Positions 1 through 42,209 of a stretch of 42,209 nucleotides of DNA are shown here, one piece after another. This DNA is from Flavobacteriaceae bacterium. Lineage in GTDB: Bacteria > Bacteroidota > Bacteroidia > Flavobacteriales > Flavobacteriaceae. The notes below the pieces were generated by a model. It searched no databases, was not told where the DNA came from, and worked only from the letters and a program-made list of their open reading frames with translations. Positions within the stretch are counted from its first letter, which is position 1. Every line of letters begins with the position of its first letter. The translations under genes were made by a program, and so were the position numbers. The stretch covers positions 1 through 42,209 of the forward strand of contig JALRBW010000057.1 in assembly GCA_023257625.1 (NCBI GenBank). Direction: 5' to 3'.

Positions 1-15
1 TTCCAAACAAATGGT

Positions 16-597
16 TTACAATTTATTCAGAGCCGCTTTAATCAAGGCTTCTACCGAATACTCCGGATTGCTCTGAATGACGTTATCAATTACTTTCTCA
101 GACTGCTTTCTTGAATAACCAAGAACCTCTAGTGCTGATAACGCTTCTTCTTTAATTGTATTGTTTGCAAGGGCTTGAATTTCTTTACCATCAAAAAGAT
201 GTATCATTTTATCCTTTAATTCGATCAATACACGTTGAGCTGTTTTTAGTCCAATACCCTTAACTGATTTTATGGTAACTAAATCTTCTGAAATTACAGC
301 TCTTTGTATTTGATGTGGTTCAAGGGATGATAACATCATGCGTGCAGTACTTGCACCAATTCCTGAAACAGATATAAGTAGCTGAAATACAGATCGTTCC
401 ATAGGTGTAAAAAAACCGTAGAGTGTATGGGCATCTTCACGAATTTGCAAATGTGTATATAGTTTTACATTTTCCTCTGTTCCTAATTGGGAATAGGTAT
501 GTAATGAAATATGAACAGCATACCCTACTCCATTACAATCAATCACCACTTGTGTTGGTGTTTTTTCTACCATTCGACCAATTAATTGAGTAATCAT
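16..597 (-). CDS. ruvA: Holliday junction branch migration protein RuvA
   Basis: RuvA tetramers bind four-way Holliday junctions and load the RuvB motor for branch migration in recombination and repair. The 193-residue product has the family's three-part build: an N-terminal OB-fold domain (about 1-63), two helix-hairpin-helix elements (around residues 75-90 with SVSGIG, and 110-126 with SVKGIGLKTA), and a C-terminal RuvB-binding domain (about 147-193, containing EALSALEVLGYS). Length is normal for the family and the start is ATG. It lies 3 bases after maeB and is probably the last gene of a minus-strand unit. The partner ruvB is present about 6 kb away (6675-7694) and not adjacent. In many flavobacteria, from memory, sprA follows ruvA; that would be beyond the left edge and is not visible. 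Confidence 0.97.
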   Translation of the reverse strand: MITQLIGRMVEKTPTQVVIDCNGVGYAVHISLHTYSQLGTEENVKLYTHLQIREDAHTLYGFFTPMERSVFQLLISVSGIGASTARMMLSSLEPHQIQRAVISEDLVTIKSVKGIGLKTAQRVLIELKDKMIHLFDGKEIQALANNTIKEEALSALEVLGYSRKQSEKVIDNVIQSNPEYSVEALIKAALNKL

Positions 598-600
598 GTA

Positions 601-2871
601 TTATTTGTTTTTGGATTGAGCGTCAATTACGGCAATAGCTGACATATTAACAATTTCTTCAACCGATGCCCCTAATTGAATAACGTGGATGGGTTCACTT
701 AATCCCATTAAAATGGGCCCAATTGAAACGGCCTCTTTTAATTCTTTCATCAATTTATAGGTAATATTTGCAGCATCTAGGTTAGGAAACACAAGTATAT
801 TTACCTTTTTGTTACTTAATGTTGAAAAAGGAAAACCTTTTTGTAACATTTCCTTATTGAGAGCAAAATCAGACTGGATTGGACCATCAACTGTAAGTTC
901 AGGATTGCTACGATGTAAAATACCAACTGCTTCAGTAACTTTTTTTGCTTGTGGAAATTTTGAAGAACCAAAGTTTGAAAATGACAACATCGCAATAATA
1001 GGTTCAAAACCAAAAAGCTTTGAAAGTTGACCCGTCATTTGCGCTATTTTAGCCAAGTCTGATGCGCTTGGATCAACATTTATAGTCGTATCAGATAAAA
1101 ATAAAGGCCCTGTTTTTGTAAGCATTAAATTTGCTGCTGCTACCCGATTTACCCCTTTTGCTCTTTCAATAGTTTCTAAAATGGGTTTAACAACTGATCT
1201 ATAATTTCTTGAATATCCAGAAATCATTGCATCTGCATCCTTATTTTTAATCATCATGGAAGCATAATAATTTCGTTCGCGCATTAATCGTTCTGAATCA
1301 TAATAAGTATATCCCTTACGTTTTTGTTCCTTCCAAAAAAGCTCTGCATATACTTTTCGTTTTGACTCATATGCAGACTCTTTAGGGTCAATAATTTCTA
1401 AATGGGAATCAAAATCAAGTGAATTACAAAGCGTTTCTATTATTTCCCGGTTTCCTAATAAAATAGGAATAGCTATACCTTCTTCATGTACAATTTGAGC
1501 AGCCTTTAGAACGTCAAGATGATCTGCTTCCGCAAAAACCAATCGTTTTGGAGCAGCTTTCGCTCGATCATGTAAAAGCCGAACCATCTTTTGGCTATTT
1601 CCAAGTCTATTTTCTAAAATTTCTAAATACCTATCCCAATCTTCAATGGGCGCTGTAGCAACTCCCGAATCCATAGCTGCTTTTGCTACTGCTGGTGGAA
1701 TAGTTGTTATTAATCTTGGATCAAATGGTTTGGGTATTATGTAGTTCTTTCCAAAACTCAAACGCATTTCATCATAGGCAATATTTACTTGTTCAGGTAC
1801 AGACTCTTTCGCTAATAAAGCCAAGGCTTTTACCGCTGCCATTTTCATTTCTTCATTAATTGCGGTAGATCGTACATCTAATGCGCCTCTAAAAATGAAA
1901 GGAAAACCAAGAACATTATTGACTTGATTTGGATGATCAGATCTTCCTGTAGCCATAATAATGTCTTTTCGAGTTTTACAAGCCAAATCATATCCTATTT
2001 CAGGATCAGGATTAGCCATAGCAAAAACTATTGGATTTGAAGCCATAGTTAATAACATTTCCGGCGTCAAAATATTCGCAGTTGATAGTCCGATAAAAAC
2101 GTCTGCTCCTTCAATTGCCTCCTCTAGTGTATCTAATTTTTTAGCTGTAGCAAATTCAATTTTTTCAGAACTCAATGTTTCTCTATCCTTTCGAATTACT
2201 CCTTTGCTATCAAGCATTACAATATTTTCATGCTTAACTCCTAATGCGCAATATAATTTTGAGCAAGAAATAGCTGCAGCACCAGCCCCTGAGACTACTA
2301 TTTTTACTTTTTCAATTTTTTTATTTGCCAATTCTAAAGCATTTAATAATGCTGCTGCAGAAATGATTGCTGTACCGTGTTGATCATCATGCATTACTGG
2401 TATATTGAGCTCTTCTTTTAAACGGCGCTCAATTTCAAAAGCTTCAGGTGATTTAATATCTTCCAAATTTATTCCACCAAAAGTAGGCGCAATGGCTTTT
2501 ACTGCATCAATAAATTTGTCTGGGTCTTTTGCATCAACCTCAATATCAAAAACATCAATATCAGCAAAAATTTTAAACAGTAAAGCCTTCCCTTCCATTA
2601 CAGGCTTTGCTGCATTAGGTCCTATATCACCTAAACCTAGCACTGCAGTTCCATTTGAAATTACAGCAACTAAATTGCCTTTATTAGTATACTTATAAAC
2701 GTCAGAATTATTTTTCTCAATTTCTAAACAAGGTATAGCCACTCCTGGGGAGTAGGCTAATGCTAAATCTCTTTGAGTTTCATAATTTTTAGTAGGAACA
2801 ACCTCTGTTTTTCCTGGTTTAGGTTTAGCGTGATAGACTAACGCAGCGCGTCGTTGTTGTTCGTTTGCCAT
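601..2871 (-). CDS. maeB: NADP-dependent malic enzyme with C-terminal phosphotransacetylase-like domain (MaeB type)
   Basis: This enzyme oxidatively decarboxylates malate to pyruvate and CO2 while making NADPH, in the cytoplasm. The 756 residues match the long MaeB form. The malic N-terminal domain holds the catalytic pair Tyr40 (in AYSPGVAIP) and Lys95 (in MEGKALLFK), with HDDQHGTA at 161-168. The Rossmann NAD(P)-binding domain shows SGAGAAAIS at 194-202. From about residue 425 to the end is a phosphate acetyl/butyryltransferase-like domain, which in this family is generally regulatory (acetyl-CoA sensing) and not a working Pta. The ATG start gives the usual N-terminus. It sits between the SLC45-like permease (27-base gap) and ruvA (3-base gap), so co-transcription is likely. 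The NADP rather than NAD preference is taken from the family. Confidence 0.95.
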   Translation of the reverse strand: MANEQQRRAALVYHAKPKPGKTEVVPTKNYETQRDLALAYSPGVAIPCLEIEKNNSDVYKYTNKGNLVAVISNGTAVLGLGDIGPNAAKPVMEGKALLFKIFADIDVFDIEVDAKDPDKFIDAVKAIAPTFGGINLEDIKSPEAFEIERRLKEELNIPVMHDDQHGTAIISAAALLNALELANKKIEKVKIVVSGAGAAAISCSKLYCALGVKHENIVMLDSKGVIRKDRETLSSEKIEFATAKKLDTLEEAIEGADVFIGLSTANILTPEMLLTMASNPIVFAMANPDPEIGYDLACKTRKDIIMATGRSDHPNQVNNVLGFPFIFRGALDVRSTAINEEMKMAAVKALALLAKESVPEQVNIAYDEMRLSFGKNYIIPKPFDPRLITTIPPAVAKAAMDSGVATAPIEDWDRYLEILENRLGNSQKMVRLLHDRAKAAPKRLVFAEADHLDVLKAAQIVHEEGIAIPILLGNREIIETLCNSLDFDSHLEIIDPKESAYESKRKVYAELFWKEQKRKGYTYYDSERLMRERNYYASMMIKNKDADAMISGYSRNYRSVVKPILETIERAKGVNRVAAANLMLTKTGPLFLSDTTINVDPSASDLAKIAQMTGQLSKLFGFEPIIAMLSFSNFGSSKFPQAKKVTEAVGILHRSNPELTVDGPIQSDFALNKEMLQKGFPFSTLSNKKVNILVFPNLDAANITYKLMKELKEAVSIGPILMGLSEPIHVIQLGASVEEIVNMSAIAVIDAQSKNK

Positions 2872-2898
2872 ATTTAAATTATTGTCTAAGGTAAGGAA

Positions 2899-4254
2899 CT
2901 ACTCCGAAATAGGTTGACGAACACGTAAGGAAAAAAGTCCACCTAGAATTAGAAATACACCTGCCAATAAAATTATATTGATCGGGTTGCTTCCTAAAAG
3001 TTCATAAACAAAGTATTGCACTGAAAAGATTTGAATTATCATAGGCACTACAATAAACATATTAAAGATTCCCATGTAAATTCCAGTTTTTCCTTTAGGG
3101 ATTGACGAGGCTAACATTTCATAAGGCATAGCCATCATAGAAGCCCATGTAATTCCCATGCCAAAAGAAAATAAGTAGATTTGTGTGACTTTTATTCCAC
3201 CCGCAATAGGTATAATAAACAATACCTCTGTATCATTAAGTAAGGGCATACACAGTAAGGCAATCCCACCTATTGTTAGACTTAAAAAATGCAATTGCTT
3301 AGCCCCTAATTTTCGAGCTATTGGTATTAAGGCAAAGGCAATCATAAAGCAAATTATATTATAGGTTCCATTAAGGTTACCCGTAAGGATTTGGGCCTGA
3401 TTAAAAAAAGAAGTACTTTGATCTAAAGTATCATAAAGCGAGAGAGAAAGAGCTGAAGTTAAGTATTGCCAATAACAAAACATTGCATACCAAGGAAAAA
3501 ACATTACGGGAATTAATTGCTTCATCGTTGGAGGCATCTCTTTAAAAGCAATTACAATATCTTGAATCGTTTTTACTAAAATGTTTTCTTTTTTTGAGGC
3601 TTCAATTTCTTTTAATTCTTCAGGGGTTGGAGGATATTCAGAGGTTGTTAATACAGTAATGAGTATTGTTACTATAGATGCAGCTGCACCAATACCAAAT
3701 GCCCAATATGTATAAACTGGTATCCCATTATCCATTTTATCAGATAATGCAAGAACTCCAAATGAAACTAATATTGCAGGTGTAAAATTGGCTAGTGTGG
3801 TACCTAATCCGGTAAAAAAGCTTTGAACTAAAAATCCAAATGAAAATTGTTTTTCAGGTAATTTATCAGAAATAAATGCTCTGTAAGGTTCTAAAGCTAT
3901 ATTGTTTGCAGCATCAAGGATCCATAATAATCCCGCTGCCATCCAAATTGCATTGGAATAAGGCATAGCAATAAGAGCTAAGCTCGCAATTATTGCTCCT
4001 ACAAGAAAAAAGGGTTTTCTTCTTCCAAATTTAGGTGACCAAGTACCATCGCTAATTGCTCCAACAATGGGTTGTACAATTAACCCTGTTACAGGTCCTG
4101 CTAGCCATAATAAAGGAAGTTCAGATTCTTCAGCACCTAAATATTTATAGATGGCACTCATGTTACTCTGTTGAAGTCCAAAGCTAAATTGTACACCAAA
4201 GAAACCAAAATTCATGGTTATGATTTGCCAAAAGTTGAGTGCTTTTTTTTGCAT
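2899..4254 (-). CDS. MFS sugar permease, SLC45/glycoside-pentoside-hexuronide-like
   Basis: This is a polytopic inner-membrane protein of 451 residues with about 12 hydrophobic segments. The N-terminal half carries the signature of SLC45/sucrose-transporter-like carriers: residues NFGFFGVQFSFGLQQSNMS, then GPVTGLIVQPIVGAISDGTWSPKFGRRKPFF, a loop 2-3 motif with DGTW and GRRKP. Relatives in Bacteroidota are usually H+ symporters for maltose, sucrose or similar glycosides. No glycoside hydrolase is next to it here, so the substrate cannot be named. It lies 11 bases after the haloperoxidase-like lipoprotein gene and upstream of maeB, in a run of close same-strand genes. The start is ATG. Family confidence is high, substrate confidence low. 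Confidence 0.85.
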   Translation of the reverse strand: MQKKALNFWQIITMNFGFFGVQFSFGLQQSNMSAIYKYLGAEESELPLLWLAGPVTGLIVQPIVGAISDGTWSPKFGRRKPFFLVGAIIASLALIAMPYSNAIWMAAGLLWILDAANNIALEPYRAFISDKLPEKQFSFGFLVQSFFTGLGTTLANFTPAILVSFGVLALSDKMDNGIPVYTYWAFGIGAAASIVTILITVLTTSEYPPTPEELKEIEASKKENILVKTIQDIVIAFKEMPPTMKQLIPVMFFPWYAMFCYWQYLTSALSLSLYDTLDQSTSFFNQAQILTGNLNGTYNIICFMIAFALIPIARKLGAKQLHFLSLTIGGIALLCMPLLNDTEVLFIIPIAGGIKVTQIYLFSFGMGITWASMMAMPYEMLASSIPKGKTGIYMGIFNMFIVVPMIIQIFSVQYFVYELLGSNPINIILLAGVFLILGGLFSLRVRQPISE

Positions 4255-4265
4255 ATTTTAAAAAA

Positions 4266-5603
4266 TTACTCTAATCTCCTTTTGGTTTGAATTTTTTGTA
4301 CCACAAAATTACCCACAGCTTGTCCCTGTGCAACCCCTTCCTCAATGGCCATCATATAATGTATTCCACCATATAGCCTTGAAATAGCAGCCTCTTCTGA
4401 TGCTTTTAAAAAAGAATCATATTTTCTAATGGGAAGTCCATAGGCTACTTCTGTTGTATCTGTAAATGAAAAATTATCACCATACAAATCGGTGAGTGTA
4501 ACCGCTGCTGCTCTTGAAATAACTGAATGACCACTAGTATATTCAGGAAAAGGAGGAGTTTGTAATAAGGGTAACCATTCCTCGTCGTAGTATTGATTAA
4601 TTAAGGTTTCTGGTCGAACAACTAGTGTATTCCATTTTTCATCCCAACAGCTAATAAAAGCATCAAAAAGTGCAATAGTTACATTTGCATAAGCGTTAAC
4701 TGTATCTTCAAAAGAACTTCCCGCTAGACGGGTAGTAATTGCCGTAATACCAATCCAATGACCTCCAGGAGTAATTTTTTTGGTAGCAAACATTGCATGA
4801 CCTCTATGATGAGTAACGTAGGGATTACAATCCCAAAACTTAGCAATTTCAATCTGTTCTTCACTTAAATTTTTTCCAATATCAAAAACTTGCTTTAATT
4901 GTTTTTGAAATGGGCTCCCCTCAGTTAAATCAAAAGGTAAAGGTGCTTTAGGCTCAAATTGATTTGAAGAATCTAAAACCATTGTTCTAATTTCTTTCCA
5001 ATGAGGTTCAATACCGTCCATATAGTCTGGTGGAGTGGGTTTCCAAAACTGATCTTCTTCTCTTATGGTATATTTTGGATATGTACGTGTTTGATTGTAC
5101 ATATCCTTAGCAGCCCAATCTAATATTGCCTTTGCTACACTTTCACCATACTCCTTAGATGCATTAATTACTGAGCGGGGTACATCTTTTTCTTTCAGTT
5201 GATTCAAAAAATGCTCTTGAAAAGTTTCCATTTTATTTTCTGAAAAGATCAATGTTTTCCCCACTTTATTAAATGCAAAAAGTGAAGAAAGATGAGGATT
5301 TACGAGATCATTATTAGGTTTAGGGATAGATGCTAAATCTTTTACTTGTCCAACTAAAGATGCATATTGCTCTGGAAAAGATTGTGCTATAATTTCATAG
5401 GCTGCAATGGTAGGATAAAGATAAACTCTTGAAGCTACAGGAGGTGAAAAAATATCATAAACAACAATATCTGTAAGATTCTGCATTGCACTTAAAAACA
5501 ATTCAGGTTCTTTTAACTTATCAAGGTATTCGGTGTTTTTTTCAAATGCACAACTTGATAGAAGTAATAGAATTAAAAAAATTAAAAGGCCTTGGGATTT
5601 CAT
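4266..5603 (-). CDS. PAP2/vanadium-dependent haloperoxidase family lipoprotein
   Basis: The 445-residue product starts with a lipoprotein signal (hydrophobic residues 5-17, lipobox LSSC with Cys18), so it is predicted to be exported and lipidated. The C-terminal part has the three motifs shared by PAP2 acid phosphatases and vanadate haloperoxidases: KxxxxxxRP (Lys323, Arg330, Pro331), SGH (357-359) and SRxxxxxH (Ser408, Arg409, His415). These residues bind phosphate or vanadate, and the SGH histidine is the acid-base or nucleophile position. Length and layout fit the vanadium-dependent haloperoxidase-like proteins common in Bacteroidota, but true halogenating activity cannot be told from phosphatase activity by motifs alone. 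It has 134 non-coding bases upstream and is followed after 11 bases by the SLC45-like permease, suggesting one transcript. Confidence 0.85.
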   Translation of the reverse strand: MKSQGLLIFLILLLLSSCAFEKNTEYLDKLKEPELFLSAMQNLTDIVVYDIFSPPVASRVYLYPTIAAYEIIAQSFPEQYASLVGQVKDLASIPKPNNDLVNPHLSSLFAFNKVGKTLIFSENKMETFQEHFLNQLKEKDVPRSVINASKEYGESVAKAILDWAAKDMYNQTRTYPKYTIREEDQFWKPTPPDYMDGIEPHWKEIRTMVLDSSNQFEPKAPLPFDLTEGSPFQKQLKQVFDIGKNLSEEQIEIAKFWDCNPYVTHHRGHAMFATKKITPGGHWIGITAITTRLAGSSFEDTVNAYANVTIALFDAFISCWDEKWNTLVVRPETLINQYYDEEWLPLLQTPPFPEYTSGHSVISRAAAVTLTDLYGDNFSFTDTTEVAYGLPIRKYDSFLKASEEAAISRLYGGIHYMMAIEEGVAQGQAVGNFVVQKIQTKRRLE

Positions 5604-5737
5604 TTTAAAATTGTTATTAAAATATTTGATTATTTCTACCGAATCAATTTATTCTAAAAAGAGTTTAAAGTTACTATTATTTAAATAAATGAAATCTTAA
5701 ATCATGTTCTTATTTTATACATTGTAGATTACGTTTT

Positions 5738-6664
5738 CTATTCTTTCAAAAACTTTATATTTCGAGTTAACCCACTCCATTTGGCCCTATTTAATGGAGT
5801 ATTAGAGAAAAGTTGCTCGAAAATATCTTCTGTTAATTCTGTCCATTCCTCGGCCTTCATAGAAAGGAATTCATCCGAAGGAGTGAATGCAGTTTCTGTA
5901 TTCGGTTGAGCAAATCGATTCCATGGACAAACCGCCTGACAAATATCACAACCAAATGCCCAACCGTCCATTTTTCCTTTAAATTCTGTGGGAATAGATT
6001 CTCTTAGTTCTATTGTTAAATAGGAAATACATCGACTTCCATCTATTTGATAAGGAGCAATAAGGGCATCTGTGGGGCAGGCATCTATACATGCAGTACA
6101 ACTACCGCAATGGTCAGTAACAGGACCATCTTCTACAAGTTCTAAATCGATAATTAGTTCTGCGATAAAGAAAAAAGAACCTACTTTTTTGGAAATTAAG
6201 TTAGTGTTTTTTCCCACCCAACCTAATCCGCTTTTGGCAGCCCATGCTTTATCCATTACTGGAGCTGAGTCAACAAATATTCGACCTTCAACAGCTCCAA
6301 TTTCTTTATAAATAAATGCCATTAAATCTTTTAACTTCCGTTTAATCACTTGGTGATAATCTTCCCCAAAAGCATAGGTTGAAATTTTAGGCGCTAAGGG
6401 ATCTTTTTGTTTTTGATCGGTGTAATAATTATATAATAATGACACTACACTTTTTGCTCCAGGAACCAGTTTTTTGGGATCTAATCGTTTATCAAAATGA
6501 TTTACCATATACTCCATTGTACCATGCCGTTTTTCTTTAAGCCATTGCTCAAGTTTTGGAGCTTCTTCTTCTAAAAAAGTTGCCTTAGAAATTCCACAGG
6601 ATAAAAAACCCAGTGCAAGTGCCTGGGTTTTAATTTTTTGACTATTTAAATAGGGAGAACTCAA
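5738..6664 (-). CDS. queG: Epoxyqueuosine reductase QueG
   Basis: QueG reduces epoxyqueuosine to queuosine in tRNAs with GUN anticodons, using cobalamin and two [4Fe-4S] clusters. The 308-residue product shows the conserved DSAPVMDKA segment (catalytic-aspartate region, Asp132) and both ferredoxin-like cluster sets: Cys186, Cys189, Cys192, Cys196 and then Cys212, Cys239, Cys242, Cys246 ([11 protein letters not shown]). It is shorter than the E. coli protein because the C-terminal HEAT-like region is missing, which I believe is usual in Bacteroidota. The only start that keeps the full N-terminal domain is TTG at 6662-6664; the first ATG in frame would remove about 50 residues. It begins about 10 bases after the ruvB stop, so the two genes are probably co-transcribed. 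Confidence 0.94.
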
Positions 6665-6674
6665 TTGTGAAATT

Positions 6675-7694
6675 TTAAAAAAGCCCTTGTTGATTGTTCT
6701 TTATACGTCCTAAATGCTCATAGGCTCTTGGAGTTACTTCTCTACCTCTTGGAGTTCGTACTATAAATCCTTGTTGGATTAAAAAAGGCTCGTAAACTTC
6801 TTCAATAGTTTCTGCATTTTCTGAAACGGCCGTTGCTAAGGTGCTAATGCCCACAGGCCCCCCTTTGAATTTGTCTATAAGTGTAGTTAAAATTTTATTA
6901 TCCATTTCATCTAGTCCATGAGTATCGACCTGCAAAGCCTTTAAAGCATATTGGGTTATCTTCATATCAATTGCACCATCCCCTTTTATTTGAGCAAAAT
7001 CTCTAACGCGTCGTAACAAGCCATTTGAAATCCGAGGAGTACCTCTGCTTCGGCCAGCAATTTCTATAGCTGCATTTTGCTCAATGGGAACATTTAAGAT
7101 CGAAGCACTTCGTTCTACAATTGTAGAAAGTAATTCGGTAGAATAATATTCTAATCGATTGCTAATTCCAAAACGAGCTCGCATTGGAGCAGTTAACAAT
7201 CCTGAACGTGTTGTTGCACCAATCAAAGTAAAAGGCTCCAAATGAATTTGAACAGTACGAGCATTTGGACCAGATTCTATTAAAATATCAATTTTATAAT
7301 CTTCCATAGCAGAATATAAATACTCTTCTACTACAGGACTTAATCGATGAATTTCATCAATAAAAAGGATGTCTCTTGGTTGTAAATTTGTTAGCAAGCC
7401 TGCCAGATCACCAGGTTTATCTAACACAGGGCCTGAAGTAAGTTTAATTCCTACCTGTAATTCGTTGGCTAGAATGTGAGCAAGAGTGGTTTTTCCTAAA
7501 CCTGGAGGACCATGAAATAATGTATGATCTAAAGCTTCATTTCGCTGTTTTGCCGCAGCTACAAAGACTTGTAAATTTTCTAAAATCGATTCTTGTCCTG
7601 TAAAATCATCAAAATGAAGTGGCCGCAAAGCCCTATCAATGTCTTGTTCCTCTGGGCTTAAATTGACTTTATCCGGATCTAAATGTTCGTTCAT
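6675..7694 (-). CDS. ruvB: Holliday junction branch migration ATPase RuvB
   Basis: RuvB is the hexameric AAA+ motor that drives branch migration on RuvA-bound junctions. The 339 residues are full length. Visible are Walker A GPPGLGKT (62-69), Walker B with FIDEIH (about 111-116), sensor 1 GATTRSG (about 158-164), the arginine-finger region around PMRARFG, and the C-terminal winged-helix domain ending in [19 protein letters not shown] start. A TAnnTTTG box lies only 5 bases before the start codon (see the promoter entry), and the gene is followed closely by queG. It is insulated from the upstream cytochrome oxidase operon by the terminator at 7781-7808. Confidence 0.97.
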
Positions 7695-7699
7695 TGCTC

Positions 7700-7730
7700 C
7701 AAAGATACTTTATTCTTTTTGGAATTTAAA
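7700..7730 (-). promoter_or_regulatory. Candidate ruvB-queG promoter (Bacteroidota type)
   Basis: On the minus strand, TATCTTTG (7700-7707) matches the Bacteroidota -7 consensus TAnnTTTG. A TTTA (7727-7730) lies 19 bases upstream, at the place of the -33 TTTG element with one mismatch. The box ends 5 bases before the ruvB ATG, so the predicted mRNA would have almost no leader. It was found by eye against a known consensus. Confidence 0.45.
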
Positions 7731-7780
7731 CTGTGCTTTTCTTCCAACCATTTCTTTAAAAGAACTGAAATTGAAGAAAC

Positions 7781-7808
7781 AAAAAACCCTTGTTCTTCAA
7801 CAAGGGTT
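7781..7808 (-). terminator. Intrinsic terminator of the act-cox operon
   Basis: A perfect 10-base inverted repeat (AACCCTTGTT at 7785-7794, AACAAGGGTT at 7799-7808) encloses a 4-base loop. Read on the minus strand it is followed at once by a T-rich tract (complement of the A run at 7778-7786). It begins 17 bases past the coxA stop, as expected for a rho-independent terminator ending the long respiratory operon before ruvB. Confidence 0.88.
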
Positions 7809-7825
7809 ATGAATTTAAATTGAAT

Positions 7826-9613
7826 TTAATGTTGCAGCTCTTGTTCTCCTTTTTTCAAAGGGATATGTTGAGGTACATAGTCGTCTTCATGCCCTGGTTT
7901 AGAATAATCATAAGCCCAACGATGAACATGAGGAATTTCACCTTCCCAATTTCCATGAATATGTTTAATTGGAGCTGTCCATTCTAATGTGTTTGATTTC
8001 CATGGATTTTGTTCTGTGGGTTTTCCATAAAACATACTATGAATAAAATTGTATAAGAACACAATTTGAGCTGCACCAGCCAATAAGGCAAAAAGGGTGA
8101 TCAAAACATTAATATCTGCTAAATCATCAAAGTAAGGGAAAGCAGTATTGGTATAATAACGACGAGGTAAACCTGCCATTCCAATAAAATGCATTGGGAA
8201 AAATACTCCATAGGCACTTACCGCGGTAATCCAAAAGTGGATATATCCTAAGTTTTTATTTAACATACGCCCAAACATTTTAGGAAACCAATGATAGACT
8301 CCTGCAAATAAACCATATAATGCTGAAATACCCATTACAAGATGGAAGTGAGCTACCACAAAATATGTATCGTGTACATTTATATCAAGGGTACTGTCTC
8401 CTAAAATAATTCCTGTCAATCCTCCAGTAATAAAGGTAGATACCAACCCAATTGAAAAGAGCATTGCGGGGTTTAATTGAAGGTTTCCTTTCCACAAAGT
8501 AGTAATATAATTAAATGCTTTTACAGCAGAAGGGATGGCAATTAAAAGGGTAGTAAATGTAAATACAGAGCCCAAAAAGGGATTCATTCCAGACACAAAC
8601 ATGTGGTGTCCCCAAACAATAGTGGATAAAAACGCTATCGCTAAAATAGATGCTACCATGGCTCGATATCCAAAAATGGGTTTACGGGCATTTGTAGCAA
8701 TAATTTCAGATGTTATTCCTAAGGCAGGTAATAAAACAATATATACTTCAGGATGTCCTAAAAACCAGAAAAGATGTTCATACAAAACAGGAGAACCCCC
8801 TTGATAATGAAGCACCTCTCCTTGGATAAAAATATCAGACAAGAAAAAAGATGTTCCAAAACTACGGTCCATAATCAGAAGTAAAGCTGCTGAAAGTAAA
8901 ACAGGGAAAGAAACCACACCAATTACTGCTGTAATAAAGAAAGCCCAAATAGTTAATGGCAAGCGAGTCATGCTCATTCCTTTTGTTCTCAAATTGATTA
9001 CGGTAACTATATAATTTAACGATCCTAATAACGAGGAAGCAATGAAAATAGCCATAGAAACTAACCAAAGTGTCATTCCTAATCCTGACCCAGGTTGTGC
9101 TTGAGGTAATGCACTAAGGGGTGGATATATTGTCCATCCTGCAGCTGCAGGTCCAGCTTCAACAAAAAGTGAAAGCACCATGATTACACTTGAAAGAAAA
9201 AATAACCAATAAGATATCATATTTAATAACCCTGAAGCCATATCACGCGCTCCGATTTGTAAAGGAATTAATAGGTTACTAAACGTTCCACTTAAGCCAG
9301 CAGTTAGAACAAAAAAGACCATTATAGTTCCATGAATGGTAACCAAAGCTAGGTATACGTTTGGATCCATCACGCCATTTGGGGCCCATTTTCCTAATAA
9401 TACTTCAAATACACCGAATGACTGTTCTGGCCATGCAAGTTGTAATCTAAATAACAATGACATTGCTATTCCAATAATTCCCATAAACAGTCCTGTAATG
9501 AGGTACTGTTTTGAAATCATTTTATGATCTTGACTAAAAATGTATTTAGTTACGAAAGTCTCTTTGTGATGATGTCCATGATCCTCTCCTGAATGTGCTT
9601 CAACTGTTGACAT
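7826..9613 (-). CDS. coxA: Cytochrome c oxidase subunit I
   Basis: This is the catalytic haem-copper subunit of aa3-type terminal oxidase in the inner membrane; it reduces O2 to water with proton pumping. The 595 residues contain the low-spin haem ligands His94 and His424, the a3 ligand His422 (AHFH), the CuB ligands His287, His336 and His337, and the cross-linked Tyr291 inside GHPEVY. Glu289 of the D-channel, Asp124 (GARDM) and the K-channel Lys365 are all present, which marks an A1-type enzyme. The N-terminus is histidine-rich (EDHGHHH at about 10-16) and the C-terminal tail is also His-rich. ATG start; 18-base gap after coxB. It is the last gene of the operon. Confidence 0.97.
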   Translation of the reverse strand: MSTVEAHSGEDHGHHHKETFVTKYIFSQDHKMISKQYLITGLFMGIIGIAMSLLFRLQLAWPEQSFGVFEVLLGKWAPNGVMDPNVYLALVTIHGTIMVFFVLTAGLSGTFSNLLIPLQIGARDMASGLLNMISYWLFFLSSVIMVLSLFVEAGPAAAGWTIYPPLSALPQAQPGSGLGMTLWLVSMAIFIASSLLGSLNYIVTVINLRTKGMSMTRLPLTIWAFFITAVIGVVSFPVLLSAALLLIMDRSFGTSFFLSDIFIQGEVLHYQGGSPVLYEHLFWFLGHPEVYIVLLPALGITSEIIATNARKPIFGYRAMVASILAIAFLSTIVWGHHMFVSGMNPFLGSVFTFTTLLIAIPSAVKAFNYITTLWKGNLQLNPAMLFSIGLVSTFITGGLTGIILGDSTLDINVHDTYFVVAHFHLVMGISALYGLFAGVYHWFPKMFGRMLNKNLGYIHFWITAVSAYGVFFPMHFIGMAGLPRRYYTNTAFPYFDDLADINVLITLFALLAGAAQIVFLYNFIHSMFYGKPTEQNPWKSNTLEWTAPIKHIHGNWEGEIPHVHRWAYDYSKPGHEDDYVPQHIPLKKGEQELQH

Positions 9614-9631
9614 ATCTTAAATATTTATTAG

Positions 9632-10696
9632 TTATTGAATAACTTCAGCAAATGTTTGCTGTTGTTCCATCCATTTTTCAAAATCTTCTTTAGATTCTAC
9701 AATAATTTTCATTTGCATATTATAATGAGAAGCTCCACAAATTTTATTGCATAACAACATGTAATCAAATTCATAGGGCTCGAGGGCTTCTTCACCCTTT
9801 GCAACAAGTTCTTTACTGTTTTCTGATCTAATTTTATTTATTTTTTTGACTTTGGCTAACATATCTGGATTTTGTCTCATTTCTTCAGTAGTCAAAGTGG
9901 GTGTAAAGGCAAATTCAGTAATCATTCCAGGAACACAATTCATTTGAGCTCTAAAGTGTGGCATGTATGCTGAGTGAAGTACATCTTGAGAACGCATTTT
10001 AAAAATAACTTCTCTTCCTACAGGTAAATGCAATTCTTGAACTACAACGTCATCAAATCCGTTGGGGTCAGTAGCATCAATCCCCACTAAATTTCTACCG
10101 TCAAAATCTTGTAAAAAACGAACATTAGCATCTCCTAACACTCCATCTTCTCCAGCATATCGAGCTTTCCAATTAAATTGTTGGGCATAAAGCTCTACCA
10201 CTAGCGCCTCATCATTTTCTTCCACATTCATAATGTCGGTCCAAGTATAGAGTCCATATAGAATTAAACCAGCCAATACAATTACAGGAATTACTGTCCA
10301 GATCATTTCTAGCTTATCATTATCAGCATAGAATAGTGCTTTATTTCCTTTTTTTCCTCGATACTTATAGGCAAAATAATGCAACAAGGCTTGAGTAATT
10401 GTCTGAACTATCAAAATGATCGCAAACGATATCCACATTAACTGATCATAATCAGCACCGTGTTCTGAAGCCGCCTCTGGCAAAAACACATCGCCGTAAC
10501 TCCAAAAAGAATATATAGTAATACCATAAATAAACAATAAGAAGGCAAACATTAATTTACCATTCAAATTGTTGTCATTATCGTTTGCTACTTGATTATT
10601 TTCATTCTTCGATTGAGAAAGCTCAAAGATTTTTGTGATTTGCCAAAGCGAAATCGCAACGAGAATTAAAACAGTAAATACTAAGGCTATATTCAT
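9632..10696 (-). CDS. coxB: Cytochrome c oxidase subunit II (CuA)
   Basis: Subunit II takes electrons from cytochrome c through its binuclear CuA centre on the periplasmic face. The 354-residue protein has hydrophobic segments near 1-20, 48-66, 86-104 and 132-150, more N-terminal segments than the classical two-helix form. The cupredoxin domain follows, with CuA ligands His241, Cys316, Cys320, His324 and Met327 (CNKICGASHYNM). The loop between His241 and the cysteines has a charged insertion of about 45 residues (about 266-310), a feature I associate with Bacteroidota CoxB. The usual acidic residue between the two cysteines (Glu in CSEIC) is Lys here (CNKIC), though that contact is through the backbone. 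No CxxCH haem motif is present, so it is not the caa3 fusion. Confidence 0.95.
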   Translation of the reverse strand: MNIALVFTVLILVAISLWQITKIFELSQSKNENNQVANDNDNNLNGKLMFAFLLFIYGITIYSFWSYGDVFLPEAASEHGADYDQLMWISFAIILIVQTITQALLHYFAYKYRGKKGNKALFYADNDKLEMIWTVIPVIVLAGLILYGLYTWTDIMNVEENDEALVVELYAQQFNWKARYAGEDGVLGDANVRFLQDFDGRNLVGIDATDPNGFDDVVVQELHLPVGREVIFKMRSQDVLHSAYMPHFRAQMNCVPGMITEFAFTPTLTTEEMRQNPDMLAKVKKINKIRSENSKELVAKGEEALEPYEFDYMLLCNKICGASHYNMQMKIIVESKEDFEKWMEQQQTFAEVIQ

Positions 10697-10714
10697 TTAA
10701 GCTGTCAATTTAAT

Positions 10715-12082
10715 TTAATAATGAAACCGTTCACTTTCTCCCATGTAAGGATCACCTTTTGCTTTCAAAGGGGCTTTTGTTATTTCTGTAAACACGATAT
10801 AAATGAAAAGCCCTAAGAAAAATAAAAATCCACCAATTTCAGCTGCTCCAATAAACCATTGATTGCCAACCGCAGAGGGCATAATCATGTTGAATACGTC
10901 CATGTAATGGCCTAATAGGATTACAATTCCCGCCAAAATGATAAAGTAATTTACACGTTTATAATCACTGTTCATTAATATTAAAAGTGGAAAAATAAAA
11001 TTCATAGCAACCATTGCAAAAAATGGAAGGTTATAATCTTCTATTCGTGTAATAAAATAAGTTACTTCTTCAGGTATGTTAGAATACCAAATTAACATGA
11101 ATTGCGAAAACCATAAATATGTCCAGAATATACTTATGGCAAACATGAACTTTCCTAAATCATGTATATGGCTGTCATTTACAAATTCCAAATATCCTTT
11201 TGACTTTAAGTATATTGTAATTAAAGCAATAGTAGTTATTCCTGAAACAAACATACTTGCAAATACATACCAACCAAACAGAGTACTGAACCAATGGGGG
11301 TCTATAGACATTATCCAGTCCCATGACATAATAGACTCTGTTACGATATAGAATACTAAAAATGCTGCTGATATTCTGAAATTCTTTTTGTGATTAGAAA
11401 TATCATTAGAATTATCCTGTGCCAAGGAAAATTTTCGTGAAAAATAACGATATAAAGTCCAACCTGTTAAAAAGAAAAAGGCACGAATTAAAAAGAAAGG
11501 AACATTCAAAAATCCTTTCTTTCCAGAAATAAGTTTATCATGTGCAACCACCTCTGGATCCATCCAAATAAATAAATGGTTGAAGTGCATTGAAGAAAGT
11601 ATCAATATCGCTATAACAATTAAACCACCTGGTAAGAGGTACGCTGTAATACCTTCCATGACTCTAAATAAAACTGGAGACCAACCGGCCTGTGCTGCCC
11701 GTTGAATAGCGTAAAAAGCCAAAGTACCCAACGCGATCATAAAGAAGAAAAAAGCAGCAACATACAATGCCGCCCATGGCTTATTACTCAATTGATGAAA
11801 CACATGTTCATCATGACTTATTTCATGGCCCCCTTCTTCAGCGGCAAGGGATTCGTGACTTGCATCAGTTCCATGTGCATCAGTGGTGTCATGGTGAGCT
11901 TCAACGGATGCGTCATCGTGGGAAGCGCCGTGCTCATCTCCGTGGGCAGAAGCAGCTACAATAGCTTTGGCTTCTTCAATGGTTTTAGGCGCAGTAAAAA
12001 ACCCATAAACAAGTCCTAGAAAACCAATTACCATAAACGCAATGGCTAAATTTCTAAGTCGATTTGAAAAGGTATACATCAT
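10715..12082 (-). CDS. actF: Alternative complex III subunit ActF, integral membrane
   Basis: ActF is one of the two large integral-membrane subunits of alternative complex III (quinol:cytochrome c/HiPIP oxidoreductase) and belongs to the NrfD-like fold group. The 455 residues hold about ten hydrophobic helices. Between helix 1 (about 11-29) and helix 2 (about 102-122) lies a low-complexity hydrophilic stretch (47-96) with eleven histidines among Asp, Glu, Ala and Ser. ATG start, with a second ATG next to it. It sits between actE (14 bases) and coxB (18 bases), so the act and cox genes are physically one operon. Confidence 0.93.
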   Translation of the reverse strand: MMYTFSNRLRNLAIAFMVIGFLGLVYGFFTAPKTIEEAKAIVAASAHGDEHGASHDDASVEAHHDTTDAHGTDASHESLAAEEGGHEISHDEHVFHQLSNKPWAALYVAAFFFFMIALGTLAFYAIQRAAQAGWSPVLFRVMEGITAYLLPGGLIVIAILILSSMHFNHLFIWMDPEVVAHDKLISGKKGFLNVPFFLIRAFFFLTGWTLYRYFSRKFSLAQDNSNDISNHKKNFRISAAFLVFYIVTESIMSWDWIMSIDPHWFSTLFGWYVFASMFVSGITTIALITIYLKSKGYLEFVNDSHIHDLGKFMFAISIFWTYLWFSQFMLIWYSNIPEEVTYFITRIEDYNLPFFAMVAMNFIFPLLILMNSDYKRVNYFIILAGIVILLGHYMDVFNMIMPSAVGNQWFIGAAEIGGFLFFLGLFIYIVFTEITKAPLKAKGDPYMGESERFHY

Positions 12083-12096
12083 TCGATTTCCTTTAA

Positions 12097-12645
12097 TTAT
12101 TTTACAAGTTTACTTCTCAATTCCATTACATGTTGTGCAATTTGCCAACGTTCTGTAGCGTTCACTTGCCCTGCATGTGATCCCATTGCATTTTTACCGT
12201 ACATAAGGACGTGATAAATACTTCCGGGGGTAATTTCTCTATCAGCGTAACTGGGTACACCTAAGAATTTTTCTCGAGTCATTAAAATGCCTTGTCCGTC
12301 ACCTTTACTACCATGACAAACTGCGCAATATATTGTGTAAAGTTCTTTACCGACTGCCTTATTTTCTTCTGTAATTTCAAGAGGAGACAGTAGAGCTACT
12401 TTTGATTCTTCATATCCTTCATTTGTATTAGGATAATCATAGGGTTCCCAATTTCTTGAAATTGTTCCTTCTACAGGAACTTGAGCTTCTACACCATTAG
12501 AAAAGGCATTTGAATCTGCATAGGTTTCGTACCCTACAGGCTCATACATATTAGGGAAAAACTGATAGTTGGGTTGCGAAGGATTAAAACACCCTTGAAT
12601 TCCCAAGGCTAGAAGCATACTTAATAAAAAACCTATATATTTCAT
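12097..12645 (-). CDS. actE: Alternative complex III subunit ActE, monohaem cytochrome c lipoprotein
   Basis: The 182-residue protein has a lipoprotein signal with Cys19 (GIQGC) and a single class I cytochrome c haem motif, Cys107-x-x-Cys110-His111 (CAVCH), followed by GSKGDGQG. The late GKNAMGSH segment provides a likely axial methionine. In alternative complex III, ActE is the membrane-anchored monohaem cytochrome that passes electrons from the multihaem and Fe-S subunits to the periplasmic acceptor. It starts one base after the actD stop codon region and is followed by actF after 14 bases. Its N-terminal 100 residues before the haem are typical of Bacteroidota ActE. Confidence 0.94.
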   Translation of the reverse strand: MKYIGFLLSMLLALGIQGCFNPSQPNYQFFPNMYEPVGYETYADSNAFSNGVEAQVPVEGTISRNWEPYDYPNTNEGYEESKVALLSPLEITEENKAVGKELYTIYCAVCHGSKGDGQGILMTREKFLGVPSYADREITPGSIYHVLMYGKNAMGSHAGQVNATERWQIAQHVMELRSKLVK

Positions 12646-13173
12646 TTATTCTGGCTTTTCTACAATTGAAATTTCGATGGCTCCAGACTTTTTAAGCAAA
12701 GCCTTAAGCTCTTTTTCATTATCATGAAGTTCGATTTCTACTAAAAATTTATCATCCGTAGTTAAAGGATTTGGATTTTCTGCCTTTTTAAAAGGCCACA
12801 ATTTACTACGCATGTAAAAAGTAATAACCATTAAATGTGCTGCAAAAAATACAGTCATTTCAAACATAATTGGAACAAAGGCAGGCATGTTTTCTAAATA
12901 GGAAAAACTAGGTTTACCTCCAATGTTTTGAGGCCAGTCTTCTATCATTATAAAATTCATCATAGCAATAGCAACAGTGAGTCCAATACAACCATAAATA
13001 AATGACATAATGGCTATTCGTGTATCTTCAAGACCTAATACTTTATCTAAACCGTGAACAGGAAAAGGGGTATACACTTCTTCAATGTGGTGTTTTGCTG
13101 AACGAATTTCTTTGACTGCACTTAAAAGCATATCATCATCATCGTAAAGCGCATGTATTACTTTATTACTCAT
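12646..13173 (-). CDS. actD: Alternative complex III subunit ActD (DUF3341)
   Basis: ActD is a small membrane subunit of alternative complex III. The 175 residues open with a cytoplasmic ferredoxin-fold-like part (HALYDDDDMLLSAVKEIR, TPFPVHGLD), followed by two transmembrane segments (about 58-77 and 97-120) and a C-terminal soluble tail of about 55 residues ending in an ELHDNEKELKALLKKSGA segment. TPFPVHGLD is the signature I associate with DUF3341. The start overlaps the actC stop by 4 bases (ATGA), indicating translational coupling. Role in the complex is structural as far as is known. Confidence 0.93.
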   Translation of the reverse strand: MSNKVIHALYDDDDMLLSAVKEIRSAKHHIEEVYTPFPVHGLDKVLGLEDTRIAIMSFIYGCIGLTVAIAMMNFIMIEDWPQNIGGKPSFSYLENMPAFVPIMFEMTVFFAAHLMVITFYMRSKLWPFKKAENPNPLTTDDKFLVEIELHDNEKELKALLKKSGAIEISIVEKPE

Positions 13174-14558
13174 GATTTAGCGTCTCTTATTTTTTTATAT
13201 TTTTCTCCTGAGGACTTTAAAATTGTTTTTACTTCAGCTTGAGCAATCACAGGGAATGTTCTAGCATAAAGTAGAAAGAGGACAAAGAAAAATCCTATCG
13301 TACCAATAAAAATTCCAATATCTATAAAGGTAGGTGAAAACATTGTCCAGGATGAAGGAAGATAATCACGGTGCAACGATGTCACAATAATAACAAACCG
13401 TTCAAACCACATTCCAATATTTACCACTATTGATATGATGAAGGAGAACATTATACTGGTTCTCAATTTCTTAAACCACATAAACTGAGGTGAAAAAACA
13501 TTACAAGTCATCATAGACCAGTACGCCCACCAATACGGTCCTGTTGCCCGATTTAAAAAGGCATACTGTTCGTATTCAACTCCAGAATACCATGCAATAA
13601 ATAATTCTGTGATATAAGCAACTCCTACTATAGAGCCCGTAATCATAATCACAATGTTCATTAACTCTATATGCTGAACGGTAATATAATTTTCAAGATT
13701 AGACACTTTACGCATTATAATCAATAAAGTATTTACCATTGCAAATCCAGAGAAGATTGCCCCTGCCACAAAGTAAGGGGGGAAAATTGTGGTGTGCCAA
13801 CCCGGAATTACTGATGTAGCAAAGTCAAAAGATACAATAGTATGAACAGAAAGCACAAGAGGAGTAGCTAAACCTGCTAACACCAAAGATACTTCTTCAA
13901 AACGCTGCCAATCTTTTGCTCTCCCAGACCACCCAAAACTTAACAAGCTGTATATCTTTTTTTGGAACGGTAATATTGCACGGTCACGGATCATCGCAAA
14001 GTCAGGAAGAAGTCCTGTCCACCAAAACACAAGTGAAACCGATAAATATGTTGAAATGGCAAATACATCCCAGAGTAAGGGAGAATTAAAGTTTACCCAT
14101 AAAGAACCAAATCCGTTAGGAATAGGTAAAACCCAGTATGCTAACCAAGGGCGACCCATATGGATGATGGGAAATAGACCCGCTTGGATTACTGAGAAAA
14201 TAGTCATGGCTTCTGCGGATCGGTTAATGGCCATACGCCATTTTTGTCTAAATAAAAGTAATACTGCCGAAATTAGGGTACCTGCGTGTCCGATTCCTAC
14301 CCACCATACAAAGTTGGTGATGTCCCAAGCCCAACCCACTGTTTTATTAAGTCCCCAACTGCCAATACCTGTTGAGATGGTGTAAATAATACACCCTACT
14401 CCCCAAAGTAAAGCCGTTAATGCAATTCCAAATACTATCCACCATTGTTTATTTGCTGCGCCTTCTACGGGAGCGGCCACATCAACAGTCACATCGTGAT
14501 AAGACTTATCACCGGTAACAAGGGGTTTTCTAATTGGTGCTTCGTAATGCGATGCCAT
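13170..14558 (-). CDS. actC: Alternative complex III subunit ActC (NrfD-like membrane subunit)
   Basis: ActC is the NrfD/PsrC-family integral membrane subunit that binds the quinol in alternative complex III. The 462 residues begin with a soluble stretch containing KPLVTGDKSYHDVT and then show about ten hydrophobic helices. WWVGIGHAGTLISAVLLL (about 95-112) is the conserved helix carrying the histidine near the quinone pocket in this family, and AYWSMMTCNVFSPQFMW is also well conserved. Length is normal and the start is ATG. It is 21 bases downstream of actB and overlaps actD. Confidence 0.95.
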   Translation of the reverse strand: MASHYEAPIRKPLVTGDKSYHDVTVDVAAPVEGAANKQWWIVFGIALTALLWGVGCIIYTISTGIGSWGLNKTVGWAWDITNFVWWVGIGHAGTLISAVLLLFRQKWRMAINRSAEAMTIFSVIQAGLFPIIHMGRPWLAYWVLPIPNGFGSLWVNFNSPLLWDVFAISTYLSVSLVFWWTGLLPDFAMIRDRAILPFQKKIYSLLSFGWSGRAKDWQRFEEVSLVLAGLATPLVLSVHTIVSFDFATSVIPGWHTTIFPPYFVAGAIFSGFAMVNTLLIIMRKVSNLENYITVQHIELMNIVIMITGSIVGVAYITELFIAWYSGVEYEQYAFLNRATGPYWWAYWSMMTCNVFSPQFMWFKKLRTSIMFSFIISIVVNIGMWFERFVIIVTSLHRDYLPSSWTMFSPTFIDIGIFIGTIGFFFVLFLLYARTFPVIAQAEVKTILKSSGEKYKKIRDAKS

Positions 14559-14579
14559 ACTTTTAATTCTATATGTTTC

Positions 14580-17500
14580 TTATACCTCGTCGGTATTTCT
14601 TACTTTGACATGATACATAACATTGGGTTTTGTTCCCACGTGTTCTAATAAATGATACATCCGATCATCTTGGTGTAAAGCCGTTACCTTACTTTCTTTA
14701 TCATTTAAATCTCCAAACACCATTGCTCCGGTAGTACAAGCATTTGAGCAAGCCGTTTGGAAAGTTCCGTCTTTAATTTCTTCTCCTTTGAGTTTAGCAT
14801 CAAGAATTGTTTTCTGTGTCATTTGAATACACATTGAACATTTCTCCATTACACCTCGGGAACGAACTACTACATCTGGATTTAATACCATACGGCCAAG
14901 GTCATTGTTCATATGATAATCAAACTCATCATTTTTATTGTACAAAAACCAATTAAATCGACGCACTTTGTAAGGACAGTTATTTGCACAATAACGTGTA
15001 CCTACGCAACGGTTATAAGCCATATGGTTTTGACCTTGTCTACCATGTGAAGTTGCAGCAACTGGACAAACTGTTTCACAAGGTGCGTGATTACAGTGTT
15101 GACACATTACAGGTTGGAATGCTACTTGTGGATTTTCAGCAGCTTTTTCCATCTCATTAAATGTACTGAGTGAATCTCCAACTCCTGATATGGCTTCTTT
15201 AGTTTCATTGTCTCCTTGAAAAGTAATGGCAGAAGAATAGTATCGGTCAATACGCAACCAATGCATATCTCGTGAACGACGAATTTCGCTTTTACCAACT
15301 ACAGGAACATTGTTTTCAGCATGACAAGCAATAACACAAGCGCCGCAACCTGTACAGGAATTTAAATCAATAGAAAGATTAAAATGGTGTCCTATACTGC
15401 GATCAAACTCTTGCCATAAATCTACCTCTGGTGAAGTCACATCAAATTCCATGTGATTTTTGGATACCTGAGGCATTGGATTCCATTGCGATTTATTTTT
15501 AGTGCTAAAAACTTCTAAAGTAGTTTCTTTAACTATATCGCCACGTCCCATTAGTGTGTTGTGCAATTGAACACAAGCAAATTCATGTTCACCCTCTGAA
15601 GAAGTTATGGATACCGTTTGTGTTTTTTGAGCCTTTAGATACAATTCATAGGCATTAACACCTGTTTGCATCTGGTCTTGCATGCCGTTACGTTTTCCGT
15701 ATCCAAAAGACAATCCAACGGTACCTTTGGCTTGACCCGGTTGGATTACAACAGGAACTTTAAGAGAAGTTTCTCCTACTTTAACATTTGCATAGCTTCC
15801 GTTTAGCGCACCATTTGAGGTGTTTCTGTTGGTAAGCCCAAGGGCTTTTGCATCCGTCATAGAAACAGTAAGGTAATTGTCCCAACTTACACGGGTTATC
15901 GGATCTGGAAACTCTTGTAACCAAGGGTTATTCGCTTGTTGTCCATCTCCCATTCCGGTTTTGGTATAGAGAACCAAACTCATTTGAGGTGCCTGGGCAG
16001 TACGTAATGCTGACAGGTCTAGGTTGCTAAAATCGGGAGTAGTCGCATCAAAATTGGTTGCTGAAGCAAAGTAGCCATCGTGTAATGCCTTGTTCCAAGA
16101 AGTACTTCCTAGAATGGCTTCGTTCCAATGCGCTTTAATTGCATCGTAATATTTTTGATTTTGTCCGGCTAAGCGAAGAAAAACATCTTGAAACTGTTGG
16201 GTATCAAATAAAGGTTTTATGGTGGGCTGAGCCAAGGCATAATGACCTGATTTGAATTCATAATCTCCCCAGGCTTCTAAGTAATGAGGTGTTGCAGCAA
16301 CAAATTGGCATTGGGCTGCAGTTTCATCAAGTTTTGAGGTAAAAGCAAGTGAAAATTCAAGATTCTTGATGGCTTCACCTAATTGAGCACCACCAGCAGA
16401 AGTAAATACTGGGTTGATATTTACACTAATTAACCCGTGTATTGAACCCTTTTGAATTCCTTCAAAGGCTTCTTGTACTTGCATAGCGTTTCCTTGACGA
16501 ATACGACGTGGTTGCTCAGGTTGAAAGGCTTTGCTTTGTAAGTGAGAATTTATGGCCAATACTGTTTCTTGAGCCGTTTCATTTGTTAATCCGGAAACAA
16601 CTACAGCGTCACTGCCTGCTGTTCGAAGTCGAATCACAGCTTTATCAACAGCTGTTTTCACCTCTTCTGAAAGAGAAACAGCACTATTGCCTCTCGTAAG
16701 CTGATCGTGAATGTATGCCAATACATTCATTTGTACGGCGGGAGTAGTGGGTATTCTATGGTCTGCATTTGCACCTGAAAGAGACATATTTGACTCGATC
16801 TGCATATGCCAAGACATGTCCACTTTTTGGTTGTGTTTTTTAGGTATACGTCCAGCAGCATAGCCTTTTGAATATCCCCCACCTTGCCAATCGCCAAGAA
16901 AATCCGCATCTACGGATACAATCGTTTTGGCAAGAGAGAAATCATACTCAGCTAGACCCCGAATTCCATAATGTTTTTGGTAAGCATTTAATGCGGCATC
17001 GTCAGAAATAGTATCATAGATAACATGAGATACATTAGGGAATGCAGCGATAAACTCTTGAATGATTTTGTGGGAAGTTGGACTTGCCAATGTTGGGGTC
17101 ATTAAAACAACCTTTTTATTTGAGGCAACTAAGGCTTTTAACATTGCCCCTACTTGTACATATAAATTGTCCCAAGAAATGTCTTCACCCTGAGCTAAGG
17201 GGCCTTGTAATCGTTTTGTATCATACATTGATAATACAGAGGCATGTACTCGGGCATTAGCTACCCCAAGGGTTGGAACATCAGGATTACTCTCAATTTT
17301 AATTGGACGACCCTCTCTTGTTTTGACTAATACGCTACAAAAATCAAATCCATCTGCAATAGCGGTAGCGTAATAATTAGCTACACCTGGACGAATTTGT
17401 TCAGGTTGAATAACATAGGGAACAGACTTAATTACAGGCCCCTCACAGGCAGCAAGTGATGCTGCTGCTGTACTAAATCCAACATATTTTAAAAAATCTC

Positions 17501-17654
17501 TTCGTGAAGTATTACTGTCTGCTAAAGTTCTTTCATCGGTTAAAAAGTCTTTAGGTAATTTAGAGGCAAATTCATTATGCTCTAACGATTGAATCGTTTC
17601 ATTTTTGGGATCTAACTGATCTATATTTTTCCAGTATGTTTTATTTGATGCCAT
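14580..17654 (-). CDS. actB: Alternative complex III subunit ActB, Tat-exported molybdopterin-like plus Fe-S protein
   Basis: ActB is the large periplasmic subunit: a molybdopterin-oxidoreductase-like domain (without cofactor in characterised complexes) fused to a ferredoxin-type domain. I prefer the ATG at 17652-17654, giving about 1024 residues beginning MASNKTYW, over an upstream GTG at 17693 that would overlap actA by 20 bases. A twin-arginine signal lies about 50 residues in (SRRDFLKY, then a short hydrophobic run and CEG). The C-terminal part carries four cysteine sets for Fe-S clusters: CTGCGACVIAC, CQHCNHAPCETVC, CVGTRYCANNC and CSMC followed by CSNAC. This is the expected three [4Fe-4S] and one [3Fe-4S] pattern. 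It lies 19 bases after the actA stop. Confidence 0.95.
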   Translation of the reverse strand: MASNKTYWKNIDQLDPKNETIQSLEHNEFASKLPKDFLTDERTLADSNTSRRDFLKYVGFSTAAASLAACEGPVIKSVPYVIQPEQIRPGVANYYATAIADGFDFCSVLVKTREGRPIKIESNPDVPTLGVANARVHASVLSMYDTKRLQGPLAQGEDISWDNLYVQVGAMLKALVASNKKVVLMTPTLASPTSHKIIQEFIAAFPNVSHVIYDTISDDAALNAYQKHYGIRGLAEYDFSLAKTIVSVDADFLGDWQGGGYSKGYAAGRIPKKHNQKVDMSWHMQIESNMSLSGANADHRIPTTPAVQMNVLAYIHDQLTRGNSAVSLSEEVKTAVDKAVIRLRTAGSDAVVVSGLTNETAQETVLAINSHLQSKAFQPEQPRRIRQGNAMQVQEAFEGIQKGSIHGLISVNINPVFTSAGGAQLGEAIKNLEFSLAFTSKLDETAAQCQFVAATPHYLEAWGDYEFKSGHYALAQPTIKPLFDTQQFQDVFLRLAGQNQKYYDAIKAHWNEAILGSTSWNKALHDGYFASATNFDATTPDFSNLDLSALRTAQAPQMSLVLYTKTGMGDGQQANNPWLQEFPDPITRVSWDNYLTVSMTDAKALGLTNRNTSNGALNGSYANVKVGETSLKVPVVIQPGQAKGTVGLSFGYGKRNGMQDQMQTGVNAYELYLKAQKTQTVSITSSEGEHEFACVQLHNTLMGRGDIVKETTLEVFSTKNKSQWNPMPQVSKNHMEFDVTSPEVDLWQEFDRSIGHHFNLSIDLNSCTGCGACVIACHAENNVPVVGKSEIRRSRDMHWLRIDRYYSSAITFQGDNETKEAISGVGDSLSTFNEMEKAAENPQVAFQPVMCQHCNHAPCETVCPVAATSHGRQGQNHMAYNRCVGTRYCANNCPYKVRRFNWFLYNKNDEFDYHMNNDLGRMVLNPDVVVRSRGVMEKCSMCIQMTQKTILDAKLKGEEIKDGTFQTACSNACTTGAMVFGDLNDKESKVTALHQDDRMYHLLEHVGTKPNVMYHVKVRNTDEV

Positions 17655-17673
17655 ATACTTTATCAATCGACTT

Positions 17674-18951
17674 TTAATAGTGACATTTACCACATTCTAA
17701 GCCACCCATTTGAGCAACTGTTAATTTTTCAACGCCGTATTTTTTAGAAAGTGCTTCATGAATTTTTGCATAGTATTCATTACTTTCAACATTCACGTTA
17801 GTTTCACGGTGACAATTAATACACCAACCCATTGTTAATGGGGAAAACTGATACATTATTTCCATTTCTTCAACGGGACCATGACATTTTTGACATTCAA
17901 TTTGTCCTACTTCTACATGCTGCGCATGATTGAAATAAACAAAATCAGGGAGATTGTGAATTCTTACCCATTTAACAGGTTGTGACTTTCCTGTGTAGCT
18001 TTGGCTTTCTTCATCCCAACCCACTGCAGCGTATAGTTTCTTAATTTCTTTGGTATAAAAATCTTTAGTATATCCATTTTCAATATCCTCTTCTCCGTTA
18101 TATTCTGCAATATTCCGGTGACAGTTCATACAAACATTTAAAGAAGGAATCCCTGAATGCTTTGAAACTCTAGCTGAAGAATGACAATATTTACAGTCTA
18201 TTTGATTTGCCCCTGCGTGGATTTTATGTGAATAATGAATAGGTTGAACAGGTATATATCCTTGGTCTACACCAACCTGCATAAAATATCCGTAAGCAAA
18301 ATAGGCACTGCTAAGAAGCAGTAATATAACACTAAGTAAAACTAAAAATTGATTTTGAACAAAAGCGAGCCATAAAGGTGTGCGTTTTGGTTTCGCAGCA
18401 GGACGAATATCTACACCACTAGCATCAGCAATTCTAAGGAGTGTTCGTTGAACTAAGAAAAGCATTACCACCAGAATTACGAATACCAAGACAAGAGCGG
18501 CAAGGATTAAAGTGTTATCTGGTCCGGAAGAATTAACCACTGTGACCGCTGCATCAGCAGCTGAAGCTGCAGCAGCAGGTTGAGTGTAATCTGTATATGC
18601 TATAATATTGTCTATATCTTCATTGGATAATTGAGGAAATGAGGTCATTACTGAACCATTATATTCTTCATAAATAGCAACAGCTTGGGCATCTCCAGAT
18701 TTTACCATTGCCGTACTATTTTTTATCCAACTGTATAACCAATCCTTGTCATACTTTGCAGAAACTCCTTTTAATGCAGGCCCTACAGCTCGTTTATTCA
18801 ACTTATGACATGCCGCACAATTTGCGTTAAATAATGATTTTCCAGCAATAACCGCAGGATCATCTTGTGCAAATGAAGTTTGGGTTGTCAATAGGCTGAC
18901 AGAAAAAAGAAGAAGGGATAAAAAGGATACTAATCGATTCCTAATTTTCAT
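17674..18951 (-). CDS. actA: Alternative complex III subunit ActA, multihaem cytochrome c with fused monohaem domain
   Basis: This is the first gene of the respiratory operon. I choose ATG at 18949-18951 (425 residues) because it starts a normal signal peptide (MKIRNRL, a hydrophobic run, SFAQ); a TTG at 18981 would add ten hydrophilic residues. Six CxxCH haem motifs are visible. One (CAACH, about residues 45-49) lies in an N-terminal class I cytochrome c domain ending near residue 125. Five more (CKYCH, CMNCH, CQKCH, CINCH, CGKCH) lie in the C-terminal pentahaem ActA part. Two hydrophobic segments separate the halves (about 144-166 and 196-222). It passes electrons from the Fe-S clusters of ActB toward the acceptor. 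The last haem motif is only two residues from the C-terminus. Confidence 0.93.
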   Translation of the reverse strand: MKIRNRLVSFLSLLLFSVSLLTTQTSFAQDDPAVIAGKSLFNANCAACHKLNKRAVGPALKGVSAKYDKDWLYSWIKNSTAMVKSGDAQAVAIYEEYNGSVMTSFPQLSNEDIDNIIAYTDYTQPAAAASAADAAVTVVNSSGPDNTLILAALVLVFVILVVMLFLVQRTLLRIADASGVDIRPAAKPKRTPLWLAFVQNQFLVLLSVILLLLSSAYFAYGYFMQVGVDQGYIPVQPIHYSHKIHAGANQIDCKYCHSSARVSKHSGIPSLNVCMNCHRNIAEYNGEEDIENGYTKDFYTKEIKKLYAAVGWDEESQSYTGKSQPVKWVRIHNLPDFVYFNHAQHVEVGQIECQKCHGPVEEMEIMYQFSPLTMGWCINCHRETNVNVESNEYYAKIHEALSKKYGVEKLTVAQMGGLECGKCHY

Positions 18952-19003
18952 CCGAATTTTTGAATATTTTGAGTTGTTCAAATTTTTTGTCTAAAATCCA
19001 CCG

Positions 19004-19011
19004 CAAAAATA
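19004..19011 (-). promoter_or_regulatory. Candidate -7 box upstream of actA
   Basis: Minus-strand TATTTTTG matches TAnnTTTG and lies 52 bases before the chosen actA ATG. No good TTTG is seen about 19 bases further upstream, so support is partial. It fits the ATG at 18951 better than the TTG at 18981, which would leave a leader of under 20 bases. The 139-185 bases between actA and the SPOR gene must hold both divergent promoters. Confidence 0.3.
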
Positions 19012-19135
19012 AGTCATAGAACACTTTTTCTTCAGATTAAAAATGTAGAATTTTATAATTTATATTCATTCTAAATAATTTATAAATTTTGTTAAATACT
19101 TATTTCATAAAAGTAAAAATTTGTTCTTTTGTGTG

Positions 19136-19531
19136 ATGAAATTGACCGGATGTAAAACCTCGTTTTTATTGGCTTTCTCTCTTTTTAGTGTTTTTTTATA
19201 TTCACAAGAAACCAAATTGATTGTTAAACAAGACGCTAAATTGGATACGCTTTTAAATTTAAAAATTAAATTAGACAGAGAGCGTTATGAAAGTGAGTAT
19301 TTTACTCTTCAATTATATTACGGTAGTTTAGATGTTGCCAATGAAACCCTTGAATCATTTCAAGAATCCTTTCCCCATATTACAGTTGAATTGAGTTTTG
19401 AAACTCCTAATTACAAAGTTCAAGCAGGTAGATTTAAGGATAAAATTATAGGTTTAAAAACCTTAGATACGATTAAAAAAGAATTCCCCGGTGCTTTTTT
19501 ATTGACCCGAAAGGACCATACTCTAAAGTGA
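19136..19531 (+). CDS. Secreted SPOR-domain protein
   Basis: This small exported protein has an N-terminal signal peptide (hydrophobic residues about 9-23, cleavage near YSQ) and a C-terminal SPOR domain of about 70 residues ending in [19 protein letters not shown] and FPGAFLL. SPOR domains bind peptidoglycan strands stripped of stem peptides, often at division sites, so a periplasmic cell-wall role is likely. I use ATG at 19136 (131 residues); a TTG at 19121 would put five extra residues before the signal. It is divergent from actA and converges on infB, with the 3' ends overlapping by 9 bases. The same infB/SPOR/act arrangement occurs, as I recall it, in other Flavobacteriaceae. Confidence 0.82.
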
Positions 19532-22168
19532 TTTTTTTACTGCAACTTCTTGGAAGCATTCTAAAATGTCTCCTTCTTTAATGTCATTATAATTTTTGAT
19601 TTGTAGTCCACAGTCATATCCCTTAGCAACTTCTTTAACATCATCTTTGAAGCGTTTTAGAGAAATTAAACTTCCAGTAAAAACTACCACTCCTTCTCGG
19701 ATTAATCGAATACCTGAATTTTTAAAAATTTTACCAGTAGTTACCATACACCCTGCTATGGTACCAATTTTAGAAATTTTAAAGGTTTCTCTTATTTCAG
19801 CGGTTCCCGTAATTTCTTCACGAAGTTCAGGGGAAAGCATACCCTCCATGGCATCTTTAATGTCATTTATGGCATCGTAGATAATAGAATAGGAGCGAAT
19901 ATCTATTTCTTCTTTATCAGCCAACATTCGGGCATTACCCATTGGTCTAACGTTAAATCCGATAACAATAGCATCAGACGCAGAGGCTAACAATACATCA
20001 GACTCTGTAATAGCCCCCACTCCTTTATGAATTATTTTTATTTCAATTTCATTAGTAGAAAGTTTTTGTAAAGAATCAGTTAATGCTTCTACTGATCCAT
20101 CAACATCTCCCTTGAGTATAATATTGAGTTCTTTAAATTCTCCCAAAGCGATACGTCTACCAATTTCATCAAGTGTAATATGACGTTGTGTTCGAACACT
20201 TTGCTCTCTAATCAATTGAGTTCGTTTCGCTGCAATCTGTTTAGCTTCACGTTCATCTTCCAATACATGGAATGAATCTCCTGCTTGTGGGGCACCATCA
20301 AGACCTAGAATTGAAACAGGTGTTGCCGGAGGAGCATCGTTTAATGGAGTTCCTCTTTCATTGAAAAGTGCTTTAACTTTACCGCTGTGCTTTCCTGCTA
20401 GCATATAATCTCCCTTTCTCAATGTTCCATTTTGAACCAAAACAGTAGAAACATATCCTCTACCTTTATCTAAATAAGCTTCTACTACAGTTCCTTTGGC
20501 TTGACGAGAAGGGTTGGCTTTAAGTTCTAATAATTCCGCTTCAAGTAAAACTTTTTCTAAAAGTTCTTTTACCCCTGTTCCTTTTAATGCGGAAACATCA
20601 TGAGATTGAACTTTACCTCCCCAATCTTCAACCATTAAATTCATATTGGCTAAAGCCTCTTTAATTTTTTCTGGATTGGCATCTGGTTTATCTACTTTGT
20701 TGATAGCAAATACGATAGGTACTCCAGCGGCTTGTGCATGACTAATGGCCTCTTTGGTTTGAGGCATTATATTATCATCTGCTGCTACCACAATAATTGC
20801 TATATCTGTAACCTGAGCCCCTCGAGCACGCATGGCGGTGAATGCCTCATGTCCAGGAGTGTCTAAAAAGGTTATTTTTTGTCCGCTATCAAGAGTTACA
20901 CTATAGGCACCAATGTGTTGTGTAATTCCACCTGATTCACCAGCTATAACATTTTCGTTTCGAATATAATCCAACAATGAGGTTTTACCATGATCAACGT
21001 GTCCCATAACAGTAACAATTGGAGCACGAGAAATTAGATCTTCCTCACGATCTTGAACTTCATCAATATTTTCCTCTAGTTCGGCTTTTTCAAAAGTAAC
21101 TTCAAAACCAAATTCATCTGCCACAATGCTTAAGGTTTCTGCATCTAGACGTTGGTTCATGGTCACCATTATTCCTAAGCTCATACAAGCAGAAATGATT
21201 TCTGTAGAAGAAATATTCATCATGGTTGCAACTTCTCCAACGGTAATAAATTCGGTTACTCTAATTACTTTACTTTCCGCTTCCATTTGAGCCATTTCCT
21301 CTTCCGTTTTTTGACGGTGTTGGGATCTTTTATCTCTGCGGTATTTTGCACCTTTAGATTTTCCTGATTTACCCTGAAGTTTTTCTAAAGTTTCTCTAAT
21401 TTGCTTTTGAACGTCTTCATCAGAGGGCTCCTCTTTTTTTATAACTGGAAGATTTTGTTTTTTTGGAGCATGAGAAGTGTTATTCGATGGTTTTACATCC
21501 TTACTAATTCTTTTTCGTTTGCGTTTTCTCGCTTCTTCAACTGTTTTTTCCTTCTTGTTAACCTCATCAAGGTTTATAGTTTGTCCTGTTTTAACAGGCC
21601 CAGTTAACTTTTTATATTGTGTCTTTAAAGTATCTGAAGTTTCTTCAATTTGTGGTTCTTGTTTTTCTTCTTGTAATAAAGTTTCTATAACTGGCTTAGC
21701 CACCTCATCAACTTCAGGTTCAACTTCAGACACAACTTCAGACTCGACTTCTCGTTCAGGTTCAACGAATACAATCTCTTCTTTTGGCTTTACAACAGCG
21801 GGTTTTTTTAGTGCTTCTAAATCAATTTTACCAATTGATTTAGGCTTTTCTAGTGCAACTCGATTACTTTTTAATGCTTCTTTTTGAGCGATAAGATCTA
21901 ATCGTTCTTGCTCTTTCTGCTCTTGAATAATACGAAGGTTTTCTTTTTCCTTTCGTTTTTCTTCACCTACTTCATGAGAGGCATCTTTTTTTGATTTATC
22001 TGTCTCAAATTCATCTAAAAGTATGTTGTAAATCTCACTTGTAATTTTGGTAGTGGGACGTGCTTCGACCTCGATATTTTTTTGAGCTAAAAATTCGACA
22101 ACACGATCAAGTGAAATATTTAATTCCCGTAATACTATGTTGAGCCGAATACTAGGTTGTTCTGACAT
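19523..22168 (-). CDS. infB: Translation initiation factor IF-2
   Basis: IF-2 is the GTPase that brings initiator fMet-tRNA to the 30S subunit. The 881-residue protein has a short IF2_N-like N-terminus, a long charged Glu/Lys-rich linker (about 60-290), a second IF2_N-like segment (about 305-365), then the GTPase domain. G1 is GHVDHGKT (about 387-394), G3 DTPGHEAF and G4 NKVDKP. The C-terminal EF-Tu-like and initiator-tRNA binding domains follow, ending in the conserved [21 protein letters not shown] start. It is the last gene of rimP-nusA-infB, 42 bases after nusA. A TATTTTTG box (22186-22193) in that gap could add an internal promoter, but its -33 partner is poorly placed. Confidence 0.97.
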
Positions 22169-22185
22169 ATTTTATTATCTGTTTG

Positions 22186-22193
22186 CAAAAATA
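22186..22193 (-). promoter_or_regulatory. Possible internal -7 box before infB
   Basis: Minus-strand TATTTTTG lies in the 42-base gap between nusA and infB, 17 bases before the infB ATG. The nearest upstream TTTG (complement of 22219-22222) is 25 bases away, longer than the usual 17-23. It is a weak internal-promoter candidate. Confidence 0.25.
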
Positions 22194-22210
22194 AGAATAT
22201 TTTTTCCAGT

Positions 22211-23443
22211 CTATTCTTCAAACTCTGCTTTGAGGATTTTAATCACCTCTGCCACTGTTTCCTCTTCTAAATCGGTTCTTTTAATTAATTCCCCTTTATC
22301 AAGTTCCAAAATACTTTTTGCTGTATCAAGACCTACTTTTTTGAACTCATTAATAACCCACTCTTCGATTTCATCACTAAATTCTTTAAGCTCAATATCT
22401 TCTTCGGCTCCTTCCCGATAAACATCAATTTCATATCCAGTTAACTTCCCGGCGAGACGAATATTGGCTCCTCCTTTTCCTATAGCTTTGGACACTTCTT
22501 CAGGGTTTAAGAAAACCTCTACACGTTTGGTTTCTTCATCAATTTTCAATGAATTTACTTTAGCAGGACTTAATGCTCGAGAAATAAATAACTGTAAGTT
22601 GTTGGTATAGTTAATGACGTCGATATTTTCATTTCCTAGCTCGCGAACAATTCCATGAATTCTTGATCCTTTCATTCCTACGCAAGCACCTACTGGATCA
22701 ATTCGATCATCGTAAGAATCTACTGCAACTTTAGCCTTTTCTCCAGGGATCCGTACCGCTTTCTTTATAGTAATTAATCCGTCAAATACCTCTGGAATTT
22801 CTTGTTCGAATAATTTCTCTAAAAATTTAGGTGATGTACGAGATAAAAGAATTCTGGGTTTATTACCTCTTAATTCTACACTTTCAATAATCCCTCTAAC
22901 ATTATCTCCTTTTCTGAAAAAGTCACTTGGAATTTGTCGGTCTTTGGTTAATATAATTTCGTTCCCATCATCATCTAACAAAATAACCTCACGGTTACGA
23001 ATATGATGTACTTCAGCCGTGTATAGTTCACCTTCACGATCCTTAAATTGCTTAAACACATTGGTGCTGTCGTGTTCAAAAATACGAGCAACTAAATTTT
23101 GCCGTAAGTATTGAATTGAACGTCTTCCTAAATCAATTAACTTAACTTCTTCAGAAACATCCTCACCAACTTCAAAATCAGGCTCAATTCGTCGGGCTTC
23201 AGAAAGTTCAATTTCTTGATTAGGATCTTCAACTTCCCCATCAGCTACTACAACTCGGTTTCGCCAGATCTCTAAATCCCCTTTATCTGGGTTTATAATA
23301 ATATCAAAGTTTTCATCCGATCCAAATTTTCGCTTTAAGGTGCTTTTAAATACATCCTCTAAAATTACCATTAAGGTAACTCTGTCTATAAGCTTGTCGT
23401 CTTTAAATTCTGAAAAAGAATCAATTAATGCTAAATTTTCCAT
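22211..23443 (-). CDS. nusA: Transcription termination/antitermination protein NusA
   Basis: NusA binds RNA polymerase and modulates pausing, termination and antitermination. The 410 residues show the N-terminal polymerase-binding domain (about 1-125), the S1 domain (about 130-200, ELYTAEVHHIRNREVILLDDDG), and two KH domains: GACVGMKGSRIHGIVREL (about 250) and KAIGKGGANIRLAGKLTGYEIDV (about 333). A C-terminal helical tail replaces the E. coli acidic repeats. The length is standard for Bacteroidota. ATG start, 17 bases after rimP. The operon's leader hairpin (see 23925-23950) may let NusA control its own expression, as in other bacteria. Confidence 0.97.
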   Translation of the reverse strand: MENLALIDSFSEFKDDKLIDRVTLMVILEDVFKSTLKRKFGSDENFDIIINPDKGDLEIWRNRVVVADGEVEDPNQEIELSEARRIEPDFEVGEDVSEEVKLIDLGRRSIQYLRQNLVARIFEHDSTNVFKQFKDREGELYTAEVHHIRNREVILLDDDGNEIILTKDRQIPSDFFRKGDNVRGIIESVELRGNKPRILLSRTSPKFLEKLFEQEIPEVFDGLITIKKAVRIPGEKAKVAVDSYDDRIDPVGACVGMKGSRIHGIVRELGNENIDVINYTNNLQLFISRALSPAKVNSLKIDEETKRVEVFLNPEEVSKAIGKGGANIRLAGKLTGYEIDVYREGAEEDIELKEFSDEIEEWVINEFKKVGLDTAKSILELDKGELIKRTDLEEETVAEVIKILKAEFEE

Positions 23444-23460
23444 TTTTTTAAAATTACTTT

Positions 23461-23922
23461 TTAAACTAAAACAATCGCACTTGCAATAGCATTGTACGAA
23501 AGGGTTGTTTCCTTGACTACTGTTATTTTTCCTTTTCCAATGGGTTTGGGTTCACGTTGTTTCCATGAAAGAGTAAAAGTATTTTCATCAGCTTTCACTA
23601 AAGTCCCTTCTATGGGTTTTGCTCCATCGAATTCTACGTGTAATTTTCGCCCAATGTTTTTATGATATTGTCTTACCTTTTTTAGATTACTCCCTACACC
23701 AGCAGAAGCAACCTCTAATGAAAAGTCATATTCTTCACGATCTAATTGATGCTCAATATGTCGACTAATGTCAATACAATCTTGCAATTGAACTCCACTG
23801 TCTCCATCAATATAAATTTTAATTTTTTGATCAGATGTAACTAAACACTCAATCAAAAACAGATCTTTACGAGCTTCAAATGCCGTTTCTAACAATTCCG
23901 ATACACGATCTTTCAATGTCAT
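23461..23922 (-). CDS. rimP: Ribosome maturation factor RimP
   Basis: RimP helps assemble the 30S subunit. The 153 residues match the family's N-terminal alpha/beta domain (about 1-85, with the IYIDGDSGVQLQDCIDISRHIE signature and the following DYSLEVASAGV-like segment DFSLEVASAGV) and a C-terminal SH3-like domain with KLHVEFDGAKPIEGTLVKA. ATG start. It is the first gene of the rimP-nusA-infB operon, a nearly universal order. Its start codon sits directly after a hairpin and T run in the leader, and a good promoter lies about 60 bases upstream. Confidence 0.95.
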   Translation of the reverse strand: MTLKDRVSELLETAFEARKDLFLIECLVTSDQKIKIYIDGDSGVQLQDCIDISRHIEHQLDREEYDFSLEVASAGVGSNLKKVRQYHKNIGRKLHVEFDGAKPIEGTLVKADENTFTLSWKQREPKPIGKGKITVVKETTLSYNAIASAIVLV

Positions 23923-23924
23923 AT

Positions 23925-23950
23925 AAAAAAAAAGGGGACCTAATGTCTCC
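23925..23950 (-). promoter_or_regulatory. Terminator-like hairpin in the rimP leader (possible attenuator)
   Basis: On the minus strand GGAGAC-ATTAG-GTCCCC forms a 6-base stem (one A:C mismatch) with a 5-base loop and is followed by nine T residues, ending 2 bases before the rimP ATG. It has the form of an intrinsic terminator but stands between promoter and first gene, so it would act as an attenuator or as a translation-blocking structure. The stem is short and not perfect. Confidence 0.4.
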
Positions 23951-23983
23951 TCTTACCTTTACTGTTTTCGATAAAATTCTACG

Positions 23984-24013
23984 CAAATATAAGGGATTTA
24001 TTAAAAAAACAAA
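23984..24013 (-). promoter_or_regulatory. Promoter of the rimP-nusA-infB operon
   Basis: Minus-strand TATATTTG (23984-23991) is a perfect TAnnTTTG -7 box, with TTTG (24010-24013) 18 bases upstream as the -33 element. This is the full Bacteroidota sigma-A consensus. The predicted start of transcription is near 23978, giving a leader of about 55 bases that contains the hairpin described at 23925-23950. Confidence 0.6.
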
Positions 24014-24097
24014 ATATAGATATATTTTACTTTAAATGTCTTCATCAATTTTAGAATGTTATCTTGTATTTAATAATTTAATATCTGTTAAATACAA

Positions 24098-25369
24098 ATG
24101 AAAAAAATTAAATTAATTCTTGTTTCTTTTTTTATTCTATCAATAGTACTCTTCATCAATTTAAGCAATATGCCCTCTTACTTTCAAGAAAGGAAGTATT
24201 TAGATATGGAAGTTGACATATTAGAAGCTTTTATTTTAGCGAAAGACAGTTCCACAATTCAATTGCCTGAAGGGCACTTTTTATTCTCACAAGAATTGAG
24301 TTTGAACGATAAAAAACACATTACAATTACCGGGATGGGGATGGACAAAACAGTGCTTTCTTTTAAGGGACAAACCAAAGGTGCACAAGGAATTTTAATT
24401 TCAAATAGTGAAAACATAACTATTGAAAACTTGACCCTTGAAGATGCGAGTGGAGATAATCTAAAAATTACCGATTCGGATACTGTAGTTATTCGGAATT
24501 TACGCTCAGCATGGACTGGAAAAGTATCAAGTGCAAACGGAGCTTATGGTATTTACCCTGTTTTGTGTAAAAATTTATTGATTGAAAATTGTGAGGCTAT
24601 TGGTGCATCTGATGCAGGTATTTACGTTGGTCAATCAGATCAAGTGGTCATTAAAAACAATAAAGCTTTTTTCAATGTTGCAGGAATTGAAAGTGAAAAT
24701 AGTACCAACGTTGAAATATATGGTAATGAAGTGTTTGAAAATACAAGTGGTCTTTTGATATTTAACCTTCCCAAATTAACCCGATATGGTAGAGATGTTA
24801 AAGCCCATAATAATACCCTATATAATAACAACCTCAAAAATTTTGGAGTAAAAGGTTCCATTGTAAGTGCTGTTCCCAAGGGAACAGGTGTGGTTATAAT
24901 GGCAACACAAAATGTTCAATTTTACAACAATTCAGTAAAAAACCATAAAACGTCTAATCTTTCAGTGGTTAGTTATCACATTTTTGCAGGAGAAGAAGAC
25001 AAAACTCAAACCCTAAGTACAGAAGTGCAAGAAAAAGGTATTCGGGCGATTAACAATGATTTTCAGGATGATAATTCCTATAACCCCTATCCAGGACAAG
25101 TTGAAATTTATAATAATAGTTTCGAAAATGAATATGCATTTCCCACTTTAAGTAATGAATATGGTATTTTAATGTGGCTTAAAAATAAAGTCCAAATTCC
25201 AGATATAGTTTATGATGGAATTTTACCTGAAAGGAGCAAACTACAAGGGCAAATAAATAAGCTGTGTTTAAGAAAAAATGGAAATATTAACTTTGTGTAT
25301 CTTGATGCGGCAAACGACTTTAAAGCGTTTTCAAATGACCAAGATATTTTTACGTGTTCACTAAACTAA
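24098..25369 (+). CDS. Exported parallel beta-helix repeat protein (TIGR03805-like)
   Basis: The 423-residue product has a hydrophobic N-terminal signal or anchor (about 5-22) and then a right-handed parallel beta-helix. Short repeats of the type IxNSxNITIENLTLEDASGDN, VVIRNLR, LLIENCEA, VVIKNNKAF, VEIYGNEVFENTSGL and VQFYNNSVKN run from about residue 60 to 290, as in pectin-lyase-fold proteins. No catalytic set of a polysaccharide lyase is evident to me. It is followed after 21 bases by a dihaem cytochrome of the SO2930 family, and such pairs recur in many genomes (families TIGR03805 and TIGR03806); the joint function is unknown to my knowledge. It is divergent from rimP, with 175 bases between them. 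Confidence 0.8.
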   Translation: MKKIKLILVSFFILSIVLFINLSNMPSYFQERKYLDMEVDILEAFILAKDSSTIQLPEGHFLFSQELSLNDKKHITITGMGMDKTVLSFKGQTKGAQGILISNSENITIENLTLEDASGDNLKITDSDTVVIRNLRSAWTGKVSSANGAYGIYPVLCKNLLIENCEAIGASDAGIYVGQSDQVVIKNNKAFFNVAGIESENSTNVEIYGNEVFENTSGLLIFNLPKLTRYGRDVKAHNNTLYNNNLKNFGVKGSIVSAVPKGTGVVIMATQNVQFYNNSVKNHKTSNLSVVSYHIFAGEEDKTQTLSTEVQEKGIRAINNDFQDDNSYNPYPGQVEIYNNSFENEYAFPTLSNEYGILMWLKNKVQIPDIVYDGILPERSKLQGQINKLCLRKNGNINFVYLDAANDFKAFSNDQDIFTCSLN

Positions 25370-25390
25370 ACACAATTTTGAGAATTGACA

Positions 25391-26503
25391 ATGCAAAACG
25401 TTAATAGCACACTTTTTTGGATCTTAGTTTTTGTTTGTTTTTTTACCTTGGGGTGTCAAAATAAATCAAATATTTCAGCTCCTACAGCATTAAAAGTGAA
25501 AGCAGAAATGTCTCTTTTAAATCATGTCTTGACTGATGAAAAAAAATTCCTTTCAGAATACGGATTTTTTAAGGGTCCAATTGCTGAACTTATTCCTAAT
25601 TCAGATGTTTATCCATACGATATTAACAATCCTTTATTTTCAGATTATGCTTTAAAAAAAAGGTTTGTATTTCTACCCTCTGGAAATAAAATGAAAATTG
25701 AAGATTCAGGTGAAGTTACTTTTGAAGTTGGAAGTATTTTGATTAAAAACTTTTATTACCCAGCAGATTATAATGATGAAGAAACAAAAGTACGAAATAT
25801 TGAAACCCGCCTTCTCATAAAAGGCGAGGAAGGATGGAAGCCCCTAAATTACATATGGAATAAAGATCAAACTGATGCAGAATTAAATTTTATCGGGGAT
25901 AAACAAACTGTACAGTTTACTGACGCAAATTATACTACACGTTCATTTTCTTACCAAATTCCGAACCTTAATGAGTGTAAAAACTGCCACATAAAAGGTA
26001 AAGACATTACCCCTATTGGCCCTACAATAGCACAACTTAACAAGAAATACAGTTTTTCAGAAGAACACCTAAACCAATTGGAAACATTTCAAAATTGGAG
26101 TCTAATTGATCTACCTATTCACCCTTTTAAATTATCCAAACTTCCCGTCTGGAATGATACTAAAGCCACACTTGAAGATCGTGCAAAAGCCTACTTAGAT
26201 GCCAATTGTGCTCATTGCCATAATTCAAAGGGCAGTGCAAAAAACTCAGGACTTTATTTAACATTTGATGAAAACGATTTACGTAAAAGAGGAATACTCA
26301 AACCCCCAGTGGCTGCAGGAAAAGGGTCAGGTGATCTTGAATTCAGTATTTTACCTGGACATCCAGAGGCTTCGATTTTGGTATATCGAATGAAAAGTAT
26401 TGATCCCGCAATACAAATGCCAGAAATAGGTCGGACATTAGTACATCAGGAAGGAGTTGCGTTGCTGGAAGATTATATACGCACCCTTACCTTTAAAGAC
26501 TAA
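25391..26503 (+). CDS. SO2930-family dihaem c-type cytochrome lipoprotein (TIGR03806-like)
   Basis: From the ATG at 25391 (370 residues; a TTG two codons earlier is possible) the protein starts with a lipoprotein signal: hydrophobic 8-20, lipobox TLGC with Cys22. It holds two haem c sites, CKNCH (196-200) and CAHCH (273-277), the second followed by NSKGSAKNSG as in cytochrome c domains. The region before the haems is a beta-rich domain with SDYALKKRFVFLPSG, typical of this family. The C-terminus has the conserved GHPEASILVYRMKS and MPEIGRTLVHQEG. It is thus a periplasmic or surface electron carrier or oxidase of unknown substrate, and the operon partner of the beta-helix protein. Confidence 0.85.
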   Translation: MQNVNSTLFWILVFVCFFTLGCQNKSNISAPTALKVKAEMSLLNHVLTDEKKFLSEYGFFKGPIAELIPNSDVYPYDINNPLFSDYALKKRFVFLPSGNKMKIEDSGEVTFEVGSILIKNFYYPADYNDEETKVRNIETRLLIKGEEGWKPLNYIWNKDQTDAELNFIGDKQTVQFTDANYTTRSFSYQIPNLNECKNCHIKGKDITPIGPTIAQLNKKYSFSEEHLNQLETFQNWSLIDLPIHPFKLSKLPVWNDTKATLEDRAKAYLDANCAHCHNSKGSAKNSGLYLTFDENDLRKRGILKPPVAAGKGSGDLEFSILPGHPEASILVYRMKSIDPAIQMPEIGRTLVHQEGVALLEDYIRTLTFKD

Positions 26504-26508
26504 TAATG

Positions 26509-26531
26509 AGGCTTCTTCTGCTTTGAAGCCT
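26509..26531 (+). terminator. Possible terminator hairpin after the dihaem cytochrome gene
   Basis: A perfect 7-base inverted repeat AGGCTTC (26509-26515) and GAAGCCT (26525-26531) with a 9-base loop starts 5 bases after the stop codon. The T-rich tract (TTATTTTT) comes only 11 bases later and overlaps the next promoter, so it may be a weak terminator that separates this pair from the VWA gene. Confidence 0.4.
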
Positions 26532-26551
26532 AAAAAATATCCTTATTTTTG
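26522..26551 (+). promoter_or_regulatory. Candidate promoter of the VWA-AAA unit
   Basis: TTTG (26522-26525), an 18-base spacer and TATTTTTG (26544-26551) match the Bacteroidota consensus on both elements. The -7 box ends only 7 bases before the ATG at 26559, so the mRNA would be nearly leaderless. The -33 element overlaps the 3' arm of the preceding hairpin. Confidence 0.5.
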
Positions 26552-26558
26552 AGTCAAT

Positions 26559-27683
26559 ATGAATTGGAAAAAAATCTCTACTGGACTCAGATTTGTAAAA
26601 CCTACTCCAAAAGACCAAACCCCTTTTGAAAAGCTTTTTGAAATTTTTAAAGAATTGATTACCCACACCTCAGGTGATTTTGATGAAGCTATTGATTGGC
26701 TGAGAGAATTAGATAAAGAATACGAATTAACCGATGAAAATTATACAATTGACGACTTTATCGAGGAGTTAAAACAAAGGGCTTTTATTCAACCAAAAAA
26801 AGGGAACGGGACAAAAGGTGAGGGGTATGCATTGACTCCAAAAACAGAAAAATTATTACGTGAACACGCTTTAAAACAAATTTTTGGTAAACTAAAAAAA
26901 ACAGGGTCTGGAAATCACAAAACTCAAAAAACAGGACAAGGACAAGAGGCCACTGGAGAATTTAAAGCCTATCAATTCGGTGATTCCATTGACAAAATTG
27001 CAGTAACGGAAAGTTTAAAAAATGCTCAAATCAGAAGTCTTGGTGATGATTTTACAATTCAAGATCAAGATCTGGTTGTAGAAGATGCCTTTTACAAAAC
27101 CCAAATGAGCACCGTTTTGATGATCGATATTAGCCATAGTATGATTCTTTACGGAGAAGACCGTATTACTCCAGCCAAAAAAGTAGCCATGGCTTTGGCA
27201 GAACTTATTACCACACGTTATCCGAAAGACACCTTAGATATTTTGGTTTTTGGGAATGACGCTATGCCCATAGCAGTAAAAGACATTCCTTACCTTGAAG
27301 TAGGCCCTTACCACACCAATACTGTAGCGGGTCTTGAATTGGCAATGGATTTACTTCGTCGGAAGAAAAACACGAATAAACAAATCTTTATGATTACCGA
27401 TGGGAAACCAAGTTGCCTAAAATTAGCCGATGGCTCCTATTACAAAAACAGTGTGGGGTTGGATGAAACCATTGTGGAAAAATGCTACACAATGGCTAGA
27501 CAAGCTAAAAAACTTCACATCCCCATTACCACCTTTATGATTGCCCAAGACCCCTATCTTCAGCAATTTATTCGGACATTTACCGAGGCAAATCAAGGCA
27601 AAGCTTTCTTTACCGGACTAAAGGGATTAGGAGAAATGATATTTGAAGATTACGAAAAAAACAGAAAAAAACGCTTAGAATAA
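26559..27683 (+). CDS. VWA-domain protein, partner of an AAA+ ATPase
   Basis: The 374-residue protein has no signal peptide, so it is predicted cytoplasmic. The N-terminal part (1-180) is charged and helical, with a Lys/Gly/Gln-rich linker (about 111-133). The C-terminal half is a von Willebrand factor A domain with a complete MIDAS: Asp190-x-Ser192-x-Ser194 (DISHS), a conserved Thr in YHTNT and the late Asp in MITDGKPS. VWA proteins of this type act with MoxR- or magnesium-chelatase-like ATPases to bind and remodel a client. The ATPase gene follows after 5 bases, which supports that pairing. The client is not known. Confidence 0.82.
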   Translation: MNWKKISTGLRFVKPTPKDQTPFEKLFEIFKELITHTSGDFDEAIDWLRELDKEYELTDENYTIDDFIEELKQRAFIQPKKGNGTKGEGYALTPKTEKLLREHALKQIFGKLKKTGSGNHKTQKTGQGQEATGEFKAYQFGDSIDKIAVTESLKNAQIRSLGDDFTIQDQDLVVEDAFYKTQMSTVLMIDISHSMILYGEDRITPAKKVAMALAELITTRYPKDTLDILVFGNDAMPIAVKDIPYLEVGPYHTNTVAGLELAMDLLRRKKNTNKQIFMITDGKPSCLKLADGSYYKNSVGLDETIVEKCYTMARQAKKLHIPITTFMIAQDPYLQQFIRTFTEANQGKAFFTGLKGLGEMIFEDYEKNRKKRLE

Positions 27684-27688
27684 AGAAA

Positions 27689-29158
27689 ATGACTATTAAA
27701 AAAGAAGCGATTAAAACGCTGGGAGAGTTAAAAAAATCAGGGTATACACCCTTATCTATTCAAGATGAAATAGTAAAAAATTTGCGACATAAATTAGCCC
27801 ATGGTGAAACAACCTTTGAAGGACTTTTGGGATATGAACACACCGTGATACCCGATGTTGAACGTGCTTTATTATCTAAACACAATATCAATCTTTTGGG
27901 TTTACGGGGACAAGCTAAAACTAAATTAGCCCGACAAATTACCTCTTTACTAGATGAATGGGTACCTGTAGTAGAAGGTTCAGAAATTAATGATGATCCT
28001 TTAGACCCCATAAGTAGAGAAGCCATTTTGAAAATAGATAAAGAAGGGGACAAAACTCCAATTGGATGGCTGCATCGAAGTGAACGTTTTTTTGAAAAAC
28101 TAGCCACTCCTGATGTTACCGTTGCTGATTTAATCGGTGATGTTGATCCGATTAAAGCTTCCAATTTAAAATTGTCGTATGCTGATGAGCGAGTGCTTCA
28201 TTTTGGGATGATTCCCAGAGCCCATCGCTGTATCTTTGTTTTAAATGAACTCCCTGACCTCCAAGCGCGAATTCAGGTAGCGTTATTTTCAATCCTACAA
28301 GAAAAAGAAATTCAAATAAGAGGATTTAAACTTCGACTCCCCGTGAATCCGCTTTTGGTTTTTACCGCAAATCCTGAAGATTACACCAACCGTGGAAGTA
28401 TAGTAACGCCCCTTAAAGACCGTATTGGCTCACAAATACTTACCCACTACCCTTTTACACTTTCAACTGCAAAGGCAATCACTTCACAAGAAACGAAATT
28501 GACTGCCGGTCAAAAAACGTCCATACACGTGCCTGAACTTGCTCAAGATATAATTGAACAGATTGGGTTTGAAGCCAGAAAAAGTGAATTTGTAGATTTA
28601 AAAAGTGGTGTAAGTGTGCGAATGAGTATTACAGCTTTTGAAAATTTAATAAGCACAGCGGAACGCCGATTATTGTTGACTGGTGATTCAAATACCTCCG
28701 TTCGCCTAGTAGACTTTTTAGGGGTAATTCCGGCAATTAACGGTAAAATTGAATTGGTATATGAAGGAGAACAGGAAGGGGCTGAACAAATTTCTTATCA
28801 TTTAATTTCACAAGCCATTAAAACATTATTCCCCTCATATTTTCCTAAAATTGAAAAACTCGAAAAAGCTAGTGAGGAAGGTCCATACGATCAACTTCTA
28901 GGGTGGTTTTTCCGTGATAATGAATTATTTATTGAAGATAGTTTAAATGAAAAAGACTATCAAAAAGCACTTGATGGCTTACCCGGAATTAAGGAAATTA
29001 TTGATAAACATCAACCCAATTGCCATTCAAAAGACATATATTTTATGATGGAGTTTTTATTATGGGGGCTTGAGTCTTTTAAAAAATTAAACAAATACCG
29101 TACTTTAGAAGGGTTTCAATTTAAAGACAACCTAGGTAGCTACATTAGTAGATTATAA
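27689..29158 (+). CDS. Magnesium-chelatase-like AAA+ ATPase (VWA partner)
   Basis: The 489-residue protein is a ChlI/MoxR-group AAA+ ATPase. The P-loop is GLRGQAKT (71-78): the glycine before the lysine is Ala76, though Lys77 and Thr78 are kept. Walker B is CIFVLNE (181-187), with Asn186 for the usual Asp and the catalytic Glu187 kept. Sensor 1 is FTANPEDYTNRG with Asn228. An insertion with GWLHRSERFFEKLATPDVTVADLIGDVDP lies between them, as in magnesium chelatase-like ATPases. It likely powers the neighbouring VWA protein. Members with similar GxRGQxKT and NELPDL motifs occur, as I recall, in other phyla. The changed Walker residues need not abolish ATPase activity. araB begins 20 bases downstream. 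Confidence 0.82.
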   Translation: MTIKKEAIKTLGELKKSGYTPLSIQDEIVKNLRHKLAHGETTFEGLLGYEHTVIPDVERALLSKHNINLLGLRGQAKTKLARQITSLLDEWVPVVEGSEINDDPLDPISREAILKIDKEGDKTPIGWLHRSERFFEKLATPDVTVADLIGDVDPIKASNLKLSYADERVLHFGMIPRAHRCIFVLNELPDLQARIQVALFSILQEKEIQIRGFKLRLPVNPLLVFTANPEDYTNRGSIVTPLKDRIGSQILTHYPFTLSTAKAITSQETKLTAGQKTSIHVPELAQDIIEQIGFEARKSEFVDLKSGVSVRMSITAFENLISTAERRLLLTGDSNTSVRLVDFLGVIPAINGKIELVYEGEQEGAEQISYHLISQAIKTLFPSYFPKIEKLEKASEEGPYDQLLGWFFRDNELFIEDSLNEKDYQKALDGLPGIKEIIDKHQPNCHSKDIYFMMEFLLWGLESFKKLNKYRTLEGFQFKDNLGSYISRL

Positions 29159-29178
29159 TCCTTAAAAGAACAAGTGAT

Positions 29179-30855
29179 TTGAAGACAACCTTTGTAATTG
29201 GATTAGATTTTGGTACAGACTCTGTTAGGGCTGTATTAATGAATAGTCATAATAGAGATGTGTTAGCAACTGAAATTCATTATTATAAAAGATGGAAATC
29301 TTTTCACTTTTGTCAACCTATTGAAAATCAATATCGTCAACACCCTCAAGATCATATTGAAGGAATGGAGCAAACCATTCTGGCTGTTCTAAAAAAAACA
29401 AAAATTAATCCTGAACAAATTAAAGCAATTGGAATTGACACAACAGGATCCTCACCACTTCCACTAACTAAAGAAGGCCATGCCTTGGCTTTTGAGCCAG
29501 GATTTGAAAATAATCCAAATGCTATGATGATTTTATGGAAAGACCATACAGCCATTTTAGAAGCGTTAGAAATTAATCAACATGCAAATTCTTTAGCTAT
29601 TAATTATTTGCAATATGTAGGTGGAATTTATTCATCAGAATGGTTTTGGGCAAAAATTCTTCATGTAATTCGAAAAGACAAGAACGTAAAAGAACATGCC
29701 TATACCTGGATGGAACACTGTGATTACATGTCTTACATTTTGGTAAAAAATAAAGATTTAAGTCAATTTAAAAGAAGTCGTTGTGCTGCTGGTCATAAAG
29801 CGCTTTGGCATACTTCATGGGGTGGATTACCTCCAGAAGATTTTTTAAACGCCTTTGACCCTTATTTAGGCAAATTAAGAAAGCGCTTGTATACCAAAAC
29901 TTACACTTCAGATGAAATTGCAGGTACCCTTGATCCACATTGGGCAAAAAAATTGGGGCTAACCGAAAATACCGTAATTGCAGTTGGTACTTTTGATGCT
30001 CATGCAGGAGCTGTAGGAGCTGATATTAAAGAAAATACACTTATCCGTGTAATGGGTACCTCTACTTGTGACATACTTGTTTCTTCAAAAAAAAACATTG
30101 GAACAACAACAGTACGTGGTATTTGTGGTCAAGTAGAAGGATCAGTTCTACCTAACTGGATAGGATTAGAAGCTGGTCAATCTGCTTTTGGAGATGTTCT
30201 GGCTTGGTTTAAATCCATTATAGATTGGCCTATGGAGCATTTTGTTTTTAATTCTTCTCTATTGACAGAAGAACAAAAAAATAATCTAAAAGAAGCATAC
30301 CATTCTCAAGTCATAGAAAAATTAACCCAATCTGCCCAATCAATTCATTTAGAAGAAGCACTTCCCGTTGCATTAGATTGGATAAATGGCAGAAGAACCC
30401 CTGATGCTGATCAAACCTTAAAAGGGGCTATTTCAAATTTGAATTTGGGAACCAAAACACCACATCTTTTTTTAGCCTTAATTCATTCCATTTGTTTTGG
30501 TTCTAAGTTAATAGTTGATCGTTTTATAGAAGAAGGTATAAAAATAAATAATGTTGTGGGCATAGGTGGTGTTGCAAAAAAAAATCCTTTTATTATGCAA
30601 ACACTAGCAAATGTTCTTAACTGTCCTGTTCAAGTGGCTGACTCAGAACAAACCCCTGCATTAGGGTCAGCTATATACGCATCAGTTGCTGCAGGGTTAC
30701 ATCCAACCGTAGAAGCAGCTAGCAAAATAATGAGCAGTACCTTTGTTGCCACTTATATCCCCGAAAAAGATAAAGTTAAAGCGCTACAACCCTTGCAAAA
30801 AGAATATGTTAATTTGGGTATTGCTATTGAAAGACTAACACACACTTCCATATGA
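29179..30855 (+). CDS. araB: Ribulokinase
   Basis: AraB phosphorylates L-ribulose to L-ribulose-5-phosphate. The 558-residue FGGY-family kinase begins with the phosphate-binding segment FVIGLDFGTDSVRAVLM. It also has GIDTTGSSPLPL, the ATP-site segments VMGTSTCDILV and GQSAFGDVLAW, and the C-terminal GIGGVAKKNPFIMQTLANVL. Length is normal for AraB (about 560). The start must be TTG at 29179, because the first ATG in frame (29239) would remove the nucleotide-binding strand. It is the first gene of a tight arabinose operon: it overlaps araD by 4 bases. No convincing promoter is visible in the 20-base gap from the AAA+ gene, so either read-through or a promoter inside that gene is needed. Confidence 0.95.
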   Translation: MKTTFVIGLDFGTDSVRAVLMNSHNRDVLATEIHYYKRWKSFHFCQPIENQYRQHPQDHIEGMEQTILAVLKKTKINPEQIKAIGIDTTGSSPLPLTKEGHALAFEPGFENNPNAMMILWKDHTAILEALEINQHANSLAINYLQYVGGIYSSEWFWAKILHVIRKDKNVKEHAYTWMEHCDYMSYILVKNKDLSQFKRSRCAAGHKALWHTSWGGLPPEDFLNAFDPYLGKLRKRLYTKTYTSDEIAGTLDPHWAKKLGLTENTVIAVGTFDAHAGAVGADIKENTLIRVMGTSTCDILVSSKKNIGTTTVRGICGQVEGSVLPNWIGLEAGQSAFGDVLAWFKSIIDWPMEHFVFNSSLLTEEQKNNLKEAYHSQVIEKLTQSAQSIHLEEALPVALDWINGRRTPDADQTLKGAISNLNLGTKTPHLFLALIHSICFGSKLIVDRFIEEGIKINNVVGIGGVAKKNPFIMQTLANVLNCPVQVADSEQTPALGSAIYASVAAGLHPTVEAASKIMSSTFVATYIPEKDKVKALQPLQKEYVNLGIAIERLTHTSI

Positions 30856-31556
30856 GTTCTTCTTTTAAAACCTTAAAACAAGAATGCTATGAGGCCAATA
30901 TGGAACTTAATTCCCTTGGCTTAGTTATTCATACTTTTGGCAATGTAAGTGCCGTAGATCGTGAACAAAAGGTTTTTGCTATTAAACCTAGCGGTGTACC
31001 CTACGGCAAATTAAAAGCTGAGGATATGGTTATTGTCAATTTTGATGCACATGTAATTGAGGGTAAATTAAAACCCTCTTCAGATACCCCTACCCACGCC
31101 TATTTATATAAAAAGTGGGAAACCCTAGGAGGAATTGCCCATACCCATGCCTTGTATTCTGTAGCTTGGGCACAGGCTCAATGCTCAATCCCAATATTAG
31201 GCACCACCCATGCAGATCACCTTACACATGACATACCATGTACCCCACCTATGAGTGATCTGTTGATAGAGGGGCTTTACGAGCACAATACAGGCGTTCA
31301 AATAACCGATTATTTTTCTGCACTACACCTATCGCCCACTGAAATTGAAATGATCCTTATAGGAAACCATGGCCCTTTCTGCTGGGGTGCTAGTGCCTCT
31401 AGAGCCGTTTATAATAGTCAAGTACTCGAAGCGATTGCAGAGATGGCTTACCTTACCTTGCAAATAAATCCAAAAGCAGAACGATTAAAACAAGCACTAA
31501 TCAAGAAGCATTACGATAGGAAACACGGAAAAAATTCTTATTACGGACAAGACTAA
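30852..31556 (+). CDS. araD: L-ribulose-5-phosphate 4-epimerase
   Basis: AraD converts L-ribulose-5-phosphate into D-xylulose-5-phosphate, which enters the pentose phosphate pathway. The 234 residues are a class II aldolase-fold protein. Visible are the phosphate/substrate segment TFGNVSAVDREQKVFAIKPSGVPY, SSDTPTHAYLYKKW, the zinc-binding HTH in GGIAHTHALYSVAWAQA, TTHADHL, and a later His in IGNHGPFCWG. The length is the same as E. coli AraD (about 231). The ATG overlaps the araB stop (ATGA), and the TAA is immediately followed by the araA ATG with no gap. Confidence 0.96.
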   Translation: MSSSFKTLKQECYEANMELNSLGLVIHTFGNVSAVDREQKVFAIKPSGVPYGKLKAEDMVIVNFDAHVIEGKLKPSSDTPTHAYLYKKWETLGGIAHTHALYSVAWAQAQCSIPILGTTHADHLTHDIPCTPPMSDLLIEGLYEHNTGVQITDYFSALHLSPTEIEMILIGNHGPFCWGASASRAVYNSQVLEAIAEMAYLTLQINPKAERLKQALIKKHYDRKHGKNSYYGQD

Positions 31557-33041
31557 ATGAAAACAAAAGACAAAAAAAAAGTATGGTTTGTTACCGGAAC
31601 GCAACATTTGTATGGACCTGAAGTATTAAATCAAGTTTCTGCTCACGCTAAAGAAATAGCACAAACACTTAATGAATCTCTTTCTTCACCTGTAGAAATT
31701 GTTTTTCAACCCATACTCAAGACACCCGATGAAATAACGTCTTTATTCATTACGGCCGGTGCAGACAGCCAATGTATTGGAATCATTACTTGGATGCATA
31801 CTTTTTCACCCTCTAAAATGTGGATCAATGGTTTAAAAAGGCTTCAGGTGCCTTTATGTCATCTTAATACTCAATTCAATAAAGAAATTCCTTGGGATTC
31901 GATTGATATGGATTTTATGAATTTGAATCAATCTGCCCATGGAGATCGAGAATTTGCTCATCTTTTAACACGAATGAAAATTCGTCGAAAAACTATAGTC
32001 GGTTTTTGGAAAGATATATCTGTTCAAAAAAGCATTTCAAATTGGACACGTGCTGCTTTAGGGTGGAGCGAGCTACAAGAAATTAAAGTAGCCAGAATAG
32101 GCGATAATATGCGGGAGGTAGCTGTTACTGAGGGAGACAAAGTTCAGGCACAAATTCAGTTTGGATTTAGCGTTAATGGATATGATACAGATGACATTAC
32201 AAAAATCATAGAAACTCTTAACACTTCAGAAGTAGAAGCACTTTTAAAAGTATATGAAGACAGCTATGAAGTAGATTCTGAACTCAAGCAGGGAGGTAAA
32301 AAAAGAGAATCATTAATTGCCGCAGCAAAAATTGAGCTTGGACTTAAAAAATTCTTAGATCAAGGAGGGTTTAAAGCGTTTACCGATACCTTTGAAAATT
32401 TAGGAACATTTGAACAATTACCCGGAATTGCAGTACAACGTTTAATGGAACAGGGCTATGGATTTGCTGGTGAAGGAGACTGGAAAACGGCTGCTTTGGT
32501 AAGAGCCTTTAAGGTAATGTCTCAAAATACTCCTGGTGGCACTTCTTTCATGGAAGATTATACCTATCATTTTGGAAATTCATCTCAAGTACTCGGTGCT
32601 CATATGTTAGAAATTTGCCCGTCAATATCTGAAAATAAACCTCGCTGTGAAATTCACCCTTTAGGGATTGGAGGTAAAAAAGATCCTGTACGATTAGTTT
32701 TTGATGGAAAAGCTGGAGAAGCAATTAATGTTAGCCTTATTGATTTAGGCACCCGGTTTCGCTTAATATTAAATGAAGTAAACGCTATTCCTTTTAAAAA
32801 TAAACTTCCTAAACTTCCTGTTGCAAGGGTATTATGGACACCTCAACCATCTCTAGAAATTGCTGCTTCAGCCTGGATGAAAGCTGGAGGATCGCATCAT
32901 ACAGTATATTCACAAGCTTTGGAAACAGAAGTTATTCAAGATTTTGCTACCCTAGCTGGTGTTGAATTAATTTGTATAGACAAAAACACTAAATTGTACG
33001 AACTTGAACAAACTCTAAATGCAAATGAAGCTGTATTTTAA
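31557..33041 (+). CDS. araA: L-arabinose isomerase
   Basis: AraA interconverts L-arabinose and L-ribulose using Mn2+. The 494 residues are full length and keep the metal and catalytic residues at nearly the E. coli numbering: Glu306 (GEGDWK), Glu333 (FMEDYTYHF), His349 ([10 protein letters not shown]) and His448 (GGSHHTVYS). ATG start directly after the araD stop. Its 3' end overlaps the start of the mutarotase gene by 23 bases. This is not a frameshift, since both proteins are full length with intact ends. Confidence 0.97.
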
Positions 33042-34182
33042 AAAATTAAATTCTATTAATTTCCTGTTTATTTTATTATCGATACTATTGGTTAGCTGTG
33101 ATCAAAATATGAAAAACAAATTATCAATAATACAACAACCCTTTGGGGAAACTCAAAAAGGTCAAAAAGTGGATTTATATGAATTAAAAAATAACAACGG
33201 AATGATCGTTGAGATTATAACTTACGGGGGAATTATAACATCCATTAAAGTTCCCAACCGAGAAGGAGTGATTGAAGATGTAGTTTTAGGATATACAACA
33301 CTTGCGGACTATGAAAAATCAAGCCCTTATTTTGGAGCACTTATTGGTCGCTATGGCAATCGGATTGCTAATGGAAGATTTGATCTTGAAGGTAAAACGT
33401 ACACGCTTGTACAAAATGATGGCAAAAATCATTTGCATGGTGGAAATGTTGGATTTGACAAAGTAGTTTGGAGTGCGGAAACAAAAATTTCATCTGAAGA
33501 AGTCGCTCTTATTTTGAGCTATGTTAGTCCCGATGGAGAAGAGGGATATCCGGGAACATTATCTGTTGAAGTAACCTATCGGTTGACTGAAAACAATACC
33601 TTGATAGTTGACTATAAAGCTAATACTGATAAAACCACTATTGTAAATTTAACTCAACACTCCTATTTTAATTTGTCAGCAAATTTTGAAACCCCCATTT
33701 TGGACCATGAAGTTCAGTTGGTTGCAGATTATTATTTACCTGTTGATGCAACCTTGATTCCCAAAGGAGAAATTGCTCCTGTTCAACAAACCCCCTTTGA
33801 TTTTACTCAACCCAAACCGATTGGGAAAGAAATTGAAATGGAAAATGAGCAACTACAACGTGGTGGTGGATATGATCATTGTTGGGTTCTCAATTCAAAT
33901 AACAGCAATGCTTTGGCGGCTCGTGTATATCATCCCTCAAGTGGCAGAGTACTTCAAATCTATACCGATGAACCTGCTATTCAATTTTATACTGGAAATT
34001 TTTTAGACGGAACGCTTCCAAATAAAAAAGGAGGGGTATATAACTATCGAAGTGGTTTTTGTTTAGAAACACAGCATTACCCTGATTCTCCAAACCAACC
34101 AAATTTTCCTTCTGTGGTCTTACATCCTAATGAAACCTATAGGACATCAACCAAATTTGAATTTTTAACAAGTAAATTATGA
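33019..34182 (+). CDS. galM: Aldose 1-epimerase (mutarotase), exported lipoprotein
   Basis: This enzyme interconverts the alpha and beta anomers of an aldose. The protein (387 residues from 33019; a second ATG at 33025 is equally possible) has a lipoprotein signal ending in the lipobox LLVSC near residue 27, so it works outside the cytoplasm on sugar before uptake. Conserved segments are [35 protein letters not shown], the catalytic-His region [11 protein letters not shown], and the catalytic-Glu region [16 protein letters not shown]. In this operon the likely substrate is L-arabinose, which is inference from context. It overlaps araA at its 5' end and the transporter gene by 4 bases at its 3' end. 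Confidence 0.93.
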
Positions 34183-35798
34183 AATCACTTGATCTGTTAG
34201 ATTGGATTGCCATTGCTCTTTATTTTGTGGTTTTGGCAGTAATAGCCATTTGGGTTATACGCAAAAAGAAAAATAGTACTGAAGACTATTTTTTAGCTGG
34301 TAGGAATGTAGGATGGTTTGTTATAGGTGCCTCCATATTTGCTTCTAATATAGGATCTGAGCATGTAGTGGGCTTAGCAGGGGCAGGAGCTGGAAACCGA
34401 CTTCCTATGTTAATTTATGAAATACATGCATGGATTGTCTTGGCTTTAGGATGGATATTTTTGCCTTTTTACCAAAGAAGTGGCGTTTTTACAATGCCTG
34501 AATTTTTAGAAAAACGATTCGATCAACGCTCCCGTTGGATTTTATCTGTTTTCTCAATAGCGGCTTACGTGCTTACCAAAATTTCTGTTACTATATATGC
34601 TGGAGGTGTAGTGGTATCTGCCCTATTGGGCATAGATTTTTGGACAGGTGCCATAGCCACTGTAGTTCTAACAGGAATTTACACCGTCTTAGGTGGAATG
34701 CGAGCCGTGGTGTACACAGAGGCCATTCAAGCCATTGTTCTGGTTATTGGTGCTGCCGTACTCACTCTCATTGGACTTGATCATGTGGGTGGTTGGGAGA
34801 GTATGAAAGAAACCGTAACACCAGAATATCTTAATATGTGGCGATCAGCATCTGATCCTGATTTTCCATGGCCAGCGTTATTTATTTCTAGTACCATAGT
34901 GGGAATATGGTATTGGTGTACAGATCAATATATTGTTCAACGTGCCCTAACGGCTAAAAATTTACAAGAGGGAAGACGAGGAACTATTTTTGGCGCTTTA
35001 TTAAAACTTCTTCCAGTCTTTTTATTTTTAATTCCAGGGGTAATTGCCTTAACCTTGAAAATGAGAGGTGAATTAAATTGGGATTCTCCTGATGAAGCGT
35101 TTCCTGTGTTGATGAGCAATTTACTGCCGTCAGGTTTGAGAGGATTGGTGGCAGCAGGATTATTAGCTGCATTAATGAGTTCGTTAGCTTCTGTATTTAA
35201 TTCATGCTCAACCTTATTTACAGTTGACATATACAAAAAACTAAAACCCAATACACTCGAAAAACAACTTGTGAAAACGGGCCAAATAGCAACTCTTGTT
35301 GTTGTGATAATAGGGATCATTTGGATTCCCATAATGTCAAATATATCTGGAGTGTTGTATGAATATCTTCAATCAGTTCAATCGTATATAGCACCTCCAA
35401 TCACAGCTGTTTTTTTAATGGGTATTTTTTATAAACGCATAAATGCTAAAGGGGCATATTTAACTCTTGTATTTGGTTTAATTGCCGCAGCAATAAGAAT
35501 TATATTAGAATTAATTAAAAACACTTTAGATACTAATGGGGTATTATATTACTTAGGTTCCATGAACTTTTTAAGTTTTAGTGCTTGGTTCTTTGTACTC
35601 TGTGTTCTTTTATTAATTGGTGTAAGTTTACTCTCTGAAAAACCTAATTTTGCACAACTTAAAAACCTAACCTATAGTACAATTACGGCTGAAGCAAAAG
35701 CAGAATCTAAAGCTACCTACAATTGGAAAGATGTTGTAGTGTCTATTGTAATTATAAGTATTGTGATCAGTGTTATGATTTTATTTAATGGAAAATAA
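34179..35798 (+). CDS. Sodium/sugar symporter (SSS family), probably for L-arabinose
   Basis: The 539-residue inner-membrane protein has about 14 hydrophobic segments and the SGLT-type signature near its N-terminus: EDYFLAGRNVGWFVIGASIFASNIGSEHVVGLAG, then TMPEFLEKRF. The region LRGLVAAGLLAALMSSLASVFNSCSTLFTVDIYKK contains the serine-rich helix that forms the conserved Na2 sodium site. It belongs with vSGLT-like sodium/glucose or galactose carriers. Arabinose as substrate is inferred from the operon. ATG overlaps the galM stop (ATGA). It is the last gene of the ara operon; no araR-like regulator is in the window. Confidence 0.92.
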   Translation: MKSLDLLDWIAIALYFVVLAVIAIWVIRKKKNSTEDYFLAGRNVGWFVIGASIFASNIGSEHVVGLAGAGAGNRLPMLIYEIHAWIVLALGWIFLPFYQRSGVFTMPEFLEKRFDQRSRWILSVFSIAAYVLTKISVTIYAGGVVVSALLGIDFWTGAIATVVLTGIYTVLGGMRAVVYTEAIQAIVLVIGAAVLTLIGLDHVGGWESMKETVTPEYLNMWRSASDPDFPWPALFISSTIVGIWYWCTDQYIVQRALTAKNLQEGRRGTIFGALLKLLPVFLFLIPGVIALTLKMRGELNWDSPDEAFPVLMSNLLPSGLRGLVAAGLLAALMSSLASVFNSCSTLFTVDIYKKLKPNTLEKQLVKTGQIATLVVVIIGIIWIPIMSNISGVLYEYLQSVQSYIAPPITAVFLMGIFYKRINAKGAYLTLVFGLIAAAIRIILELIKNTLDTNGVLYYLGSMNFLSFSAWFFVLCVLLLIGVSLLSEKPNFAQLKNLTYSTITAEAKAESKATYNWKDVVVSIVIISIVISVMILFNGK

Positions 35799-35802
35799 AA
35801 AA

Positions 35803-35853
35803 ACGGATGGGCTAGTATCTAGAAGTAACCAGAACTTACACTAACCCAACCGT
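35803..35853 (-). terminator. Large imperfect hairpin between two convergent operons
   Basis: Arms at 35803-35816 and 35840-35853 pair over 14 positions with two mismatches around a 23-base loop that itself can form AAGT/ACTT. On the minus strand the hairpin is followed by a 7-base T run (complement of 35797-35803), as in an intrinsic terminator for transcripts from the AGE-DUF4434-SSS-FAD operon. On the plus strand there is no T tract. It starts 5 bases after the symporter stop, so it may also protect the 3' end of the ara transcript. Confidence 0.5.
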
Positions 35854-36059
35854 ATTACAAACAAATTGAAAATAATCAATGAAAACTGTTATTTGAAAAA
35901 CTTTTAGCAAAGAAAATGGTTTTTTTGTAAATATATTTTTATAAATATGTCAATTTTATCATTTTTATTGAGAATTCAATAAAAGGTATTTAAAATTGAA
36001 TAATTTCCAAATATTAATTCTAAATCTGTGAAAATAGAATTGCTGAAAAGGATAATTTA
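35854..36059. other. Non-coding AT-rich spacer
   Basis: About 200 very AT-rich bases separate the hairpin from the end of the AGE-family gene. I see no open frame of useful length, no tRNA or other RNA gene, and no clear promoter consensus. Both flanking operons converge here, so no promoter is expected. Confidence 0.7.
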
Positions 36060-37220
36060 TTAAATACTCAAACGGAGTGCAATTTCATGAAGTTTTAGCA
36101 AGGCTCGTGGAACATGAAAACAACCTTTCCATTTTCCTCCTTTTAAGGGGAGTAATACTTCTCCTCTTCTGTTTAAATATCCATACCACTCTCCTTTATT
36201 AATGTGATCTCTAAAATGATTCCATGTATAGTCATGAATCCTTTTAAACCAATCTAAACATTCATTTTTTTGAGTTAATTCAAACCCTTTCAAAAAACAT
36301 ATCATTGCTTCTAAATGGACCCACCATAATTTTTGATCCCATTCTAACTGTTGAGGTGGATGTCCTTCTGTATCTAAAAAATAATAAATTCCTCCGTGTA
36401 AGGAATCCCATCCCTTTTCAATGAGCAGTAGTGCCTTATCAACGCTTTCATTAATCCAGTCTTTTCTTTGATAATTGACCCCAAGGTCCATAATAAACCA
36501 AAGTGCTTCTAATCCATGACCTGGATTGACTAGTCTTCCTTCAAATGTATCAGAATAGTTGCCTTCAAGTGTTGTATTTTCAACAAGAACTTTTTTATCA
36601 TTTATCCAGAAATGATTTAGAATTTCGAAAACACAAAGTTCAATATTTTGTTTTTTTATTTCTAAAGGTATTAGTGTGCCTACTTCGGTGTAAAGATTGC
36701 ATAATATCATTGGTAGAGCAAAATTTTTGAGCGGTCTGTTTTTAGAAATACTCTTATTCCATTTACCTTTTGGATTATTTTTTCTTTTTTCTATTTGCTC
36801 GAAAGTCTTTTCAAAAGCCTCTTTATATTTTTCATTTTTAGTAATTGTAAACATTTTTGAAAAGGCTAGGCAAGCAAAAGTGTAAGAAAAAATGTTATAC
36901 GGCTCAATTGTGGGATTTCCTTGTTGATCAAGTGAAAAATACCAATTAAAATTTCCATCATGTCCTTTTTTTAAGAGAAAATCTGCTCCGTTTTCTGCAA
37001 TATCCAACCATTCTTTATTAGGTTTAATCTTTTCATAAAATGTCCCAAACATCCAAACTTGACGGCATTGAAGCCATATAAATTTATCTGTATCAAACAC
37101 CTGATGCTGTTCATCAATGCAGGTAAAAAACCCTCCATTGACCTTATCTATACTGTGTTTTTGCCAAAAAGGGATAATCTGATCTGTGAGTTCAGCTAAA
37201 TAAAGTGAAGAATAATTCAT
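36060..37220 (-). CDS. AGE-family (N-acylglucosamine 2-epimerase-like) sugar epimerase/isomerase
   Basis: The 386-residue cytoplasmic protein is a member of the AGE superfamily, an (alpha/alpha)6 barrel that epimerises or isomerises sugars at C2. Its N-terminus resembles the renin-binding-protein/GlcNAc 2-epimerase branch (FWQKHSIDKVNGGFFTCIDE, DTDKFIWLQCRQVWMF with Arg53). The barrel histidines are visible: His235 in NPGHGLEA, His302 in KLWWVHLEA and His369 in GCFHVPRAL. Candidate reactions are ManNAc/GlcNAc, mannose/glucose or another C2 change; sequence alone does not decide. It is the last gene of a four-gene minus-strand cluster, 5 bases after the DUF4434 gene. Confidence 0.85.
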   Translation of the reverse strand: MNYSSLYLAELTDQIIPFWQKHSIDKVNGGFFTCIDEQHQVFDTDKFIWLQCRQVWMFGTFYEKIKPNKEWLDIAENGADFLLKKGHDGNFNWYFSLDQQGNPTIEPYNIFSYTFACLAFSKMFTITKNEKYKEAFEKTFEQIEKRKNNPKGKWNKSISKNRPLKNFALPMILCNLYTEVGTLIPLEIKKQNIELCVFEILNHFWINDKKVLVENTTLEGNYSDTFEGRLVNPGHGLEALWFIMDLGVNYQRKDWINESVDKALLLIEKGWDSLHGGIYYFLDTEGHPPQQLEWDQKLWWVHLEAMICFLKGFELTQKNECLDWFKRIHDYTWNHFRDHINKGEWYGYLNRRGEVLLPLKGGKWKGCFHVPRALLKLHEIALRLSI

Positions 37221-37225
37221 ATCAT

Positions 37226-38170
37226 TTATTCTTTTAAATATTCTAAATATCTATTGTATAAATGCCCTGCTTGCAGATAAGAAGATTGTGGACTCATAAA
37301 ATGAGAAAATTCAAATGTAATTGCATCTTCAATACCCGCCTTAAAAGCTGTATCTAATTTGAATCTTAATTTATCCCATTTAATTGGAAGAAATTTAATC
37401 GGCATGTCTCTATCAAAAGTTTCTGAATTAATCCATGAGGTCATTTTATTTTGATCTGCTAATTCTTTATTTACTTTAATAAATTCATAGAGTTGATCAT
37501 AATGCACATGACCATCTTGAAATGCTACAATATCTACAGCAGATCGAATTCCAGAAAATATATCATTCCAACTTTTAAAATGGTCGTCAAGTGTAATTGA
37601 AGATTTCTTTTGAGTGTTTGTTATGTATTGAGATACATTCTTTTCACCGTCAATATAAGGTGAAATTAAAACTGCTAATCCATTAGAAACAGATTTACAA
37701 TGTGACCCCAATTCATGATACAACTCTATAATTTCACCTGAATTATGACTGCATTCTTGAGAGAGATACCATCCTTTAAAGGCCTTTGAGTGTCCATACA
37801 GATGCCAAACCTCACTAATAATTTTTTTATTTAATTGTATTTCTTTTTTGTAGTCTCCATTTACCCAATATTTACCTGAGTCATATAAACCAAAATAAAA
37901 TTCAAAATTATTTTTTTCACAACATTGCAGAAAAAAAGAAACTAAATCCCAATGAGGACGAATAGCTTTTTCTTGCTTTATTAAAATTTCTGAGGGATAA
38001 GTAATCCAATTTTTATACCCACAACGAATTAAGATAACCCTTTTTAGATCCGCTTTTGACATCCAAATGAAATCCTCAGACCATTCTTTTGCTCCCCAAT
38101 TTTGATGTGGTATATCATGACTTATTTCGTCTAAAAAAGTACCCGTGATTCTAATTTTTTTCTTATTCAT
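37226..38170 (-). CDS. DUF4434-like protein, TIM-barrel glycosidase-like, function unknown
   Basis: The 314-residue protein starts with RITGTFLDEISHDIPHQNWG, which I recognise as the opening of DUF4434 proteins, a (beta/alpha)8-barrel group related in fold to glycoside hydrolases. GWYLSQECSHNSGEI (about 142-156) and VDIVAFQDGHVHYDQ place acidic residues at strand ends, where glycosidases keep their catalytic residues (Glu in LSQE; Asp in QDGH). No signal peptide is visible, so it would act in the cytoplasm on an imported sugar or glycoside, consistent with the adjacent symporter. The start overlaps the symporter stop by 8 bases. No activity is established to my knowledge. Confidence 0.7.
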   Translation of the reverse strand: MNKKKIRITGTFLDEISHDIPHQNWGAKEWSEDFIWMSKADLKRVILIRCGYKNWITYPSEILIKQEKAIRPHWDLVSFFLQCCEKNNFEFYFGLYDSGKYWVNGDYKKEIQLNKKIISEVWHLYGHSKAFKGWYLSQECSHNSGEIIELYHELGSHCKSVSNGLAVLISPYIDGEKNVSQYITNTQKKSSITLDDHFKSWNDIFSGIRSAVDIVAFQDGHVHYDQLYEFIKVNKELADQNKMTSWINSETFDRDMPIKFLPIKWDKLRFKLDTAFKAGIEDAITFEFSHFMSPQSSYLQAGHLYNRYLEYLKE

Positions 38171-39992
38171 TGTTTTCCTTACTTTTCAATGGATTGTACC
38201 AAGAATATTTTAAAGTAGCTGTAGTGATGATAAGGATGATAATGGTAATGATAAAATGATCCCATTTTTTAATTAAAAAATAAATAGGCCATACTACAAG
38301 TGTCATTTGCCAAACTATGCCAATGATAACATTAAACATATCTTTTTTAAAGGATAAGTTGGGCTTAAATGAAGGATTTTCCTTTTGAACTTCTTTTAAA
38401 ATAGGGGTCCAAAACCCCCAAGGTCTTACATTTTTATAAAAGGATTTTAGAATTTCAAAATCATCAGGTCTTGATAAAAATGTACCTAATATGCACCCTA
38501 AAATGGAGCTTAAAAATATAATTGGAAAAAAATAGATGTCAATTATTTCTCCAAAGAAAAAAAGCTTAACAGTTGATGCTACAAGTCCAGAGACCATACC
38601 CCAAAAATAACCCTGTCCATTAAAACGCCACCAAACCCATTTTAATACGTTTGCTGCCGTATATCCTCCATATAAAGATGACGTGAGCCAAAGCGTTATT
38701 GTATTGAGTGAAGAAGCATATACGCCAAACAACATTCCTATACCAACAATTAAGATAGAAACAATATATCCGTATTTTACATATGTTTTTTCTTCTTTAT
38801 TAGGAAGTAAATTATTTTTTAGTAAATCATTTACAATATATGCTGGTGCAGAATTTACAACCGCTGCAAAAGTTCCCATAAAGGCCGCGAGAAGACCTGC
38901 TAGAATTAATCCTTTTAAACCAATGGGAACAAATCTCGAAATGGTTTCTGGAAGAATAATTTCAAAATCTAATTGACTCATGGTTTGAAGTTCTGGTGTT
39001 AAATAAACTAAAGCCAAAATGGAAAAAGCAGCAATCATTAAATATCTAGGAGAATACAAAACCAAAAGTGTAAATCCACTCATTTTAGCCGCTTCAAATG
39101 ATGTCTTTGTTGATAGTATTCTTTGCATATCATATCCAGGCACAGGACCTGCTAAACTTGAAAAAAAGCCTTTAAATAGCATCATCATAAAAAGAGGGCC
39201 AATCAGGTTAAAACCGTCATTTTGAATTTTTGAATTTATCTGTGGAATTGTTTTGTCCCAATCTAAATCCATCGTCCAGCCAAAAAAAAGCTCATCCCAA
39301 CCCTTAGGGACAACGGCCATAATTTGACTGTTACCTATTGAATTAAAAACTATAAAGGCAATTACAATGCTTGAAATTGTCATAATCACATATTGAAATA
39401 CTTCTGTAGCAACTACACTGAGTATTCCGCCTTTAAGTGTGTAAAGGGTTGTAATTGAAATTATTATTATGGCATATACATTTTCAGAACTAATAAGTAA
39501 ATCTCCAATTTGTAGAGTCAAATCATACGGCAAAATTGCATTACAGAATTTTCCAATGCCTTCAAAAAAGTAGGCAATAAAACCAATTGAGCTTATAACT
39601 GCAAAGATGATGATAATGTTTTTTGAAAATTCTCCTCCTTTTCCACTGAAACGAGTCATTATCCATGAAGCTCCTGTCATAACATTAGAACGTCGAATCC
39701 ATAACGCCAAAAAAACCATAACAAAAACTTGATTCCATACCGGCCACAACCAGGGAATCCAAGAACTTTTCAGTCCATATACAAATAACAAGGTTACAGT
39801 CCACATTACACCAGAAATATCAAACATTCCTGATGCATTTGATAGGCCAAGTAAATACCATTTAATTTTGTTTCCACCTAAAAAATAGTGATCCAAATTC
39901 TGTTTTGCTCTTCTAGACAATATAAAACCAAGAGCCAATACTACTAAGATGTAAGACAGTATAATTGCTAAATCTAAATTACTTAACTCCAC
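38163..39992 (-). CDS. Sodium:solute symporter family (SSS) transporter
   Basis: This 609-residue inner-membrane carrier has about 13-14 hydrophobic segments and an SSS N-terminus: LALGFILSRRAKQNLDHYFLGGNKIKWYLLGLSNASGMFDISG. The later LKGLILAGLLAAFMGTFAAVVNSAPAYIVNDLLK matches the sodium-site helix. It is longer than the ara operon symporter (539) and clearly different from it, so it probably carries another substrate. GTG at 39990-39992 is the only start that keeps the first helix. It follows the FAD-dependent oxidoreductase gene by 16 bases and overlaps the DUF4434 gene. The substrate is not identified. Confidence 0.88.
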   Translation of the reverse strand: MELSNLDLAIILSYILVVLALGFILSRRAKQNLDHYFLGGNKIKWYLLGLSNASGMFDISGVMWTVTLLFVYGLKSSWIPWLWPVWNQVFVMVFLALWIRRSNVMTGASWIMTRFSGKGGEFSKNIIIIFAVISSIGFIAYFFEGIGKFCNAILPYDLTLQIGDLLISSENVYAIIIISITTLYTLKGGILSVVATEVFQYVIMTISSIVIAFIVFNSIGNSQIMAVVPKGWDELFFGWTMDLDWDKTIPQINSKIQNDGFNLIGPLFMMMLFKGFFSSLAGPVPGYDMQRILSTKTSFEAAKMSGFTLLVLYSPRYLMIAAFSILALVYLTPELQTMSQLDFEIILPETISRFVPIGLKGLILAGLLAAFMGTFAAVVNSAPAYIVNDLLKNNLLPNKEEKTYVKYGYIVSILIVGIGMLFGVYASSLNTITLWLTSSLYGGYTAANVLKWVWWRFNGQGYFWGMVSGLVASTVKLFFFGEIIDIYFFPIIFLSSILGCILGTFLSRPDDFEILKSFYKNVRPWGFWTPILKEVQKENPSFKPNLSFKKDMFNVIIGIVWQMTLVVWPIYFLIKKWDHFIITIIILIITTATLKYSWYNPLKSKENNE

Positions 39993-40008
39993 AACTTAAT
40001 TTTTTAAC

Positions 40009-42209
40009 CTAGTTAACTTTCAAATCCCCTGAAATTTCAATTTCTTTATCAAAAGGATTAACTAAATGATCAATTAATTTTGAAAATTCTCCTCTAGTAA
40101 TTACTTGACCAGGATCATAAGATTCAATTATATTCTGAAATTCTTCAATCGAAAAAGTACTTTGCTTTCCATTTAGATGAAATGGATTTGTTTTTAACCA
40201 TTCAAATATATTTTTTTGAGTGGGGAGTTGAGGAAATTCAGAATGTGGCTCCTTTAACCAATCTTCTAAAAATACCTGATTTGGATTCAACGGTTGATCG
40301 GGATAAAACCAAGTTTGATTTTCCCATCCCACATTTAATCCTGTACCTCTTAAAATTCCCGTAGCTCCAATACGTTGATACAATTTAAAATTAGGATCCG
40401 TTTTTGGTACATCTAAATAAGGGAGTATATATCCTCCTTGGTTTAAAAGGTACTTTTGAACTTCTCTCACTGCGACCTCTTTAGGACTTTTATTTTGTAA
40501 TACAGCTAGAGAGGCAATGATCCCAGAGGCATGTCCTAATTGAAGTACTACGGGCTGCAGACGTGTGGTGCCATTTACTAAATTAGAAACAGAAATTGAT
40601 TTTTCAGTAACAATAAAATGATCTACATTTTTAGGAAGTAAAGTTCCTAAAGGAACACTATATGAAGGTACCGGGTAAAAATGTAATTCTGGTAATTTAT
40701 CAGCCTCTGGATGAGCATCATGATGATGGTCAACGGGATAATCACCAACAGCAATTCCAGTACGATATAATTTTTTTTTCTGATCATAAGGGTATGCAAC
40801 ATCATTAATTGTCAATGTTTCTTCCCCTATTACTCTTCTAGACTCTCTATGATAAGGCATTAAAGGAAATCCATCTTTAGTAGGATATTCATCATAAGCA
40901 ATACCCAAATGATCAAAGCCTAATTCCGTTTGCAAATAATAAAGGAATTGAAGAGATTTTAATTTTGCCTTTTCATAGGCAATTTCTCTTTCTTCTCTAG
41001 ACATTTCAATAGCATTTAAATAATAATCATTTCCATTTATAGGCCAATTGATCATGTATTTTTGACCTGGCAACCTACCATAAGTTATCATGTCCTTTTT
41101 AGGCCAAAGTGTTCGATTCATTGGCGTTGAAGGATTACATTTATCGTTTGCCGTTGCACAATAAAAAAGGGAGGGATCATAGCCCTCTGGTTTATTAATT
41201 ATTACCTCCTTTTCATATTCTTTTAAAGTTAAAACATAGGTTAAATCTTGTATAATATCATTTGGTTCTAATGGAGCAATAGCTTCATTATAACGGGCTT
41301 TTGAATCCATTCCTACAAAATAATCTAGCCCTATTTCTTTAGACACGTCACCTAGCTCAGTGGCATCGATTAGTTCTTTTGCTACTATTTTTTTTTGTGT
41401 TTTATCTACCATAACTTCAACCAGCCAACCTTCTTTGACTTTGGTAATAGTTTGCCAATTAGAGTTATACCAAATCTGTACATTTGGAACTTTTGAGACC
41501 ATATTTTTAAAAATTGAATCTCCAACTGAAGGTTCAAATAAATGATTGCTGACCCATCCTGTTTTTAACTCTTCAGAGCTACCATAGCGCTGGATTAGAC
41601 TATCTCTAAATTCACCCCAAAAACCTGAAGGAAGTTTAGTATTCCCATCTACTGCACTTACTCCAGCAGAGGTTAGCATTCCTCCTAACCATTGAAATTC
41701 ACTAAGTAAAATTGTGGAAACTCCCATTCTTCCGCTACTTATAGCTGCTGCTGTTCCTGCTGTTCCCCCACCAATAACTAATATATCTGTTTTTATATTT
41801 GATGAAGATGAACATGAAAAAATACTTCCAATACCTCCTGTTGCCAAAACTACATTAGGCGCTTGCAAAAAAACAAAATTATCTACAATATTCGATTTAT
41901 TAATATGTCCAACTACTCCTTCGCATTTGTTCTCATTTTGAACAATGTGATCAACAGAAATATTTTCTAAAAAAGTAATATGCTCTTGCGATTTTGCATA
42001 AGTTATTAATTTTTGAACAATATGTTTACCTGACTGATCTCCATTAATTTTTAATACTCTTCTTTTTGAATGGGCGGCTTCGATCGATAAAAGAAATTCT
42101 TTAGCCTCATCGCGGTCAAATTGAATATTAATTTTCTCTAGAAATTTTACAACTTCTGGAGCCTCTTTAGTTATAAGCCTAACTGCCTCTTCATTATTTA
42201 ATCCTGAAC
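40009..42209 (-). CDS. FAD-dependent oxidoreductase whose open frame continues upstream into an L-aspartate-oxidase-like segment (partial)
   Basis: The part up to about 41814 (about 600 residues) is an FAD_oxidored-type flavoprotein. It begins with Cys after GSIFS, then SSSSNIKTDILVIGGGTAGTAAAI, the Rossmann GxGxxG site for FAD, then WLGGMLTSAGVSAVDGN, with YHRESRRVIGE and DHHHDAH farther on. The Cys looks like the lipidated residue of a lipoprotein, but no signal peptide precedes it. Instead the frame runs on without a stop from 41815 to the window edge and encodes NadB-like sequence (see the next entry). A TTG at 41868 could start a 619-residue protein, but its first 18 residues are the end of the NadB part, not a signal. 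Relatives are often beside SSS symporters in sugar clusters. Substrate unknown. Confidence 0.8.
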   Translation of the reverse strand, partial: SGLNNEEAVRLITKEAPEVVKFLEKINIQFDRDEAKEFLLSIEAAHSKRRVLKINGDQSGKHIVQKLITYAKSQEHITFLENISVDHIVQNENKCEGVVGHINKSNIVDNFVFLQAPNVVLATGGIGSIFSCSSSSNIKTDILVIGGGTAGTAAAISSGRMGVSTILLSEFQWLGGMLTSAGVSAVDGNTKLPSGFWGEFRDSLIQRYGSSEELKTGWVSNHLFEPSVGDSIFKNMVSKVPNVQIWYNSNWQTITKVKEGWLVEVMVDKTQKKIVAKELIDATELGDVSKEIGLDYFVGMDSKARYNEAIAPLEPNDIIQDLTYVLTLKEYEKEVIINKPEGYDPSLFYCATANDKCNPSTPMNRTLWPKKDMITYGRLPGQKYMINWPINGNDYYLNAIEMSREEREIAYEKAKLKSLQFLYYLQTELGFDHLGIAYDEYPTKDGFPLMPYHRESRRVIGEETLTINDVAYPYDQKKKLYRTGIAVGDYPVDHHHDAHPEADKLPELHFYPVPSYSVPLGTLLPKNVDHFIVTEKSISVSNLVNGTTRLQPVVLQLGHASGIIASLAVLQNKSPKEVAVREVQKYLLNQGGYILPYLDVPKTDPNFKLYQRIGATGILRGTGLNVGWENQTWFYPDQPLNPNQVFLEDWLKEPHSEFPQLPTQKNIFEWLKTNPFHLNGKQSTFSIEEFQNIIESYDPGQVITRGEFSKLIDHLVNPFDKEIEISGDLKVN
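41819..42209 (-). pseudogene. nadB: N-terminal half of L-aspartate oxidase (NadB-like), joined in frame and truncated
   Basis: Reading the minus strand from the window edge gives about 130 residues with no stop: NNEEAVRLITKEAPEVVKFL, FDRD, EAAHSKRRVLKINGDQSGKHI, FLENISVDHIV, CEGVVG and finally VVLATGGIGSIF. These match, in order, the first-domain landmarks of L-aspartate oxidase (the H-x-x-R-R segment, the GD-x-x-G segment, the ATGG flavin-domain strand). The rest of NadB, with the catalytic capping domain, is absent; the next residues belong to the unrelated lipoprotein flavoprotein. The EAAHS/GDQSG version resembles alphaproteobacterial NadB more than the GGHS form I expect in flavobacteria, from memory. 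The 5' end lies outside the window. Confidence 0.75.

Follow-up and report, generated by a model that had tools for sequence, protein, structure and literature searches.

The window, i.e., the whole stretch of DNA analysed here (42,209 b), is a complete contig (C26) of an assembly (G000) of 75 contigs and 1.93 Mb that is 90.91% complete and 0.16% contaminated. Its last part holds a flavoprotein gene with its neighbours and, up to the very end of the contig, a piece of a gene for L-aspartate oxidase (NadB):

36060–37220, minus strand: N-acylglucosamine 2-epimerase family protein, neighbour of the flavoprotein gene (PF07221)
37226–38170, minus strand: DUF4434 protein, neighbour (PF14488)
38163–39992, minus strand: sodium:solute symporter (SSF), neighbour (PF00474)
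40009–41817, minus strand: genuine FAD_oxidored lipoprotein gene, on C26 without its 5' end (signal peptide) (PF12831, 3.9e-86)
41700–41829: also present as the beginning of contig C49, with 129 of 130 positions identical; beyond it, C49 carries the true upstream sequence
41818–41829, minus strand: 12-nt word GGAAGTATTTTT (GSIF) common to both parents and site of the join; longest word shared by the nadB locus L026 and the end of C49
41830–42209, minus strand: very probably a foreign tail, from the interior of a SAR11-type nadB gene (approximately residues 73–199 of 533), assigned by its identity to CP.15 and by L-aspartate oxidase models

As stated in a preliminary description of this DNA, an uninterrupted frame leads on the minus strand from the NadB stretch into the FAD_oxidored lipoprotein; it extends from 42207 to 40009, comprises 732 aa without a stop, and its translation around the join reads ...QAPNVVLATGGIGSIF|SCSSSSNIKTDILVIGGGTAG... 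Two L-aspartate oxidase models of NCBIfam (PRK07512.1, 2.7e-31; TIGR00551, 6.2e-22) cover the frame from residue 2 to approximately residue 130–140, and Pfam FAD_oxidored covers residues 141–587 at 3.9e-86, with all of its positions (1–416 of 416) aligned, so that the domain is full-length. The frame stays open across the join because GGAAGTATTTTT reads G-S-I-F in both genes. It had been proposed that GSIFS fits either side, which applies to GSIF but not to the final serine, as this residue belongs to the lipoprotein side only and is replaced by alanine in the SAR11 relatives.

The NadB piece makes up the last ~395 bases of the contig and is truncated at both edges, at one by the contig end and at the other by the join. 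It had been taken for the N-terminal half of NadB, but corresponds to residues 73–203 of the 533-residue protein of its closest relative, the Pelagibacteraceae MAG CP.15 (locus L026, VTPD01000022.1), and the first 72 residues are missing because the contig ends there. Over 41815–42207 the two align without gaps, 119 of 131 amino acids (91%) and 332 of 393 nucleotides (84.5%) being identical; the gene in L026 starts at 477 and the match lies at 693–1085. Unlike the piece on C26, the CP.15 protein has its N-terminal 72 residues, continues with HTTNPRDIYGEG and is complete. As CP.15, with the above DNA identity, is the closest sequence and not the SAR11 donor itself, the word shared by the true parents may exceed 12 nt. 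The loci of three other Pelagibacteraceae MAGs are identical to the piece at 101–102 of 131 residues (77–78%), and together with L026 and one Fimbriimonadaceae MAG (31%) they form the five loci returned by the search for relatives, a method restricted to close ones that can miss entries close to the window's own genome. In all four SAR11 loci (L026–L029), GSI(F/Y) is followed by A-(H/Y)-TTNPRDIYGEG, in line with the earlier expectation that NadB normally continues into a TTNP-type segment.

In 38 out of 59 genomes related to that of the window, the NadB piece has a match, with at most 38% identity. A nadB gene native to the window's genus was rejected as its source, since same-genus matches show 29–38% identity versus 91% to SAR11; the SAR11 origin suggested in the preliminary description is borne out by the Pelagibacteraceae MAGs as nearest relatives. 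Within the window's own assembly the piece has no second match at E ≤ 10 besides C26. GC content (0.311 in the tail versus 0.339 in the flavoprotein gene) is unhelpful for telling the origin.

Judged as a member of the NadB family, the piece is a fragment: it reaches 78–81 bits over 130–136 residues, whereas the curated TIGR00551 score for full-length NadB is 452.75, and it spans only positions 70–199 of the 489 in this model, short of the N-terminal FAD-binding region and the C-terminal part. When the entire assembly was searched with TIGR00551 for a full NadB, the hits were the C26 fragment and two parts of a single 671-aa frame on C53. All stayed below the cut-off, which is a strict one, as 13 of 14 control genomes matched and 5 exceeded it. 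While no full-length NadB was found in this 90.91% complete assembly, matches to the fragment, in frames of 519–553 aa, occur in 31 of the 36 same-genus genomes.

The 5' end that the flavoprotein gene lacks on C26 is found on another contig. When its own assembly was searched with the flavoprotein, a second match, 100% identical over the first 38 residues, was obtained at the start of C49, whose positions 1–130 equal 41700–41829 of the window save for one mismatch at 41794. This difference is synonymous (an isoleucine codon, ATA/ATT in C26/C49), lies 24 bases from the shared word and could be a strain variant or an error. Past the overlap, the coding strand of C49 reads up to ATGGAGGAATATAGAAATGG... 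and gives MEEYRNGSCIILKGVIFFLLFGSIFS before the cysteine, 26 residues with a hydrophobic run that by eye resemble a lipoprotein-type signal. The stretch is absent on C26, as had been noted for the join; its presence on C49 contradicts the earlier alternative of a real fusion gene that lost its signal peptide. Upstream on the same strand of C49, Pfam identifies an FG-GAP/UnbV_ASPIC gene and a SusD-like gene, from the latter of which we take the window's genome to be Bacteroidota-type, as carriers of such genes presumably are.

The flavoprotein was also searched for in 60 genomes, consisting of G000 and 59 relatives, 36 of which belong to the same genus. A close homolog with 62–66% identity is present in five of these 36 (G018, G012, G034, G003, and G026), while matches in 10 further genomes have 34–39% identity over ~50 residues only. 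The alignment includes 596–597 of 601 residues in four of the five and is cut after 405 in G026. All five possess a hydrophobic N-terminus of their own followed by a cysteine, the part that is replaced by the NadB piece on C26 and present on C49; both G003 and G026, which print identical first 110 residues, are included in this count. In the four regions read (G018, G012, G003, and G034), the flavoprotein gene is preceded by a PAP2-like gene and this in turn by an FG-GAP-like gene, the PAP2 assignment resting on Pfam for G018 and made by eye for the others. The PAP2-like gene of these four relatives (L049, L050, L051, and L052) has no counterpart at the corresponding position on C49 (L031:1–207). 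Elsewhere in the window, at 4266–5603, an ORF was named by eye as a PAP2-like lipoprotein. On the downstream side, G018, G003, and G034 resemble C26 in having a symporter-like ORF next to the flavoprotein gene; in G018 and G003 this is followed by DUF4434-like and epimerase-like ORFs, and the contig of G034 ends before this point. The ORFs of the relatives were assigned by eye. In G012 the flavoprotein gene is followed by an opposite-strand ORF that is not a symporter, and the downstream order thus varies within the genus. C49 and C26 together therefore represent a locus of the same kind as in the relatives, without the PAP2-like gene.

The same join in an independent genome, which would tell against a chimera, was not encountered: with a 510-base query across the join and at most six candidates scored for each of 100 genomes including G000, the only full-length match was C26 itself. 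On C48 of G026, a 36-base match of 86% identity includes the shared word; its length is insufficient for the join itself. Comparing the taxa on either side, as had been proposed earlier, placed the tail with Pelagibacteraceae and the remainder with a Bacteroidota-type genome, judged by the SusD-like gene on C49. The two sides thus differ in parentage, and the parents continue differently beyond the join, one into the TTNP segment and the other into the signal-like start and the FG-GAP gene.

Both ends of all 75 contigs (150 ends, one contig having N at both) were compared for overlaps with a minimum of 60 b and 98% identity. Of the resulting 26 end-to-end overlaps, 18 are flush, five of these being exactly 141 b long, and eight, C26 included, have an overhanging tail of 48–386 b on at least one side. 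The seven further tailed ends (C42, C34, C43/C25, C53, C1, C30, and C63) may also be chimeric. In the pairs C1/C58 and C30/C45 the tail diverges and the other contig has the longer open frame, and the 386-b tail of C42 gave no match when searched against a phage collection. Contig overlaps that are near-identical without being exact suggest that the assembly is a metagenome bin with strain variants rather than a single amplified cell.

Based on these sequence comparisons, 41830–42209 is almost certainly a chimeric contig end, in which a scrap of a SAR11 nadB gene adjoins a Bacteroidota-type flavoprotein gene, and not part of a fusion gene, because C49 holds the intact 5' end, the two sides differ in parentage and a 12-nt word is shared. 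This agrees with the preliminary description, which had favoured a chimera of two marine genomes. In the course of its formation, a Pelagibacteraceae nadB piece of ~380 bases would have been joined at the 12-nt word to the 5' part of the flavoprotein gene. MEGAHIT has a default largest k of 141, and its extension of contig ends is a local assembly in which k is far smaller, beginning at 11, so that 12 shared nucleotides would suffice. The assembler probably made the chimera: an overlap of exactly 141 b is seen in five pairs of contig ends, and a MEGAHIT-type local extension at small k may have accepted the shared word. Alternatively, and with considerably lower probability, the two fragments would have been joined physically at the 12-nt microhomology before sequencing, in library ligation, in PCR or during multiple displacement amplification, and the assembler would have reproduced the product correctly. 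A short microhomology at the join also fits template switching, and the tail of ~380 b would be on the order of a library insert; however, the seven other overhanging tails suggest systematic assembly behaviour, and amplification from a single cell accords poorly with the near-identical contig overlaps, which point to a strain-variant bin.

Readings in which the join exists in a living cell fare far worse. One of them, a recent transfer or rearrangement from SAR11 into Bacteroidota at this site with C49 derived from the unrearranged strain, would fit the single synonymous base at 41794, since C26 and C49 may derive from two strains. It is nevertheless very improbable, as it requires illegitimate recombination between unrelated organisms to have fallen exactly at a contig end, and other ends in the assembly have overhanging tails too. 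Slightly less credible still is a minority Bacteroidota-type strain whose flavoprotein gene truly received the SAR11 nadB fragment at its 5' end, by recombination at the 12-nt microhomology. As to a real fusion gene, in which the flavoprotein's signal peptide would have given way to a NadB fragment, the continuity of the frame across the join and the membership of both parts in FAD-dependent families speak in its favour. This candidate was rejected because C49 of the same assembly holds the 5' end that C26 lacks, with its signal-like start, and its probability is close to nil: the join lacks a full-length match elsewhere within the scope of the above search, the first 72 residues of NadB are missing only through the contig end, and the related genes, two of them alike in their first 110 residues, all have an N-terminus of their own.

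For marine MAGs, potential chimerism has been put at ~11% by GUNC with default settings, and the authors consider that it may stem from flaws of assembly and binning algorithms (PMC11247762). In that study chimerism is estimated for whole genomes from genes, whereas in the present case the foreign part amounts to ~380 b at one contig end of a genome listed with 0.16% contamination.

Taken together, the join is of no biological weight and has slight value as a warning that a short word common to two genes at a contig end can mimic an in-frame gene fusion. Left untrimmed, C26 would yield a spurious "fusion protein" of 732 aa, and nadB would be called wrongly for a genome without a match over the NadB cut-off. 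If the join was made by the assembler, no cell carries or expresses the fusion.
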